Source: Hydrogenothermaceae bacterium (GTDB taxonomy: Bacteria > Aquificota > Aquificia > Aquificales > Hydrogenothermaceae). From it: a stretch of 64,000 bases of DNA. Below the pieces are notes generated by a model. It was not told the DNA's origin and searched no databases. It worked only from the letters and a program-made list of their open reading frames with translations. The stretch is taken from NCBI GenBank assembly GCA_026418455.1, contig JAOABH010000004.1, forward strand, positions 558,001-622,000, given 5' to 3'. Positions 1 through 64,000 of this stretch are shown piece by piece (position 1 is the first letter of the stretch; every line of letters begins with the position of its first letter). The translations under genes were made by a program, and so were the position numbers.

Positions 1-1757
1 CAGAAAATAATATTGGAGATACGGTAAGATTACTTGGTTGGGTTGATACTGTAAGAGACCACGGCGGAGTTATATTTATAAATCTCAGAGACAGAGAAGG
101 TATAGTTCAGGTAGTATTTGACCCTTCTAAAACTAAACATGATGTTTATGAAAAAGCGAAAAAATTAAAAAGTGAATATGTTATAGGAGTTTTAGGAATA
201 GTCAGTAGGAGACCTGCCGGAACAGAAAATCCAAAGATGAAAACCGGAAATATAGAAATAACTGGTGAAGATTTATTAATTCTTAATACATCGGAAGTTT
301 TACCTTTCCAGATAGAAGATAACATAAAAGTAAGTGAAGAAGTTAGGTTGAAATACAGATATTTAGACCTAAGAAGAGAATCAATGAAGAAAAATATAAT
401 ACTTAGACATGAAGTTTATCAAGCTGTAAGAGAGTTTTTGGTTGGTAATGGATTTTTAGAGATAGAAACTCCTATGCTTACAAAATCAACTCCAGAAGGT
501 GCAAGAGATTTTTTAGTGCCTTCAAGACTTGAAAAGGGAAAATTTTATGCTTTACCCCAATCACCCCAGCTTTTCAAACAGATTTTAATGGTTGCCGGAT
601 TAGAGAGATATTTCCAGATTGTAAAATGTTTCAGAGATGAAGACTTAAGAGCAGATAGACAACCGGAATTTACTCAGATAGACTATGAGATGTCTTTCGT
701 ATCTCAGGAAGACGTTATGACTATATCAGAAGCTTTAATACAACACGTATTTAAAAAGGTTTTAGGTATAGATGTTAAAACTCCATTCAGAAGAATGACT
801 TATGATGAGGCTATGAATAGATACGGTACAGATAAACCAGATTTAAGATACGGACTTGAGCTTATAGATATAACAGATATAGCATCAGAAGTTGAGTTTA
901 AAGTCTTTAATGATGTGGCAAAATCTGGAGGATTGGTAAAAGGTATAAATGTAAAAGGTGGTGGAAAGTTCTCAAGAAAAGAGATAGATGACCTTACAGA
1001 GTATGCTAAGAAATTTGGTGCAAAAGGTATGGCATGGATTAAACTTGAAAATGGTGAGATAAACTCTCCTATACTTAAATTCTTTACGGAAGACCAGAAA
1101 CAAAAACTTTTTGAAAGAATGGATGCTAAGGATGGAGACCTACTTGTATTTATAGCAGATAAAAGAGATATTACCCACAGGGTTTTAGGATTTTTAAGAA
1201 AACATTTAGCTGAAAAGCTAAATCTTATAGAAGATGGTAAATGGGAGTTTCTCTGGGTTGTTGATTTTCCTCTCTTTGAGTGGGATGAAGAAGAAAATAG
1301 ACTTGTTGCAATCCATCACCCATTTACAAGTCCAAAAGATGAAGATATACAGAGGTTAGATGAAGCTCTCAAAGATGTAAATATAGCACTTTCTTTTAAA
1401 TCAAAAGCTTACGATATGGTTTTAAACGGTGAGGAGATAGGAGGAGGTTCTATAAGGATACATAATCCTCAGATACAACAAAAGATATTCAAACTTTTAA
1501 ATATTTCTGAAGAAGAAGCAAAAGAAAAATTTGGATTCTTAATAGAAGCTTTAAGTTATGGAGCACCTCCTCACGGTGGACTTGCTTTTGGATTAGATAG
1601 GATAATAGCTCTTATGACAGGTTCAGAGAGTATAAGAGATGTTATAGCATTTCCAAAAACCCAAAAAGGTATCTGTCCTCTAACTGGAGCTCCGGATTTT
1701 GTTTCTCAAAAACAGTTGGAAGAATTAGGTATAAAAGTTGTTAAGGAAGAAGATTGA
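1..1757 (+). CDS. aspS: Aspartyl-tRNA synthetase, 5' end outside the window
   Basis: Charges tRNA-Asp with aspartate in the cytoplasm. The frame is open from base 3, and the residues before the first internal ATG (237) read as the N-terminal OB-fold anticodon-binding domain (GWVDTVRDHGG), so the gene starts upstream of the window and 237 is not the true start. Class II features follow: motif 2 (FRDEDLRADRQPEFTQID), the bacterial GAD insertion domain in the middle, and motif 3 (GLAFGLDRI) near the C-terminus. The stop overlaps the thiD start by 4 bases. GatB is also in this window, so a non-discriminating AspRS is possible but cannot be decided here. Confidence 0.97.
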   Translation, partial: ENNIGDTVRLLGWVDTVRDHGGVIFINLRDREGIVQVVFDPSKTKHDVYEKAKKLKSEYVIGVLGIVSRRPAGTENPKMKTGNIEITGEDLLILNTSEVLPFQIEDNIKVSEEVRLKYRYLDLRRESMKKNIILRHEVYQAVREFLVGNGFLEIETPMLTKSTPEGARDFLVPSRLEKGKFYALPQSPQLFKQILMVAGLERYFQIVKCFRDEDLRADRQPEFTQIDYEMSFVSQEDVMTISEALIQHVFKKVLGIDVKTPFRRMTYDEAMNRYGTDKPDLRYGLELIDITDIASEVEFKVFNDVAKSGGLVKGINVKGGGKFSRKEIDDLTEYAKKFGAKGMAWIKLENGEINSPILKFFTEDQKQKLFERMDAKDGDLLVFIADKRDITHRVLGFLRKHLAEKLNLIEDGKWEFLWVVDFPLFEWDEEENRLVAIHHPFTSPKDEDIQRLDEALKDVNIALSFKSKAYDMVLNGEEIGGGSIRIHNPQIQQKIFKLLNISEEEAKEKFGFLIEALSYGAPPHGGLAFGLDRIIALMTGSESIRDVIAFPKTQKGICPLTGAPDFVSQKQLEELGIKVVKEED

Positions 1758-2545
1758 AAGTAGCTTTAACTGTTGCCGGCTCTGACCCTTCTGGGGGGGC
1801 TGGTATTCAAGCAGATATAAGAGTTTTCACTACTTTTGGAATTTACTCAATGTCTGTAATAACAGCTTTAACCGTTCAAAATACCTTGGGAGTAAAAGAG
1901 TCTATTCCTGTTTCATATGATCTTTTTAAAAAACAGCTTGAAACTGTTTTAGAGGATATAATCCCTGATGTCTTAAAAGTAGGAATGATTCAAACTGCTG
2001 AAAATGTAGAGATTTTAGCCGAAAGTATAGAAAAGTATAACCTAAAATTAAATGTAATTGATACAGTAATAAAATCAAAAAATGGTACATTCCTCTTAGA
2101 ACCAAAAGGAGTAGAGAGTTTTATAAAAAAAATCATACCTCTAACTTATGTATTAACTCCAAATACAGATGAGGCTGAATATCTAACAGGTAAAGATATC
2201 AAATCTTATGAAGATATAAAAAAAGCTTGTGTAGATTTACATAAAATTGGTGCAAGGTATGTGATAATAAAAGGTGGACATTTTGAAAGTGGAGATGAAG
2301 TAATAGACACCTTATACGATGGAAAAGATTTTTATACCTTAAAAAGTAAAAGAATAAACACAAAAAATACCCATGGAACAGGTTGCACTTTTGCATCTGC
2401 ATTAGCTTCATCTCTGGCAAAAGGAAAAGATATATACACTGCCTTTAATATTACAAAAGCATATATGATAGGTAGTCTATCAAATCAGGTAGATTTAGGA
2501 AAGGGTGTTGGTCCGGTAAATCATCTATGGCTTTCTGGAATGTAA
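1754..2545 (+). CDS. thiD: Hydroxymethylpyrimidine (phosphate) kinase
   Basis: Phosphorylates HMP and HMP-P for thiamine synthesis. The 263-residue protein is the usual family length, with the ribokinase-fold start (TVAGSDPSGGAGIQADI), the substrate region TALTVQNT and the C-terminal anion hole and catalytic base region (NTHGTGCTFASALA). The start is TTG inside TTGA, sharing bases with the aspS stop, which suggests translational coupling. No thiamine riboswitch or other thi gene lies next to it. The 3' end overlaps the comF-like gene by 19 bases. Confidence 0.95.
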   Translation: MKVALTVAGSDPSGGAGIQADIRVFTTFGIYSMSVITALTVQNTLGVKESIPVSYDLFKKQLETVLEDIIPDVLKVGMIQTAENVEILAESIEKYNLKLNVIDTVIKSKNGTFLLEPKGVESFIKKIIPLTYVLTPNTDEAEYLTGKDIKSYEDIKKACVDLHKIGARYVIIKGGHFESGDEVIDTLYDGKDFYTLKSKRINTKNTHGTGCTFASALASSLAKGKDIYTAFNITKAYMIGSLSNQVDLGKGVGPVNHLWLSGM

Positions 2546-3207
2546 TATTTCCGTCAAAATGTAAGATATGTGAAAATCCATTTATATTTAAAGACCAAAA
2601 TCTTTACTGTCCTTCCTGTATATCAGCTATAGAGAAAACTGAGATATATTTTTGTAGAAGTTGTGGAATAACTGTTGAAAGTGGTTATACTGTATGTGAT
2701 AACTGTAAGAAAGATAGGATATATAATCAGATAGAAGCCTTTACAGATTACTATAAAGTAGGAGAGATAATTAGAGATTACAAATTAGGAGGTTATAAAA
2801 ATCTCCACAAAGTTTTATCTCAGATGATAAAAGAAGATTTACTCTCCTTTATAAAAGAAAATAAAGTAGAAACAGTTTTATATATTCCACTACACCCATC
2901 TACTCTTAAAAAAAGAGGTTTTAACCACCTTAGATTAATACTGGAAGATATAGTTCCATCTTTTATGATTAAAGACTGGATTATTAAAGAAAGGAAAACA
3001 AAATTTCAGATGGAACTATCAGCAGAAGAAAGACAGAAAAATTTAACAGATGCTTTCTCGTTAAAGGAAGAGGCAAAGTTTTATGGTCAGAATGTATTAG
3101 TTTTTGACGATATACTTACAACCGGCTCAACTTTAAAAGAAGTTGCAAAACTACTAAAAAATCAAAATATTGGTAAAATATTTGGGTATGTGGTTGCAAA
3201 AACTTAG
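2527..3207 (+). CDS. ComF-like phosphoribosyltransferase-fold protein
   Basis: A 226-residue protein of the ComF/GntX family. The N-terminus has two CxxC pairs typical of the family's zinc ribbon (CKIC, CPSC) followed by CRSC and CDNC. The C-terminal half is a type I phosphoribosyltransferase fold with the PRPP-binding loop VLVFDDILTTGSTL. Members are linked to DNA uptake in competent bacteria, but the biochemical role is often unknown; no other competence gene is nearby. The ATG lies inside the end of thiD with only a weak ribosome-binding site, so translation probably depends on thiD. Confidence 0.87.
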   Translation: MAFWNVIFPSKCKICENPFIFKDQNLYCPSCISAIEKTEIYFCRSCGITVESGYTVCDNCKKDRIYNQIEAFTDYYKVGEIIRDYKLGGYKNLHKVLSQMIKEDLLSFIKENKVETVLYIPLHPSTLKKRGFNHLRLILEDIVPSFMIKDWIIKERKTKFQMELSAEERQKNLTDAFSLKEEAKFYGQNVLVFDDILTTGSTLKEVAKLLKNQNIGKIFGYVVAKT

Positions 3208-3216
3208 GGGGTTTTG

Positions 3217-4527
3217 ATGAAGATAACTGTAATCGGTGCTGGATATGTTGGACTTGTTACCGCGGCATGTTTTGCTGATTTAGGAAATGAGGTAATGTGT
3301 GTAGAAAAAGTTTCTTCAAAACTGGAAAAATTATGTAGAGGTATCTCTCCTATCTATGAGCCGGGATTAGATGAGATGCTTCAAAAAAATATAAAAGAAG
3401 GTAGAATCCATTTTACAGATAAAATAGAAGAAGGAGTAAATTTTAGTGATGTTATATTTATCTGTGTAGGGACACCTCAGAGTGAATCAGGAAAAGCTGA
3501 TTTATCTCAGGTAGAGGAAGCTGCAAGACAGATAGCTACATATATGGATAGATACAAACTGATAATAGAGAAATCCACAGTTCCTGTAAATACACATAAA
3601 TGGGTAAAAAAGACTGTAAAGAGATATGCAAAGAATGATATTGAGTTTGATGTTGCATCAAATCCGGAATTTTTAAGAGAAGGAAGTGCAATCTATGACT
3701 TTATGAATCCTGATAGGATAGTTGTGGGAGTGGAATCAGAAAAAGCCAAACAGATATTCCAACAGCTTTACAAACCATTCACAGATAAGGGCTATCCTCT
3801 CCTTATAACAACTCCACAGGCAGCAGAGTTGATAAAACACGCTTCAAACTCATTCCTTGCGATGAAAATATCCTATATAAATATGGTTGCTGACCTGTGT
3901 GAAAAAGTTGGAGCTGATATAAACGAAGTTGCAGACGGAATGGGATACGATAAGAGGATAGGAAGGGCGTTTCTAAACGCAGGACTTGGATACGGTGGTT
4001 CCTGTTTTCCAAAAGATGTTAAGGCTTTTGTAAAGATAGCAGAAGACAATGGAATAGATTTTTCACTTCTCAAAGAGGTTGAGAAGATAAATCAGAGAAG
4101 AAGAGAGAAGGTTATAGAGTTAATAGAAGATATATTATGGATAAATAAAGATAAAAACATAGCAATATGGGGACTTGCATTTAAACCAGATACAGATGAT
4201 ATAAGAGAGGCACCTTCCATAGATATAGTAAAATCACTGAGCCAAACTGGAGCAAATTTAAGACTGTATGACCCAAAAGCTATGGATAACTATAAACAAC
4301 TATTTCCGGAAAGTGATAATTTAAAGTATGTGGATGATAAATACGATGCTGTAAAAGATGCAGATATTTTGGTTATCATAACAGAGTGGAAAGAGTTTAA
4401 AGAGGCAGACCTTAGTAGAGTAAAATCATTGATGAGACTTCCTATAATAGTTGATGGTAGGAATATATACGACCCGAAATCTGTCAGAGATCTAGGATTT
4501 GAGTATTACAGCATAGGAAGACCGTGA
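3217..4527 (+). CDS. ugd: UDP-glucose 6-dehydrogenase
   Basis: Oxidises UDP-glucose to UDP-glucuronate with NAD+. The Rossmann start (ITVIGAGYVGLVTAACFA), the conserved NPEFLREG and the catalytic cysteine loop GYGGSCFPKD are all present, at the usual length of about 436 residues. I chose ATG 3217 rather than the in-frame TTG at 3214 because AGGGGG at 3206-3211 is then 5 bases away. With galU (18923) upstream in the pathway and an epimerase at 63128, it would feed uronic acids into surface polysaccharide. Confidence 0.96.
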   Translation: MKITVIGAGYVGLVTAACFADLGNEVMCVEKVSSKLEKLCRGISPIYEPGLDEMLQKNIKEGRIHFTDKIEEGVNFSDVIFICVGTPQSESGKADLSQVEEAARQIATYMDRYKLIIEKSTVPVNTHKWVKKTVKRYAKNDIEFDVASNPEFLREGSAIYDFMNPDRIVVGVESEKAKQIFQQLYKPFTDKGYPLLITTPQAAELIKHASNSFLAMKISYINMVADLCEKVGADINEVADGMGYDKRIGRAFLNAGLGYGGSCFPKDVKAFVKIAEDNGIDFSLLKEVEKINQRRREKVIELIEDILWINKDKNIAIWGLAFKPDTDDIREAPSIDIVKSLSQTGANLRLYDPKAMDNYKQLFPESDNLKYVDDKYDAVKDADILVIITEWKEFKEADLSRVKSLMRLPIIVDGRNIYDPKSVRDLGFEYYSIGRP

Positions 4528-5447
4528 AAGTTATTGAACATAAGTTAAGAGAGAGGAATTTAGAAAAACCTCAAAAAAGGCTTTATATAGCTATAGTTTT
4601 AAATATTCTTATAGTTTTACTTCAAGTTATATACGGTTTTATATCTAACTCAATATCACTTCTTGCAGATGCTTTACACAACTTACAAGATGTTGTAGCA
4701 CTCATAATTGCTGTTATTGCTGTGATTTTTACATCTAAACTACCTACAAAGGATATGACTTACGGATTTATAAGATCCGAAGCTTTGGCAGGTTTTGTTA
4801 ATAGTCTTGCCCTTATGATAACTCTGTTTGTGATAATACTGTTTGCTATAAAGAGATTAATATCTCCTGAGGTAGTTGAGGGACTTTATGTTGCAGTTTT
4901 TGGACTTTTAGGCTTTGTTATAAATCTTGTATCAGCTAAAATAATTCATATTCATCATCATGAAGAAGAGAATCATAACCACGAAGATTTAAATATAAAG
5001 TCAGCTTATTTACATCTTTTAAGTGATGCAGGTATATCTTTAGCGGTTTTTTTAGGTGGATTAGCTATATATTTTTACAAAATTTATTGGATAGATCCTT
5101 TACTGTCTTTGATATTTTCTATATACATTCTAAAAGAAACTTTTCCAGTTTTAAAGGATAGTTATAACATTCTTATGGAAGCTGTTCCAAAACATATAGA
5201 TGTGGATAGGTTAATATTGGAGTTAAGAGAGGAATTTAAATCTATAAAAGAAATCCACGATCTTCATATATGGTCTTTATCTTCTGCTGATATCTATCTA
5301 TCAGCACATATTGTGATAGATAATCTGAATCTTTCGGAGTATGAAAAGCTACTTTATCAATTAGAAAATTTCTTCAAAGAAAGAGGTATAAATCACATAA
5401 CAATCCAGCCAGAGACAGAAAACTTCAACTGCCAACCCCTCCACTAA
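4524..5447 (+). CDS. Cation diffusion facilitator (CDF) metal transporter
   Basis: A 307-residue inner-membrane exporter that would move Zn2+, Co2+, Fe2+ or similar ions out using the proton gradient. It has about six membrane segments, the metal-site motifs SLLADALHNLQD (segment 2) and HLLSDAGIS (segment 5), and a His-rich cytoplasmic loop between segments 4 and 5 (HIHHHEEENHNH). The C-terminal part fits the cytoplasmic dimerisation domain. The GTG start overlaps the ugd stop (GTGA). Its stop codon lies only 2 bases from the CRISPR array, whose transcript runs toward it. Metal specificity cannot be told. Confidence 0.93.
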   Translation: MKVIEHKLRERNLEKPQKRLYIAIVLNILIVLLQVIYGFISNSISLLADALHNLQDVVALIIAVIAVIFTSKLPTKDMTYGFIRSEALAGFVNSLALMITLFVIILFAIKRLISPEVVEGLYVAVFGLLGFVINLVSAKIIHIHHHEEENHNHEDLNIKSAYLHLLSDAGISLAVFLGGLAIYFYKIYWIDPLLSLIFSIYILKETFPVLKDSYNILMEAVPKHIDVDRLILELREEFKSIKEIHDLHIWSLSSADIYLSAHIVIDNLNLSEYEKLLYQLENFFKERGINHITIQPETENFNCQPLH

Positions 5448-5449
5448 CC

Positions 5450-5479
5450 ACTTCAATTCCTCATAGGCACGCTAAAAAC
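5450..5479 (-). repeat. Degenerate terminal CRISPR repeat
   Basis: This copy matches the other three over 28 bases, but the last two bases (minus-strand reading) are GT instead of AC. Decay at the 3' end of the last repeat is a common mark of the trailer end, and it fixes the array direction. Confidence 0.85.
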
Positions 5480-5679
5480 CTTGTTTGCTTCTCTCTGCAA
5501 AGATGTGAGAGAATGGTTTCAATTCCTCATAGGCACGCTAAAAACATGGTTGTTGCAAAAAGACTAATCCCCATTGATAAAGGTTTCAATTCCTCATAGG
5601 CACGCTAAAAACTCTATGTTTTCCAGCTGCTTCAAAGGTTGGAAGAAGGGTTTCAATTCCTCATAGGCACGCTAAAAAC
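5450..5679 (-). CRISPR. CRISPR array, 4 repeats and 3 spacers, read on the minus strand
   Basis: Four 30-base repeats lie at 5450-5479, 5516-5545, 5583-5612 and 5650-5679, with three unique spacers of 36, 37 and 37 bases. On the minus strand the repeat begins GTTTTTAGCGTGCC and ends GAGGAATTGAAAC, giving the ATTGAAAC 5' handle typical of type I-B and III crRNAs. Three repeats are identical; the 5450 copy differs at the two outermost bases, which makes it the old (trailer) end. That agrees with a leader on the 5680 side. No cas genes are in the window, so processing must depend on Cas proteins encoded elsewhere. Confidence 0.97.
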
Positions 5680-5736
5680 CCTGAAACATTTACTTATTCA
5701 GTTGCCAAGTTTTCTTTATCAAATCTTACTTATTTT

Positions 5737-5765
5737 AATATAACAAATTTCTCCTCTCCTGTCAA
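5737..5765 (-). promoter_or_regulatory. CRISPR leader promoter
   Basis: On the minus strand TTGACA (5760-5765) and TATATT (5737-5742) are separated by exactly 17 bases, a near-consensus sigma-70 promoter. Transcription would begin near 5730 and reach the first repeat at 5679 after about 50 bases. The stretch 5680-5770 is AT-rich and carries no gene, as expected of a leader. Confidence 0.75.
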
Positions 5766-5923
5766 ATTGAATTAATTTCCTGTCGACCTCCAATCTTGCA
5801 AAAACCCCTGGACATCGCCAAATCCTTGATACTGTAAATCAAAATCCAAATTTTGCCTAAAAATCCATTGAGATTTTATCTCAAAAAAGCTGCTAAAATC
5901 TACGATCGACAGACTAATATTTT
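5766..5923. other. Non-coding distal leader region
   Basis: No convincing gene. It holds CTGTCGA at 5780-5786 and its exact complement TCGACAG at 5906-5912, and a GC-richer block (about 5780-5818) that contrasts with the AT-rich surroundings. These may be conserved leader elements used in spacer integration, but nothing here proves it. Confidence 0.4.
5868..5884 (-). terminator. Weak hairpin between the mqnE operon and the CRISPR leader
   Basis: TTGAGAT and ATCTCAA form a perfect 7-base-pair stem with a 3-base loop. On the minus strand it is followed by TGGATTTTT, a modest T-run. It could end transcripts from aroA-mqnE before they enter the array. The stem is AT-rich, so it may be weak at high temperature. 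Confidence 0.4.
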
Positions 5924-6148
5924 TTACCTAATCAGAGATGAAAGTTTTATAATCCAAAGTGCAATAACTACCAACAACCAAAAAAGTAAAATAAAGATAA
6001 ACGAAAACTCCAAAGATAACAAAAATATTTTAAGCAGTAAAAAAATTAGATAAGGAACAGCAACTATCACAATAAGGGATACAAAAACAAAAAATAAAAA
6101 TACAACAACGGCAATTAAGTAATTTTTAAACGTTAATTCCTTACTCAT
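5924..6148 (-). CDS. Small hydrophobic membrane protein, unknown function
   Basis: A 74-residue protein that is almost entirely two long hydrophobic segments (about residues 10-38 and 42-70) with a short polar start (MSKELTFKNYL). The ATG overlaps the end of mqnE by 8 bases, the normal arrangement of a coupled gene, which is the main reason to accept it. I recognise no family. It is the last gene before the CRISPR leader, but nothing ties it to CRISPR function. Confidence 0.6.
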   Translation of the reverse strand: MSKELTFKNYLIAVVVFLFFVFVSLIVIVAVPYLIFLLLKIFLLSLEFSFIFILLFWLLVVIALWIIKLSSLIR

Positions 6149-7256
6149 AAACTCTTATATGATTGTAAAGTGTATCTCTTTCTACAGGAATTTTACCAGC
6201 TTCTTTTATTAACCTTATTAATCTCTCCTTTGCTTGTTGAGTTGGTGATTTTGCTCCGGCAAAATGAGCTATCTTCTCTTCCATTACCGTTCCATCCATA
6301 TCATCTGCACCAAAATTTAAAGCAACCTGAGCAGTTTTCTCTCCTATCATAACCCAGTATGCTTTTATATGAGTAATGTTATCAAGTAAAAGTCTTGAAA
6401 CAGCTATGGTTTTTAAATCATCAATTCCGGAAGTGTAGTCATAAACCGGTAAATCATTATTTTCAGGTTGATAGGCAAGAGGTATAAAACAAGTAAAACC
6501 TCCGGTTTCGTCCTGTGCTTCCCTTATTTTTAGAATATGGTCAACTCTATCTTCATAACTTTCCACATGTCCGTATAACATTGTAGTTGTTGAGTGTAAT
6601 CCTAATCTGTGGGCTATCTTATGTATCTCTAAATATTTCTGATATCCAATTTTTTTTGGAGCTATAACTTTTCTTACAGAAGGAGAAAAGATTTCTGCTC
6701 CCCCACCTGGTAAACTATCAAGTCCAGCTTCTTTTAGTTTTATTAAGACATCTTCATAACTTAATCCAGAAAGTTTTGAAAAGTAATCTATCTCAACAGC
6801 TGTAAATGCCTTTATATGAAGCTGAGGGAAGTTTTTCTTTATAATAGAAACTATGTTTAAATATCTCTGAAAATCCCAATCCGGATGAAGTCCTCCTACT
6901 ATATGAACTTCAACAGCTCCGTTATCTACAGCATACTTTGCCTTTTCTAAAATCTGGTCATAACTCATCTCATAAGCTTTTGGGCTGTTTTTATCCATAT
7001 CAGCAAAAGCACAGAATTTACAGTCAAGAACGCACACATTTGTAGGATTTATCTGTCTGTTTATAACAAAGTATGCATATTTACCATTTTTTTGCTCTGT
7101 TATATAATTTGCTAAAGCTCCTAAAGTTAGTATATCTTTTGTATTAAATAGCTTCACACCGTCTTCAAAAGACAATCTCTCTCCTTCTAAAATTTTATCT
7201 ACAACTGGAAATATTTCTCTATCAGAAGCTAATTTTAAAGCAAGTTCTATATTCAT
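6141..7256 (-). CDS. mqnE: Aminofutalosine synthase (radical SAM), menaquinone synthesis
   Basis: Joins the chorismate-derived enolpyruvyl-benzoate to SAM-derived adenosine to give aminofutalosine, early in the futalosine route to menaquinone. The radical SAM cluster motif is TNVCVLDCKFCAF (three cysteines, about residues 75-82). Other family blocks are KAFTAVEI, LPGGGAEIF, YGHVES, IKAYWVMIGEKTAQVAL and GADDMDGTV. These point to MqnE rather than its relative MqnC, and the 371-residue length fits. It sits after aroA, which helps supply chorismate, so the context is coherent. Confidence 0.92.
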   Translation of the reverse strand: MNIELALKLASDREIFPVVDKILEGERLSFEDGVKLFNTKDILTLGALANYITEQKNGKYAYFVINRQINPTNVCVLDCKFCAFADMDKNSPKAYEMSYDQILEKAKYAVDNGAVEVHIVGGLHPDWDFQRYLNIVSIIKKNFPQLHIKAFTAVEIDYFSKLSGLSYEDVLIKLKEAGLDSLPGGGAEIFSPSVRKVIAPKKIGYQKYLEIHKIAHRLGLHSTTTMLYGHVESYEDRVDHILKIREAQDETGGFTCFIPLAYQPENNDLPVYDYTSGIDDLKTIAVSRLLLDNITHIKAYWVMIGEKTAQVALNFGADDMDGTVMEEKIAHFAGAKSPTQQAKERLIRLIKEAGKIPVERDTLYNHIRVYE

Positions 7257-7265
7257 CTTTCACTC

Positions 7266-8561
7266 CTATTTACTTACATATTCAAGATGTTTGAAAAACT
7301 CTGGGTAGGATATAAACACACAGTCAGCATCTTTTATTTTTATACCATCTTCTGCTATCAATCCCAAGATAGCAAATCCCATAGCTATCCTATGGTCTTT
7401 ATAGCTATCTACTGTTCCACCTTTTATTTTTTGAGGTCCTTTGATTATCATTCCATCTTCAAGCTCTTCAACTTCAACACCTAAATTTCTAAGATTATTT
7501 ACTACTGCCTTTATTCTATCACTTTCTTTTACTCTAAGCTCTTGTGCTCCAGTTATAACAGTTTCTCCTTCTGCCTGTGTGGCAACTATGGCAAGTAAAG
7601 GTATCTCATCAACCATAGATGGAACTTCCTCTTTTACAACCTTTACACCTTTAAGGTGGGAATGTTTAACGATGATATCTGCAACCATCTCTCCACCTTC
7701 TGTCCGATGGTTTATATACTCTATATCAGCTCCCATCTCTTTCAACTTCCTAAAAAAGCCATCTCTTGTAGGATTAACAAGGACATCTTTAAGTTTGATG
7801 TGAGAGTTTTTAACAAGTACTGCAGCAGCTACAAAAAAGGCTGCAGAGCTTGGATCAGCTGGAACATCTACTTTTATAGGTTCAAGTCTATCTACAGATT
7901 TTATACTAACTCTATATTCAGTATCGTAAATCTCGGTAGTTATATTAGCACCCATACTTATAAGCATCTTCTCGGTATGGTCTCTTGAGATTATTGGCTC
8001 TATAACTGTAGTTTTTCCATCAGCATAAAGTCCAGCAAGTAATAAAGCTGATTTTACCTGAGCTGAAGATTTTTCATTAAAAAACTCAATACCAGTTAAA
8101 TTACCACCTCTCACAGATAAAGGTAGGTTGTTGCAGTTATTTCTTCCATCAATTTTAGCACCCATCTTTATAAGAGGTTTTGCAACTCTTCCCATAGGTC
8201 TTCTTTTTAAAGAGTCATCTCCTGTCATAACTGTAAAGAAGCTCTGTCCAGATAACACTCCCATAGTAAGCCGTGTTGTAGTTCCAGAGTTACCCATATC
8301 AATAATATCTTCAGGCTCTTTTAATCCTTTTAAACCTTTACCATAAACAGAGATAACCTGATTACTTTCTTCTATCCTTATTCCCAGTTTTCTATAACAG
8401 TTTAAGGTGGTGAGAGTATCTCCGGCTTTTAAAAAATGTCTTACTTCAGACTTTCCATCAGCCAGAGATGTGAGTATTATAGACCTATGAGATATGGATT
8501 TATCAGATGGAACTCTTAACTCTCCCTCTATTCTATTAACCTTTGAAATAAATTTTTCCAT
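7266..8561 (-). CDS. aroA: 3-phosphoshikimate 1-carboxyvinyltransferase (EPSP synthase)
   Basis: Transfers the enolpyruvyl group of PEP to shikimate-3-phosphate, the sixth step to chorismate. Conserved blocks include the start PSDKSISHRS, the GNSGTTTRL loop, RRPMGR, and the C-terminal VKESDRI and DHRIAMGFAI. I place the start at ATG 8561: GAGGAG at 8568-8573 is then well spaced, whereas the upstream in-frame TTG at 8567 would touch it. The ATPase gene upstream ends 10 bases before this start, and mqnE follows after 9 bases. Confidence 0.96.
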   Translation of the reverse strand: MEKFISKVNRIEGELRVPSDKSISHRSIILTSLADGKSEVRHFLKAGDTLTTLNCYRKLGIRIEESNQVISVYGKGLKGLKEPEDIIDMGNSGTTTRLTMGVLSGQSFFTVMTGDDSLKRRPMGRVAKPLIKMGAKIDGRNNCNNLPLSVRGGNLTGIEFFNEKSSAQVKSALLLAGLYADGKTTVIEPIISRDHTEKMLISMGANITTEIYDTEYRVSIKSVDRLEPIKVDVPADPSSAAFFVAAAVLVKNSHIKLKDVLVNPTRDGFFRKLKEMGADIEYINHRTEGGEMVADIIVKHSHLKGVKVVKEEVPSMVDEIPLLAIVATQAEGETVITGAQELRVKESDRIKAVVNNLRNLGVEVEELEDGMIIKGPQKIKGGTVDSYKDHRIAMGFAILGLIAEDGIKIKDADCVFISYPEFFKHLEYVSK

Positions 8562-8571
8562 TTTCAACTCC

Positions 8572-9489
8572 TCAAATGTTTATAAATCCAAATTTAACAG
8601 CAAGATAGAAAGCTATAAAAATTATAGCAAGAAAAAGAAGAGAGCAGTATATAATAGCCATGATGTCTCTATCTTCACTTTTTTTAAAGTTTATAGTGTC
8701 ATAAACAGATTCTATATGCTGTGGTTTTATAACTTTACTATCTTCCATAAATGCAACCATAAGAGATCTTGATACCAAAATATTTACTAACCTTGGATAA
8801 CCATGTGTCAGCTCATATATCTTTTTTATTGTATCTGGTTCAAACTGAATATCTTCATTACCAGCAACTTTTAATCTATGGTAAATATAATTTTTAACCT
8901 CTCTCTCTGAAAGTGGTTGTAAAAACACTTTATTTGGAATTCTCTGATTTAACTGTCTTAATCTTATGTCGTTTAACTTTTCTTCTAACTCAGGCTGTCC
9001 AAATAACATTATCTGTATGAGCTTTTCTTTCTCTGTTTCCAGATTTGAAAGAAGTCTTAACTCTTCCAATGTTTCTATCGGTAGATTTTGAGCTTCATCT
9101 ATTATTATAAGAACTTTTTTACCTTCTTTTACTTTTTCTTCCAAAAATTTCTTAAATATTTTAAATATTTCATTTTTAGATATATCTTTATCATACTCTA
9201 CACCAAACTCATCAAGAAGTGTTTTTAAAAATTCATCAGGATTTAAAGTGGGACTTAGTATAAGAGCGTATATATAGTTCTCTGGAAGTTTAGATAAAAA
9301 CTTCCTTAATATGGTAGTTTTTCCCGTTCCCGGTTCTCCTATTATTACACAGAAACCCTCTCCGTTTGTAACAACATAGTGAAGTAAATTTTCTGCAACC
9401 CTATGGGTTAAAGCCGGAAAAAAGTATGTGTAATCCGGAGTTATCTTAAAGGGATCTTCCTTTAAACCAAAATAATCTAAGTAGTTCAT
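8572..9489 (-). CDS. ExeA/GspA-like AAA ATPase with C-terminal membrane anchor
   Basis: A 305-residue P-loop ATPase. The N-terminus (YFGLKEDPFKITPDYTYFF) is the typical opening of the ExeA family, followed by Walker A GEPGTGKTT (residues 51-59) and Walker B LIIIDEAQ (to residue 134). A single hydrophobic segment near residues 277-300 would anchor it in the inner membrane. Relatives act in secretion (ExeA, which also binds peptidoglycan) or as motors of unknown use. No peptidoglycan-binding domain is visible. It overlaps the lptA stop by 4 bases, so a link to LPS export is suggested by position only. Confidence 0.8.
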   Translation of the reverse strand: MNYLDYFGLKEDPFKITPDYTYFFPALTHRVAENLLHYVVTNGEGFCVIIGEPGTGKTTILRKFLSKLPENYIYALILSPTLNPDEFLKTLLDEFGVEYDKDISKNEIFKIFKKFLEEKVKEGKKVLIIIDEAQNLPIETLEELRLLSNLETEKEKLIQIMLFGQPELEEKLNDIRLRQLNQRIPNKVFLQPLSEREVKNYIYHRLKVAGNEDIQFEPDTIKKIYELTHGYPRLVNILVSRSLMVAFMEDSKVIKPQHIESVYDTINFKKSEDRDIMAIIYCSLLFLAIIFIAFYLAVKFGFINI

Positions 9490-9962
9490 TTTGCCTCTTT
9501 ATCTTTAGGGAAGAAAATTGTTCTCACTCTCTCTTTCTGTCCCGTACTTACAGCTTTCTCCTCTGTTATATAGTAGTAGATAATTTCTCCCTCTACACTG
9601 TTTTTATCTTGATGAACTTCAGCTTCCCCTCTTAAAATTATCACATCTTGGTCTTTAATGTACTCACCTTCATTTCCTTTGCCCCATTTGTTCTCCTGTT
9701 TAAAATAAACATTCCCGACGGCAACTATCCTTGCCACATCATTTTTAGTATCTAAATAAACCTTCATACTATCTGCCCTTAAGTATATATTTCCTTTATT
9801 TACTTCGACATTTCCGTTATAAACAATTAGTCTCTCCTTATTAAAATACTCAACCTTGTCTGCCGTTATAATCGTAGGAGCCTTTTTATCCGGTTTCTCT
9901 GCAGAAAATCCTTTTGACAGTGTTAAGAATAACGCTAAAAAAATCACAGTATATTTAACCAT
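9486..9962 (-). CDS. lptA: LptA-like periplasmic LPS transport protein
   Basis: A 158-residue OstA/LptA-fold protein with a signal peptide (residues 1 to about 20, ending FSAEK). The body has the family's repeating pattern: ITADKVEYFNKERLIVYNGNVEVNKG, then DSMKVYLDT and VGNVYFKQ. It would form part of the periplasmic bridge carrying lipopolysaccharide to LptD. It overlaps lptC upstream by 8 bases and the ATPase downstream by 4 bases. Sequence divergence makes the symbol probable rather than certain. Confidence 0.82.
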   Translation of the reverse strand: MVKYTVIFLALFLTLSKGFSAEKPDKKAPTIITADKVEYFNKERLIVYNGNVEVNKGNIYLRADSMKVYLDTKNDVARIVAVGNVYFKQENKWGKGNEGEYIKDQDVIILRGEAEVHQDKNSVEGEIIYYYITEEKAVSTGQKERVRTIFFPKDKEAK

Positions 9963-10485
9963 CTCTACCTCTTATCTCGGTTTTTACTTTCTCCAATGAC
10001 ATATTTCTCTCATCTATTTTAAAGATGAGATTTTTTCCCTCTATCTTCACTCCCTTTGATTCAATCGTATTATACACATTATTATAAGCCAGAGAGTCTT
10101 TTATAGATATATTTAAAATAGTAGTATTTAAAGAGGTATCCTTAGACAACACCAAAACATTTCCTATAAAACTCACAACCTCCTCTTTTGGATAGTAAAA
10201 AGCTTCTTCCGATAAAATCTCCACTTTATCTCCAGCAGAACTTATTAAAACTTTCGGCTCGTTTATGTATATTCTTCTTCCATAATCTACCACGTACTTC
10301 CCTTCCATATAGTAATTATCTCTTCCTATGGAGTATAATGAAAAATCTTCTATCCTTGAAAACTTAGATGATAACTTTGATATATTTTCCCTATCTAAAA
10401 AATCAATCACTTCTTTAAAGATGTAAGAGATAACAAGGAAAACAGATGTATAGAAAAATATATTCTTAACCAAACTTTTCAGCAT
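9955..10485 (-). CDS. lptC: LptC-like LPS export protein
   Basis: A 176-residue protein with one N-terminal membrane segment (about residues 8-26) and a periplasmic beta-rich domain. The segment [39 protein letters not shown] is typical of the LptC/YrbK fold. It would link the inner-membrane LptBFG complex to LptA. The start lies 20 bases inside the end of hemA, and the end overlaps lptA, so the two Lpt genes are co-expressed. No lptB, lptF or lptG is in the window. Confidence 0.78.
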
Positions 10486-11773
10486 CTTCTTCCTTTTCTT
10501 TTTTTCTTGTGTCCCATCTTGGACTAAACATTTCTTGAAGTATCTTTACATAGTGATTATCGTCTTCTGATGTTGCTTTATCTTTAATATACATAGTAGG
10601 TCTGTGGAGTAACTTATTGATGAGAGACCTCATAGCTATATCTATTTTTCCTTTCTCTTCATCTGTCAGATATGGCATATCTTTAAAAAGTCTCTCAAGT
10701 TGTTTCTCTCTTAGAGAGTCTGCATAGCTTCTTATGGAAGATATAAGAGGATTAACCTTTTGAATTTGAAGCCATTTGATAAATTTATCAACTTCATCTT
10801 GAAGTATAAACTCAGCTCTCTGGGCTTCTATCTTTCTCTCCTCTATGTTGCTGTTTACAATTGTTTGAAGGTCATCTATGTTGTACAGATACACTCCTTC
10901 CAGATCATTTACAGACTCTTCCACGTTTCTTGGGACAGATATATCTATTATAAAGAGTGGATTTTTACGATTTTTTACCACTTTTTTTATATCTTCTTTT
11001 TTTAAGATAGGTTCAGGGGCACCTGTTGATACGATAACAATATCTGCTTCCGGTAAAAACTCTAAAAGCTTATCAAATCTGATTGCACTTCCGTTAAACT
11101 CCTGGGCAAGCTCCACAGCCTTTTCAAATGTCCTGTTAGATACGAAGATATGTTTTACACCAATGGAAGACAGATGTTTTACTGCAAGTTCTGCCATCTC
11201 CCCCGCACCGATTATCAGCACATTCTTATCTCTCAAATCTCCAAATATTTTTTTTGCAAGTAAAGCCGCCGCATAACTTATTGATACAGCTTTTCTTGAT
11301 ATTCCTGTAGAAGTTCTCACCTTTTTAGAAACATTGAGAGCTTTATCAAACAGTCTTGTAAGTATATGTCTTACAGCTTTATACTCTCTTGCTTTTGAAA
11401 ATGAGTCTTTAAACTGACATACAATCTGTGGCTCCCCTATAACCATTGAGTCCAGACTTGAAGCAACCCTAAATACATGGGTTATAGCCTGTTTTTCTGT
11501 TAAGAAAAATATATGTTTCTCAAAGAAGTGTATAGGTATAGAGAAGTATTGAGAAAGGACTTTTAGTATGTCTAACTTAAGATTTTTGGTATTTGAAGCT
11601 ACACCGTAAAACTCAACCCTGTTACATGTAGATAAAACACAGACTTCAAGGATACTATCAACTTCCGAAAGTAAGTTAAGAATATCTCCTATCTGACTAT
11701 CAGATACAGCAAACTTCTCCCTTATCTCTACCGGAGCCGTCTTATAGTTTAAACCTATAGCAAAGATCTCCAT
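10466..11773 (-). CDS. hemA: Glutamyl-tRNA reductase
   Basis: Reduces Glu-tRNA to glutamate-1-semialdehyde, the first committed step of the C5 haem pathway. The catalytic cysteine lies in [14 protein letters not shown] (about residue 50), the tRNA/NADPH part includes [13 protein letters not shown] and [14 protein letters not shown], and the C-terminal dimerisation helix runs to residue 435. Demand for haem fits the cytochromes and oxidase in this window. It starts the run hemA-lptC-lptA-ATPase-aroA-mqnE. Confidence 0.96.
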
Positions 11774-11802
11774 ATTTTCTCCTGCTTAAACTCATAAACA
11801 AT

Positions 11803-11822
11803 ATTATACACTTTGCTATAAT
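11803..11822. promoter_or_regulatory. Back-to-back -10 elements for hemA and the DUF2203 gene
   Basis: Perfect TATAAT hexamers occur on the plus strand (11817-11822) and the minus strand (11803-11808) in the 79-base divergent gap. No good -35 hexamer accompanies either, so these are candidates only. Confidence 0.5.
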
Positions 11823-11852
11823 ATAAATCAGATTGTCTGGAGGTTAGATAGT

Positions 11853-12284
11853 ATGTTTAAAAAGTATTTTACTGTAAAGGAAGCTAACTATTTGCTGCCT
11901 CAAATAAAAGCTCTTGTGGAAGAGATAGCTGAAAAGAGGGAAAGTATAAATTATTATCTATTTAGATATGAAGAGTTAAACGAAAAAGACAGAGACGAAA
12001 AGGATGAACTTGAACTTATGTATGTTAAAACATTACTTTCCACAGAAAATCAAGAGATAAAAGAACTTATTGAAGTTATAGAAGGATTTGGTGTTTTGGT
12101 AAAAGGGCTTGATCCGGTGATAATTGATTTTCCAGCGGAAAATAACGGAGAAGAGATATTCCTATGCTGGAAAGAAGATGAAGAAAGCATACTCTACTGG
12201 CATGGTAAATACGAAGGATTTCAGGGTAGAAAACCTATAAGTATGCTTAAAGCTGGATCAACCAGAGGGTATTTTAATTTCTGA
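11853..12284 (+). CDS. DUF2203 family protein
   Basis: A 143-residue soluble protein. It begins FTVKEANYLLPQIKALVEEI and ends with the hallmark pattern VDFPA-like (VIIDFPAENNGEEIFLCWK), then WHGKYEGFQGRKPI, which I recognise as the DUF2203 family of unknown function. The first part is predicted helical and charged. It has its own TATAAT and a GGAGG site, and its stop overlaps the end of lptD on the other strand by 11 bases. Confidence 0.8.
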   Translation: MFKKYFTVKEANYLLPQIKALVEEIAEKRESINYYLFRYEELNEKDRDEKDELELMYVKTLLSTENQEIKELIEVIEGFGVLVKGLDPVIIDFPAENNGEEIFLCWKEDEESILYWHGKYEGFQGRKPISMLKAGSTRGYFNF

Positions 12285-14277
12285 TAAACGGTAATTTGTA
12301 TCCAAACCCCATTATATTTACAATAACGAATATATTTCTGTATCTCTTTTCGGTGGTTTTGTTGTAGTCCTCATAAAAATTGAATGTTATATTCCAACAC
12401 TTTCTATCCCACACAAAAGAGAAAAGTTTTCTCTGTACATATCCACCGGAAAGATTGCTGAGTATATAACCAGAAAGTTTATAGTTTTCAAGGTTTATAT
12501 TGAAACTGTTTGATAGCTGCTTTGAGTTTGCTGTATAGCTATCAAAAGAGTAGGAGATACTGTAAGATAGCCAGTTTTTTGGAGTAAAGCCAAGAGAAGT
12601 TACCGTTCTTATAACCCTACCCTTTTCCGTATCATAGTAAGTTATCGTATCTGCTGTTATCCTTTTAAAAGCAAACAGTAAGCTATTTTTAAGAGGTTTT
12701 ATATCTGAGTAATACTGATTTTCACCGATTTTATAACTTCCCAAAAATGTATAGCCAGATGAAACTTCCCATCTAAAGTAGTAATCTTTCCTGAAATTTA
12801 AAATATTGTAGAGATAGACATCTAAATCTTTCTTCTCATCTACTCTATCTTCTCTGTCATAGTATGGTAGATTAGACTGATTTAGTTTTGATATGTATTC
12901 AAAAGTTAACTTCGGAATAAAAGAGTGTATAAAACCATCATAACCTTTAATGAAACTTGTCTGAATACTCTCTTTAAAAGGTATTAAAAATCTGGTATCC
13001 AAAGTATTTCCGTTTTTTGTATTTATATATGCCGTAAATCTCGGCTGAAATTGGGCTATATTGGTAAACTTACCAAAATAGTCATATCTGTATATATTGA
13101 GTATATTGTCTGTCCTTATACCTGAAGTCCCTTCTTCTCGGTAAAAGTAGTTGTTATCTGATAAAAAGTCGTAATATGTGTTTTCAAAGAAAAAGTTAGA
13201 GGTTTTCTTATATATCCTAACTTCAGGGAGTCTCTGTAAAGTTTTTCTGTTATCTGGTTGTGTAAGGTCATAAAAGTAATCAAAATTCAACTCTGTTAAA
13301 AAATCACCGTAGTCCGTTCTTCCTACCACATAGGACCTTGTAAAAGCTGTATATCTTAAAAAACTCATATTATAAAAATCTTCAAAGAAGTATCTATCAC
13401 TTGGAATATCAACCTTTGAGTAAAATTTCCATCTGTCAAAAGGAGAGTAATTACTTTCAAGTTTCAATCTCCATCTGTAAGTTAATGGAGTTTGAGTTCT
13501 ACCTGACCACCACTCTCTACTACCACTTTCTTTAAATAAATCAATCTGACCTGTCAGATATGAATTCTCATCAAGTGATCTTCTGTACTCTACAGATAGA
13601 CCTTCTCCCTGTCTGTTTCTGTAATCAGAAGTGAGAGTTATATCTGAGTAATCATTTATAACATAAAAGAAAGGCTGTTTGTATATAAATGTGTTGTATT
13701 TATCAGAGCCTATAATTGGTGGTAAAAATCCAGATTTTCTCTCAACAAGTGGGTAAGAAAAGTATGGTGTATAAAGAATAGGGATTTTACAGAATCTTAA
13801 AGTGGTGTTGTAAGTGATAAGTTTATCATTCTCTTTTGCATACCCGGAAGTTGACTTTACAAACCAATCTCTCTGACTAAAGGGACAGGTAGAAAACTCT
13901 AAATTTTTAAAGTTATACTCATCTCTAACTTTTTTTAAAACTGTTCCCCTTACGTAAAACTGCTTATCCATCAAACCTTCATAGTTATAAACTTCTCCTT
14001 GATCACTCTCTATATCCCACCATCCATCTGACCCTGTACCTTCAAAAGAAGGAGTTTTAATATACATTTTCGTAGGTAAAGTTATCTTCTTATTTTGAGT
14101 GTCGTAAATAACTTTCTCAGATTGTAAAATTTTATCCTGGTAAACTATCTTAACGTTACCAGTAGCTACAATTATTCCATCTTTATCTCTCTCTAATTTA
14201 TCAGCCTCTACAATTACTGGCTCAGTGGCATAACTTAGATATATAATAGTTAGAACTAAAATAAAAACTAAATGCAA
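12274..14277 (-). CDS. lptD: LPS-assembly protein LptD
   Basis: Outer-membrane beta-barrel that inserts lipopolysaccharide into the outer leaflet. A signal peptide (residues 1 to about 17) is followed by an OstA-like N-terminal domain (VIVEADKLERDKDGIIVATGNVKI) and a long barrel region rich in alternating aromatic and polar residues ending in an aromatic-containing strand. At 667 residues it is somewhat shorter than the E. coli protein. The disulphide-forming cysteine pairs of E. coli LptD are not obvious: only a few cysteines are seen (for example STCPF). It is transcribed alone, divergently from rbgA. Confidence 0.88.
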   Translation of the reverse strand: MHLVFILVLTIIYLSYATEPVIVEADKLERDKDGIIVATGNVKIVYQDKILQSEKVIYDTQNKKITLPTKMYIKTPSFEGTGSDGWWDIESDQGEVYNYEGLMDKQFYVRGTVLKKVRDEYNFKNLEFSTCPFSQRDWFVKSTSGYAKENDKLITYNTTLRFCKIPILYTPYFSYPLVERKSGFLPPIIGSDKYNTFIYKQPFFYVINDYSDITLTSDYRNRQGEGLSVEYRRSLDENSYLTGQIDLFKESGSREWWSGRTQTPLTYRWRLKLESNYSPFDRWKFYSKVDIPSDRYFFEDFYNMSFLRYTAFTRSYVVGRTDYGDFLTELNFDYFYDLTQPDNRKTLQRLPEVRIYKKTSNFFFENTYYDFLSDNNYFYREEGTSGIRTDNILNIYRYDYFGKFTNIAQFQPRFTAYINTKNGNTLDTRFLIPFKESIQTSFIKGYDGFIHSFIPKLTFEYISKLNQSNLPYYDREDRVDEKKDLDVYLYNILNFRKDYYFRWEVSSGYTFLGSYKIGENQYYSDIKPLKNSLLFAFKRITADTITYYDTEKGRVIRTVTSLGFTPKNWLSYSISYSFDSYTANSKQLSNSFNINLENYKLSGYILSNLSGGYVQRKLFSFVWDRKCWNITFNFYEDYNKTTEKRYRNIFVIVNIMGFGYKLPFIRN

Positions 14278-14330
14278 ACAGCCTCCATAGAATAGAAGTT
14301 TGATTTCTTATTATACAACAAAGGAGAGAG

Positions 14331-15116
14331 ATGTTGGAAAAACCAAGAGAGTGGCTCAGAGAAAAGAGTATAGCAAAGAGGATACTTTCTGAATCTAACC
14401 TTATCCTTGAAGTTGTTGATGGGAGAATACCCTTTGAAACGAGGAACAGTGTAGTTGAAAATTTAGCAAAGGAAAGGAATAAAAGTCTGATTGTAGTTTT
14501 AAACAAAGCTGACCTTGTCCCAAGGGATTTCTTAGAAAAAGAAAAATCTCTGATAGAGAGGGAGTTTCCTGTAGTTATATTTTCTGCTCACAAAAAGATG
14601 GGAATAAAGGATCTTATTCAAGAGATAAAAGAGTTGGCAAATAAAAAGGGCATAGTGAAGATAGGTGTTTTAGGTTATCCTAATGTTGGAAAGTCATCAG
14701 TGATAAATGCCTTAAAAGGAAAGAAAGTTGCTACAACATCCCCAAAACCTGGAATGACCACTGGAGAAAAACTGATAAAACTTGATGAGAATATATTTCT
14801 AATAGATACACCGGGAATAATTACATTAGAGTATCAGGAAGATTTAGCATTAAAAGGATCCTGGATTCCAGATAAACTTCAGCTTCCTGTAGAGGTAGCC
14901 TTAAAACTATTGGAAAAGATAGTCCAAGAGAGACCTGAAGCTATAAGAGAAACTTACAGGATAGAACCAAATGTAGAAGACCCACTAAGGACTCTTGAGG
15001 ATATAGGAAGGAGACTAAATTACAAAATTTCCGGAGGAGAGGTAGACTTAGAGAGAGCTGCAAAAAAAGTTTTGTGGGATTGGATTAAAGGTTTCATAAA
15101 AGCCTACTGGATTTAA
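14331..15116 (+). CDS. rbgA: Ribosome biogenesis GTPase A (YlqF/RbgA)
   Basis: A 261-residue circularly permuted GTPase that acts in late 50S assembly. The permuted order is visible: G4 NKAD (about residue 55) comes before G1 GYPNVGKSS (about residues 120-128), then G2 TTSPKPGMT and G3 DTPG. The N-terminus (REKSIAKRILSESNLILEVVDGRIPFETRN) and the small C-terminal helical domain match the family. It is divergent from lptD and lies upstream of dnaX. Confidence 0.92.
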   Translation: MLEKPREWLREKSIAKRILSESNLILEVVDGRIPFETRNSVVENLAKERNKSLIVVLNKADLVPRDFLEKEKSLIEREFPVVIFSAHKKMGIKDLIQEIKELANKKGIVKIGVLGYPNVGKSSVINALKGKKVATTSPKPGMTTGEKLIKLDENIFLIDTPGIITLEYQEDLALKGSWIPDKLQLPVEVALKLLEKIVQERPEAIRETYRIEPNVEDPLRTLEDIGRRLNYKISGGEVDLERAAKKVLWDWIKGFIKAYWI

Positions 15117-15127
15117 GGCTATTAAGG

Positions 15128-15133
15128 TATAAT
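15128..15133 (+). promoter_or_regulatory. -10 element upstream of dnaX
   Basis: A perfect TATAAT lies 29 bases upstream of the dnaX start, after the rbgA stop. No clear -35 hexamer is seen. Confidence 0.45.
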
Positions 15134-15162
15134 TTTTATTATATTTAAGTTGAGGTAAACTT

Positions 15163-16629
15163 TTGACATACGAAGCATTCTCAAGAAAGTATAGACCTAG
15201 GAGTTTCTCTGAAGTTGTAGGACAGGAGTATGTTGTCAAAACATTGAAAAATGCTCTTAGATTAAACAGAATTAGCCATGCTTACATCTTCTCAGGACAA
15301 AGGGGAGTAGGTAAAACAACCATAGCAAGGATTCTTACAAAAGCTTTAAACTGTAAAAACCCAGTAGATTTTGAACCTTGTAATCAATGTGAAAACTGTA
15401 TTGAGATAGAGAAAGGTTCTTTTCCGGATATGTATGAGATAGATGCGGCATCAAACAGAGGTATAGACGATATTAGGTCAATAAGGGATAACGTAGGTTA
15501 TTCACCTATAAAAGGAAACTACAAAGTTTATATAATAGATGAAGTCCATATGCTTACAAAAGAAGCCTTTAACGCTCTACTTAAAACATTGGAAGAACCA
15601 CCCCCAAAAAATATATTCATCCTGGCAACAACAGAACTTTACAAAATTCCTGATACGATAAAATCAAGATGTCAGATATTTATATTCAAACAACCTACAA
15701 AAAGCCAGATAAAACATTATTTAGAGAGTATTTTAAAGAGAGAAAATTTACCCTACGAAGAGGAAGCTGTAGATCTGTTGGTTGAGGAGTTTGAGGGAGG
15801 AATGAGGGACTTCGCCAGTCTATTAGACCAGGCGGTAACATTTTCAGATGGGAAGTTAACTGTATCTTCGGTGGAGGAACTGTTAGGTATAATTCCAAAA
15901 AGTTATATAAAACAGACTCTACAGCATATCAAAAATTCTGATTTAAAAGAAGCTGTAAAACTTATAGATATAATTGAAACACAGGGATATGACCTTAACA
16001 TATTTTGGAAACAGCTTATAGATAAGCTACATCATGAACTTCTGAGTATAACATTAAATCAAAAAGGTGATATATTCTCTCAAGAAGATGAAAAGAAGGT
16101 TATATATATTCTATCTCTCTTTAATAAAGCCTTTATAGAAAGTAAAACTTTACAAAATCCAAAATCTGTATATCAGCTCTACATACTAAAACTGAAATTT
16201 TTAGAGTATATTAAGCCGGTTGAACAGTTAATCAAAGAAGGGATAGAGATAACCAGTATATCTAAGCAGACGGAAAACAAAACTACAGAAATTACTGAAA
16301 AGACAGAAAATGTAGAGCCGGATATAAAACAGAAAATCATAAAAATGATGATGTCAGAGCCTATGTTGTCAGTATCTTTAAACCAGATAAACATAGAAGA
16401 AATTGAAGATAAAGTAATATTAAAAACAGAAAACCTATCTGTAGCTGCTTTACTTGAAAAAAAGATTGACGAGATAAAAAAAGTTATAGGTAAAGATGTT
16501 TTATTAAACACTCCAAAGATAGAAGAAAAACCTACCAAAAAAAGTAAGAAGAGAGATAACTCTATAGATAAAGTCCTTGAACTTTTTCCAGGTTCAAAAA
16601 TTTTAAAATACGAAGACAAGGAGGAGTAG
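15163..16629 (+). CDS. dnaX: DNA polymerase III gamma/tau subunit
   Basis: Clamp-loader ATPase subunit. Residues 1-360 carry the AAA+ core: FSRKYRPRSF, Walker A GQRGVGKTT (45-53), zinc cysteines 64, 73, 76 and 79, Walker B DEVHML and the SRC motif (KSRCQIF). The C-terminal part (to 488) is charged with a small folded segment near residues 395-450. The start is TTG with GAGG at 15152-15155. A frameshift heptamer at 16458-16464 could give a 435-residue short form. It is followed by ybaB and recR, a widely conserved order. Confidence 0.95.
   Translation: MTYEAFSRKYRPRSFSEVVGQEYVVKTLKNALRLNRISHAYIFSGQRGVGKTTIARILTKALNCKNPVDFEPCNQCENCIEIEKGSFPDMYEIDAASNRGIDDIRSIRDNVGYSPIKGNYKVYIIDEVHMLTKEAFNALLKTLEEPPPKNIFILATTELYKIPDTIKSRCQIFIFKQPTKSQIKHYLESILKRENLPYEEEAVDLLVEEFEGGMRDFASLLDQAVTFSDGKLTVSSVEELLGIIPKSYIKQTLQHIKNSDLKEAVKLIDIIETQGYDLNIFWKQLIDKLHHELLSITLNQKGDIFSQEDEKKVIYILSLFNKAFIESKTLQNPKSVYQLYILKLKFLEYIKPVEQLIKEGIEITSISKQTENKTTEITEKTENVEPDIKQKIIKMMMSEPMLSVSLNQINIEEIEDKVILKTENLSVAALLEKKIDEIKKVIGKDVLLNTPKIEEKPTKKSKKRDNSIDKVLELFPGSKILKYEDKEE
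16458..16464 (+). promoter_or_regulatory. Candidate -1 frameshift heptamer in dnaX
   Basis: The zero-frame codons GAA AAA AAG (432-434) contain A AAA AAG, the same heptamer in the same phase as E. coli dnaX. After a -1 slip the next codons are GAT TGA, so the product would end after one extra residue, at 435. No upstream SD-like stimulator or strong downstream hairpin is obvious. Confidence 0.4.
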
Positions 16630-16630
16630 T

Positions 16631-16951
16631 ATGTTTTCAAACATAGCTGAAATGATGAAACAGCTTCAATCAATGAAAGAGAATATGGAAAAAGCCAAAG
16701 AAGAGTTAAAGAGAGAGAAGATAGTTGTTGAAGTTGGAGGTGGAATGGTTAAGGTAACAGTTAACGGCGTTGGTGAAATTATAGATATAGATATTGACAA
16801 ATCTGTAATAGATGATTATGAGCTTTTGAGAGAACTGCTTATATCCGGAGTGAACGAAGCTATAGAGAGATCAAGGGATGTTATGACACAAAAGATGACA
16901 GAAGCAGCTGGAATACCTTTAAGTATGCTGAAGATGGGTGGTTTATTTTGA
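16631..16951 (+). CDS. ybaB: YbaB/EbfC family nucleoid-associated protein
   Basis: A 106-residue DNA-binding protein of the YbaB/EbfC family, dimeric with a tweezer shape in known structures. It shows the N-terminal helix rich in M, Q and K (MMKQLQSMKENMEKAKEEL), the VVEVGGGMVKVTVNGVGEI core and a C-terminal TEAAGIPL. It starts 2 bases after dnaX and its stop overlaps the recR TTG start, so dnaX, ybaB and recR are translated together. Confidence 0.93.
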   Translation: MFSNIAEMMKQLQSMKENMEKAKEELKREKIVVEVGGGMVKVTVNGVGEIIDIDIDKSVIDDYELLRELLISGVNEAIERSRDVMTQKMTEAAGIPLSMLKMGGLF

Positions 16952-17550
16952 AAAATATAGTCCCTGAAAGTATAACAAAGGTTATTCAACATCTTATGTC
17001 TTTTCCCGGTTATGGAGAAAAGGCTTCAAAAAGATTTACTTTAAACCTTCTGAAAATGCCAAAAGGAGAAGCCGTTGATTTCATAAAAGAAGTAGCACAG
17101 ATGATAGAGAAGGTAGTTCCCTGTAAAGAGTGTGGTCTGTTTACAGAAGAGGAGATATGCCCTATATGCAAAGATGAAGGGAGAGATAGAAAAACTATAT
17201 GTGTTGTGGAAGAGTCTTTTGACGGCTTTATAATAGAACAGACAGGTAAGTTTAAAGGACTTTATCATGTGCTTGGAGGTAGGTTATCTCCCTTGGAAGG
17301 GATAACACCAAAGGATTTAAATATAGACAAACTGTTAAAGAGAGTTGAAGAGTTGGCGGTAGAAGAAGTTTTAATAGCTACAAATCCAACAGTAGAAGGA
17401 GAAGCAACGGCAAACTATATTCAGAATCTACTAAAAAATAAGAATGTATCAATAACAAGATTAGCATACGGTCTTCCTTTCGGTGCTGTTTTGGAAAATG
17501 CAGACGAGTTTACTCTATCAAAAGCAATAGAGTTTAAAATTAAGATATAA
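16948..17550 (+). CDS. recR: Recombination mediator RecR
   Basis: Works with RecO (and RecF) to load RecA at gaps. The protein shows a helix-hairpin-helix near the N-terminus (HLMSFPGYGEKASKRF), a four-cysteine zinc finger (CKECGLFTEEEICPIC), a Toprim domain (ICVVEESFDGFIIEQTGKFKGLYHVLGG) and a C-terminal Walker-B-like region. Length 200 is typical. The start is TTG within TTGA at the ybaB stop. Confidence 0.95.
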   Translation: MKNIVPESITKVIQHLMSFPGYGEKASKRFTLNLLKMPKGEAVDFIKEVAQMIEKVVPCKECGLFTEEEICPICKDEGRDRKTICVVEESFDGFIIEQTGKFKGLYHVLGGRLSPLEGITPKDLNIDKLLKRVEELAVEEVLIATNPTVEGEATANYIQNLLKNKNVSITRLAYGLPFGAVLENADEFTLSKAIEFKIKI

Positions 17551-17565
17551 TAGTTTTCAAAAAAT

Positions 17566-18219
17566 TTGGCGAAGGTAATAAAGTTGGAGAAAGAAAAGCT
17601 GCCAATAGAGAAAGATGTTGATTTAGAGTTAGAGTATAAACTTTACTCTGTTTATGACTTTTTAAAAAAGAGATGGAAATTAGTTATTAGTCTATTATTT
17701 ATTGTTCTGGTAGGAGCTGCTGGATTTTACTTAAAGGAAAAATTAGACAAAGAAAAAAGAGAAAAAGCTTCAATTTTGCTTTCAAAGATAAAGATAAACA
17801 GTCAGCTGTCTGAAAACAAGATAGAGGAAGCTAAAAAACTCATAATAGATTTTGAGAAAAATTACAGCTCAACAGATTTATACAAAGTAGTTCTTGCTTA
17901 TAAAATTTTAATTGAAAAGGAAAGTAACAAAGAAGACCAAAAATCAGCAAAAGAACTTTTAGGACTACTTAAAACAGACCTAAAAAGTGGAGTAAATGAG
18001 TATATAGCTTATACTGACTACAAAGAGAATAAACTAAAAGAGGCAAAATTAGTTCTTGAAAGTATTGACCAGAAAAATTACAACTTCTACTCTTCCAGAG
18101 CTTTACTTGGTTTTATATACAAAAAAGAAGGAAACACTCAAAAGGCTCAAGAGATGTTTAAACTTTTATCAAATTCTAATTATAGATACTTCTCTTTAAT
18201 AGGTAAAGAGAATTTATAG
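17566..18219 (+). CDS. Membrane-anchored TPR-like protein (YfgM type)
   Basis: A 217-residue protein with a charged cytoplasmic N-terminus, one membrane segment (about residues 40-60, LVISLLFIVLVGAAGFYL) and a helical periplasmic part with TPR-like spacing, the clearest repeat being ALLGFIYKKEGNTQKAQEMF near residue 185. This architecture resembles YfgM, a chaperone partner of the Sec translocon, but the similarity is structural, not certain. The start could be TTG 17566 or TTG 17584; the latter has AAGG better placed. Confidence 0.65.
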   Translation: MAKVIKLEKEKLPIEKDVDLELEYKLYSVYDFLKKRWKLVISLLFIVLVGAAGFYLKEKLDKEKREKASILLSKIKINSQLSENKIEEAKKLIIDFEKNYSSTDLYKVVLAYKILIEKESNKEDQKSAKELLGLLKTDLKSGVNEYIAYTDYKENKLKEAKLVLESIDQKNYNFYSSRALLGFIYKKEGNTQKAQEMFKLLSNSNYRYFSLIGKENL

Positions 18220-18227
18220 GAGGATTT

Positions 18228-18926
18228 ATGGAAAAACTATATGAAGGAAAAGCTAAGATAGTCTATAAAACAGATGAACCAGACAAAGTGATAATATTTT
18301 TTAAAGATGAAGCAACTGCCTTCAATGCTCAAAAGAAAGATGTAATAGAAGGTAAAGGTGTTTTAAACAATAAGATATCATCCCTGTTTTTTAAACTTTT
18401 AAATGAAAAAGATATTCCAACACATTTCATACAGCAACTTTCAGATAGAGAAATGCTTGCATATAAAACTACAATTATACCGGTAGAAGTGGTAGTAAGA
18501 AATATGGCAACTGGAAGTATAGTAAAGAGACTTGGTATAGAAGAGAAAACTGTTTTTAACCCACCACTTATAGAGTTTTATCTAAAAAATGATGCCCTTG
18601 GAGATCCTATAATATGTTATGAACATATAAAAGCTTTAAATCTTGCCTCTGATGAAGATATAAATACCATAAAATCTCTTGCCTTTAAAGTAAATGACAT
18701 CTTAAAAGATTTTATGAAATCTCATGGAATTATTCTGGTAGATTTTAAACTTGAGTTTGGTAAAAAATCTGATGGAGCTATAGTGGTTGCAGATGAGATA
18801 TCTCCGGATACATGTAGATTTTGGGATGAGAAAACTGGAGAAAGGATGGATAAAGACAGATTTAGACTAAACCTTGGGGAGCTAACAAAGTATTACGAAG
18901 AAGTGTTAAAGAGAATAGAGAGATGA
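18228..18926 (+). CDS. purC: SAICAR synthetase
   Basis: Joins CAIR and aspartate with ATP in purine synthesis. The start KLYEGKAKIVYKTDEPDKVI, the central VVRNMATGS and the C-terminal LVDFKLEFG and DEISPDTCRFWD are the family signatures; 232 residues is the standard length. It has its own AGGAGG site and overlaps galU by 4 bases. purB is present at 37890, outside this operon. Confidence 0.97.
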   Translation: MEKLYEGKAKIVYKTDEPDKVIIFFKDEATAFNAQKKDVIEGKGVLNNKISSLFFKLLNEKDIPTHFIQQLSDREMLAYKTTIIPVEVVVRNMATGSIVKRLGIEEKTVFNPPLIEFYLKNDALGDPIICYEHIKALNLASDEDINTIKSLAFKVNDILKDFMKSHGIILVDFKLEFGKKSDGAIVVADEISPDTCRFWDEKTGERMDKDRFRLNLGELTKYYEEVLKRIER

Positions 18927-19804
18927 GAGAGGTAAAAAAAGCTGTTATCCCTGTTGCAGGTTTTGGAACAAGATTTTTACCTGCTACAAAATCAACACCA
19001 AAAGAGATGCTTCCGATAATAGACAAACCTATAATACATTACATAGTAGAGGAAGCTATAAAGTCTGGTATAGAGACTATAATATTTGTAACAGGAAGAC
19101 ACAAAAGAGCAATAGAAGATTACTTTGATTACTATCCAGAACTTGAAAGTATACTATTGAAAAATGGAAAAAAAGAGTTAGTAGAGAGTTTAAGAGAAAT
19201 ATCAAATATGGCAGAATTTGTTTATGTAAGACAGAAGGAACAGCTCGGACTTGGACATGCAGTTTTAACTGCCAAGCATATAGTTGGAGACGAGCCTTTT
19301 GCTGTATTACTGGGAGATGAATTAATTATAAATGATAAACAACCTGCAATAGGACAACTTATCTCTGCTTACTATAAATTTGGAAAATCCGTAATAGGAA
19401 CGATGGAAGTTTCAAAGGAAGATGTCAGTAAATATGGGATAGTTGCAGGTAAAAGTATAACAGAAGGTATAAAACTTGTTGATTATATGGTAGAAAAACC
19501 CAAACCTGAGGAAGCACCTTCAACCTCAGCTATAATAGGTAGATATGTCCTTACACCAACAATATTTGAAGAGTTAGAAAAAACTCCTCTCGGAAAAGGA
19601 GGAGAACTTCAACTTACAGATGCAATGGTTAATCTACTAAAAAAAGAAGCCATATACTCAAAAGATATAGAAGGTATAAGACACGACACAGGAAACAAGT
19701 TAGGGTATTTAAAGGCTATAATAGATTTTGCCTTAATGTCAGAAGATATAAAAGAGGATATAAAAGAACTTATATTGAAAAAGTGTAAAGAAATTAATGG
19801 ATAA
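18923..19804 (+). CDS. galU: UTP-glucose-1-phosphate uridylyltransferase
   Basis: Makes UDP-glucose from UTP and glucose-1-phosphate. The nucleotide-binding start AVIPVAGFGTRFLPATKSTPKEMLPI, the FVRQ-like segment YVRQKEQLGLGHAV, LLGDE and VEKPKPEEAPS are diagnostic. At 293 residues it is full length. Its product is the substrate for Ugd (3217). The 3' end overlaps rsmA by 8 bases. Confidence 0.96.
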   Translation: MREVKKAVIPVAGFGTRFLPATKSTPKEMLPIIDKPIIHYIVEEAIKSGIETIIFVTGRHKRAIEDYFDYYPELESILLKNGKKELVESLREISNMAEFVYVRQKEQLGLGHAVLTAKHIVGDEPFAVLLGDELIINDKQPAIGQLISAYYKFGKSVIGTMEVSKEDVSKYGIVAGKSITEGIKLVDYMVEKPKPEEAPSTSAIIGRYVLTPTIFEELEKTPLGKGGELQLTDAMVNLLKKEAIYSKDIEGIRHDTGNKLGYLKAIIDFALMSEDIKEDIKELILKKCKEING

Positions 19805-20573
19805 AAACTTTAAAACAAAGAAACAGTTTGGACAACATCTCCTTATATCAAAGGATGTTATAACAAAGATAGTAGATACTTTGGATATTAAAGAAGAAGA
19901 CAATATAATAGAGATAGGAGTTGGAACAGGACATCTAACAGAGGAAATTCTGTCAAGAAATCCTTCAATAGTTTACGGTATAGAGATAGATAAAGCAGCT
20001 TATCCCATAATTGAAGAAAAATTTAAAGATTACAGAAATTTTGAGCTTATAAAAGCTGATTTTTTTGATGTAGATTTAAAATCAGTAATCGGTGATAAAA
20101 AAGTTAAATTTACCGGAAATCTTCCGTATAATGTGGCATCAAACATAATAATCAAGACAGTTTATTTTTTAAGTAACATTAAACTCTCTGTTTTCATGGT
20201 TCAGAAGGAAGTAGCAGAAAAAATTATAGCAAAACCAAGGAGTAAGAATTGCACATTTTTTTCTGTTTTCATACAAACTTTTTATAAACCTGAGTATATA
20301 ATGAGCGTTCCAGCAAGATTTTTTTATCCACCTCCGAAAGTAACCTCCGGAGTTATAAAGCTAATACCCAAAGAAAAGATACAGATAACGGATATAGATG
20401 ATTACAGGGAGTTTTTATCAAAACTGTTCCAAAATAGAAGAAAGATGCTTAGAACTAAAATTGATACAGAGTTGTTAAAATCAGCAGATATAAACCCTGA
20501 AAGTAGAGTAGAGGAGTTAAATCTGGAACATATATTAAAACTGTACGAGGTTGTAAAAAGTGGTGATAGGTAG
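19797..20573 (+). CDS. rsmA: 16S rRNA dimethyladenosine transferase
   Basis: Dimethylates the two adjacent adenines in the helix 45 loop of 16S rRNA. SAM-binding motif I is EIGVGTGHLTEEIL (about residues 39-52), and the catalytic motif is GNLPYNVAS. Motifs KKQFGQHLL and PPKVTSGVI also fit. Length 258 is usual. It is followed by ylxP and rbfA, so this part of the operon is devoted to small-subunit maturation. Confidence 0.95.
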   Translation: MDKNFKTKKQFGQHLLISKDVITKIVDTLDIKEEDNIIEIGVGTGHLTEEILSRNPSIVYGIEIDKAAYPIIEEKFKDYRNFELIKADFFDVDLKSVIGDKKVKFTGNLPYNVASNIIIKTVYFLSNIKLSVFMVQKEVAEKIIAKPRSKNCTFFSVFIQTFYKPEYIMSVPARFFYPPPKVTSGVIKLIPKEKIQITDIDDYREFLSKLFQNRRKMLRTKIDTELLKSADINPESRVEELNLEHILKLYEVVKSGDR

Positions 20574-20841
20574 TCTTATACTTGAGATATATTTACCTCA
20601 AGCCCACTCACTTAAAGAAAAGAGGATGATAGTTAAATCTTTAAAGGAAAAGTTGAGAAATAAATTTAATGTCTCTGTCGCAGAAGTTGATAATCAGGAT
20701 AGTTGGCAGTCTGCAGTAATTGCTGTTGTGACAGTGGCTCCTGACAAAAAACATCTTGATAAAATATTACAGTCAGTTATAAATTTTGTTGATGAAAATT
20801 TTCCTGATTTGCATATAAATATATCCCAAGAAATTATATAA
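20560..20841 (+). CDS. ylxP: YlxP-like DUF503 protein
   Basis: A 93-residue protein of the DUF503 family (YlxP), often found beside rbfA and infB. The start VIGSLILEIYLPQAHSLKEKR and the segment NVSVAEVDNQDSWQSAVIAVVTV are the family pattern. Function is not firmly known. Two GTG codons (20560 and 20563) can serve as start; both lie inside the end of rsmA. Confidence 0.88.
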   Translation: MVIGSLILEIYLPQAHSLKEKRMIVKSLKEKLRNKFNVSVAEVDNQDSWQSAVIAVVTVAPDKKHLDKILQSVINFVDENFPDLHINISQEII

Positions 20842-20853
20842 AGGTGATGAGTT

Positions 20854-21156
20854 ATGGAAAAAAAGACAAATAGAATGGAAAAGGTAAACTCACTTATAAA
20901 GAGAGAGTTAAGTGAAATTTTAAAAGAGGAGTATGAGTTTGGACTTGATAACTTTGTATCTGTAAATATTGTAGATACAAAAGCTGATTTAAGTGTGGCG
21001 GATATCTATATATCATCTTTAAGAGATGAGGAAGCCATAGTTGAGAACTTAAATAGAGAGAGCAGACATATAAGATACGTCTTAAGTAAAAAGATAGATA
21101 TGAAGAAAACACCACAGCTCAGATTTAAAGTGGATAGATTTAAAGTTTCCCTTTAA
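20854..21156 (+). CDS. rbfA: Ribosome-binding factor A
   Basis: Assists late 30S maturation by binding near helix 1 of 16S rRNA. The KH-type fold is visible: NRMEKVNSLIKRELSEIL, VSVNIVDTKADLSVADIYIS and the C-terminal KKTPQLRFKVD. Length 100 is usual for compact forms. Its last 17 bases overlap the end of rsmI on the other strand, so the two transcripts are complementary there. Confidence 0.9.
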   Translation: MEKKTNRMEKVNSLIKRELSEILKEEYEFGLDNFVSVNIVDTKADLSVADIYISSLRDEEAIVENLNRESRHIRYVLSKKIDMKKTPQLRFKVDRFKVSL

Positions 21157-21970
21157 TATCCATTATGATCTTATAAACCCTGTTTTTAGGTAGATTGTAT
21201 TTTGTGGTGAGGAGTTTTGTTATATCTTTTGCAGATTGTCCTGCTAACAAAAGCTGTTTTACCTCTTCCTCTATATTTATCTCTTCTTCTTTTTCTGAAG
21301 GATAGACAACAATAACAAACTCTCCTTTTAGATTTTCTTTGTTCTGTTTTAGAGAGTTTATCACATCTTCAACAGTCCCATAAAAAAACTTTTCATGTAT
21401 TTTTGTGAGCTCCTTTCCTATAAACACCTTAGCATCTTTATCTATAGTGTGTATAATTTCCAAACTGTTTAAAACCCTTAAAGGACTTTCATAGAAGATG
21501 AACGTAAATCCTAAATTTAAATACTCTTTAATCTGTTTAGTTTTTTGACTTTCCTTTTGATGTAAAAATCCAACAAAGAGAAATTTGTCTGTTGGAAGCC
21601 CACTTACAGAAAGGACTGTTGTGAGGGCAGAAGCCCCTGGTACAGGAATAACATCAATACCGTTTTCTCTACACAATTTCACTATATTGTATCCTGGGTC
21701 TGATATACATGGAGTTCCAGCATCGGAAACGAGAGCCACATCATCACTTTGCAGTATATTTAAAATTTTTGGAGCTGTTTTCTCTTCGTTATAGTTATGG
21801 TAAGAGATAAGTTTTTTATTAGTTATACCGTAATAGTTTAAAAGCTTTTTTGTATGTCTTGTATCTTCACAGGCTATATAGTTGATAGATTTAAGAACCT
21901 CCAGAGCTCTTAAAGTTATATCTTTAAGATTACCTATAGGTGTTGCTACTACGTAAAGCTTACCTTTCAA
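21140..21970 (-). CDS. rsmI: 16S rRNA 2'-O-methyltransferase (C1402)
   Basis: Methylates the ribose of C1402 in the 30S decoding centre using SAM. Typical blocks: VATPIGNLKDITLRALEVL at the start, ACEDTRHTKKLL, VSDAGTPCISDPG and PVPGASALTTVLSVSGL, FVGFLHQK and FYESPLRV. 276 residues is full length. It overlaps the secreted-protein gene upstream by 4 bases. Confidence 0.95.
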   Translation of the reverse strand: MKGKLYVVATPIGNLKDITLRALEVLKSINYIACEDTRHTKKLLNYYGITNKKLISYHNYNEEKTAPKILNILQSDDVALVSDAGTPCISDPGYNIVKLCRENGIDVIPVPGASALTTVLSVSGLPTDKFLFVGFLHQKESQKTKQIKEYLNLGFTFIFYESPLRVLNSLEIIHTIDKDAKVFIGKELTKIHEKFFYGTVEDVINSLKQNKENLKGEFVIVVYPSEKEEEINIEEEVKQLLLAGQSAKDITKLLTTKYNLPKNRVYKIIMDIKGKL

Positions 21971-22809
21971 GGTAAATTCACAGTGTTATTTATTACTTTA
22001 AAAGTTCCTAAAAAGATATTATCTTTGTAAAGATTTATGGTAGTATTATTTAAATTGTACTTCTCCGGTATTTTTATAACTTTTCCGGACAAACTACCTT
22101 CCATCTCTCTATATTTAACAACCTTTGAGGTGTAAGGCTCTATAAAAGTCTTATTAAATAGCTTAACAGTCATATCTCTATCCTTTATATAAAGTTCCAC
22201 ATCCTTCAAATTTAGAGAGGTTTCATTTTTGATTGTATAGAACTCCTGTATCAAAACTTTATCCTTCATCACATTTCCAACATAACTTACCTGCCAGCTA
22301 AATCCTTCTAAAGGATATGAGATTTTTACAGAGGCATTTTGAGGTTTTAAGGATTTTAACCTGACTGTTATTTTTGGAGACATAAGATCTTGCCAGTTAA
22401 GGGAAGATGATAGTCTACTTGGGAAAGTCGGTAAAGTGGTTATAATCAAACCTCTTTTAGTATCTATTGTTATGTATCCATCTTTAACTGAGATAACTGT
22501 TCCAGATATAACTCTCCCTTCACCTTCGATAGATATAGTTTTTCCAACTATATTTTCTATCCAGTTACTCCTCGAAGGTTCAAATACATAACCAACAACA
22601 GAAACTGTAGAATCTGTTGGTGTTATCACTAAGCTTTCTACTTTGGCTAATGGAAGAAGCTTTATTGGACCTACAACACTTTCTCCTTCTGGAAGTATAA
22701 ATTCGTTAATTTGAGTGTAAGTAGAAAATCCTGATTTATTAACAGTTAAACTATCAGCAAAAGATATAGAAAATAAAGCCAAAATTCCTGCGACAACCTT
22801 TCTCAACAT
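21967..22809 (-). CDS. Secreted protein with DUF4139-like features
   Basis: A 280-residue protein with a signal peptide (residues 1 to about 18, ending SISFADS), so it is probably periplasmic. The segment YPLEGFSWQVSYVGNVMKDKVLIQEFYTIKNETSLNLKDVELYI resembles the DUF4139 pattern of beta-rich proteins, though it is shorter than most members. Earlier parts look like two small beta domains. The role is unknown. It ends overlapping rsmI and follows the SNF2 helicase after 29 bases. Confidence 0.6.
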   Translation of the reverse strand: MLRKVVAGILALFSISFADSLTVNKSGFSTYTQINEFILPEGESVVGPIKLLPLAKVESLVITPTDSTVSVVGYVFEPSRSNWIENIVGKTISIEGEGRVISGTVISVKDGYITIDTKRGLIITTLPTFPSRLSSSLNWQDLMSPKITVRLKSLKPQNASVKISYPLEGFSWQVSYVGNVMKDKVLIQEFYTIKNETSLNLKDVELYIKDRDMTVKLFNKTFIEPYTSKVVKYREMEGSLSGKVIKIPEKYNLNNTTINLYKDNIFLGTFKVINNTVNLP

Positions 22810-22838
22810 ACACTCCTTTAAAAATTATGTTAGAACTA

Positions 22839-24515
22839 TTATACAACCAATTTTAATCCCATGAAATCTAGGAGTTCATCAAGAGTGATACTCTCAATCT
22901 CATTTATATCTGAATCTATAACAGAATCTATCATCATTTCTTTCTGCTTTAATCTCTGGAGTATATGGTCTTCTATAGTATCATTTGTTACAAATTTGTA
23001 TATATTAACTTTACTATTTTGCCCTATCCTATGAACCCTGTCTTCTGCTTGCCACATCTTTGCAGGATTCCAGTGAAGATCGAAGAATATGACATAACTT
23101 CCGGCAGTTAAAGTTAAGCCTTCTCCTGCTGCTGTTATTGTCCCTACAAAAACTTTACATTCATCGTTTTCCATAAAACTTTTTACAGCTTTATCCCTTT
23201 CTATCTTATTTAAACTCCCATGATAAACAGCTATATTGTTTGGATTTAAGAAGCTCCTTAGACTTTTAACTATCTTATCTATACCTTCGGTTATAAAATT
23301 TGAAAATATTACAACCTTATCCTTATTATCTATAATCTCTTTAACAATCTCAATCATTCTATCTGCTTTTGGACTGTGTATAGATTCAGGTGCAAAATTA
23401 CATATCTGCCTTAGTTTTTGAATGGAAAATATTATGTTCTGTTTCATCATAAACACAAAGTTTCTCTCATTTTTATACCTTTCAAATATTGTTGATAACC
23501 TCCTCTGTTCAGAGTGTAAAAATTTTTCGTAATACTCCCTCTGAAGAGGAGATAGATTAAATCTCTCAATCTCAGGAGGTAGTTTCTCTGGAAGTTGAGT
23601 AAGTATCTCCTTTTTAAGTCTTCTCAGCATTATAGGTTTTATAAGATCTCGGGCTTCTTCCTGAGTAATTTTCTCAGGTAATTTTTCATCAGGTTTTAGA
23701 AATTCATATAAAGAGATAAGTTCCCGTAAATTATTTTGAAGTGGTGTTCCAGATAAAGCCCATCTAAATTTTGCCTTTTTTGCGAAGAATTTAACAGCTC
23801 TAGATTTAGAGGTTTCTCTATTTTTTATATTGTGAGCCTCATCTAAAACTATAATATCAAGATCTTTAGAAAACTCTCTCAAGATATTAAGCTTTTCTTT
23901 ATAATCATTTTTAAGAGTATCATAGCTGACTATATAGATATGACTTTTTATGCTCCAAAGTATATCTCTCTGTCTTTTTCCTTCCATTATAGTTACAAAA
24001 TTCAATTCCGGAGCCCACTTTGATATATGTTCTTCCCAAACAGAGATAAGACTGGAAGGAACAACGATGAGAGTTTTTTTTATAACACCTTTTATAAAAA
24101 GTATCCTTAAGGCGGTTGTAGTCATAACAGTTTTTCCAGTCCCCATCTGGTCAGCAAGTAAACATCCTTCGTTAGAGATAAGAAATTTAACTCCTTGAAC
24201 TTGATAATCAAAAAGCTTATTTGGTAAATTTAACTCATCTGGTAAATCAAAATTTATAGACGGCATCAAAAGAGGTGTTAATAGGTCAAAAAGTGAGTAA
24301 TTTCTATACTTATATATAGGACCTCTTACATTTTCTCTGTTGTCAAATTTCTCCTTAATCTCTTCAAAATTCTTTCCTACGTATATTTTTCCAGTTTCTT
24401 TTAGATTTGGAAGTAGCTTTACAAGATTATCAGATGTACAGATTTTATTTACTATAAAATCTATCTCTTTAATTTCGGAATCTATATGTATAGGTATCTG
24501 TTTAATCTTAAACAT
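22839..24515 (-). CDS. SNF2-family helicase-like ATPase
   Basis: A 558-residue double-stranded-DNA translocase of the Swi2/Snf2 superfamily. Domains: N-terminal about 100 residues of unknown fold, then motif I DQMGTGKT (122-129), motif II DEAH (225-228), motif III LSGTPLQN, and the C-terminal lobe with FVGTITAAGEGLTL and motif VI QAEDRVHRIGQ. No SWIM zinc finger, nuclease or methylase domain is attached. Its start overlaps the stop of the upstream 171-residue gene by 8 bases. Bacterial relatives include RapA and uncharacterised stand-alone translocases; the target is unknown. Confidence 0.9.
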   Translation of the reverse strand: MFKIKQIPIHIDSEIKEIDFIVNKICTSDNLVKLLPNLKETGKIYVGKNFEEIKEKFDNRENVRGPIYKYRNYSLFDLLTPLLMPSINFDLPDELNLPNKLFDYQVQGVKFLISNEGCLLADQMGTGKTVMTTTALRILFIKGVIKKTLIVVPSSLISVWEEHISKWAPELNFVTIMEGKRQRDILWSIKSHIYIVSYDTLKNDYKEKLNILREFSKDLDIIVLDEAHNIKNRETSKSRAVKFFAKKAKFRWALSGTPLQNNLRELISLYEFLKPDEKLPEKITQEEARDLIKPIMLRRLKKEILTQLPEKLPPEIERFNLSPLQREYYEKFLHSEQRRLSTIFERYKNERNFVFMMKQNIIFSIQKLRQICNFAPESIHSPKADRMIEIVKEIIDNKDKVVIFSNFITEGIDKIVKSLRSFLNPNNIAVYHGSLNKIERDKAVKSFMENDECKVFVGTITAAGEGLTLTAGSYVIFFDLHWNPAKMWQAEDRVHRIGQNSKVNIYKFVTNDTIEDHILQRLKQKEMMIDSVIDSDINEIESITLDELLDFMGLKLVV

Positions 24516-25023
24516 TCTCTTCCTGTAGATTTAAAAACTCTATCGCTCTTTCTATCCTTTCAAAAGGTTCCATTATATTACTATATTTGAAACTTTCTTG
24601 AAAAATCTTTATAAACTTTCCCATATCATCTTCATCTTTTGCCAGAAATCTTATCATAATAGGTTCAAATTTTGTATTGGCACTCTGTAATTTTATGCTA
24701 AATTTATCTCTCGCTTTAAATTCATCATATTTCTGTAACAAAAATACTGGTTTATCTATCTTATCTCTCAAATTCAGTAAATCTTTTTCTTTTACAAAGC
24801 ATGTACCGAAATCCACTTGAGCAGAATCAATCAACTCTTTACCTATCTTTTCAACAAAGAGAAAATCTTTAAGAGATTCACCGTAAATTATCTTTTGAAG
24901 ATCATCTAATATTATCTTCGAGGTTATCCTAAATTCTAATGTTTTTGTCCTCTCATCTGTTACAAGTAATGCTGCTCTTATAAATTCCGGAAAAACCTTA
25001 AAATGTAAATAACAGTAATTCAT
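24508..25023 (-). CDS. Unknown 171-residue protein coupled to the SNF2 helicase
   Basis: I recognise no family. The protein is soluble, with no signal peptide or membrane segment, and mixed alpha/beta in appearance (NYCYLHFKVFPEFIRAALLV; then ILDDLQKIIYGESLKDFLFVEKIGKELIDSAQ). Cysteines are few (C4, C95 region GTCFV). It has a good ribosome site (AGAGGG) and an extended -10 upstream, and overlaps the helicase start by 8 bases, so the two are probably made together and may form a complex. Confidence 0.75.
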   Translation of the reverse strand: MNYCYLHFKVFPEFIRAALLVTDERTKTLEFRITSKIILDDLQKIIYGESLKDFLFVEKIGKELIDSAQVDFGTCFVKEKDLLNLRDKIDKPVFLLQKYDEFKARDKFSIKLQSANTKFEPIMIRFLAKDEDDMGKFIKIFQESFKYSNIMEPFERIERAIEFLNLQEENV

Positions 25024-25045
25024 ATCATCCCTCTTTTTACAACTT

Positions 25046-25054
25046 ATTATATCA
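25046..25054 (-). promoter_or_regulatory. Extended -10 promoter for the SNF2 pair
   Basis: On the minus strand TGATATAAT gives an extended -10 (TG, one base, TATAAT) 23 bases upstream of the start of the 171-residue gene. No clear -35 element is needed for this type. Confidence 0.55.
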
Positions 25055-25097
25055 AAAAATTTCTAAAAAAATTTTTACTATAGCATTATCAAAAATG

Positions 25098-25126
25098 TTG
25101 ACAAGATTATACTAAAGTATTAATAT
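25098..25126 (+). promoter_or_regulatory. dnaK promoter
   Basis: TTGACA (25098-25103) and TAATAT (25121-25126) are 17 bases apart. The start would be about 25133, leaving a short leader with AAGGAGG before the ATG. No CIRCE element (TTAGCACTC and its inverted copy) is present. Confidence 0.7.
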
Positions 25127-25166
25127 ATATACTGTAAAAATATTCAGATGTAAGGAGGTTATTAAG

Positions 25167-27020
25167 ATGGGAAAAGTGATAGGAATTGACCTTGGAACTA
25201 CGAACTCTGTTGTTTCTGTAGTTATAGGTGGTGAGCCTGTAGTTATAGCAAACCAAGAAGGTTTTAGAACTACTCCATCTATTGTTTCTTGGACAAAAGA
25301 AGGGGAAATTTTAGTAGGAGAACCAGCAAAAAGAAGGGCAGTTTTAGATCCTCTAAACACAATATATGAATCAAAAAGATTTATAGGAAGAAAATATGAT
25401 GAAGTAACACAAGAGATAAAACATGTACCGTATAAAGTAGTTGCAGATGAGAAAGGAGATGCTGCTTTTGATGTTCCTAATGCAGGTAGAGTTGTAAGAC
25501 CAGAAGAAGTAGGAGCTCAGATACTTAAAAAGTTAAAAGAGGCAGCAGAAGCATATCTAGGAGAAAAAGTTACTGAAGCTGTTATAACTGTTCCAGCATA
25601 CTTTAATGAGAGACAGAGACAGGCTACAAAAGATGCAGGTAAGATAGCAGGTCTTGAAGTTAAAAGAATAATAAACGAACCTACAGCTGCTGCTCTTGCA
25701 TACGGACTTGACAAAAAATCTGATGTAAAAATCCTTGTTTATGACTTTGGTGGTGGAACGTTTGACGTATCTATACTTGAAGGTGGAGATGGTGTAATAG
25801 AAGTTAAAGCTTCTGATGGTGATACACATCTTGGTGGATCAGATATTGATGCAAGAATTGTAAACTGGCTTGTTGACGAATTCCAAAAAGAGCATGGTAT
25901 AGATTTAAGGAAAGATAAAACCGCTTTCCAAAGATTAAAAGAAGCAGCAGAGCAAGCCAAGAAAGAACTTTCCTTCAAAATGGAAACAGAGATAAATCTT
26001 CCATTTATAACAATAGATACAAACACAAATCAACCATTACATTTACAGAAGAAACTTACAAGAGCAAGACTTGAAGAAATGATAAAAGATCTAATAGATA
26101 GAACTATGGAGATAGTAAAGAGAGCATTAGAAGCTGCAAAATTAACACCTTCCGATATTGATGAAGTTGTATTAGTTGGAGGTTCTACAAGGATACCTCT
26201 TGTCCAACAGAAAATAAAAGAATTCTTTGGAAAAGAACCTAATAAATCTGTTAATCCAGACGAAGTTGTTGCAGTAGGTGCTGCTATACAAGGTGGTGTT
26301 TTGAAAGGTGAAGTTAAAGATGTTTTACTCATAGATGTAACACCTCTATCTCTCGGTATAGAAACTCTCGGTGGCGTTATGACAGTCTTAATTCCAAGAA
26401 ACACCCCAATACCTACCAAAAAATGTGAAATGTTTACAACAGCTGCTGATAACCAAACTATGGTTGAGATTGCCGTATATCAGGGTGAGAGAAGTGTTGC
26501 AAGGGAAAATAAACTACTTGGTAGTTTCAAGCTTACTGATATACCACCAGCTCCAAGAGGAGTACCACAGATAGAAGTATGTTTTGATATAGATGCAGAT
26601 GGAATACTACATGTAACAGCAACAGATAAAGCAACAGGTAAAGCTCAATCTATAACCGTTACACCTTCCAGCGGTTTAACTAAAGAGGATATTGATAAGA
26701 TAATACAAGAGGCTAAAAGACACGAAGAAGAGGACAAGAAGTTTAAAGAGACCATAGAGCTAAGAAATCAACTTGATGCTTTAACATACTCCTTTGAAAA
26801 ATCTTTCAATGAGAACAGAGCTAAGTTTAGCCCTGAAGAGATAACTGAGGCTGAGAGCGCCATAGCGGAAGCTAAAAAAGCTATAGAATCAAACGATAAA
26901 ACTCAGATACACTCAGCTATGGATAAACTACAAAATGTTGCCAATAAATTTGCATCAAAGCTTTACGGACAAGCGGGCGGGTCCGGTTCTGACGATGCTA
27001 TAAATCCAGAAGTTCATTAA
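25167..27020 (+). CDS. dnaK: Hsp70 chaperone DnaK
   Basis: ATP-driven chaperone for protein folding and heat stress. The three Hsp70 signatures are present: [28 protein letters not shown] and [14 protein letters not shown]; the substrate-binding domain follows, and the C-terminus is a helical lid with a short tail instead of the usual EEVD-like acidic stretch. Length 617 is typical. It stands alone: no grpE or dnaJ adjoins, and a terminator-like hairpin follows before htpX. A strong vegetative promoter precedes it. Confidence 0.98.
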
Positions 27021-27045
27021 CAGTTTGTTTAAAAACCGTTTACCT

Positions 27046-27071
27046 AAGAGGGGTTGAAAAATATCCCTCTT
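27046..27071 (+). terminator. Hairpin after dnaK
   Basis: AAGAGGG (27046-27052) pairs with CCCTCTT (27065-27071) across a 12-base loop and is followed by a T-rich stretch (TCTATTATATTT). It fits a factor-independent terminator, although the loop is long. Confidence 0.55.
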
Positions 27072-27115
27072 TCTATTATATTTATCCCAAAATTTTAACA
27101 GGAGGTTGCTAAAGT

Positions 27116-27994
27116 ATGGCAAACCAACTAAAGACGGTTTTACTACTTGGAATATTAACTGGACTCTTTCTGGCGATAGGACATCTGATCGGTGGAAAGC
27201 AGGGTATGATTATAGCTTTCTTTGTTGCATTAGCTATGAACTTTTTCTCTTACTTTTTCTCAGATAAGGTAGCTCTTGCAATGTATGGAGCCAGAGAGAT
27301 TCCTTATGAAGAGGCTCCATGGCTTCACCAGATGGTAGAAGATCTTGCAGCAAGGGCTGGAATCCCAAAACCTAAGATATACCTTGCACCTATCCATATA
27401 CCAAACGCTTTTGCCACAGGAAGAGATCCAAACCACGCAGCGGTAGCCGTCACATCAGGAATACTTCAGATCTTAAATAGAGATGAGTTAAGAGGTGTAC
27501 TGGCTCACGAGCTTGGGCACATAAAAAATAGGGATATCCTTATATCTTCAATAGCGGCAACGATAGGTGGTGCCATATCTATGTTGGCAAACATGGCATA
27601 TTTCTCATCTATCTTTGGAGGAGATAGAGAGGAAAACAGCAATCCGGTAGCCCATATAATAGGTGCTCTGATACTGTTTATAGTTGCTCCACTGGCTGCA
27701 ACTTTAATCCAGATGGCCATATCAAGATCAAGAGAGTTTATAGCTGATGAAACCGGAGCAAAAATCTCTGGCTGTCCTTTATGTCTTGCAAATGCTTTAA
27801 GAAAATTAGAAGAGATAGCACACAATCCTAACCTACAATCCCTTGCAGCCCAAGAAGTAAATCCTGGAACAGCCCATATGATGATAGTAAATCCGTTAAA
27901 AGCAGACACAATAATGAAACTATTTTCAACTCACCCACCTACAGAAGAGAGAGTTAAAAGATTAGAAGAGATGGCAAGAACTCTCAGATATTGA
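27116..27994 (+). CDS. htpX: HtpX membrane metalloprotease
   Basis: Inner-membrane zinc protease (M48) that degrades damaged membrane proteins, active site facing the cytoplasm. Two membrane segments lie at residues about 7-25 and 30-48, the zinc site is HELGH (131-135), and the third ligand region is FIADETGA. Two further hydrophobic segments lie between. Length 292 is usual. AGGAGG precedes the ATG. Pairing with dnaK suits membrane and cytosolic stress response. Confidence 0.94.
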   Translation: MANQLKTVLLLGILTGLFLAIGHLIGGKQGMIIAFFVALAMNFFSYFFSDKVALAMYGAREIPYEEAPWLHQMVEDLAARAGIPKPKIYLAPIHIPNAFATGRDPNHAAVAVTSGILQILNRDELRGVLAHELGHIKNRDILISSIAATIGGAISMLANMAYFSSIFGGDREENSNPVAHIIGALILFIVAPLAATLIQMAISRSREFIADETGAKISGCPLCLANALRKLEEIAHNPNLQSLAAQEVNPGTAHMMIVNPLKADTIMKLFSTHPPTEERVKRLEEMARTLRY

Positions 27995-28007
27995 TATTAA
28001 ATCTTAC

Positions 28008-28027
28008 GGAGCCTGTCTTAGGGCTCC
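28008..28027. terminator. Hairpin between the convergent htpX and GGDEF-EAL genes
   Basis: GGAGCC (28008-28013) pairs with GGCTCC (28022-28027) across an 8-base loop in the 35-base gap between two convergent stops. T-rich sequence follows on the plus side (ATTTATAAT). It may serve both directions. Confidence 0.55.
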
Positions 28028-28029
28028 AT

Positions 28030-29397
28030 TTATAATAACTTCAAAAACTCTTCAACTTCCATAGGTTTATAAAAGTAGTATCCCTGGCAGTAATCAATTC
28101 CCAAATCAACACATCTTTTATAATCCTCGTGGGTCTCCACATACTCCGCAACCGTCTTTATGTTAAGTAATTTAGATATGTTAACTATGCCCTTTACTAT
28201 CGCTTCCATTTTTTGATTACTGTTCATCTGCTTTATCAGGTGCCCATCTATTTTTAGAAAATCAATATCAAACTGGTGAAGATATCTCAAAGATGTGTAG
28301 CCGGAACCAAAATCATCAATAGCAAACTTCACCTTTGATTCTCTACCAAAATCTATCAAAGCTTTAGCATCATCTACATTTTCAAAAAGGGAGTTTTCTG
28401 TAATCTCAATTACAAAATCCACAGATTTTTTACCGCTTATGCTACTTAGAATAGCAACATCTTCTTTTAAATCTGTAAATTTTTCATCTTTGTTTATACT
28501 TTTATTGACGAAGAAAATCAGATTACTCCTAAAATTAATGTCTTCTATGTAAGACAACATCTCTTTTTCAAGCTTATCTATTAAACCAAAATAAAGGGCA
28601 GATTCTAAAAAGTAAGCGGGAGTGTATATATCTCCATCTACGTTTAATCTGATTAAAAACTCTCCACCCACAATATCCCTAGAATTTACCTGGATTATAG
28701 GCTGAATAAAAGGAATAACTCCGTTTTCTCTCGAAAGAGCTTTTAGAATAAGATTTCTGCCGTTTATAAGATTTTCAGATTTTCTTTGTAAAGAAGCATC
28801 GTAGAATGTTATACTGTTTTTACCCCTCTGTTTAGATTCAGCAAGTGCATTTAAAGATTCCTCAAAAACCTGATTAAAGTTTTTACACTGTTTATTGAAA
28901 GATATGCCTATGGAAGCTGTAGAAGTGATAAAACTATCTCCTACTATAAATCTAAAATCTTCTATTGCCTTTTTTATATTGTTAGATATCTTTATAAGAT
29001 CTTCTTCATCTATTCCATAAACTGCCACAGCAAATTCATCCACTCCTATCCTAGCTTGGATAGATGTATCTGGTGTTGATTTCACTATAATATTGGATAT
29101 CTCTTTAAGGAAAATATCTCCTATATCTTGTCCGTAAAAACCATTTATATATTTAAAATTATCCAAATCTAACACTAAAACACCATAACTTACTTTTTCC
29201 TGTTCACATTTCCTGTGGAGATTTTTAAGTTGAGCTATAAAGCCATCTCTGTTGAATAAGCCAGTAAGGTAATCTTTCAGGAGCCTTTCGTTATATTGAG
29301 ATTCAAGAGCTTTGTAATCTCCGAGGATGTAATCATACTTTTTTGTTATCTCTATAAGCATATTTTTAAGTATTCTTTCTTTTATCCTGTAGTCCAT
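28030..29397 (-). CDS. GGDEF-EAL protein, c-di-GMP phosphodiesterase likely
   Basis: A 455-residue protein without membrane or sensor domain. Residues about 40-205 form a GGDEF domain whose signature is altered to GVDEF (118-122). Residues about 210-455 form an EAL domain: EAL is EFL (246-248), but FVNKS, EITEN, DDFGSGYTSL, KIDG, AEYVE and QGYYFYKP are all kept. The expected activity is therefore breakdown of c-di-GMP, with the GGDEF part perhaps regulatory. It overlaps the FIST gene by 32 bases, which suggests that FIST is its sensor in trans. Confidence 0.9.
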   Translation of the reverse strand: MDYRIKERILKNMLIEITKKYDYILGDYKALESQYNERLLKDYLTGLFNRDGFIAQLKNLHRKCEQEKVSYGVLVLDLDNFKYINGFYGQDIGDIFLKEISNIIVKSTPDTSIQARIGVDEFAVAVYGIDEEDLIKISNNIKKAIEDFRFIVGDSFITSTASIGISFNKQCKNFNQVFEESLNALAESKQRGKNSITFYDASLQRKSENLINGRNLILKALSRENGVIPFIQPIIQVNSRDIVGGEFLIRLNVDGDIYTPAYFLESALYFGLIDKLEKEMLSYIEDINFRSNLIFFVNKSINKDEKFTDLKEDVAILSSISGKKSVDFVIEITENSLFENVDDAKALIDFGRESKVKFAIDDFGSGYTSLRYLHQFDIDFLKIDGHLIKQMNSNQKMEAIVKGIVNISKLLNIKTVAEYVETHEDYKRCVDLGIDYCQGYYFYKPMEVEEFLKLL

Positions 29398-30571
29398 CTG
29401 ATTCCTCTAATCCGACTAATATTGAAGTTTCATTAAAAAACTCTCCTGGTTTACCAAACCTATCAGGGCCTATCTCTCCAAAGGTCAAAAAACCTACAGT
29501 GTTAAAATCTCTCAATGTATCACTGTAGATTTCTTGTTCCGAATCTTCTCTTTTATCCGTTAAAAGAACATAATTTCTGGCAGTGCAACTTATATTCAGA
29601 ATCAGTTCCGGTTTCCTTTTACTATAAGTAAGCATACTGTAAAACTCTTTAGCTCTCGTTTTAACATCTTTAAGTATATCCTCACTGTCACCGGTTGATA
29701 ACTTTATCAATGAACCTTCCCTTATAAGACCATAAAATTTCACACATTTCTCATTTTTATCAAATTCATTAAAAGTTCTAATAGAAGTAACATACCTTCT
29801 ACTTTCATCTATCAACAGCAGTGGAAACTCCCAGAGAATTTCAGAAGTAGTTTCCTGAGTGAGATCCTCTGGTTTTAACTCTGTATTTGAAAGTAGATTA
29901 AACAGAAAATATTCAACATTCATCCCATCTATCTCATACAGCCTGTTATCTCTTGCTTTTGTTATCCGGTAAGTAGTTCCGACAGGTATAAATCCAAAAG
30001 ACAAGGTATTATAAGAAATTACATTATGAAGTTTTACTAAAATAATCCCATCTTCAAGAACCTTTTCATTTTCTGAAATATAGGTAGTAAAACCTTTGAG
30101 ATTAGAAGATGCAACACCTCCGTAGATCCTAACTTTTGGGTATCCATCAGATTTAAATATCCTATCTAAGAGTCTGTTAGTTTGATTGTTTTGAGCTGTG
30201 GAAAATAAAAGATATGTGGAAGAATCTTCTTTCAAAAAATTCTGGACAATTTCTCTGAGATAATCTATATCCATTGTTGAAAAGTTTTCTACTGTATAAA
30301 CTTCAAAACTACCATTTCTCTCAAATTTGATAGCAAAACCACCAAAATGATCATAACCGATCCTCTTACCTTCCATCACAGCAACAGATGAAAGAGATAT
30401 CCAAGTTGTATCTCCTAATGTATTTTTTAAAAGTTCTAAGAACACTCTATGGGAATAAATGTAAGGCGGTAAAAATAGAATAAATAAATCAGGAGAGATA
30501 TCATTTAAACAATTCCTTAATTTCTCTATATATAAAACAGGGTCTTTTTCAAAGAAGGTAACAACCTTCAC
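29366..30571 (-). CDS. FIST domain sensory protein
   Basis: A 401-residue soluble protein that reads as FIST_N (to about residue 215) plus FIST_C. Typical FIST blocks: GGFAIKF, VRIYGGVASSN, DGIILVKL, LSFGFIPVG, and at the end FNTVGFLTFGEIGP, FFNETSILVG. FIST is a ligand-sensing domain usually fused to kinases or cyclases; here it stands alone. The start is GTG with AGGTGGAG upstream. The end overlaps the GGDEF-EAL gene. The ligand is unknown. Confidence 0.85.
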   Translation of the reverse strand: MKVVTFFEKDPVLYIEKLRNCLNDISPDLFILFLPPYIYSHRVFLELLKNTLGDTTWISLSSVAVMEGKRIGYDHFGGFAIKFERNGSFEVYTVENFSTMDIDYLREIVQNFLKEDSSTYLLFSTAQNNQTNRLLDRIFKSDGYPKVRIYGGVASSNLKGFTTYISENEKVLEDGIILVKLHNVISYNTLSFGFIPVGTTYRITKARDNRLYEIDGMNVEYFLFNLLSNTELKPEDLTQETTSEILWEFPLLLIDESRRYVTSIRTFNEFDKNEKCVKFYGLIREGSLIKLSTGDSEDILKDVKTRAKEFYSMLTYSKRKPELILNISCTARNYVLLTDKREDSEQEIYSDTLRDFNTVGFLTFGEIGPDRFGKPGEFFNETSILVGLEESDGLQDKRKNT

Positions 30572-30619
30572 TCTCCACCTCTTAAATTTTACTTTTCATA
30601 TAATCTTAGCATTATCACT

Positions 30620-31444
30620 CTATTTTATCAATTTTTTAAGATCAGATATAGTTTGGTGGGTATTATGGCACTTTGAACAGTTATTAGCTGATATATAGTT
30701 TAAATTTTTATAAACCTCTTCCTTATTCTTTGATTGTAGAGCTTTTGATAGGGCTTGAAGTTTTTCTTCTACATCTTTACCATAGTAGATTTCTTCTGAA
30801 AGTTTGTTATTATGGCATTCGGAACAGCTTTCTGCTACTGCTTTAAATCTCTTTATGAAGTTATTCCCTTCTACTTGAGCTTTATCCGATTTTCCATCTT
30901 CAAGGTATATTCTCATCTTTTTCATAGAATCTGCCATCTTTTTCATATGATCTTCAAATTCATTAGATGTTTTTGTTACAGGATCCTCTATATTTATCAT
31001 ACTGAAGGAAGGGTAGTGATAGATAAGCTTTGTTGTAATTTTATATTTTTGGTGACACTGGGCACAGGATTTTCCTACAGCATCTGCATAAGTTTTGATG
31101 TTGTTGATATCTTTATTTTGAACTGCTTTCAATAGTGCTTCTATTTCATCTTTTTTAAGTCCTTTATCAAACTCTGGAACCATCTTTCCTATATTTAGAT
31201 AGTTATCTCTTAAAATTTTTGCCCATTTTTCTGCATTTTTCCAATCATTTTCCTGTATATTAGTAAACACTCCCGTGAAAGCCGTTGACATAGCGTACAT
31301 AGAATTTAAAAACTCAAACTTTTTAGAATTAGGTGGATAGTATTTACCAACATCTTTCGGTGGTGTTTCAAGTTTTATGGTTTCACCGTTAGAAGATAAA
31401 GATAAAGTTGTTAAAACAGCTGTTAAAATCGCTAACTTTTTCAT
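30620..31444 (-). CDS. Periplasmic trihaem c-type cytochrome
   Basis: A 274-residue protein with a signal peptide (1 to about 20) and three haem motifs: CAQCH (127-131), CSECH (207-211) and CSKCH (256-260). The first half has the helical layout and C-terminal CxxCH of a cytochrome c'-like four-helix bundle, and the second half seems a degenerate repeat of it (SMKKMRIYLEDGKSDKAQVEGNNF before CSECH). It would carry electrons in the periplasm; partner unknown. It stands alone with a GGGGT ribosome site. Confidence 0.85.
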   Translation of the reverse strand: MKKLAILTAVLTTLSLSSNGETIKLETPPKDVGKYYPPNSKKFEFLNSMYAMSTAFTGVFTNIQENDWKNAEKWAKILRDNYLNIGKMVPEFDKGLKKDEIEALLKAVQNKDINNIKTYADAVGKSCAQCHQKYKITTKLIYHYPSFSMINIEDPVTKTSNEFEDHMKKMADSMKKMRIYLEDGKSDKAQVEGNNFIKRFKAVAESCSECHNNKLSEEIYYGKDVEEKLQALSKALQSKNKEEVYKNLNYISANNCSKCHNTHQTISDLKKLIK

Positions 31445-31508
31445 AATTCTTACCCCTATATAAGAATTTTTACTTAATTTTAATGGATTTCTTTAATTTT
31501 GCAATATT

Positions 31509-32054
31509 TTAGACTATAGGTCTATACTCTGCACCTTCTCTGTTTAAAATACTTTCAATTATATTAATCCTTACTCTTTTTTGGCTACCGAAACTTTTTT
31601 CTTCATATTTTTGCAGTTTCTCCATAAGTTGAGAGATTTTTGCTTCTTTTATCCTGTTTATAGTTATATGAGGTATAAATCTTTTTATCTCTTTTTTAAA
31701 TCCTAATATATAGAGCCTATCTTCAACCTCTTTTTGGATATCTAAAAGTTCCTTTGTTGGTTTAACTTTTAAATAAAGTATCTTAGGTTGATTAATATTT
31801 GGAAAAACTCCTAAGCCTTTTAAGTATATCTCAGTATCTATATCTACATCTATGATACCCGACAAAACTTCTTTTAAAGCATGTATCCTCTCTACCGGAA
31901 CATCTCCTATAAATTTAAATGTTAAATGAAGATTACTCTTCTTAACCCATCTTCCAGATATAACTCCACCAAAATCTTTCTTTATCTGTGTTAGATGTTT
32001 TTCTATATCTATGGTTAGAAATGTTCCTATAAATATTCGTTTATTTAAACTCAT
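31509..32054 (-). CDS. thpR: RNA 2',3'-cyclic phosphodiesterase (2H family)
   Basis: Hydrolyses 2',3'-cyclic phosphate ends of RNA to 2'-phosphate; formerly called 2'-5' RNA ligase. The two catalytic HxTx motifs are HLTF (about residue 43) and HITI (about residue 128), in the usual spacing, with the start RIFIGTFLTIDIEK. About 181 residues. ATG 32054 and GTG 32057 are both possible; the start lies 14 bases inside the end of dapF. Confidence 0.9.
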   Translation of the reverse strand: MSLNKRIFIGTFLTIDIEKHLTQIKKDFGGVISGRWVKKSNLHLTFKFIGDVPVERIHALKEVLSGIIDVDIDTEIYLKGLGVFPNINQPKILYLKVKPTKELLDIQKEVEDRLYILGFKKEIKRFIPHITINRIKEAKISQLMEKLQKYEEKSFGSQKRVRINIIESILNREGAEYRPIV

Positions 32055-32892
32055 CACTTAAAACACCTTTACATATCTCTTGGACTTCTCCAGTCATCTT
32101 TATATTAAAATCTTCATCTACTTCTATAAGAAGTTCACCTCCTGGCATTCTCACTTTAACCTTCCTATCTGTAAATCCCTTCTTTACCATAACGGAAGCA
32201 ACAGCACAGGAAGAACTTCCGGAGGCTAATGTATATCCTGCTCCTCTTTCCCAAATAAGTATCTGAACTTCATCTTTTGATATTGGTTTTGCAAATTGAA
32301 CATTTGTTCTGTTTGGAAAGATTGGATGATTTTCTATAACTTTGCCATACTTTTTTATCTCTTCCTCATTTAACTCATCAACAATCACAACACAGTGAGG
32401 ATTACCTACAGATACACAGTTGACTTTAAAAGTTTTATCATCTACTTTTAAATCTATATCTAAACATTCTTCTGCTTCTATATTTACTGGAATCTCAGAA
32501 GATTTAAATGTAGCTTTCCCCATATCAACAGTTATTACTCTTGCTTTTGAATTTTCTTCTTTCTCTATTTTTGCTCTTACTATACCACCCTTGGTCTCAA
32601 CGGTAAATTCTTTACTAGAAGTATATCCATAGTCATACAGAAATTTACAGAATATCCTTAGTCCGTTTCCGCTTTTTTCCGCTTCTGATCCATCGGGATT
32701 AAATATCCTTAATTTAAAATCAGCCTTTTCTGAAGGATATTTAACTAATAGGCCATCACTACCTATTCCATAATGAACATCACATATCTTTTGGATAAAT
32801 TCCGGAGTTATTTCAAAGGTTATATATTCTGAATCCATCACAATATAATCATTTCCAAGTCCGTGAGATTTTACAAAGAAGTTCTTTTCCAT
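32041..32892 (-). CDS. dapF: Diaminopimelate epimerase
   Basis: Interconverts LL- and meso-diaminopimelate for lysine and peptidoglycan. The start FFVKSHGLGNDYIVMD and the segment RIFNPDGSEAEKSGNGLRIF, where the first catalytic residue is usually Cys, are recognisable: here the position reads SGNGLR, as in the family variant GNGLRC shifted. The second catalytic cysteine motif is ASGSSSCAVAS. Length 283 is normal. The exact state of the first catalytic position deserves an alignment. Confidence 0.93.
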   Translation of the reverse strand: MEKNFFVKSHGLGNDYIVMDSEYITFEITPEFIQKICDVHYGIGSDGLLVKYPSEKADFKLRIFNPDGSEAEKSGNGLRIFCKFLYDYGYTSSKEFTVETKGGIVRAKIEKEENSKARVITVDMGKATFKSSEIPVNIEAEECLDIDLKVDDKTFKVNCVSVGNPHCVVIVDELNEEEIKKYGKVIENHPIFPNRTNVQFAKPISKDEVQILIWERGAGYTLASGSSSCAVASVMVKKGFTDRKVKVRMPGGELLIEVDEDFNIKMTGEVQEICKGVLSDEFK

Positions 32893-32967
32893 TATCTGCT
32901 CTTCCTCATACTGAAATTTATATATAGCTGTATTATTATATTACAAACCAATTTGGGAGGCTTAAAG

Positions 32968-33441
32968 GTGAAAAAGATATTCGGCTTTCTATTTATCTTC
33001 CTTTTTGCTATTAAAAGTTATGGAGAGATTAGGGCTCCTGAGTTTAGTCTTAAAGATGAAACAGGGAAAGTAGTTAAACTTTCAGATTTAAAAAATGATG
33101 TTGTTTTTCTTACATTCTGGGCTACTACGTGCCACTCTTGTAAAAGGGAACTTCCTGAGATAAGCCAGTATATATACTCAAAGTATAAAGATAAAGTTAA
33201 ATTTTATGCCATCGTAATAGATTCTGACAATCCAAAACAGATAGCAGCTATTAAAAAAGACTGGAAATTTGATATGCCTGTTTTATTTGGGAATAGTGAA
33301 GTTATGGAAAAATACAGAATAATAGGGACACCTATAACTTATGTGATAGGGAAAGACAACCGCCTTGTAAAAATCTTTATAGGACCTCAACCAATTGAGA
33401 AATTTGAACAAGCTATAAAGAAAGCTTTAGGAGAAGGATAA
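32968..33441 (+). CDS. TlpA/ResA-like periplasmic thioredoxin
   Basis: A 157-residue thiol-disulphide protein with a signal peptide (1 to about 19) and a thioredoxin fold. The redox pair is in FWATTCHSCKRELPEI (Cys55 and Cys58), and the cis-proline region is GTPITYVI. I start it at GTG 32968, which has GGGAGG 8 bases upstream; the frame is open further 5' but that part looks like non-coding sequence. The stop overlaps ccdA, so the pair probably keeps apocytochrome c cysteines reduced for haem attachment. Confidence 0.9.
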   Translation: MKKIFGFLFIFLFAIKSYGEIRAPEFSLKDETGKVVKLSDLKNDVVFLTFWATTCHSCKRELPEISQYIYSKYKDKVKFYAIVIDSDNPKQIAAIKKDWKFDMPVLFGNSEVMEKYRIIGTPITYVIGKDNRLVKIFIGPQPIEKFEQAIKKALGEG

Positions 33442-34292
33442 TGGAAAATGTAAGCTTATTGGCAGCATTTTTTGCAGGAATTTTAGGCTTTTTATCACCA
33501 TGTGTCCTTCCTATAATTCCTGGATACATAGCCTATATATCTGGGATATCATTAGGTTCTACTCAAGAATCTAAAGGGATAGATTGGAAGGTTGTAGCTT
33601 CTGCGGTTTCTTTTGTTATAGGTTTTTCTATAGTCTTTACTCTTATGGGAGCTGCCTCAACTGCCGTAGGGTCATTCTTACAGGAATATAAATGGATAAT
33701 ATCAAAGATAGCTGCTATAGTGGTTATAATTTTAGGTATACATTTTACAGGTATACTTCAATCTAATTATGCAAAAAAGGTTTTATTAGGGTTTACAGCT
33801 CTAACATTAATACTCTACGGATATGAAGTATTTACAACAAAAGAACTTTTTGGAAATATGTTTTTTCTGTTTATACTGGCAGTAGCAGTAGACATATTTT
33901 ACTTCTCTGGATTTTACAAGCTTCTGTATATCCAAAAAACTACGGAAATACAGAAAAAACCACCAGGAATAGTTGGAGCATTTTTAGTAGGTGTAGCTTT
34001 TGCCTTTGGATGGACTCCATGTATAGGTCCTATATTAGGTGCTATCCTTCTGATGGCTTCCCAGCAAGAAACCGTAATGCAGGGAACTATGCTTTTATTT
34101 GCTTTTTCTCTTGGATTGGGAATACCATTTATCATAACAGCAGCAGCCATAAATATGTTTTTTAGATTTTTTAATTTTATAAGAAAATATTTTGTTGTTA
34201 TAGAAGTTGTTGGTGGAATACTTTTAATATTAATAGGTATCCTAATAATGACCGGAGAACTTGAAAAAATATCCTCTTTCTTAACATTTTGA
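33441..34292 (+). CDS. ccdA: CcdA/DsbD-type thiol electron carrier
   Basis: Inner-membrane protein that passes electrons from cytoplasmic thioredoxin to periplasmic thiol proteins. The two key cysteines are in FLSPCVLPIIPGYIAYISG (about residue 22) and GWTPCIGPILGAILL (about residue 193). At 283 residues it is longer than the usual 220-240: an extra hydrophobic stretch of two or three segments lies between the two halves (about residues 112-160). The ATG overlaps the tlpA-like stop (TAATG). Confidence 0.88.
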   Translation: MENVSLLAAFFAGILGFLSPCVLPIIPGYIAYISGISLGSTQESKGIDWKVVASAVSFVIGFSIVFTLMGAASTAVGSFLQEYKWIISKIAAIVVIILGIHFTGILQSNYAKKVLLGFTALTLILYGYEVFTTKELFGNMFFLFILAVAVDIFYFSGFYKLLYIQKTTEIQKKPPGIVGAFLVGVAFAFGWTPCIGPILGAILLMASQQETVMQGTMLLFAFSLGLGIPFIITAAAINMFFRFFNFIRKYFVVIEVVGGILLILIGILIMTGELEKISSFLTF

Positions 34293-34306
34293 CGATTTAT
34301 CACTCA

Positions 34307-34358
34307 TTTAGCTAAAATCAAAAAGTTGAATTATTGAAATTAAAGCTAAATAGCTTTA
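34307..34358 (+). promoter_or_regulatory. Two related palindromes upstream of the MHS transporter
   Basis: TTTAGCTAAA (34307-34316) is a perfect palindrome, and TAAAGCTA-AA-TAGCTTTA (34341-34358) is a perfect inverted repeat. Both contain AGCTAAA, 34 bases apart. The 117-base gap carries no gene. They may be operator sites. Confidence 0.35.
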
Positions 34359-34409
34359 GAATATACACAGATATAGAAGAGCTATAACTATTCTAACAAG
34401 GAGTTAAGA

Positions 34410-35672
34410 TTGCAGGAAAAATCTTATTTTAAGATAGCTTTATCCGGAATGGTTGGGAATATACTTGAGTGGTATGATTTTACACTATACGGATATCTTG
34501 CAGCCATATTGGCACAAGTTTTCTTTCCTTCCGAAGATCCTATTGCTTCACTTTTAGCATCTTTCGGAGCCTTTGCCGTAGGGTTTTTCTTCAGACCTTT
34601 AGGGTCTGTTTTATTTGGTTATATAGGGGATAAATACGGCAGGAAAAAAGCTTTAGTAATATCTATAATGCTTATGGCTTTTCCTACATTTTTGATAGGA
34701 CTACTTCCCACATACCAACAGATAGGAATCCTTGCTCCTATACTACTTATTATACTGAGAATATTTCAGGGACTTTCGACCGGTGGAGAGTATACAACTT
34801 CTGTATCTTTTGTTGTAGAACACGCTCCTCAGAACAGAAGAGGCTTTTTCGGAAGTATTAATTTACTCGGTGCAGTTATAGGAATAATGTTTGGGTCTCT
34901 TATGGGAGCAATTTTAACATTTACAATGTCAAAGGAATCCCTTATAGATTGGGGATGGAGAGTTGGTTTCCTTTTAGGTATAGTCCTTGCATTTGTGGGA
35001 GTGTATATACGTAGGAAAACAGAGGAAACTCCGATTTTTTTAGAGATCCAACAAAATGGACATAACCACAATCCACTTTTAAAAACTGTAAAAGAGCATT
35101 ACAAGGAGCTTTTGATAGCTGTTATATTTAGCTCACTTCAAGGCGTTGCATTCTTCCTCTTATTTGTATATATGCCAACTTTCTACTCTAAATTTTTAAA
35201 TATTCCAATGTCAACGGCTTTATTTATAAATACATTTGCTATGGTTGTTTTGATAATCTTAATTCCGGTTATGGCTTCAATTTCCGATAAAATAGGAAGA
35301 AAACCTTTACTTTACATCTCAACATTCCTTTATACAGTTTTATCTCCGGTTTTATTTTACTTAATGAAGTCAGCTGACATAAATGTGATACTACTGTCTC
35401 ATGTAGCTTTTGCAGTTATATCTTCTCTATTTATGAGTATTTTACCTACTGTCTTAATAGAAATTTTCCCTTCTGATGTAAGAAATACTGCTTTTTCTGT
35501 AGGATACAATATATCTCTGGGTATTTTCGGGGGAACTGTTCCAATTGTAGCAACATATATGATTAAATCAACAGCAAATCTAATATCTCCATCTTTATAT
35601 CTATCTGTTGTTGCATCTGTTGTATTAATAACTACATTTTTTATAAAAGAAAGTTATAAAAATAAACTTTGA
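34410..35672 (+). CDS. MFS transporter of the metabolite:H+ symporter (MHS) type
   Basis: A 420-residue membrane protein with about 12 segments. Features of the MHS group (ProP, KgtP): GNILEWYDFTLYGYLA at the start, GAFAVGFFFRPLGSVLFGYIGDKYGRKKAL, LQGLSTGGEYTTS-like FQGLSTGGEYTTSVSFVVEHAP, and SDKIGRKPLL in the second half. It would bring in an organic acid, betaine or proline with protons; which one cannot be told. The start is TTG with AAGGAG six bases upstream. Confidence 0.92.
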   Translation: MQEKSYFKIALSGMVGNILEWYDFTLYGYLAAILAQVFFPSEDPIASLLASFGAFAVGFFFRPLGSVLFGYIGDKYGRKKALVISIMLMAFPTFLIGLLPTYQQIGILAPILLIILRIFQGLSTGGEYTTSVSFVVEHAPQNRRGFFGSINLLGAVIGIMFGSLMGAILTFTMSKESLIDWGWRVGFLLGIVLAFVGVYIRRKTEETPIFLEIQQNGHNHNPLLKTVKEHYKELLIAVIFSSLQGVAFFLLFVYMPTFYSKFLNIPMSTALFINTFAMVVLIILIPVMASISDKIGRKPLLYISTFLYTVLSPVLFYLMKSADINVILLSHVAFAVISSLFMSILPTVLIEIFPSDVRNTAFSVGYNISLGIFGGTVPIVATYMIKSTANLISPSLYLSVVASVVLITTFFIKESYKNKL

Positions 35673-35685
35673 AGAGGCTAATACA

Positions 35686-36075
35686 ATGGCGAAAATTATT
35701 AAATTTTTACCAGAAGATAACTTTGAAGAAGATAAAGAAGAGAGTAAAAAAATTGAGGATGTAATCCAAGATCAAGAGATGCAGATAAAAAAAGCAGTAG
35801 AAGAACATGTGTTAGCAAATTTTGCAGTTAAAAATGTTTTAGGTATGGATATTGTTTATAAAATAAATAAAAATGATATAGGAGTTATAGGAGTTTTATC
35901 TTATGAACATAAGAGAAGAGAAGGTATGTTTATAGCTGAATTTATAGCAAAAGGAGTAGTTATAAAAGATAAATACTCTATAGATACACTTGCTTTTAAA
36001 GCTGGAGAGCCTCAACTGCACGACCAGATACACAAAATTCTGAAAGCTAAGAAAACTCTACCTGATATATCTTAA
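35686..36075 (+). CDS. Unknown 129-residue protein
   Basis: No family recognised. The N-terminal third is acidic and helical (FLPEDNFEEDKEESKKIEDVI), followed by a beta-rich part with DIVYKINKNDIGVIGVLSYEHKRREGMFIAEFIAKG. No membrane segment or signal peptide. It follows the transporter by 13 bases. The short spacing suggests co-transcription, but the function cannot be inferred. Confidence 0.7.
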   Translation: MAKIIKFLPEDNFEEDKEESKKIEDVIQDQEMQIKKAVEEHVLANFAVKNVLGMDIVYKINKNDIGVIGVLSYEHKRREGMFIAEFIAKGVVIKDKYSIDTLAFKAGEPQLHDQIHKILKAKKTLPDIS

Positions 36076-36128
36076 AATCCTTAAATAATGATAAAATAGA
36101 TATGTTTAAAAACTTTTAAGGAGTTAAT

Positions 36129-36428
36129 ATGTTAAGTGATTTTCTACTTAAATATTGGAAGATTATACTTGGTGTTGGTATCGTTTTTGCAGTCGGCGGG
36201 CTATTCTTACAATCAACTTCACCGATTTTAGGGAAAATTATTGAGTTTTTTGGGTTTGCACTTGTTGCAATCGTTGCCTATGTCCTTGGTTATAAAAATG
36301 CATCAGATGAAGCAGAAAAGCAGATAAAAGGAGAGATAGAGAAACTTGCAAAGCAGGATATAAGATTTAAGTTTGCCGGAGAGAGAGCTATAAAAAATCT
36401 TAAATCTCCTTTATCAGGAAAAAAATAA
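36129..36428 (+). CDS. Small two-segment membrane protein, unknown
   Basis: A 99-residue protein with two hydrophobic segments (about residues 9-28 and 38-55) and a basic, helical C-terminal tail (EIEKLAKQDIRFKFAGERAIKNLKS). AAGGAG precedes the ATG. It lies 16 bases before gatB and may be co-expressed, but no functional link is evident. Confidence 0.7.
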   Translation: MLSDFLLKYWKIILGVGIVFAVGGLFLQSTSPILGKIIEFFGFALVAIVAYVLGYKNASDEAEKQIKGEIEKLAKQDIRFKFAGERAIKNLKSPLSGKK

Positions 36429-36444
36429 AAAAGAGGGATAAAAT

Positions 36445-37893
36445 ATGGAGTCAGCTGTATCTTTAGAGAGAGAGTTTGATGTTGTTATAGGTTTAGAGAC
36501 ACATGTTCAGATGTCAACAAACACCAAGATGTTCTGTGGATGTAAGGTGGAGTTTGCAGCTCCTCCAAATACAAATGTATGTCCTGTATGTCTCGCCCAT
36601 CCTGGAAGTTTACCTGTTATAAATAAACAAGCGGTTGAGTTTGCTGTAAAAGCAGCCATATCTCTAAACTGTAAGGTTCACAATCTTTCAATTATGGCAA
36701 GGAAGAATTACTTCTATCCGGATTTACCAAAAGGTTATCAGATATCTCAGTATGATAAGCCTTTGGCAACTGATGGTTGGATAAAGATAAAAACAGAAAA
36801 TGGTTATAAAAAAATAAGAATACACAGACTTCATATAGAGGAAGATGCAGGAAAAACAATTCACGAAGGAAGTTTTTCTTATGTTGATCTAAACAGGGCA
36901 GGAACTCCTCTTATGGAAATAGTTACTGAGCCAGATATTTCCTCAGCAGAAGAGGCTCGTCAGTATCTTGAAAAACTTAGACTTATAATGAGATATATTG
37001 GTGTATCAGATGCAGATATGGAAAAAGGACAGTTAAGATGTGACGTTAATATATCTCTAAAACCAAAAGGTAGCGATAAACTTGGAACAAAGGTAGAACT
37101 AAAAAATATAAACTCATTTAGGTTTATAGTAAAAGCTATTGAGTATGAAATAGAGAGACAGTCAAAACTCCTGAAAAAAGGAGAGAAGATAGTCCAAGAA
37201 ACAAGACTATTTGATCCAAACTCTGGGAAAACCTACACAATGAGAACAAAAGAAGAAGCCCATGATTACAGATACTTTCCAGATCCAGATTTACTACCTA
37301 TAGTAGTGAAAGAAGAAAAGATAGAAGAGATTAAAAAATCACTTCCAGAACTTCCAGATCAAAAAGTAGAAAGATATATAAAAGAATTTGGACTTACAGA
37401 GTATGATGCAACAGTTCTTGCATCTGATAAGGAGTTGGCTCTATTTTTTGAAGAAAGTTTAAAAGATTTTGCGGAAAATCCAAAACAAACAGCAAACTGG
37501 ATTTTAAATGAACTACTTGGAAAGTTAAATGATAGAGGAATTGAGATAAATAAATCTCCGGTAAAACCTGCCCATATAGCACAGCTTGTTAAACTTATAC
37601 AGGATGGAACAATTTCTGGAAAAATTGGAAAAGAGATATTTGATGAAGTATTTGAAACTGGAAAAGACCCTGTTAATATAGTAGAAGAAAAAGGATTAAA
37701 ACAGATTTCTGATGAAGGACAGATAAGACAGATAGTAAAATCTGTATTAGAAAAACACCCAAATGAAGTTCAAAAATATAAGGAAGGAAATACGAAACTA
37801 CTTGGATTCTTTGTAGGACAAATCATGAAAGAAACAAAAGGAAAAGCAAACCCTACATTAGTAAATAAAATACTTCAAGAGGAGCTTGGATGA
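36445..37893 (+). CDS. gatB: Asp/Glu-tRNA(Asn/Gln) amidotransferase subunit B
   Basis: Kinase-like and tRNA-binding subunit of GatCAB, which converts Glu-tRNA-Gln and Asp-tRNA-Asn to the amidated forms. Core blocks: GLETHVQMSTNTKMFCGC, the zinc pair CPVCLAHPGSLP, ARKNYFYPDLPKGYQISQ, IHRLHIEEDAGK, and the C-terminal YqeY-like tail. Length 482 is normal. gatA and gatC are not nearby. It overlaps purB by 4 bases. Confidence 0.97.
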   Translation: MESAVSLEREFDVVIGLETHVQMSTNTKMFCGCKVEFAAPPNTNVCPVCLAHPGSLPVINKQAVEFAVKAAISLNCKVHNLSIMARKNYFYPDLPKGYQISQYDKPLATDGWIKIKTENGYKKIRIHRLHIEEDAGKTIHEGSFSYVDLNRAGTPLMEIVTEPDISSAEEARQYLEKLRLIMRYIGVSDADMEKGQLRCDVNISLKPKGSDKLGTKVELKNINSFRFIVKAIEYEIERQSKLLKKGEKIVQETRLFDPNSGKTYTMRTKEEAHDYRYFPDPDLLPIVVKEEKIEEIKKSLPELPDQKVERYIKEFGLTEYDATVLASDKELALFFEESLKDFAENPKQTANWILNELLGKLNDRGIEINKSPVKPAHIAQLVKLIQDGTISGKIGKEIFDEVFETGKDPVNIVEEKGLKQISDEGQIRQIVKSVLEKHPNEVQKYKEGNTKLLGFFVGQIMKETKGKANPTLVNKILQEELG

Positions 37894-39200
37894 TAAAGAG
37901 ATACACACTTGAAAGAATGGGAAATATATGGAGTGAAAAGAATAAATTTCAAAAATGGTTAGATGTGGAAATAGCAGTATGTAAAGCTTGGAATAAATTA
38001 GGAAAGATTCCGGATGATGCACTTAAAGAGATAATAGAAAAGACACATATAGATGATAAAACAATAGAAAGAATAAATGAACTTGACAAAATATACAACC
38101 ACGATGTTTTAGCTTTTGTTACCGCAGTGGCAGAACAGGTAGGAGAAAATGGAAGATATATACACCTTGGCTTAACTTCATCAGATGTTATAGATACAGC
38201 CCTTGGACTTATTTTAAGAGAATCTGTTGAACTACTTGAAAAAGATATTGATGAACTTTTAGAGATATTAAAAGAAAATGCTTTTAAATATAAAGACACA
38301 GTTATGATGGGAAGAACCCACGGAGTTCACGCAGAACCAATGGTATTTGGTTTAAAGTTTGCTCTATGGTATGAAGAGTTTAAAAGACATAGAGAAAGGT
38401 TAAAACATACAAAGGAGATAGTATCAGTAGGAGCTATATCTGGAGCAGTCGGAACATACTCTAACATTCCTCCAGAACTTGAAGAGCTAACATTATCTGA
38501 ACTTGGATTAAAACCAGAACCTGTATCAAACCAAGTTATACAAAGAGACAGACATGCCCACTATATGGCAACCTTAGGATTAATAGCTTCTTCCTTAGAG
38601 AAAATAGCAGTTGAGATAAGACATCTACAAAGAACAGAAGTTTTAGAAGCACAGGAACCTTTCAAAAAAGGTCAAAGAGGCTCTTCCGCAATGCCACACA
38701 AGAAAAACCCTATAACCTGTGAAAGGATTACCGGACTTGCAAGATTAATAAGGTCAAATGTGATTCCGGCAATGGAAAATATAGCTCTCTGGCACGAAAG
38801 AGACATCTCACACTCTTCGGTAGAGAGAGTTATACTTCCGGACAGCTCAATAGCATTAGATTATATACTTGAACTTACCAAAAAAGTGTTAAAAGATTTA
38901 GTTGTTTACCCTGAGAATATGAAGAAAAATATGGATAAATCCAAAGGACTTTACTTTTCATCAAAAGTTTTAGTAGCTCTTGTAGAGAAAGGACTTTCAA
39001 GAGATGAGGCTTACGATATAGTCCAGAGAAATGCGATGAAAGCTTGGGATACAGAAGGATTGATGTTTAAAGATGCTCTCCTATCCGATAAAGATGTTAT
39101 CTCAAAACTTTCAAAAGAAGAGATAGAAAAAATTTTTAATGTGGAAGAGTTTTTAAAAAATGTTCCATTTATATACAGAAGGGTGTTTGGTGAATATTAG
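37890..39200 (+). CDS. purB: Adenylosuccinate lyase
   Basis: Cleaves SAICAR and adenylosuccinate in purine synthesis, following PurC in the first role. The signature loop is SSAMPHKKNPITCE, with LTSSDVIDTA and GRTHGVHAEP carrying other active-site parts. 436 residues is typical. The ATG lies in the gatB stop (ATGA). A hairpin follows the stop codon. Confidence 0.96.
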   Translation: MIKRYTLERMGNIWSEKNKFQKWLDVEIAVCKAWNKLGKIPDDALKEIIEKTHIDDKTIERINELDKIYNHDVLAFVTAVAEQVGENGRYIHLGLTSSDVIDTALGLILRESVELLEKDIDELLEILKENAFKYKDTVMMGRTHGVHAEPMVFGLKFALWYEEFKRHRERLKHTKEIVSVGAISGAVGTYSNIPPELEELTLSELGLKPEPVSNQVIQRDRHAHYMATLGLIASSLEKIAVEIRHLQRTEVLEAQEPFKKGQRGSSAMPHKKNPITCERITGLARLIRSNVIPAMENIALWHERDISHSSVERVILPDSSIALDYILELTKKVLKDLVVYPENMKKNMDKSKGLYFSSKVLVALVEKGLSRDEAYDIVQRNAMKAWDTEGLMFKDALLSDKDVISKLSKEEIEKIFNVEEFLKNVPFIYRRVFGEY

Positions 39201-39208
39201 AAAAGTGT

Positions 39209-39228
39209 GGCTACCTATACAGGTAGCC
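39209..39228 (+). terminator. Hairpin after purB
   Basis: GGCTACCT and AGGTAGCC form a perfect 8-base-pair stem with a 4-base loop (ATAC), 9 bases after the purB stop. No T-run follows, so it may be a 3' stabiliser or act with Rho rather than a classic terminator. The rest of the 142-base gap to miaB shows nothing else of note. Confidence 0.5.
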
Positions 39229-39342
39229 GCTTATCTGTGGGGTTAAAATTTAACTTTCTCAAGAAGTTTTTTCGAAATATAGAGATATTAAAAAAAATGA
39301 CTATAATTTATTTACTATAAAAAACTGTTTAAAGGAGTGAGA

Positions 39343-40653
39343 ATGAAGTATTACATAAGGACTTTTGGTTGTCAGATGAATGTAAATGATTCAGAAAAGA
39401 TGGCAGGTATCTTAAAATCCTTAGGATACAATCCAGCTGAGAGTTGGGAAGAAGCAGATGTAATTCTTGTAAATACATGCTCTGTTAGAGAAAAGCCTGA
39501 CCAAAAAGTTTTATCAGCATTGGGAGAGTTTAAAAAAATAAAAAAGGAAAATCCTTCAGCAGTAATAGGAGTTTGTGGCTGTCTTGCACAGAGAGCTGGA
39601 TATGAGATACTTCAAAAAGCACCATTTATAGATATGGTTTTTGGCACAACAAATATACATAATCTCCCAAAACTTTTAGAACAGGCAAAACTTGGAAATA
39701 AAGCCATAGAGATATTAGAAGATATAGATGAAAATGAAAATCTCTTAGACCAGTATCCTACTGTAAGAGAAAACAAATACACAGCATATGTAACAGTGAT
39801 AAGAGGTTGTGATAAAAAATGTACCTACTGTATAGTGCCATATACAAGAGGAAAGGAAAGAAGCAGAAGGATAGGAGATATTCTAAGAGAAGTTCAGTAT
39901 TTAGTAGAGGATGGTGTTAAAGAGATACATCTTATAGGACAAAATGTAACTGCATACGGTAAAGATTTAGGAGATGTAAAATTTTGGGAGCTTTTATATG
40001 CTGTTGCAAATGTTAAAGGAGTTGAAAGGATAAGATTTACAACAGGACATCCAAGAGACCTTGATGAAGATACAATAAAAGCAATGGCAGATATTCCACA
40101 GGTGTGTGAAGCTTTACACCTTCCTATACAGGCAGGTTCAGATAGAATCCTTCAAGCTATGGATAGAGGCTACACCCAGAAGGAGTATTTACAGAAGATA
40201 GAGCTTTTAAGAAAGTATATTCCTAATATAGCTCTATCTACGGACATTATTGTTGGATTTCCGGGAGAAACTTATCAAGACTACCTTGAAACTATAAAAG
40301 TTTTAAAAGAAGTCAAGTACGATCAAGTCTTTGCGTTTAAATACTCTCCAAGACCAGGGACTCCAGCAGCATTGATGGTATCTGACACAAACGAGGAGGA
40401 AGCTTCAAAATGGCTCTCTGACCTTATAAATATGCAAAAAGAGATAACTTTTGAGAATAACTTAAAGTATCAGGATAAAGTAGTTGAAGTTTTGGTTGAA
40501 GAACAGAAAGAAGATGGACAGTTTGTTGGAAGAACGAGAACAAATAAACTTGTATATTTCACAGGAAGGGATAATTTATTAGGTGAAATTGTTAATGTTA
40601 AAGTAAATACAGTTAATAGGTTTTCTTTCGAAGGAATAATTATGGAGGCATAA
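39343..40653 (+). CDS. miaB: tRNA-2-methylthio-N6-dimethylallyladenosine synthase
   Basis: Methylthiolates A37 of tRNAs. The N-terminal UPF0004 domain has cluster cysteines in FGCQMNVNDSE, VNTCSVREK and GVCGCLAQR; the radical SAM motif is GCDKKCTYCIVPYTRG; a C-terminal TRAM domain ends the protein. I choose ATG 39343, five bases after GGAG, over the in-frame GTG at 39337. A 436-residue product is usual. Confidence 0.95.
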   Translation: MKYYIRTFGCQMNVNDSEKMAGILKSLGYNPAESWEEADVILVNTCSVREKPDQKVLSALGEFKKIKKENPSAVIGVCGCLAQRAGYEILQKAPFIDMVFGTTNIHNLPKLLEQAKLGNKAIEILEDIDENENLLDQYPTVRENKYTAYVTVIRGCDKKCTYCIVPYTRGKERSRRIGDILREVQYLVEDGVKEIHLIGQNVTAYGKDLGDVKFWELLYAVANVKGVERIRFTTGHPRDLDEDTIKAMADIPQVCEALHLPIQAGSDRILQAMDRGYTQKEYLQKIELLRKYIPNIALSTDIIVGFPGETYQDYLETIKVLKEVKYDQVFAFKYSPRPGTPAALMVSDTNEEEASKWLSDLINMQKEITFENNLKYQDKVVEVLVEEQKEDGQFVGRTRTNKLVYFTGRDNLLGEIVNVKVNTVNRFSFEGIIMEA

Positions 40654-40656
40654 AAG

Positions 40657-41136
40657 ATGATTGAGATGGAAGTTCAAGGATTAACACTTGATCCTATTTC
40701 TAATGTTCCAATCGTGGTGTTAAAAGGGAAAGAAACAGACGATATTCTAACAATCTGGATAGGTGTGTTTGAGGCAAACTCGATAGCTATGAAATTAGAA
40801 TGTGTAACATATCCAAGACCTTTAACCTATGAACTTATGGTAAGTATCATTGAAAATTTATCTTCCTATGTAGAGAATATAAAGATCCACTCTCTCATAG
40901 ATAACACTTACTATGCTTCTATATCTCTAAAACTTCCTGATGGAAAATCTGTGGAAGTAGATGCACGTCCAAGTGATGCCATCAACATAGCATTAAGGAC
41001 TAACTCCCCGATACTCGTTTCAAAAGAAGTTTTAAATAAAACAACAGAAGATAAAACCGAGGAAGAGTTAGAAGATCTGAAAGAGTGGATAAACTCTTTG
41101 AAACCGGAAGATTTTGAAAAAAATATAGAGTTTTAA
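40657..41136 (+). CDS. Bifunctional nuclease family (DUF151) protein
   Basis: A 159-residue protein of the DUF151/BFN family, some of whose members show RNase and DNase activity. The start [22 protein letters not shown], the core [16 protein letters not shown] and the signature [21 protein letters not shown] are clear. An acidic tail follows. It begins 3 bases after miaB; its stop overlaps the fabH stop on the other strand by 4 bases. Confidence 0.9.
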
Positions 41137-42065
41137 AATCTTAGGACTATAGAACCCCAGGTTAGACCACCACCAAAGGCAGTAAGGAGGAGATAATCTC
41201 CTCTTTGGAATTTTCCTTCCTTGTAAGCTTCATACATAGCAATAGGAATAGATGCAGCACTTGTGTTTCCGTATCTATGGATATTATGGTAAACCTTCTC
41301 TAAAGGAAATTCCAACTTTTCAGCTAAAGCTTCTATAATCCTTATGTTAGCCTGATGAGGTATAACCAATTTTATATCTTCTTTTTTTATTCCGGCTTTT
41401 TGAATAGCTTTTAGTGATGTAGATTCCATAGATTTAACTGCCTGTTTAAAAGTCTCTCTTCCGTGCATCTTTAACTTTTCACCAACCTGACAGTGTAATA
41501 GATTCCCATAAGAGCCATCAGACTTCATAACCGTACTTAATATGTCAGAATCTTCATTAGATGCTGATAAAACAACAGCTCCGGCACCATCTCCAAACAA
41601 AACAGCAGTTGTCCTATCTGTCCAATCTATAAGTTTTGAAAAAACTTCGGTACCAACAACAAGGACGTTTTTGGCTTTACCACTTTTTATAAAACTGTCT
41701 CCAATTGTAAGCCCGTATATAAAACCACTACATGCAGCAGAAAAGTCAAAAGCCATTGGATTTTTTAATCCAAGTTTATCTGCTAAGATACAAGCTGTTG
41801 ATGGAAATATATTATCTGGTGTAGAAGTTGCTACTAAAACTAAATCTATATCTTTTTCCGAAATACCGGCATTATGTATAGCTTCCTTTGAGGCTTCATA
41901 TGCAAGATCACTTGCTTTTACCCATTCATCTGCAATTCTTCTCTCTTTTATGCCTGTTCTTGTAGTTATCCATTCATCAGATGTTTCAAATATTTTTTCC
42001 AGATCAAAATTTGTTACAACACGTGGAGGGACATACATACCTATACCAGTTATCTTACTGCCCAT
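41133..42065 (-). CDS. fabH: Beta-ketoacyl-ACP synthase III
   Basis: Starts fatty-acid chains by condensing acetyl-CoA with malonyl-ACP. The Cys-His-Asn triad is visible: Cys112 in [10 protein letters not shown], His236 in PHQANIRI and Asn266 in GNTSAAS. Length 310 fits. It overlaps plsX upstream by 11 bases, within the conserved yceD-rpmF-plsX-fabH order. Confidence 0.96.
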
Positions 42066-43116
42066 TAAAAGCCCCTGAAAACTCCTCTTCTCTTGATTTT
42101 AAAAGCTCCGGAGGAATAAGATTATTTATATTTTCAAGAAGTTTTGTATTAAAATCGTGATTAACAAACTCTGAGGCAAACTTTAAAGCATTTTTTATAG
42201 CTCTTTCATCGGCTCTTCCGTGAGTTATTATACACGTTCCCTTTGTTCCCAGTAAAGGTGCTCCGCCATACTCTGTAAAATCTGCCTTCTTTTTAAACCT
42301 CTTTAAAGCCGGAAGCATCAAAGCAGCACCTATCCTTGAAACTAAACTTTTATTTACCTCTTCCTTTATCATTTCAAGAATAATCATTCCAAGGCTTTCA
42401 GCAGTCTTCAATACAACATTCCCCACAAAGCCATCACACACAATAACATCAAAATCTCCGGTAAATATATCCCTTCCTTCTGCATTGCCTATAAAGTTAA
42501 GTTTAGTCATTTTAAGTAGAGGATATGTATCCTTAACAAGTTCGTTACCTTTACCTTCCTCTTCTCCTATACTGAGAATACCTATTTTTGGATTATCTGA
42601 TGTTCCTAGTATCTCCTTCACATACGTATGTCCCATTACAGCAAAGTATAACAGATGCCTTGGTCTACTATCTACATTAGCTCCTACATCTATCAAAACT
42701 GTTCTACTTCCCTTTTTATTCGGAAAAGCAACTGCTATACCAGGTCTCTCTATTCCTTCTGCAGCACCTATAACAAATTTACCAATACTCATCGCAGCTC
42801 CAGTATTCCCAGCAGAGACAAAAGCCTGAGCTTTTCCTTCCCTGACAAGTTTCCCAGCAATATGCATAGATGAATTTCTTTTTTTTCTTAAGGCTACAGA
42901 TGGTGATTCATGCATCTGGATTGTTTCCGGAGCATCTACTATCTCTATAGGAAGACCTTCTATGCTTAGATTATGTTTCTTTATCTCTTGAAGTAAAATA
43001 TCCTTTTTACCTACAAGATAAACACCTATCTTTGTCTCTGATGCAAATTCTATTGCACCTTTAATATTACACAGAGGGGCATAGTCCCCTCCCATTCCAT
43101 CAAGGGCTATATACAC
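42055..43116 (-). CDS. plsX: Acyl-ACP:phosphate acyltransferase
   Basis: Makes acyl-phosphate from acyl-ACP for phospholipid synthesis. Family blocks: [12 protein letters not shown] at the start, [13 protein letters not shown], the [14 protein letters not shown] loop, and [12 protein letters not shown]. Length 353 is slightly over the usual 330-345. The start touches the rpmF stop, so the two are coupled. Confidence 0.95.
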
Positions 43117-43298
43117 TATATAACCTCAATAACCTCTTTATTTTTGTAATATCCACAGTGAGGACAAACTCTGTGAGGAGCCTTTGGCTGATTACATTCT
43201 GGACACAAAGAAAGTCCAGTCATAGTAACTTTTCTTAACCATTGAGCTCTTCTCATTGCAGTTTTAGCCTTAGATTTCTTCCTCTTTGGTACAGCCAT
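43116..43298 (-). CDS. rpmF: 50S ribosomal protein L32
   Basis: A 60-residue ribosomal protein. The start AVPKRKKSKAKTAMRRAQW is the L32 signature, and four cysteines in CPECNQPKAPHRVCPHC form a zinc ribbon. This zinc-binding version matters for metal balance. AGGAGG precedes the ATG. Confidence 0.96.
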   Translation of the reverse strand: MAVPKRKKSKAKTAMRRAQWLRKVTMTGLSLCPECNQPKAPHRVCPHCGYYKNKEVIEVI

Positions 43299-43345
43299 AA
43301 ATATACCTCCTTTTCAAAAATCAAAGTAAATATTATATCAGAAAT

Positions 43346-43873
43346 TTACTTGAGTAATCCCTGCAGTTTTGAAAATGGAGATATCTCTCTGAGATACTTT
43401 CTCTCACAATCACAGCTTTCTATATTTTTATCAATACCACAAAATGGACATAGACCCTTACAATCTTCTTTACATAAAACCTTCATAGGTGTATTTACCA
43501 ATATCTCTTCCCTTACAAATTCATTAAGATTAAACTTCTCCTCATCTTCAAGATACTCTGTTAAAAGTTCTTCTTCAGAAAGTTCAGAATGTTTCGGTAA
43601 TTTCTTTGTAAAAAGAACACTCTCTGAAAAAGCAAATTTTTGTGGAAACTCCACCAAACACCTATCACAGGTCATATTAATAGAGGTATCTATGGATATT
43701 GTTATAATGTATCCATCTTTGTCCTTTAAAAGGTGAAGATGAACGGGTATCTTCTCACTCTCTGAAAAGATGTAGTTTTCCGGAAGATCAAGGTCTTTAA
43801 CAGGAATCTCAAAATTAAGTTCTTTAAATGGTTCCTTCTTTAGCTCTTCTTTTAGATTAAGGAAAATTACCAA
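43346..43873 (-). CDS. yceD: DUF177 (YceD) family protein
   Basis: A 175-residue protein of the DUF177/YceD family, almost always upstream of rpmF and linked to 23S rRNA or L32 expression in some organisms. Cysteines are in MTCDRCLVEF in the middle and CKEDCKGLCPFCGIDKN near the end, as is usual. An AGGTGAT ribosome site precedes the start. Confidence 0.88.
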   Translation of the reverse strand: MVIFLNLKEELKKEPFKELNFEIPVKDLDLPENYIFSESEKIPVHLHLLKDKDGYIITISIDTSINMTCDRCLVEFPQKFAFSESVLFTKKLPKHSELSEEELLTEYLEDEEKFNLNEFVREEILVNTPMKVLCKEDCKGLCPFCGIDKNIESCDCERKYLREISPFSKLQGLLK

Positions 43874-43902
43874 TTAAAATCACCTCTTTAAAATTAGTCG
43901 TG

Positions 43903-43908
43903 TATAAT
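43903..43908 (+). promoter_or_regulatory. -10 element almost touching the dcd start
   Basis: A perfect TATAAT ends 8 bases before the ATG at 43917, and no Shine-Dalgarno sequence lies between. If used, transcription would start at or within a base or two of the ATG, giving a leaderless mRNA. Confidence 0.5.
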
Positions 43909-43916
43909 ATATTACT

Positions 43917-44459
43917 ATGATTTTAAATGACAAGACAATTAGAAGATACCTTAAAGATAAGATTATAGAGATAGATCCGTTAGATGAGGTTCAGATACAG
44001 CCGTCTTCCGTTGATTTAAGACTTGGTTATGACTTTTTAATCTACCCAGAAGATATTGATATTTTAGATGTTAAGGATCCATACTTTAGTAATAGATTAA
44101 TAAGAGAAGAAGCCACAGAGGAAGGGTTTATAATTAAACCCAAGCAATTTGTTTTGGCTACAACCGTAGAGTATATTAAACTACCGGACTTTATAACTGC
44201 TTTTGTAGAAGGTAGGTCTTCTTTGGGAAGATTGGGATTATTTATAGAAAACGCTGGATGGGTAGATGCAGGATTTGAAGGTAATATAACATTAGAGTTT
44301 TACAATGCAAACTCTATACCAATAAAGATATATCCTGGAATGAGGATATGTCAGCTTGTGTTTGCTAAGATGGAAGAACCATCAGAAAAGCCATACAGAG
44401 GAAAGTATCAAGGTCAGAGAGGAACAACAGCATCAAAGATCTTTATGGACAAAAATTAA
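43917..44459 (+). CDS. dcd: dCTP deaminase
   Basis: Converts dCTP to dUTP for dTTP synthesis; some members also cleave to dUMP. Conserved parts: IQPSSVDLRLGYDF, the active-site helix VEGRSSLGRLGLF, with NITLEFYNANSIPIKIYPGMRICQLVF. 180 residues is normal. No ribosome site is visible, and TATAAT is very close upstream. The stop overlaps the regulator gene end by 4 bases on the other strand. Confidence 0.94.
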   Translation: MILNDKTIRRYLKDKIIEIDPLDEVQIQPSSVDLRLGYDFLIYPEDIDILDVKDPYFSNRLIREEATEEGFIIKPKQFVLATTVEYIKLPDFITAFVEGRSSLGRLGLFIENAGWVDAGFEGNITLEFYNANSIPIKIYPGMRICQLVFAKMEEPSEKPYRGKYQGQRGTTASKIFMDKN

Positions 44460-45847
44460 ACCTTAAATTCAGATGCAGTAATTCCATACTTTTTAAGTAT
44501 CTTTTGTAAAGACTGTCTTTCTATATTTGCAAGTTTGGCAGCTTGAGAGATATTGCCTTTTGTTACACTTAGAAGTGTTGTAAGATATCTTTTTGTAAAT
44601 TCTTCATCATTCTTTTTCTTAGCTAAATTATAATCAAATATCTCTTCATCTCCACTTCCAGTAATGTAAGAAGGAAGATGTTTAGGTTCAATGAAATTAT
44701 CTCTTATCATTGCCTTAATACAGGCTTCATTTATTACATTTTGAAGTTGCCTAACATTACCTTCCCATTTATAGTTCATAAGCTTCTGCAATGCCTTTAC
44801 AGAGATTCCTTCTATATTTGTTTTATATTTTTCATTGAAATCTTCTAAAAATTTATAAGCCAATACAGGAATATCTTCTACTCTTTCTCTCAAAGGTGGA
44901 ACTGTTATCTTTATTCCTTCTAACCTAAAGTATAAATCCTCTCTAAACTTTCCTTCCTTTACAAGAGATTTTAAGTCTTTATTTGTAGCACATATTACCC
45001 TAACATCAACCTTCCTTGAAGTTGCATCACCTATTCTCCTAACTTCTTTCTCCTGGAGAAATCTTAAAAATTTAGCTTGAAGCTCAAGAGGTAACTCAGA
45101 TATTTCATCTAAGAAAAGAGTCCCTCCATCTGCTTGCTCAATTATACCCGGCCTATCAGCATCTGCACCTGTATACACTCCTTTCTTAGTTCCAAAAAAC
45201 TCAGCTTCCATAATATCTTTCTGAATTGTTGCACAGTTTATTGGTAAAAAAATCTTATTTTTTCTCGGACTGATCTCATGTATATATCTTGCTATAAGCT
45301 CTTTACCTACACCACTTTCACCATATATAAGAACTGTAAAGTCAAATAGAGATATTTTTCTACAGTAATCTAAAATCTCATCCATGATTGAACTTTTACA
45401 AACAATCTTTGTACCACTATCTCCTGAATCAGCAACAAAAATTTCATAATTTTTTCTATTTTTTAGATCTTTAGCCTTTTCAATTGCATTATCAATTACA
45501 CTCCAAACCTTTTTATCATTAAAATCTATAGGTTTTAAGAGATAATCATAGGCTCCGTACTTCATACATTCAACAGCATTTTCTATTGTTCCATAGGCAG
45601 TCAGCATTATAAATTGAGTTGTTGTATTAAACTTTCTAACTTCTTTTAAAAGATCATCTCCGGTAAGAGATGGCATCTTTAGGTCCGAGATAACTAAATC
45701 ATAGTTGTTTTTCTTAATTTTTTCCACTGCATTCAGTGGATTTGGCTCTATATCTACCCTATAACCTTCTTCCTCAAATATCTCTTTGAAAGTTGCTAAG
45801 ATATCTTCCTCATCATCAACAAAAAGTATATAACCTCTATTCTCCAT
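44456..45847 (-). CDS. NtrC-type response regulator with altered GAFTGA loop
   Basis: A 463-residue three-domain regulator. The receiver has the phospho-acceptor Asp in VISDLKMP (about residue 55). The AAA+ domain has Walker A GESGVGKE and Walker B GGTLFLDE, but the sigma-54 contact loop GAFTGA reads GVYTGA (223-228). A Fis-like helix-turn-helix ends the protein (NISQAAKLANIERQSLQKIL). I choose the third in-frame ATG (45847) because GAGG is 6 bases upstream; starts at 45853 and 45859 are also open. It is paired with the kinase upstream, overlapping it. Confidence 0.92.
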   Translation of the reverse strand: MENRGYILFVDDEEDILATFKEIFEEEGYRVDIEPNPLNAVEKIKKNNYDLVISDLKMPSLTGDDLLKEVRKFNTTTQFIMLTAYGTIENAVECMKYGAYDYLLKPIDFNDKKVWSVIDNAIEKAKDLKNRKNYEIFVADSGDSGTKIVCKSSIMDEILDYCRKISLFDFTVLIYGESGVGKELIARYIHEISPRKNKIFLPINCATIQKDIMEAEFFGTKKGVYTGADADRPGIIEQADGGTLFLDEISELPLELQAKFLRFLQEKEVRRIGDATSRKVDVRVICATNKDLKSLVKEGKFREDLYFRLEGIKITVPPLRERVEDIPVLAYKFLEDFNEKYKTNIEGISVKALQKLMNYKWEGNVRQLQNVINEACIKAMIRDNFIEPKHLPSYITGSGDEEIFDYNLAKKKNDEEFTKRYLTTLLSVTKGNISQAAKLANIERQSLQKILKKYGITASEFKV

Positions 45848-47873
45848 TTCCATCCTCATATACAGGTAAGTATATTATAAACTCTGTTCCTTCTCCTTCT
45901 ACACTTTTAACTTTTATATCTCCATTGTGATCTTTAACTATCCTGTAAGCAACGGACAAACCAAGTCCAGTTCCCTTTTCTTTTGTTGTGAAAAACGGCT
46001 CAAATATCCTATCTATAACATCAGGCGGTATCCCTATTCCTGTATCTTTAATAGACACCTTTGCTAATTTATTCCTTTTAAGATATGTTAATGTTATAGT
46101 CACCTTTCCTTTGGAAGGAATTGACTCAAAAGCATTTATTATTAAGTTTAGAAATAACTGGATAAGTGAGTTTTTATCACCTTTCATATAAAGATCTTTT
46201 AACTTTGAACTTATCTTAACTTCCGATTTGTTAGCTTGAAAAACAGCTAATTTTATTGACTCTTCTATAACATCTTTTAGATTAACTCTCTGTATATCGT
46301 TATAGTAAGGTTTTGCAAAGTTTAAAAGTCTATCTATGATATCTTTAGCTCTATGAGAACTCCTCTCTATTCTTTCTAAAGGTTCTATTATATCCTTAAC
46401 CATACTCTCATCACATTTTTTATTTATTCTTCTCTTTAATGAATAAGCAGACTGAGATATTATCGCCAATGGATTTTTAATCTCATGGGATAGTCCTGCA
46501 GCTAATCTTCCTATTACAGCAAGTTTTTCTGACTGTATTATCTGACGTTCCATCTCTTCCTTTTCTGTTATATCTTCTATTATAAAAACTATACTCTCAA
46601 CTCTATTTTCAGATATTACAGGATAAACTCTAATATTTAGACTAACATCTCTATTATGCACATATATTTTTGTAATCCACTCTAAAGGTTCTCTGTTATT
46701 TACTATCCGATTAATAATCTCCTCCTTCTTTTCTTCTAAAAATGGTAAAAGATTGACAAGATCAAAATTTATGACATCCTTTCTACTAACAAAATTCAAA
46801 AAAGCTTTATTTGCAATTCCAATCTTAAAATTATTTCTGGTGATAACTAATGGTATATTGATAGAATCAACAGCGGTATATATAAGATCTCTAAGCCTTA
46901 TTATCTGCACAAAGTAATCTACTTTTGCCATAGCTGTTCCTACAGATTTAGCGTAGGTCATTAGATACTCTATCTCTTCCGGCAAAATCTCATTTCTTGA
47001 ATAAACCAATAATGTTCCAAACCTATTCTCCTCTGTAAATATTGGAATTACAATACATTTACCTTCTTCAAAAATCTCTACGGTATTAATCACTTTAAAG
47101 ATATCATCAACATATCTTTTAAAGTTTGGAATATATCCTTCTTTCTTCAAAATATTAAAATTTTCAAGCTCTAAAACACAACCAATATAACCTAAATCAA
47201 TAAGTCCTTTAACCACTTTATCAGCCATTTCATCAATATCTATCTCTTTTATTGTATAACTATTTAACCTGAATATCTCTTTCAGCTTTTTATATGCTAG
47301 CTGAAGTTTTATTTCCAGTTTTTCTATTTCTTTTTTGACTTCAGCATCTATAGTTTTTGCTATCTTTAATTTAAACTCTTCTATATTCTTCTTAATTAAA
47401 TCTGTATGATAATCTATGAGATTCAAAGTTAAAAATATAGGTATAGCTGTATTTAAAATTGTGAAAACCTCTTTATCAAATAATAGGATGATAGACAGAA
47501 CTACAATAAAAGTTATAATAAACTCTTTCATTTTACTGTAAGTTTGTTCTTTAACAAGGTAAAATAAACCAAAGATACTTAAAATAGTTAAAACATCTTG
47601 AATTTGCCCTGTTTTAAAATATAGAGAAGATAAAAAAAGTGCCAAATAATAAACAGTAAAAGGTATCGTAATAGAATATTTTTTAATGTTTAGATGTGCA
47701 AACACAATACCTGCAAAGTATAAAATGAAGGGATTATAAGACACAGAGTAATGTTCTAATATATACTCTCCAAAAATAGAAATAATAGATAAGACATAAA
47801 AAATTTGATTTACATTATAAGTCTTTAACTTTAACGTAACTAAAAAATAGATAATCCATGCTGTTAAAAGCAT
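45837..47873 (-). CDS. Membrane histidine kinase with PAS domain
   Basis: A 678-residue sensor. About residues 1-165 hold six or so membrane segments with little outside the membrane; a coiled coil follows (EFKLKIAKTIDAEVKKEIEKLEIKLQ), then a GAF-like region, a PAS domain (about 330-440) and the kinase core: H-box LAAGLSHEIKNPLAI, N-box LFLNLIINAFES, G1 DTGIGIP and G2 GTGLGLSVAYRIV. It shares bases with the NtrC-type gene downstream, so the two form a two-component system. The stimulus is unknown. Confidence 0.92.
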   Translation of the reverse strand: MLLTAWIIYFLVTLKLKTYNVNQIFYVLSIISIFGEYILEHYSVSYNPFILYFAGIVFAHLNIKKYSITIPFTVYYLALFLSSLYFKTGQIQDVLTILSIFGLFYLVKEQTYSKMKEFIITFIVVLSIILLFDKEVFTILNTAIPIFLTLNLIDYHTDLIKKNIEEFKLKIAKTIDAEVKKEIEKLEIKLQLAYKKLKEIFRLNSYTIKEIDIDEMADKVVKGLIDLGYIGCVLELENFNILKKEGYIPNFKRYVDDIFKVINTVEIFEEGKCIVIPIFTEENRFGTLLVYSRNEILPEEIEYLMTYAKSVGTAMAKVDYFVQIIRLRDLIYTAVDSINIPLVITRNNFKIGIANKAFLNFVSRKDVINFDLVNLLPFLEEKKEEIINRIVNNREPLEWITKIYVHNRDVSLNIRVYPVISENRVESIVFIIEDITEKEEMERQIIQSEKLAVIGRLAAGLSHEIKNPLAIISQSAYSLKRRINKKCDESMVKDIIEPLERIERSSHRAKDIIDRLLNFAKPYYNDIQRVNLKDVIEESIKLAVFQANKSEVKISSKLKDLYMKGDKNSLIQLFLNLIINAFESIPSKGKVTITLTYLKRNKLAKVSIKDTGIGIPPDVIDRIFEPFFTTKEKGTGLGLSVAYRIVKDHNGDIKVKSVEGEGTEFIIYLPVYEDGNGE

Positions 47874-47889
47874 GGAAACTTACCTTTAA

Positions 47890-49020
47890 TTAAACATTTA
47901 CTAAACTGTTTTGTTCTTCCTCCTGTCCGCAGGGTATTCCCTCCACAAGCTCTCTTATAAGATCCTTTACATGGACAAGTCTCTTTATTCTGTAGCCGTT
48001 TGATCCAGAGAAGAAAAGACCGGTTTCAACTCTTCCAAGGTAAGCATCTCCCAATCTATCGGCTATACAGTATCCAACTTTTTTAGCTTCTTCTCCATGA
48101 TTACATGGCACAACACAGTTAGAAGTACATTTAACTTCCGGAGCAGTTCCTCTTTCTATATCTTTTATCAACTTAGTTACTATACCTCTTGCAGGATAAC
48201 CTACCGGAGATTTAAGTAGTACTATATCTTCTTTCTTTGCATTTATTATAACTTTTTTAAATTCATCAGAGGCATCACACTCGTAAGTCCCTACGAACCT
48301 TGTACCCATCTGAACACCGGCAGCTCCCTGAGATATATACCACTCAATATCTTCTTTACTCCATATTCCCCCAGCAACGATAACGGGAAAATCTCCCCAC
48401 TGGTCTCTCTCTTTCAATACTTCTGGAAGTAGATTCTCAAGTTGATATTCAGGTTTAAAACAGTCTTCATAAGGTATTCCCTGATGTCCTCCTGACAATG
48501 GACCTTCTAACACTACTGCATCTGGAAGTCTATTATATTTCTTAGTCCAATGTTTACAGATTACTCTCAATGCCCTTGCAGAGGAAACTATAGGGACTAA
48601 TGCTGCGTCACTTCCTGCTGCATATTCAGGAAGCCTTAAAGGAAGTCCTGCTCCTGATATTATTATATTAGCCCCAGCCTCTATTGAGTCCCTTACGACT
48701 CTATCATAATCGGTTATAGCACAGAGTATATTTACACCTATTACAGCTTTCTCTCCTCCGGCTATCTCTTTTGCATCTTTAATTATCCTTGTTAAAGCTT
48801 CTTTGTTATGTATATATTTACTACCGATAGGTCTTCCATCTTTAAGTTTTACATAGTTAGGATGTCTATATCCTGTTCCAACAGAGGAAACAACACCAAG
48901 ACAACCATGTTTAGACACATTACCTGCAAGATTTTCCCAAGATATACCTACTCCCATTCCTCCCTGTATTATTGGATACTCTATTTCGTATTTTCCAATT
49001 CTTAATGTTGGTAAAGCCAT
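47890..49020 (-). CDS. Nitronate monooxygenase-like flavoprotein
   Basis: A 376-residue FMN-dependent TIM-barrel protein of the 2-nitropropane dioxygenase group, which also contains FabK enoyl reductases. Motifs: YPIIQGGMGVGISWENLAG, SGAGLPLRLPEY, VLEGPLSGGHQG, VIVAGGIWSKEDIEWYISQGAAGVQMGTRF. A Cys-rich C-terminal part (CTSNCVVPCNHG) is more like the group of uncharacterised members than FabK. Activity could be nitronate oxidation or another flavin reaction. It lies between rluA and the kinase. Confidence 0.82.
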   Translation of the reverse strand: MALPTLRIGKYEIEYPIIQGGMGVGISWENLAGNVSKHGCLGVVSSVGTGYRHPNYVKLKDGRPIGSKYIHNKEALTRIIKDAKEIAGGEKAVIGVNILCAITDYDRVVRDSIEAGANIIISGAGLPLRLPEYAAGSDAALVPIVSSARALRVICKHWTKKYNRLPDAVVLEGPLSGGHQGIPYEDCFKPEYQLENLLPEVLKERDQWGDFPVIVAGGIWSKEDIEWYISQGAAGVQMGTRFVGTYECDASDEFKKVIINAKKEDIVLLKSPVGYPARGIVTKLIKDIERGTAPEVKCTSNCVVPCNHGEEAKKVGYCIADRLGDAYLGRVETGLFFSGSNGYRIKRLVHVKDLIRELVEGIPCGQEEEQNSLVNV

Positions 49021-49058
49021 CTTAAAACTCCTAAAATTAAAATTCTGTAATTATTATA

Positions 49059-49874
49059 CTACTTTAGATAGTGTAAGACATTTTTAAAGTCAGCAGGTAT
49101 ATCGGCTTTTATCATAATTTTGTTTTTTGTAAATGGATGAACAAACTCAAGTTTGTATGCGTGAAGCATATGTCTCTTTATATTCTTCAAAAATCCTATC
49201 TCTATCTTTTTAGGACCATAAATTTTATCTCCAACAACAGGATGTCTTATACTGGCAAGATGTCTTCTTATCTGATGTTTTCTCCCTGTATATATGTATA
49301 CTTCAAAATATGAAAATCCATTGGCTTTTTTTACAAGTTTTACAGTTGATACAGCTTCCTTTCCATCTAATTCTGTGTTTATAGTTTTTATCTGAAAATC
49401 TGCCTCATTATGAGATATGGCAAGGTAAGTTTTTCTTACAGATTTATCTTCCCACAGCTTTTTAAACTCTTGAAATACATCATAATTCTTTGCAAAAAGG
49501 ATAACTCCGGAAGTCTCCATATCAAGTCTATGGATAGCCTTTATCTTACTATCTTTATACTTTTTCCTTAATTTAAACTCTAAAGAGTTCTCTTCTCTAT
49601 CTGATATGACAAAGGGCGGTTTATTTACCGCAATAATATACTCATCTTCATATACAACTTCTAAATTTTTTGTTTCAGAATAGTTACTATCAATAGATAT
49701 AATCTCTACCACATCTCCAGATTTCAATTGATGACTTGCAATCCATATCCTCTTACTATTAACAAAGACATTCTTAGAATCTATGATCTCCTTTGCTCTG
49801 TTTTTTGATATCTTTAAATTTTCTGCGACAAATTCCTTAAGAGTTTTTGGTGTCTTTACAAGTAATTTTTTCAT
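49059..49874 (-). CDS. RluA-family pseudouridine synthase
   Basis: A 271-residue RNA pseudouridine synthase. An S4 RNA-binding domain occupies residues 10-65 (LKISKNRAKEIIDSKNVFVNSKRI), followed by the catalytic domain with the Asp in HRLDMETSGVILFAK (about residue 117), and GRKHQIRRHLASI. The RluC/RluD-type substrate is not decided. Its start overlaps the DUF4416 gene by 38 bases. Confidence 0.92.
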   Translation of the reverse strand: MKKLLVKTPKTLKEFVAENLKISKNRAKEIIDSKNVFVNSKRIWIASHQLKSGDVVEIISIDSNYSETKNLEVVYEDEYIIAVNKPPFVISDREENSLEFKLRKKYKDSKIKAIHRLDMETSGVILFAKNYDVFQEFKKLWEDKSVRKTYLAISHNEADFQIKTINTELDGKEAVSTVKLVKKANGFSYFEVYIYTGRKHQIRRHLASIRHPVVGDKIYGPKKIEIGFLKNIKRHMLHAYKLEFVHPFTKNKIMIKADIPADFKNVLHYLK

Positions 49875-50346
49875 AATCTCTAACCTTCTTTAAATAAATT
49901 TTCCTTACTTCGTTAAAAAACGGAATTTTTTCCTTATAATCAAGATATGTCCATACAAAAGGATGGAAAGTTTTATGGTGGTAAAACAGCTCCATCTCTC
50001 CGTATATACCATCAGAAATATAGATTCTGCTACCTCTGTCTTTTGAGCTTAAAGCCACTACTTGATACTCATCTAAATATACAGGATCAATATTTACAGT
50101 TCTACCATCTAATCTAAACTTATCTTCCAATGCCATACTCAATTTCTTTATACTGACTGCATCCTGTTTGTGTATAATACAATCTAATACAACAAACTTT
50201 TTTATCAAACCCTCTCCCATCTCTTTTTGATAGTAAGTAGAGTATGGCAAGGTAAAACTTTCTGTTGAATGGATTATTCTTCCATACTTTTCTTGTAATA
50301 CACTTTCAACGGAAATTAACCTATCTTCAAATCTTTCATTCCACAT
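49837..50346 (-). CDS. DUF4416 family protein
   Basis: A 169-residue soluble protein. NIDPVYLDEYQVVALSSKDRGSRIYISDGIYGEMELFY and TFHPFVWTYLDYK are typical of DUF4416, a family of unknown function in thermophiles and deltaproteobacteria. It lies in the middle of the long minus-strand operon and overlaps rluA. Confidence 0.82.
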   Translation of the reverse strand: MWNERFEDRLISVESVLQEKYGRIIHSTESFTLPYSTYYQKEMGEGLIKKFVVLDCIIHKQDAVSIKKLSMALEDKFRLDGRTVNIDPVYLDEYQVVALSSKDRGSRIYISDGIYGEMELFYHHKTFHPFVWTYLDYKEKIPFFNEVRKIYLKKVRDYEKITCKDTKNS

Positions 50347-50374
50347 TAAACCAAAGATTAATATAGCCTTATCT

Positions 50375-51289
50375 TTAATGCTTCTTCTCTCCCCTTGCCA
50401 TTCTTATAGCATGTTTTAAGAGTGGTGCTATCATCCGGATGTTGTCTTTTACTCCTCCCGTGCTTCCCGGAAGATTTATTATCAATGTACTTTCTCCAGC
50501 TACTCCGCATACAGCTCTTGATAGGAGAGATTTTGGTGTAAATTTTATTCCTACTATCCTCATAGCTTCTTCAAAACCTACCATTTCTTTATCTATTACC
50601 TGTAATGTAGCCTCTGGTGTTACATCTCTTTTAGAGAATCCTGTCCCTCCGGTTGTAAATACAATATCTACTTTATCAACAAGATTTTTTAGTTTAGATA
50701 CGATTGTATCTAAATCGTCCGGTAAAACTTCATAATGAACAACTTTACCATTAAACTCATTTTCTATTATATCTATTGCTGCCTTTCCGCTTTTATCTTC
50801 TGATTCACCTTTATAACAGCTGTCACTTAAAGTTATGACAGCACAGTTCAAGCCTGAGAGATCTTCTTCGTAGTCAGACTTTCCTCCGGATTTTGATATA
50901 AGCCTTATTCCCGAGATAAACATATTTTTATCAAAAGCTTTACACATATCATAAACATTTAAAAGTGCAGCAGACACAGCCGACAGTGCTTCCATCTCAA
51001 CCCCTGTTCTACCTATACACCTAACGAAAGACCTAACATACACTCCATCTTCATCAAGTCTTGTTTCAACATAAGCCTGGTCTATAAGTATAGGATGACA
51101 GAAAGGTAGTATCTCCGGTGTCTTTTTAGCCCCAAGCATACCTGCCATCTGAGATGCTACTAATACATCACCTTTTGGTATCTCTCTATTTTTAATCATC
51201 TCAACAGTCTCTTTTGAGAGATATATCTTTCCTTCCGCTTGCGCTGTTCTTATAGTTTCAAATTTCATAGAGACATCAACCATCTTCAT
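50375..51289 (-). CDS. MoaC-MogA/MoaB fusion, molybdenum cofactor synthesis
   Basis: A 304-residue bifunctional protein. Residues about 1-145 are MoaC (cPMP synthase): MVDVSMKFETIRTAQAEGKI, AGMLGAKKTPEILPFCHPI, GVEMEALSAVSAALLNVYDM, DKNMFISGIRL. Residues about 155-304 are MogA/MoaB (molybdopterin adenylyltransferase): AVITLSDSCYKGESEDKSG, TTGGTGFSKRDVTPEA, INLPGSTGGVKDN. It joins two steps that are not consecutive. The start follows the hpt stop directly. Confidence 0.94.
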   Translation of the reverse strand: MKMVDVSMKFETIRTAQAEGKIYLSKETVEMIKNREIPKGDVLVASQMAGMLGAKKTPEILPFCHPILIDQAYVETRLDEDGVYVRSFVRCIGRTGVEMEALSAVSAALLNVYDMCKAFDKNMFISGIRLISKSGGKSDYEEDLSGLNCAVITLSDSCYKGESEDKSGKAAIDIIENEFNGKVVHYEVLPDDLDTIVSKLKNLVDKVDIVFTTGGTGFSKRDVTPEATLQVIDKEMVGFEEAMRIVGIKFTPKSLLSRAVCGVAGESTLIINLPGSTGGVKDNIRMIAPLLKHAIRMARGEKKH

Positions 51290-51290
51290 C

Positions 51291-51818
51291 TTACTTCACC
51301 CCATAAATTTCTTTTAAATTTCTTCCTTCCTCAGCCCAGTCTAAACCATAACCTACAACAAATATATCCGGAATAACAAATCCAACAAAATCAGCATCAT
51401 AATCAACTTCCCTTCTCTCCTTCTTATCAAGAAGGACTACTGTTTTTAATTTTTTAGGATGCCTTAAAGACAATGCCTCAACCAAAGCTTTTAACGTTCT
51501 TCCAGTATCTATGATGTCATCTACTATTAACACACTTTTATCTTTAATATCAACAGACATATCTTTTATAAAGATAACCTCTCCAAAACTTTCCATTCCG
51601 GTCCCGTATGAAGATACCTGCATAAAATCTATATATACTTTATTTTTAAGTTCCCTTACCAAATCTGCATAAAAGATAAAGGACCCTTTGAGTATTCCTA
51701 CTGCGTATATATCTTCTCCTTCAAAAGCTGTATCTATCTCCTTTGCAAGCTCTCTTATTCTACTTTTTATCTGACTTTCAGAAATGATAAGTTCTAAATC
51801 TCTACCCTTTATCTGCAT
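51291..51818 (-). CDS. hpt: Hypoxanthine phosphoribosyltransferase
   Basis: Salvages hypoxanthine (and guanine) to nucleotides. The PRPP loop is VLIVDDIIDTGRTLKAL, with GILKGSFIFYADLVREL and FVVGYGLDWAEEGRNL. Length 175 is typical. Downstream it is tightly joined to moaC-mogA, and rimI is upstream. Salvage suits the purC and purB genes in the window. Confidence 0.94.
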   Translation of the reverse strand: MQIKGRDLELIISESQIKSRIRELAKEIDTAFEGEDIYAVGILKGSFIFYADLVRELKNKVYIDFMQVSSYGTGMESFGEVIFIKDMSVDIKDKSVLIVDDIIDTGRTLKALVEALSLRHPKKLKTVVLLDKKERREVDYDADFVGFVIPDIFVVGYGLDWAEEGRNLKEIYGVK

Positions 51819-51860
51819 AACAACCCTCTTTTTCTAAATTAAACCATATTTTACAATCTA

Positions 51861-52295
51861 TTATAACTGTTTTTTCATCAGTATTGCATCTTCTAAATTT
51901 CTGTAGTATTTTTCTCTTATATAAAGTTCTTCAAACCCATATTTTTTATAAAAATTTATAGCTCTTTTATTGTTTACCGATACATCAAGATATATCTCTT
52001 TCACATTTTCTTCTTTCATCTTTTCTAAGATGAACTCCATAATAACTTTTCCAATACCTTTACCATGAAAATTTTTATCCACAGCTATCATAAATATCTC
52101 ACCTAAATCAGATAATATCGAAAACTCAAAAAATCCGATAACTTTGCCATTTTCCAAGACAACGTACTTTTCAGATAAACCGGTATTTATATAATCTTCT
52201 GTATAATGAAAATCAAAAACAGAGTTAAGTAAATCTAAAACTTGATTTAAATATTTATCTTCGTAAGAGATGATGTTAAAATTCAAAATCTGCAA
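51861..52295 (-). CDS. GNAT acetyltransferase, RimI-like
   Basis: A 144-residue acetyltransferase. The acetyl-CoA motif is AVDKNFHGKGIGKVIMEFIL, and NNKRAINFYKKYGFEELYIREKYY matches RimI and other N-alpha-acetyltransferases. The substrate is unproven. The start appears to be TTG 52295 within the end of the pentahaem cytochrome, with no clear ribosome site; TTG 52286 is another option. Confidence 0.85.
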   Translation of the reverse strand: MQILNFNIISYEDKYLNQVLDLLNSVFDFHYTEDYINTGLSEKYVVLENGKVIGFFEFSILSDLGEIFMIAVDKNFHGKGIGKVIMEFILEKMKEENVKEIYLDVSVNNKRAINFYKKYGFEELYIREKYYRNLEDAILMKKQL

Positions 52296-53184
52296 TCTTT
52301 TTAGGTTTCTCTTCCCAGCTTAACTTTCTACTTAAAGTAACTTTAACTTTATCGTATGAGAAATTCACAGGAAAAACAACTTCTTTTGTCTGTTTATATA
52401 TCAAAGGTTCCTTTTTAGTCAAGGTTTGAGAATCACTGTAAATAACATTTCCATCCTTAATATACTCAACATCTATATAGTATTTAGGATTTCCGTGGTC
52501 TGCTGTTGGAACGTTATGGGGTGTTTTTAAACTTGTTATGTACAAGGTTAAATTTTCCTTATTTTTAACAGCTTCAACCCGGAAAAAGTCAGGTTTTGGA
52601 GTTGGGACTATAAAGCCGTGATGGTGAATCTCTTTTGATGCATGGAATAAGTCAAAAGGAAATTTCTGTATAAGCTTGCCTTCTTTGGGCTGCATATGAC
52701 AGTTTTGACAGTTTTTATCAGTTTTAACTATCTGCCATTGTTTAAATGTTTCCTGATGGCATCCGGAACAGATTTCAGTTTTTGTATACTGATCATCTTT
52801 TGTAGATGGATGGGGAGGAGAGAAGACATCATAGGGACCATGCATTGATTTTGTAGAATCTCTAAAATGACAGGAAGCACAGTTTACTCCGTCTGCAAGG
52901 TTGATATCTCTAACTTTCGGTTTATCTCCTACGGTTATCTCATAAGGAGCATGACATGACAAACATTTTTCTTTTGTGTAATTTTCACTTGCTCTTTTAA
53001 ACTCCTCCGATATCCAAGCTTTTGAGTGTCTGGACTCTTTCCACTGTTTATATATCTCTTGATGGCAATCACCACATCTACTTGCTACAGGTCTTTGAAG
53101 TAGATCATCTTCCTGGAATACTTTTGTAATTTTATCACAGGAAGACAGAATAACAGCCAAAAGTAAAAGAATCAAAGGTCGCAT
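52276..53184 (-). CDS. Pentahaem c-type cytochrome lipoprotein
   Basis: A 302-residue secreted cytochrome. The lipobox LSSC gives a lipid-anchored Cys16, and five CxxCH motifs are at 37-41, 74-78, 102-106, 139-143 and 159-163. The layout of the first part ([27 protein letters not shown]) is common in c554-type and related multihaem proteins. The C-terminal 130 residues are beta-rich without haem motifs and with a HHHGFIV segment (part of haem coordination perhaps). It overlaps ribBA by 13 bases and rimI by 20. The redox partner is unknown. Confidence 0.88.
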
Positions 53185-54404
53185 TTTTCTCCCTCAAAAT
53201 CTTCTATAATGTGACCTAATTTATTTTTCTTTGCAAGTAGATACTTCTCATTATGGGGATTTGTTCCTGTAAAAATAGGTACCCTTTCAACTATCTCAAG
53301 ACCAAAGCCTTCCAAAGCAACTATCTTTCTTGGATTATTCGTCATAAGTTTCATTTTTCTTACGCCAATATCAAGGAGTATTTGTGCTCCGGTTCCAAAA
53401 TCTCTCAAATCTGATCGAAATCCAAGTTTATGATTTGCCTCAACTGTATCATAACCCTTATCTTGCAGATTGTAAGCTTTTATTTTATTAATAATACCTA
53501 TTCCTCTCCCTTCATGACCTCTCATATAGACTAAAACTCCTTTGCCTTCCTGTGCTATCATCTGTAAAGCTTTATGTAACTGATTTTGACAATCACATCT
53601 TAAAGATCCAAATATATCTCCTGTTAAACATTCAGAATGGACTCTAACCAAAGTTGGCTCTTCTGGATTTATATCTCCCATAACAAGTGCAACATGCTCT
53701 GTCCCGTCTAAGGTATTAACATAACCATATATTTTAAATACACCATACTTTGTTGGCAAGAAAGCTTCTGCTTCCCTTCTTACATATTTCTCTTTTCTTA
53801 ATCTATACTGAACTAAATCTGCTATAGTTATTATTTTTAGATTATGTTTTGCTGCAAACTCCATCAAATCATCAAGCCTTGCCATTGTCCCATCTTCTTT
53901 CATAATCTCACAAATAACCCCAGCTGGAAATAGACCTGCAAGTCTTGCAAGATCAACAGATGCTTCTGTATGACCTGTTCTCTCTAAAACTCCACCTTTC
54001 TTTGCCATCAAAGGGAATACATGCCCCGGTTTTACAAAATCAGAAGGTTGAGCTTCTGGAGATACTGCTAACTTAATAGTTAAAGCTCTATCAAAAGCAG
54101 ATATCCCGGTGGTACTTCCATACTTTGGATGTGCATCTATAGATATACAGAAAGCCGTTCCCTTTGGATCAGTGTTATTTATAGTCATAAGTGGAATATC
54201 AAGTTCTTTTAATCTCTCTGGGAGCATAGATAGACAGATAAGACCTCTCCCTTCCTTTGCCATAAAGTTTATGGCTTCTGGGGTCACTTTTTCAGCAGCC
54301 ATAACGAGATCACCCTCATTCTCCCTATCTGGATCATCTACCACTATTATCATCTTACCTTCTTGTATATCTTTTATTGCTTCTTCTATTGTGTTAAATT
54401 TCAT
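53172..54404 (-). CDS. ribBA: Riboflavin synthesis RibBA fusion
   Basis: Bifunctional protein making dihydroxybutanone phosphate (N-terminal RibB, residues 1 to about 205: [47 protein letters not shown]) and opening GTP (C-terminal RibA, GTP cyclohydrolase [21 protein letters not shown] zinc site, [12 protein letters not shown]). Both halves keep their motifs. No FMN riboswitch is visible in the short gap upstream. Confidence 0.95.
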
Positions 54405-54406
54405 CG

Positions 54407-54754
54407 CTAACCCCTATTTAAAATTTTGTCTTTTAACATTTTAATATAGTTCAAAAATTTATCAACAATGGACTCTTCCTTTGGTTTTTCTTCTTTTTTT
54501 AGTCCTAAAATTTTATTTACTTCCTCTTCTGCTTTCTTTTCATAAATATCTTCTGATTTATCCGGCTCATTTTTTATCTTTTTGTCTTCTTTCTTTATTT
54601 CTGAGGTAGATTGTTTCTCAACTTCCTCCTTTTTAACAGGTTCATTTAAAATCCACTGTTGAAACTTTTCAACTGCGTGTGGTAAAAAATTTATATACAG
54701 ATATATTAAGAAACCTATAAACAAAATAGCCAAGGCTACACGAAAGATTGACAT
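54407..54754 (-). CDS. Membrane-anchored charged protein, unknown
   Basis: A 115-residue protein: one N-terminal membrane segment (about residues 5-25), then a long stretch rich in Lys and Glu ([20 protein letters not shown]) that is likely disordered, and a final helix. No family recognised. It lies 2 bases before ribBA and starts the long minus-strand operon. Confidence 0.65.
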
Positions 54755-54836
54755 AAAACTCCCAATAAAATTTTAAATAGTTAATATAATTTTCGGAAGA
54801 TTTTTTAAAATGACAATTTTTTTGAAAATTTAAAGA

Positions 54837-54855
54837 CAGGGGTTTTACACCCCTG
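54837..54855 (-). terminator. Terminator after bpsA
   Basis: CAGGGGT and ACCCCTG form a perfect 7-base-pair stem with a 5-base loop, 6 bases after the bpsA stop (minus strand). It is followed by TCTTTAAATTTTC. This fits a factor-independent terminator and separates bpsA from the next operon. Confidence 0.7.
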
Positions 54856-54861
54856 AAAGAT

Positions 54862-55941
54862 CTATGTTGTTGAACCTTCTTCGTCTAAATAAAGTTCTCT
54901 AAACACTTCATCTGTTATCTGGACATTTTCACCTTTAAAACCAGGAAGTGCCTCCATTCTTACCCAAGCAGATCTATACCATATATCTGTTGGAACTTTA
55001 CTTACAGGTGCAACTTCCTGAGCTTTTGTTTCTGCATGGTAATCCCAGTTCATATAGGCGTTAAAGTCCTGAACTATGTCTGTAATAACCATTCCGTAAT
55101 CATTTATAAGAGCTTTTTGAAATTGATGCCATCTTGTTATAGATGAATCTCTAAGAGTTAAGCCAAAATATCCCACACTACCCTCAGATTTTAATGAAGC
55201 AATTCCCCTTGCTATGAAAGCTTTAAAAGCCTTTAAAGTTTCTGGAGGGTCAGTTATGAACACATCAAAAGATTTTATCCACTCTTCAGGGAAAGGATTC
55301 CTTAAATCCCATCTTATTGCTTCAGCGTTATCTATTCCGAGTTCTTTAAATATTCTGTTATCAAAATCTATAGACCTTTCATCAATATCAAGGACTAAAA
55401 CTCTCCTTGGAAGTCTTGTAAGTGCCACAGCAAGACCAGTAAGGTCATCTTCTGCACCCATAACAAGAATATCTCTATCTCTTAGATCTTCCCTTGAATC
55501 TAAGAAAAGAACCCTCGAAACTGTTGTTTCCGGTGTCACACTACCTTGGTCGTAATCCTGTATAGCTTTTGGTCTATCTTTTGTAACCTGTAAGAATGTG
55601 TGATACCAATCAAGGTTTGCATAGAAAGGAATACCTCTCCCTTCACAGGCTTTACAGCTGTAATCTACATATGGAGGAATTTTCAAATCTTTAACTATGT
55701 TAAATCCTTTTTCTGTTAGTAAGATTTCATCATTTTCTATCTTTGCAATACCTTCAGCTACGAGTTCCCTAACTATCTGAGACGTTGCAGGAACAGGTTG
55801 ATCTGCATAATCAACTACTTTCCAAAAGTCAGATGTAACCAAAAGTCCAGACAAAACTCTCTCTACACTTCTTCCGTAGAGCTTTATACCTGTCTTTTCT
55901 GCTGCTCTTGAAGCAATCAGATTTAAAATCTCTCTTGCCAA
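54862..55941 (-). CDS. bpsA: Branched-chain polyamine synthase BpsA
   Basis: Adds aminopropyl groups to spermidine to make N4-bis(aminopropyl)spermidine, a quaternary branched polyamine that protects nucleic acids in thermophiles. The N-terminal part is a winged-helix-like domain with CKACEGRG; the catalytic half has the GAEDD motif (162-166) and DPPET (231-235), both diagnostic of the DUF43/BpsA family. Length 359 matches. It follows speE after 20 bases. Confidence 0.93.
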   Translation of the reverse strand: MAREILNLIASRAAEKTGIKLYGRSVERVLSGLLVTSDFWKVVDYADQPVPATSQIVRELVAEGIAKIENDEILLTEKGFNIVKDLKIPPYVDYSCKACEGRGIPFYANLDWYHTFLQVTKDRPKAIQDYDQGSVTPETTVSRVLFLDSREDLRDRDILVMGAEDDLTGLAVALTRLPRRVLVLDIDERSIDFDNRIFKELGIDNAEAIRWDLRNPFPEEWIKSFDVFITDPPETLKAFKAFIARGIASLKSEGSVGYFGLTLRDSSITRWHQFQKALINDYGMVITDIVQDFNAYMNWDYHAETKAQEVAPVSKVPTDIWYRSAWVRMEALPGFKGENVQITDEVFRELYLDEEGSTT

Positions 55942-55961
55942 CTTCTCACCTCTCTAAAGAT

Positions 55962-56786
55962 TTATTTTTCAATAATATCAGAAACAAATTTAGGTAATGC
56001 GAACAAGGAGTTTAATATTTTATCAGAAAGATATTTTGTATTCAAGTTACTGATATTTTTATCCTTTAAAGTAGAAAAATCATTATTATCAGAAGCCAAT
56101 GTAAAACTCCACATTCCAGCAGGATATGTAGGGATAAATGCAAGATAAGTTTGGCTGTTTTTAAAGACAGCTTTAATCTCTTGAACTGCTGTTTTAAAGT
56201 ATTCTTCTTGTAAGAATGGAGACTCAGTCTGAGCTGCCATTATCCCATCTTCTCTCAAAGATGCTTTAACTTTTTGGTAAAAATTCCTTTTAAACAAAGC
56301 CTCTGCTGGACCTACAGGATCTGACAGATCAAGTAAAATCACATCATAGTAATTCTTCCTTTCATCTAAAAATTTATTACCATCCTCAACAAACACGGTT
56401 ACTTTACCATCATTTAATTTACCAGATATAGTAGGTAAATACTCCTTAGAAACCTCGATTACCATCTTATCTATTTCACATAGATGAACTTCTTCAACAG
56501 TAGAATGTTTTAAAACTTCTCTAACTGTTCCACCATCTCCTCCACCGATAACTAACACTCTCTTCGGATTTTGATGTGCCAATAGAGCAGGATGTGCAAG
56601 CATTTCGTGGTATATAAACTCATCTCTCTCTGTAGTCTGAACTGCACCATCTAAAACAAGCATCTTTCCATACTCATAAGTGTCAAGAAGCAAAATTTCC
56701 TGAAACTCTGATTGGAATCTTCTACTTTCCTTAACTCTTACAGTTAAACCTGTATTTTTTGTCTGATATTCTGTAAACCAGATCAA
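55962..56786 (-). CDS. speE: Polyamine aminopropyltransferase
   Basis: Transfers aminopropyl from decarboxylated SAM to putrescine or agmatine. Motifs: MLVLDGAVQTTERDEFIYHEML, LVIGGGDGGTVREVLKH, LCEIDKMVIEVSKEYLP, VILLDLSDPVGPAEALF. Length 274 is usual. The start is TTG with GGAGGT 4 bases before it. Its product is the substrate for BpsA next in the operon. Confidence 0.95.
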   Translation of the reverse strand: MIWFTEYQTKNTGLTVRVKESRRFQSEFQEILLLDTYEYGKMLVLDGAVQTTERDEFIYHEMLAHPALLAHQNPKRVLVIGGGDGGTVREVLKHSTVEEVHLCEIDKMVIEVSKEYLPTISGKLNDGKVTVFVEDGNKFLDERKNYYDVILLDLSDPVGPAEALFKRNFYQKVKASLREDGIMAAQTESPFLQEEYFKTAVQEIKAVFKNSQTYLAFIPTYPAGMWSFTLASDNNDFSTLKDKNISNLNTKYLSDKILNSLFALPKFVSDIIEK

Positions 56787-56808
56787 CTTTGACCTCCATA
56801 GATTATTT

Positions 56809-58086
56809 TTAAGGTTTGACTATTACACAGGTAGAAGCAGCAGGTATATACTTTTTATAAACTTCTATAACATCATTTAAGGTTATACTGTTTATTATCT
56901 GGGGAAATTTCTCATCATACTCATAACCCAAGCCTATAGCTTCAAACATTCCAAGGTAGTTTGCTTGCTTTAATCTTGTTTGATGATTCATAAGGAATGT
57001 TCCTACTATTTTTTCTTTAGCTATTTTTAAGTCTTCTTCAGTTACCTCTTTATCAAAATTATCGATAACATTTTTCATATCTTTAAGAGCATCTTCAGTT
57101 TTTTCCGGAGCTGTTCCTATGTAAGATACCATATAACCAAATGAAGGTTTAGGAGAGTAAAAACTACCAACTGCATAAGCATAACCTTTCTTCTCTCTCA
57201 GCTCCTGAAAAAGTTTTGATGTAAAACCATCTCCAAGTATAGAGTTAAAAACCTTAAATTTAAAGTAATCGTCTTTGCTGACCTTTGGAGCATTAAACAT
57301 AAGCAGTATAGTTGATTGAGCACCCTCTCTTTTAAACACCATACAATCAGAATTTTTTACAGATATATCTATCAAAGTTGGTTTATACTCTCTTTTGTTT
57401 TCTATTTTCAGCTTTTTAAGGCTTTCTTCCATCTCTTTTAATGGTATATCTCCAACTATAGATATTACAAACCGAGATGAGTTATAAAGTTCACTCCATC
57501 TACTTTTTATATCATCTGTTGTTATACTATCTAAATCTTCTTCCTTACCTAACGGAGATGTTTCGTAAGGAGTTCCTTTAAATGCAACTTCTCTTAGCTT
57601 TTCAACAGCATAAGATATACCACTTTCTTTTTTGGCTTTAATTTGAGCTTTTGTGTTTTCTATCTCTATTTTAAGTTTTTCTTTATCAAATACAGGATTT
57701 TTTAAAATATCATTTATAATTTCAACCGCTTTTCCAAAATCCTCAACCTTCAAGCTAAACTCAATAATAGAATACTCTTCTGTGGTAACGGAAGATATGA
57801 AGCCACCACTATCTTCAAAGAATTTATTTATACTGTAAGAGTCATAATTTTTAGAGCCTTTTAGCAGTAGCTTTGTAGTTAAATTTGTTAATCCTTTTTT
57901 ACCAGTTGGATCTTCTACACTGCCACCGAGTATATATATACTTCCAGATATGATACCTAAACCTTTCGTTTCTTTTAAAATAAACTCTGTATCATTAATA
58001 TAAACTTTTTTCAAATAACTCTCTCCTCCTAAAACAGTATGAATACTTATAAAAACAAAAAAGACAATCAACATTAACTTTTTCAT
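56809..58086 (-). CDS. M16-family peptidase homologue lacking the HXXEH zinc site
   Basis: A 425-residue secreted protein (signal peptide about residues 1-20) with the pitrilysin M16B fold: N-terminal half to about 215, C-terminal half with the R/Y pattern REKKGYAYAVGS. Where peptidases carry HXXEH, this protein reads GLTNLTTKLLLKGS, so it has no zinc-binding histidines. Noncatalytic M16B subunits normally pair with an active partner; none is in this window. I start it at ATG 58086, which begins a standard signal peptide; an ATG at 58101 is also in frame. Confidence 0.85.
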   Translation of the reverse strand: MKKLMLIVFFVFISIHTVLGGESYLKKVYINDTEFILKETKGLGIISGSIYILGGSVEDPTGKKGLTNLTTKLLLKGSKNYDSYSINKFFEDSGGFISSVTTEEYSIIEFSLKVEDFGKAVEIINDILKNPVFDKEKLKIEIENTKAQIKAKKESGISYAVEKLREVAFKGTPYETSPLGKEEDLDSITTDDIKSRWSELYNSSRFVISIVGDIPLKEMEESLKKLKIENKREYKPTLIDISVKNSDCMVFKREGAQSTILLMFNAPKVSKDDYFKFKVFNSILGDGFTSKLFQELREKKGYAYAVGSFYSPKPSFGYMVSYIGTAPEKTEDALKDMKNVIDNFDKEVTEEDLKIAKEKIVGTFLMNHQTRLKQANYLGMFEAIGLGYEYDEKFPQIINSITLNDVIEVYKKYIPAASTCVIVKP

Positions 58087-58184
58087 ATGAATATTATACA
58101 TTACTTTCCAATTCTTCTGTTTATTGTCTCTGTTAATGTTTTTGTTAAATAGAGTGTTTTAAGGAAAAGAAGAAGAACTTGAAA

Positions 58185-58206
58185 GTGGAGGTTTTGATAC
58201 CTCCAC
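58185..58206 (-). terminator. Terminator after the oxidase cluster
   Basis: GTGGAGGT and ACCTCCAC form a perfect 8-base-pair stem with a 6-base loop, 10 bases after the last oxidase-cluster stop on the minus strand. T-rich sequence follows (TTTCAAGTTCTTCTTCTTTT). It separates the oxidase genes from the M16 gene. Confidence 0.75.
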
Positions 58207-58215
58207 CTACTTGAA

Positions 58216-58440
58216 TTAATTTCTCATTAACTCTCTGAACCAGATATACTTGTCGGCTGCTTCAGCTCCCTGACCTACAACAGACATCCATCCCAAAAAG
58301 TCTGGAATCCAGTCAAAAACTATGTAAGATACAGTAAAGAGAATATAACCTATCCAGAACATCATCCACCAAGTAGGAACGGCATCTGTTACATAGTTAA
58401 TTTTGTCAATTGCTCTAGTATTCTCTAAATGTCCTGCCAT
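58216..58440 (-). CDS. Small membrane subunit resembling the CcoP N-terminus
   Basis: A 74-residue protein with one membrane segment (about residues 24-46). The segment DAVPTWWMMFWIGYILFTVSYIVFDWIPDFLGW matches in layout the CcoP/FixP N-terminal pattern (NPLPRWWFLLFIGTLVFG in typical members), but there is no haem domain. It is the last gene of the oxidase operon. My reading is that it is the membrane part of a split CcoP, the dihaem part being the gene at 60915; homology is inferred, not proven. Confidence 0.7.
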   Translation of the reverse strand: MAGHLENTRAIDKINYVTDAVPTWWMMFWIGYILFTVSYIVFDWIPDFLGWMSVVGQGAEAADKYIWFRELMRN

Positions 58441-58443
58441 CTT

Positions 58444-58731
58444 TTAATACCTCCCAGCTTTTTTTTCAGCTTCTACTATCTTCTCTTCTCTCTCTAAAAG
58501 GTCGTACTTTGGACCTTCTATATCTTTAAAATCACCTTTAACATAGGCATATATAAAGAGGATAAGCCATCCAGTTAAGGCTATAACATAAGTTATAACT
58601 TGCACTAAAAATCCCTTAAGCTCAAAGCCAGCTTGCAGATATGCAACAGTTCTAACACCTATAATCGAACCTACAACAAACAGGAATATAAACAGTGTCA
58701 TTAAAGCCACTGTTCTTTGGGTTATCTTCAT
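58444..58731 (-). CDS. Two-segment membrane protein of the oxidase cluster
   Basis: A 95-residue protein with two membrane segments (about residues 9-30 and 38-62) and a charged C-terminal tail (YDLLEREEKIVEAEKKAGRY). It lies 3 bases before the CcoP-like piece and after ccoO. It may be an accessory subunit in the place of CcoQ, but the sequence is not CcoQ-like, and I recognise no family. Confidence 0.7.
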   Translation of the reverse strand: MKITQRTVALMTLFIFLFVVGSIIGVRTVAYLQAGFELKGFLVQVITYVIALTGWLILFIYAYVKGDFKDIEGPKYDLLEREEKIVEAEKKAGRY

Positions 58732-58754
58732 CTCATCACCCCTTTAATATATAA

Positions 58755-58773
58755 GGGGGACATACTGTCCCCC
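58755..58773 (-). other. Strong hairpin between ccoO and the small subunits
   Basis: GGGGGACA and TGTCCCCC form a perfect 8-base-pair stem with a 3-base loop in the 60-base gap. On the minus strand it is followed by TTATATATT, a weak T-rich run. It may act as a partial terminator or protect the ccoNO message from decay, setting the subunit ratio. Confidence 0.6.
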
Positions 58774-58791
58774 CAATAGTTTCTAAATCAA

Positions 58792-59466
58792 TCACTTTAA
58801 AGCCCACTCTTTTGTAGGTTTAACTTCCCAAGAACCAAGCCACATTATGTAAGTAAGTAAGCCAATTCCCCTTTCGTTAGGAACAATGTTACCCTTCTCG
58901 TCCTTTTCAAAGAACCAAGGATATCCAGGCATGTTTGTTCCAGGAGAAGTGGACTCAGGATTGTAAAGGTGTGCCACTTGCCAATCTATATTATGGACTG
59001 CAGCTTCCCTTATCAAGTCAGGTCCAATTCTCTTTGTTCCCCATAAAACAGGAGCTTGGAGTTCATTTTGGAACTCAGATGGGTAAGATACTGTATTAGA
59101 GACTCCAGGAATACCAAATCTGAGAGTTTCATTAGAAACCGGTCTTACCATCTGAGAGTGGCAGTTCCAGCAACCTTCAGCAACATACCAACGATGTCCA
59201 ATTTTTAATGCCTTAGCAAAAGACTCCTCGTTAACCTCTCCGTAATACTTTTTAAACTGTTCAGGATAAGATGCAGCTAATCTCTCAAAATCTGCCCATG
59301 CTGAGGTGTTCTTTGCTTTTGCTTCTGCTGCAAGATCAGATACTTTCTTCATAGGTATATCTTTTAAAACAAACATTGGCAATGCCCAAGATACAAAGTC
59401 AGCAAATAGGAAGAAAAGTAATCCTGCTACCAGTACTATAAACGGAAAACGTTCCATTTTACCCAT
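58792..59466 (-). CDS. ccoO: cbb3-type oxidase subunit II (monohaem cytochrome c)
   Basis: A 224-residue membrane-anchored cytochrome. One N-terminal membrane segment (residues about 8-28) is followed by a periplasmic domain with the FixO haem motif CWNCHSQMVRP (about residues 99-103) and GTKRIGPDLIREA, with a Met ligand near NMPGYPWFF. ATG 59466 is chosen since GGAGGGG is 6 bases upstream; an in-frame TTG at 59472 is less well placed. It would pass electrons to CcoN. Confidence 0.94.
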   Translation of the reverse strand: MGKMERFPFIVLVAGLLFFLFADFVSWALPMFVLKDIPMKKVSDLAAEAKAKNTSAWADFERLAASYPEQFKKYYGEVNEESFAKALKIGHRWYVAEGCWNCHSQMVRPVSNETLRFGIPGVSNTVSYPSEFQNELQAPVLWGTKRIGPDLIREAAVHNIDWQVAHLYNPESTSPGTNMPGYPWFFEKDEKGNIVPNERGIGLLTYIMWLGSWEVKPTKEWALK

Positions 59467-59481
59467 ATTCAACCCCTCCTA

Positions 59482-60897
59482 TTATGCAGATTCTCTAAGC
59501 TGAGCTTCTAAACCTTTTCCAGCAGTAGCAGTTTTGTAGAAGTTCATAGCATACATCAGTAGTCCAGTAAGCATCATTATTCCGGTGACAGATCTGAAAT
59601 ACCAGAACGGTTTAGAGAAGTTTACAGAGTCTATCCATGGGTTTAAACCTATCCAGTCAAATCCTTGAACGAGTCCAGCAGCTGTAAGATCAACGAACAT
59701 AGCGATAACACCTATTGTTAAGAGCCAGTATGCACCTTCAGACATACCTTTTGAATACATAGTTTCTTTTCCAAACAGTCTTGGCCATACATACTCAGCC
59801 ATTCCAAGAACCCACATACCGAACGTTCCAAACATTATAAGGTGTGCGTGACCGGTTACCCAGTCAGTAAAGTGTATAACTTTTTGGAATGTAAGTGTAA
59901 CGTGGAATGCACACTGGAAGCATGTAATCCAGTAGAATATTGCTCCTGTATACATATATCTGAGAGGAACGTTGTATTTTAAAACTTCAGCAGAACCTCT
60001 GAGTGTCATCATAAAGTTAATTAGAACTGAAGTAACTGCAAACTCAATTGCAACGGTTGCGAAGACCGCAGAGTATTGAGCAAACATAGGTATTGGAGAC
60101 CAGAGATAGTGGTGAACACCGTTTAATGGATAGAAGAAAGCTAATCCCCAGAATCCAAGAAGTGATAGACCGTGGGACCACATTGGTTTTTTCATAATAA
60201 CAGGAACAAAGTAATACATCAATCCCCATGCAACTGGTGTAACGTAGAGTCCAACAAGGTCATGTATGAATGTAGATTGAACCGCACCTGCCCCAGAACC
60301 TGCAGACCAGAATCTTGGTATAAAGTTACCCATAAATACAACAAGGGGTGTCCATACCAACATTGCAGAGATATACCATCCAGTCACGTAGAGAGGAGCC
60401 TTTTGAGAAGCTTTAATTATTGGAGCTCCAAACTGTATAGCATGTAATAAGAGCCATGCAACTATGATTGGGTCGAGCCACCAAGGAGTTTCCCCCCACT
60501 CAACGTTATCAGCCATACCAAGGAAAAGAATAGCAACAACTGTTATCAAAACTGCTGCTTGAAGACCTATAAACATAAATCCACCGAGATACTTCTCATT
60601 AAATACCTTATAACCTGTAAATCTTGGAACTGCCCAGTATAGTAATCCTGTAAACATGTTTACAAGGAACCCGTAAGCTGCACCTGCAGTGTGTATCATC
60701 CTTACTCTACCAGCAGATAGGAACTCAATCCCAGGGAAAGGATAAATACCATCAAGTTGTAAAGAGTATAGAAATCCCATTAATCCAACGATAATGAAGA
60801 AAATAAGACCCATTGCAACGTGGAGTTTAACTAACGTATAGTTTACGAGGTTTGTAACTTGAACCTCTCCACCAGCTGTTGCTACATTAGTAGCCAT
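59482..60897 (-). CDS. ccoN: cbb3-type oxidase catalytic subunit I, variant
   Basis: A 471-residue, twelve-segment haem-copper subunit. Low-spin haem and metal ligands are kept: His69 (RMIHTAG), His212 (CuB), His262-His263 (GVHHYLW), and His350 and His352 (WVTGHAHL). Tyr256, aligned with the cross-linked tyrosine of cbb3, is kept. But the usual HNAVGF after the first CuB ligand reads HDLVGLY, and the helix with the conserved TFEGPM reads CFQCAF, replacing Glu by Gln. No Glu sits four residues after His212 as in cNOR. So it is a divergent CcoN, probably an O2 reductase; NO reduction cannot be excluded. Confidence 0.9.
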   Translation of the reverse strand: MATNVATAGGEVQVTNLVNYTLVKLHVAMGLIFFIIVGLMGFLYSLQLDGIYPFPGIEFLSAGRVRMIHTAGAAYGFLVNMFTGLLYWAVPRFTGYKVFNEKYLGGFMFIGLQAAVLITVVAILFLGMADNVEWGETPWWLDPIIVAWLLLHAIQFGAPIIKASQKAPLYVTGWYISAMLVWTPLVVFMGNFIPRFWSAGSGAGAVQSTFIHDLVGLYVTPVAWGLMYYFVPVIMKKPMWSHGLSLLGFWGLAFFYPLNGVHHYLWSPIPMFAQYSAVFATVAIEFAVTSVLINFMMTLRGSAEVLKYNVPLRYMYTGAIFYWITCFQCAFHVTLTFQKVIHFTDWVTGHAHLIMFGTFGMWVLGMAEYVWPRLFGKETMYSKGMSEGAYWLLTIGVIAMFVDLTAAGLVQGFDWIGLNPWIDSVNFSKPFWYFRSVTGIMMLTGLLMYAMNFYKTATAGKGLEAQLRESA

Positions 60898-60914
60898 CTT
60901 TACACCTCCTTATA

Positions 60915-61679
60915 TTACTTTCCTTTGTTCATGAGATAAGCTATGTAAGAAACAAGATGCCATCTGTCTTCCTCTGATAGATGATCAAACTTAGGCATTG
61001 GAGAGCCTTCAAGACCTACAGTGAGAACTCTAAATGTATCTTTTGGTGAAGGACCAGCAGATCTAACAGGATAAGTTAAGTTTGTTGGCGGAACAGGTAA
61101 AGTGTTGGCTATAGGACCATCTCCTCTACCGTTTTCACCGTGACAAGCCGTACAGTTTGCAGCATACAACTCTTTTCCTTTTTCAACAGATTCCTTTGTT
61201 CCAAAGTAATCAGGAATGTTTTTGATCTGTGAGTATACAGATTCTCCAGGTTGTTCTTTTTTCCATCTGTCAGAGAACGTTTTAATGTAAGCTATAACAG
61301 CTCTCTTTTGGACTTCTGGAACAAGATGGAAAGAAGGCATCGCGGTTTGAGGGATTCCCCAGTCAAGGACATGCATTAAATCCTCGTCAGTTGGAAGAGT
61401 ACCTTCTGGAGTTGACTTCCATCTGAATACACCTGTGTGGAAGTTAGGTGGCTTGTTTTTGAAGAATGGAGCTGCCAAACTGTTGCCGTCACCGTTCTCA
61501 CCATGGCAACCAACACAGAACTTGTTGTAGACCTTCCTTCCTGCCTCTTCCATCTCTGTTAGCTCAGCGCTCTTCTTAGCTTGAACTGGCTTGGAAGAGT
61601 AGACGTGTAGAAGACCATAAACAAACAGAGCTGGGAAGAAGAAGAACAGGATCCACCTGATAGCACTGTTTTCTCCCAT
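60915..61679 (-). CDS. Membrane-anchored dihaem cytochrome c of the oxidase
   Basis: A 254-residue protein with an N-terminal membrane segment (about residues 8-26) and two cytochrome c domains: CVGCH (55-59) and CTACH (176-180), each with a GENGDG or GENGRG motif and a Met ligand region (AMPSFHLV, SPMPKFDHL). The two-domain layout is that of the CcoP C-terminal part, but the CcoP N-terminal region is absent. Being the first gene of the operon, it takes the role of electron entry to CcoO and CcoN. Confidence 0.88.
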   Translation of the reverse strand: MGENSAIRWILFFFFPALFVYGLLHVYSSKPVQAKKSAELTEMEEAGRKVYNKFCVGCHGENGDGNSLAAPFFKNKPPNFHTGVFRWKSTPEGTLPTDEDLMHVLDWGIPQTAMPSFHLVPEVQKRAVIAYIKTFSDRWKKEQPGESVYSQIKNIPDYFGTKESVEKGKELYAANCTACHGENGRGDGPIANTLPVPPTNLTYPVRSAGPSPKDTFRVLTVGLEGSPMPKFDHLSEEDRWHLVSYIAYLMNKGK

Positions 61680-61699
61680 GTGAAACCTCCTATTGAAAT

Positions 61700-61763
61700 A
61701 TGATTTAAATCAATATTAAACAATTTGTGAACAAAATTCAAGTTTAAAATTTAACGTTAAATT
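61700..61763 (-). promoter_or_regulatory. Oxidase operon promoter with two palindromes
   Basis: On the minus strand TTGAAT (61736-61741) and TAATAT (61713-61718) are 17 bases apart and fit a promoter. Directly after the -10 is TTGATTTAAATCAT (61700-61713), nine of ten key bases of an FNR box, lying over the likely start point. Upstream, AATTTAACGTTAAATT (61748-61763) is a perfect 16-base palindrome centred about 50 bases before the start and overlapping the stop of the ABM gene. Confidence 0.5.
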
Positions 61764-62082
61764 AAATTTCCTTTATAACCTCGTAAACCTCAACAGTAGG
61801 AGATCCTTTAAACATCTCTTTTGGTGGTGGATTTTGGTGAGCTTTAGCAAAGGCATCAGATTTTGTATAGTTTAAAAAACTATCCATATCTTTCCAATAT
61901 GTGATTATAAGCACATTGTCATTTTGAGGCATACTTGGAAAAGATTTGCCACTAAGTATCTTCATTCCCATAAAACCTTCCATTTCATCAATTCCATTTT
62001 CCCCAAACTTCTCTACTGCTCTTTTCTCAAACTCTTCTCTAAACTCTGGATTGATCGGAAATTTTGTAAAAACTACAACCAT
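61762..62082 (-). CDS. ABM-fold protein, heme-degrading monooxygenase-like
   Basis: A 106-residue dimeric alpha-beta barrel of the antibiotic biosynthesis monooxygenase group. FTKFPINPEFREEFEKRAVEKF, DEMEGFMGMKILSG, ITYWKDMDSFLNYTKSDAFAKAH follow the HmoA/IsdG pattern. The act on haem is a guess from family and from sitting before the oxidase genes. It lies 51 bases after pyrD. Confidence 0.8.
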   Translation of the reverse strand: MVVVFTKFPINPEFREEFEKRAVEKFGENGIDEMEGFMGMKILSGKSFPSMPQNDNVLIITYWKDMDSFLNYTKSDAFAKAHQNPPPKEMFKGSPTVEVYEVIKEI

Positions 62083-62133
62083 CTTAAACCTCCCTAATAT
62101 AAAGTTAAATGTTTATTAACTAAGTTGTTAAGA

Positions 62134-63069
62134 TTATTTGATAATCATCTGATGTGCTTTACCTACCAACTTTGTAAAGTGATCATATCCTTTTTTCCGT
62201 AGATGTTTTATAAGGCACTCTTTGATCTTTAAAGGTGAGTATGGATCGTAAAAATTAGCTGTTCCTACCTGTATCTGTATTGCTCCTGCTAAAAAATGCT
62301 GTAAAGCATCCTGTATTGTTGTTATACCTCCAACACCTATTATAGGAACTTTACTTCCATATTTACTATAAACTTGCCATATCATTCTAACAGCTATAGG
62401 AAGTATAGCTGGTCCTGATAATCCACCGGTAATCGTAGATAAAATAGGTTTTTCTCTCTCAACATCTATCGCAACACCAAGTAAAGTGTTTATAAGAACC
62501 AATCCGTCAGCATTTGCAGAAACACATGCATCAGCAGTATCAAGGATATTTGTAACATTAGGACTCAACTTTACCAGTAAAGGTTTTTTTGTTACTTTCT
62601 TTATTTTATAGACCAAATCGTATAAAACCTGAGGATCACTTCCAAAAGCTATACCACCTTTTTTAACATTTGGACAAGAGACATTAAGCTCTAAACCATG
62701 GACTCCTTCTGCTTTATCTAATATTTCAGAAACTGCTATATACTCCTCTTCATTTTCACCAAACACATTGGCAATTATCTTAGTATCATACTTTCTCAGT
62801 TTTGGTAGTATGTTCTCTATAAAGTACTCAACACCAGGATTTTGAAGTCCTATGGAGTTAAGCATACCAGCAGGAGTTTCAACTATCCTCTGTGGCATAT
62901 TACCTTTTCTCGGTTTTAAAGAAAGTCCCTTAACAACCACAGCTCCAAGTTCTGACAGGTCGTAAAGCTCAGCAACTTCAAGACCATAACTAAAAGTCCC
63001 AGATGCTGTCCATATCGGATTCTTAAACTCCATACCAAAAAGCTCATAAGAGAGTAATTCTTTTTCCAT
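62134..63069 (-). CDS. pyrD: Dihydroorotate dehydrogenase, class 1B type
   Basis: Oxidises dihydroorotate in pyrimidine synthesis. The FMN-barrel blocks are [57 protein letters not shown] with the catalytic cysteine, VKLSPNV and [13 protein letters not shown]. It has the class 1B cysteine base and would pair with PyrK, which is not in the window. Length 311. Confidence 0.95.
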
Positions 63070-63086
63070 TTACTACCTCTATCCTT

Positions 63087-63108
63087 GATGTTAGAATATT
63101 ATAACATC
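63087..63108. promoter_or_regulatory. Inverted repeat between pyrD and the epimerase
   Basis: GATGTTA (63087-63093) and TAACATC (63102-63108) are perfect inverted arms with an 8-base spacer in the 58-base divergent gap. A TATAAT on the minus strand overlaps it. It may be an operator or simply part of the promoter. Confidence 0.4.
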
Positions 63109-63127
63109 TACCCTTAAGGAGTAATTT

Positions 63128-64000
63128 ATGGTAAAAACTGTTTTGCTTACCGGAGTAGCAGGTTTCATAGGTTGGAAAACTACAGAAAAGTTACTTGATA
63201 TGGGAGTTGAAGTAGTAGGTTTAGATAACATGAATGACTATTATGACACACGATTAAAAGAGTATAGGCTTAATACATTGAAAAATAAGGAAAATTTTAA
63301 ATTTTTCAACATAGATATAGAGAATCTACAGGCATTAGATGTTGTATTTAGTTTATATAAATTTGATGCAGTGTTAAATTTGGCTGCAAGAGCCGGAGTA
63401 AGATACAGCATGATAAATCCCCACATCTATATGACTACAAACGCAATAGGAACATTGAATTTATTAGAGATGATGAAGAAATACAACATAAAAAAGATGG
63501 TTTTAGCTTCAACATCTTCCCTGTATGCTGGACAACCTATGCCTTTTAAGGAAGATCTCCCTGTTAATACACCAATATCTCCATATGCAGCTTCCAAAAA
63601 GGCGGCAGAAGTTACAGCTTACACATACCACTATCTCTATGGTATAGATATATCTGTTGTTAGATACTTTACTGTCTATGGTCCTGCAGGTAGACCTGAT
63701 ATGAGTATATTCAGATTTATAAAATGGATAGATGAAGGAAAGCCAATAATACTTTACGGAGACGGATCCCAATCAAGAGATTTTACATATGTTGATGATA
63801 TAGCAGATGGAACTATACTTGCCATGAAAGAAGTCGGTTACGAGATAATAAATTTAGGTGGTGGTAAAAATCCAATATCTTTAAATCAAGTTATAAGCAC
63901 CATAGAAAATTACCTTGGTAAAAAAGCTATTATAGAGTATAGACCTTTTCATAAGGCAGACTTAAAAGAAACTTGGGCTGATATTACAAAAGCAGAGCAG
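63128..64000 (+). CDS. NAD-dependent nucleotide-sugar epimerase, 3' end outside the window
   Basis: An extended short-chain dehydrogenase: cofactor motif VLLTGVAGFIG, LDNMNDYYD, NLAARAGVRYSM, the active-site Ser region STSSLYAG and YAASKK (Tyr-x-x-x-Lys), then RYFTVYGPAGRPDMSIFRF. These fit UDP-glucuronate 4-epimerases. 291 residues are seen and the frame is open at base 64000. AAGGAG precedes the ATG. With Ugd and GalU it would make UDP-galacturonate. Confidence 0.88.
   Translation, partial: MVKTVLLTGVAGFIGWKTTEKLLDMGVEVVGLDNMNDYYDTRLKEYRLNTLKNKENFKFFNIDIENLQALDVVFSLYKFDAVLNLAARAGVRYSMINPHIYMTTNAIGTLNLLEMMKKYNIKKMVLASTSSLYAGQPMPFKEDLPVNTPISPYAASKKAAEVTAYTYHYLYGIDISVVRYFTVYGPAGRPDMSIFRFIKWIDEGKPIILYGDGSQSRDFTYVDDIADGTILAMKEVGYEIINLGGGKNPISLNQVISTIENYLGKKAIIEYRPFHKADLKETWADITKAEQ

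Follow-up and report, generated by a model that had tools for sequence, protein, structure and literature searches.

In CdpA of Vibrio cholerae, a GGDEF domain lies between the FIST and EAL domains. CdpA unites FIST-FIST_C and EAL in one haem-inhibited polypeptide with c-di-GMP phosphodiesterase output (PMC8846402), and thereby resembles in its domains and probable output the locus described here, where they are distributed over two genes. Stand-alone FIST proteins beside a sensorless signalling enzyme occur in the NosP systems (P. aeruginosa NosP-NahK, Legionella NosP-NahK-NarR and Burkholderia NosP-NosK-NosR), with the partner enzyme under NosP control and c-di-GMP metabolism or biofilm as output. 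The effect of NosP on c-di-GMP is in most cases relayed by a kinase (PMC12570481, PMC11237717); in the systems named a histidine kinase intervenes, mostly together with a response regulator, whereas the FIST protein of our locus is paired with the c-di-GMP enzyme itself. Direct action on a GGDEF(-EAL) enzyme by a small stand-alone sensor is described for H-NOX with DGC-PDE partners (Shewanella woodyi SwH-NOX/SwDGC and Legionella Hnox1/Lpg1057; PMC8846402), but the haem-binding H-NOX fold is unrelated to FIST. On the enzyme side, Caulobacter CC3396 (PdeA) combines a degenerate GGDEF domain (GEDEF) with an intact EAL domain, and binding of GTP by the GEDEF domain activates the EAL phosphodiesterase (PMC4823724); in contrast to our locus no FIST partner is described for CC3396, and GTP binding by the GVDEF domain reported below is only putative. 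Little is known of what FIST domains bind and how the signal is passed on (PMC8846402).

The locus was noticed in a first-pass annotation of 64,000 nucleotides of Hydrogenothermaceae DNA (the window), which set it against a background of FIST domains usually fused to signalling domains. This context was incomplete, as stand-alone FIST genes beside signalling genes are common, for example in NosP operons (PMC12570481, PMC12997753).

Anatomy of the gene pair

The FIST gene is the upstream member of the pair and the GGDEF-EAL gene the second (Table 1). Pfam analysis of the FIST protein gave scores above the curated cut-offs for both FIST (PF08495; 4.1e-24, 86.0 bits against 23.2) and FIST_C (PF10442; 6.5e-16, 59.1 bits against 28.5), and GGDEF (1.9e-29) and EAL (1.1e-41) were found above their curated cut-offs in the enzyme. 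No further sensor domain was detected by Pfam in either protein, and the only N-terminal extra of the enzyme is a helix of 37 residues, in agreement with its initial description as sensorless. Similarly, open reading frame coordinates and Pfam bear out a stand-alone two-domain FIST protein whose gene overlaps that of the enzyme by 32 bases. With FIST, GGDEF and EAL on two reading frames, the locus does not encode a single-chain fusion of the CdpA type. Most relatives have an overlap of 4 bp; the decayed sister copy described below, with about 32 bp, resembles the window. The start codons of both genes line up with those of the relatives. A promoter scan gave no more matches than expected by chance.

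A cytochrome c'-like gene with three CXXCH motifs (30620-31444) precedes the FIST gene by 48 bases, likewise on the minus strand. It was attractive as a third member of the unit, since cytochrome c' binds NO, and was ruled out because it is intact in the sister species with the decayed pair and is not found upstream of the pair in other genera.

Table 1. Features of the FIST/GGDEF-EAL locus in window coordinates.
Feature	Position	Strand	Basis
FIST sensor protein gene (FIST + FIST_C, 401 aa, GTG start)	29366..30571	-	Pfam + AlphaFold2
FIST Cys329, aligned with reactive Cys326 of human FBXO22	29585..29587	-	
FIST Glu366, aligned with FBXO22 Glu362	29474..29476	-	
Overlap of FIST gene and enzyme gene (32 bases)	29366..29397	-	
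GGDEF-EAL c-di-GMP enzyme gene, probable phosphodiesterase (455 aa, ATG start)	28030..29397	-	Pfam; orthologues adjoining FIST in 9 further genomes
N-terminal helix, enzyme residues 3-39, common to FIST partners; proposed docking/coupling element	29281..29391	-	AlphaFold2 + profile A3
GGDEF domain, enzyme residues 42-194, without RxxD I-site	28816..29274	-	Pfam + motif comparison
GVDEF, altered GGDEF signature	29032..29046	-	Sequence + motif comparison
EAL domain, enzyme residues 218-445, catalytic residues intact	28063..28746	-	Pfam + residue check
Terminator-like palindrome, putative operon end, between convergent htpX-like gene and enzyme gene	28008..28027	.	Weak: 1 found, 1.4 expected by chance

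Linkage and joint decay of FIST and its partner

Almost all of the best non-self matches of the window's GGDEF-EAL protein are encoded beside a FIST homologue. When the neighbourhood was searched by tBLASTn, a FIST gene directly followed by that of the GGDEF-EAL enzyme was detected in nine further Hydrogenothermaceae genomes (G003, G020, G027, G030, G034, G010, G011, G032 and G017), with frameshifts in both genes of the G032 pair and a FIST gene split by contig ends in G017. More distant relatives carry a FIST gene followed by a GGDEF-only gene, again mostly with a 4-base overlap. A census of 136 Aquificota genomes, tallied by hand, located 64 FIST places, 58 of them with readable context. FIST was linked to GGDEF/EAL at 51 of these 58 loci, either in trans with a GGDEF or GGDEF-EAL gene directly after FIST (36 loci, including broken copies and two with a GGDEF protein of 600 aa) or in cis as a fusion, partly broken, to GGDEF or GGDEF-EAL (15 loci); no GGDEF neighbour was present at the other seven. 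Assuming that about 2% of genes encode GGDEF, the chance of 36 trans loci in 43 is near 1e-55, a figure which excludes random placement and nothing more, as the loci are related by descent. A search for the same pair in other genomes had been proposed at the outset, with rare adjacency in relatives as the refuting outcome; the pair proved recurrent and the claim withstood this test.

Some FIST loci showed peculiarities of their own. At four pair loci (L090, L099, L100 and L101) the FIST gene is split or frameshifted, reflecting decay, sequencing error or a true split, and at L100 it seems to be divided into one gene for FIST_N and another for FIST_C, overlapping by 4 bases. Divergent FIST genes of family f4 (L095, 3246-4364; L098, 3243-4361; L096, 3062-4096; L097, 2849-3937) adjoin in some cases a 600-aa GGDEF protein and in others response-regulator-like genes, and the L097 protein is without Cys329. 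Stand-alone FIST genes of about 414 aa and no signalling neighbour were seen in genus g9 (L106-L109).

A separate scan of 84,980 species genomes was performed with one short FIST motif and for this reason saw only the FIST clade of the window's type; it returned 12 loci from three phyla, and the pair was present at 12 of 12. They include Thermodesulfobacteriaceae and Thermodesulfobacterium as well as the Campylobacterota Nitratiruptor, Sulfuricurvum, Hydrogenimonas and Nautiliaceae. As for NosP, FIST is thus encoded next to a signalling protein, here a c-di-GMP enzyme, in three phyla. The genes upstream of the pair vary between genera, and the pair itself is therefore the unit. Comparison of the FIST tree with the partner tree, the latter built from the first 205 residues, led to a Pearson correlation of 0.87 between the distance matrices (best of 500 permutations 0.27). 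In both trees the Thermodesulfobacteriaceae pair groups with the Hydrogenothermaceae pairs and T. hveragerdense is placed near the Aquificota pairs, which suggests joint transfer of FIST and partner genes from phylum to phylum.

A single functional unit predicts that both genes are lost jointly. The sister species G001, the other member of the window's genus, shows the same gene order of dapF, thpR, cytochrome, FIST, enzyme, htpX and dnaK, and both genes of its pair are pseudogenes (L068, 6116-7909), with FIST in at least six frames, the enzyme in three and the EAL part missing; the flanking genes are intact at 62-92% identity, among them cytochrome, htpX, dnaK and dapF at 73-92%. In G032, where both pair genes are frameshifted, the enzyme shares 94-96% identity with its G020 counterpart, compared to 98-99% for the neighbouring genes.

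Conserved adjacency can also reflect co-regulation without contact, and small genomes commonly contain co-transcribed genes that overlap. Nevertheless, fusions of the same domains, joint decay, congruent cross-phylum trees and a helix specific to FIST partners (see below) make it very improbable that FIST is merely co-transcribed and acts elsewhere without touching the enzyme. Together with the adjacency in three phyla, the same observations strongly support the two-protein unit of the first-pass annotation, which had proposed a switch of this kind and missed the precedents NosP and CdpA. Because the pair recurs in three phyla, FIST and enzyme very probably act as one switch, a view well supported by genome comparison. 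We read the locus as the already known FIST/NosP control of c-di-GMP metabolism in a direct form that dispenses with a kinase.

Enzyme output and the N-terminal helix

Residues 116-122 of the enzyme read RIGVDEF, confirming the altered signature described before, and differ from the intact GG(D/E)EF signature of active diguanylate cyclases. All eight metal-binding or catalytic EAL positions checked (E246, N298, E331, D361, D362, K382, E418 and Q438) are invariant among nine orthologues, as expected for an EAL phosphodiesterase, and the initial remark that nearly all EAL residues are kept holds for each of them. In the motif comparison GVDEF was confined to the window, and EAL-type relatives mostly showed GGDEF; SGDSF/SGDAF was observed in G011/G017, GGDKF in the decayed sister copy and GEDEF at L123. 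Judged by these motifs, the signatures of G011 and G017 decayed separately from that of the window. As relatives mostly keep GGDEF and the other degenerate cases arose separately, GVDEF is a late local change and not a feature of the FIST module as a whole.

With the EAL positions invariant, the I-site absent and the motif decayed to GVDEF, the window's enzyme is best read as a phosphodiesterase whose GGDEF domain has a regulatory role, similar to CC3396, and its output is most likely c-di-GMP hydrolysis by the EAL domain. An enzyme that still makes c-di-GMP or is bifunctional, with FIST switching the balance as in Legionella NosP-NahK-NarR, where NarR is bifunctional (PMC11237717), would be in line with the GGDEF motif kept in relatives and with the many GGDEF-only partners. 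We regard it as distinctly unlikely given GVDEF without an I-site, the preserved EAL residues and the degenerate motifs also found in G011/G017 and at L123. The GGDEF-only partners of the more distant relatives carry intact GGDEF and RxxD motifs and are probably synthases. The original suggestion that FIST controls c-di-GMP breakdown fits the window's branch, with its intact EAL domain, degenerate GGDEF domain and missing I-site, but is too narrow for a module with many GGDEF-only partners. A literature search revealed no published work on c-di-GMP in Sulfurihydrogenibium.

About 40 residues precede the GGDEF domain of the enzyme, and AlphaFold2 predicted a continuous long helix from residue 3 to residue 39 (mean pLDDT 88.8, with lower values around residues 21-40); its consensus is MRxxIKxxLLxNLLxExTxKYD. 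When 61 genomes were searched with a profile of this helix (A3), 19 strong matches were obtained (E <= 5e-12), mostly from sequences used in building the profile, and 19 of 19 are encoded beside FIST; the next best match had an E-value of 0.017, and the helix was not found in other GGDEF proteins of these genomes. Seven of the matches (G001, G017, G032, G033, G034, G042 and G051) were not rows of the profile, some of them being close to rows. The helix is thus a probable contact site with FIST. Homology of the helix to the FIST-GGDEF linkers of fused proteins was not significant (hhalign P = 0.13), and the mode of coupling may therefore differ between the cis and trans forms.

Our preferred model, which we consider quite probable, is a co-translated sensor-effector pair with FIST docked on the enzyme helix and a signal-dependent output, most likely c-di-GMP hydrolysis. 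FIST would be the cytoplasmic sensory subunit bound to the long N-terminal helix of the enzyme, and a signal-dependent state of FIST would shift the register or dimerisation of this helix and thereby change the enzyme output. The EAL domain is expected to hydrolyse c-di-GMP, and the GVDEF domain may serve as a regulatory module, possibly GTP-binding, rather than as a cyclase. Control of the enzyme by a ligand, as well as its direction, are likewise presumed steps. The pair represents a minimal system of one sensor and one enzyme without a kinase, made of thermophile proteins, with natural fused and split versions and with one deletable helix as the candidate contact. Both the coupling step and the ligand would be directly testable in it.

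The conserved FIST site and candidate signals

The AlphaFold2 model of the FIST protein (pLDDT 89.9) matched best, among solved structures, the FIST domain of human FBXO22 (E 5.5e-10, TM 0.50-0.60, 9% identity), followed by cyanuric acid hydrolases and chorismatases, which have also been reported as fold relatives of the FBXO22 domain itself (PMC11185555). A single-protein sequence search found no solved relative, whereas a profile search found FBXO22. FBXO22 is the substrate receptor of a ubiquitin ligase and has a Cys/Glu site in common with the window's FIST protein. Conserved residues of the latter are Cys329, Arg332, Glu366 and Asn380. Two of them, Cys329 and Glu366, did not vary among 20 FISTs, and about 40 of 42 diverse FISTs retain each one; no other site was found to be shared family-wide.

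The NosP members of the FIST family bind haem and NO, with effects on c-di-GMP (PMC12570481, PMC8846402), and haem is an inhibitor of EAL activity in V. cholerae CdpA (PMC8846402). A NosP-type sensor, with haem bound to FIST and the EAL domain directly switched by NO or haem, is nevertheless unlikely here. The relationship to NosP is remote, with 28.6 bits in the NosP model (NCBIfam NF041558) against an equivalog cut-off of 450. No conserved histidine exists in the window's FIST subfamily (best column 8 of 20), and near N380 a His of the Proteobacterial stand-alone FISTs examined is replaced by Phe in the window's protein. In addition, NO-reductase genes do not track the pair; they were ruled out as a correlate by their comparable spread over pair-bearing (7 of 19) and other genomes (about 15 of 42), and none was found in the window's genome.

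The Cys329/Glu366 site points to a different chemistry, namely modification of Cys329, activated by Glu366, by an electrophile, an aldehyde or NO, to which the pair would respond. At the aligned Cys326 of FBXO22 aldehydes form a hemithioacetal, for which Glu362 is required, and some FIST genes belong to loci for alcohol/aldehyde oxidation, as in Leisingera and for Pseudomonas nosP, which is part of the ped cluster (PMC12997753). However, the FBXO22 chemistry is that of synthetic degraders, a ligand pocket was not seen in FBXO22 (PMC11185555), conservation of both residues could be structural and the window's neighbourhood gives no pointer to aldehyde metabolism. Taken by itself a reactive-cysteine sensor is unlikely, though on residue conservation and analogy it is a serious alternative to haem, and with this pair the haem/NO model gains a cysteine-based competitor. 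The most far-reaching version would be a kinase-free FIST/c-di-GMP module, spread among thermophiles and vent bacteria, whose FIST protein recognises an N-terminal helix dedicated to it and senses an electrophile (aldehyde, NO or other) via Cys329-Glu366 and not haem-bound NO; we consider it speculative and decidedly improbable. If true, a cysteine of the Cys329 type would be the ancestral FIST ligand site from bacteria to man.

Two plasmid loci illustrate further contexts of FIST genes. On a Leisingera plasmid (L134, 280-7011) FIST lies between genes for a response regulator and a PAS-domain protein, in a locus with a PQQ alcohol dehydrogenase and an aldehyde dehydrogenase. On an Aliiroseovarius plasmid (L136, 2638-4633) an adenylate/guanylate cyclase gene directly follows FIST, representing another output type for a stand-alone FIST protein.
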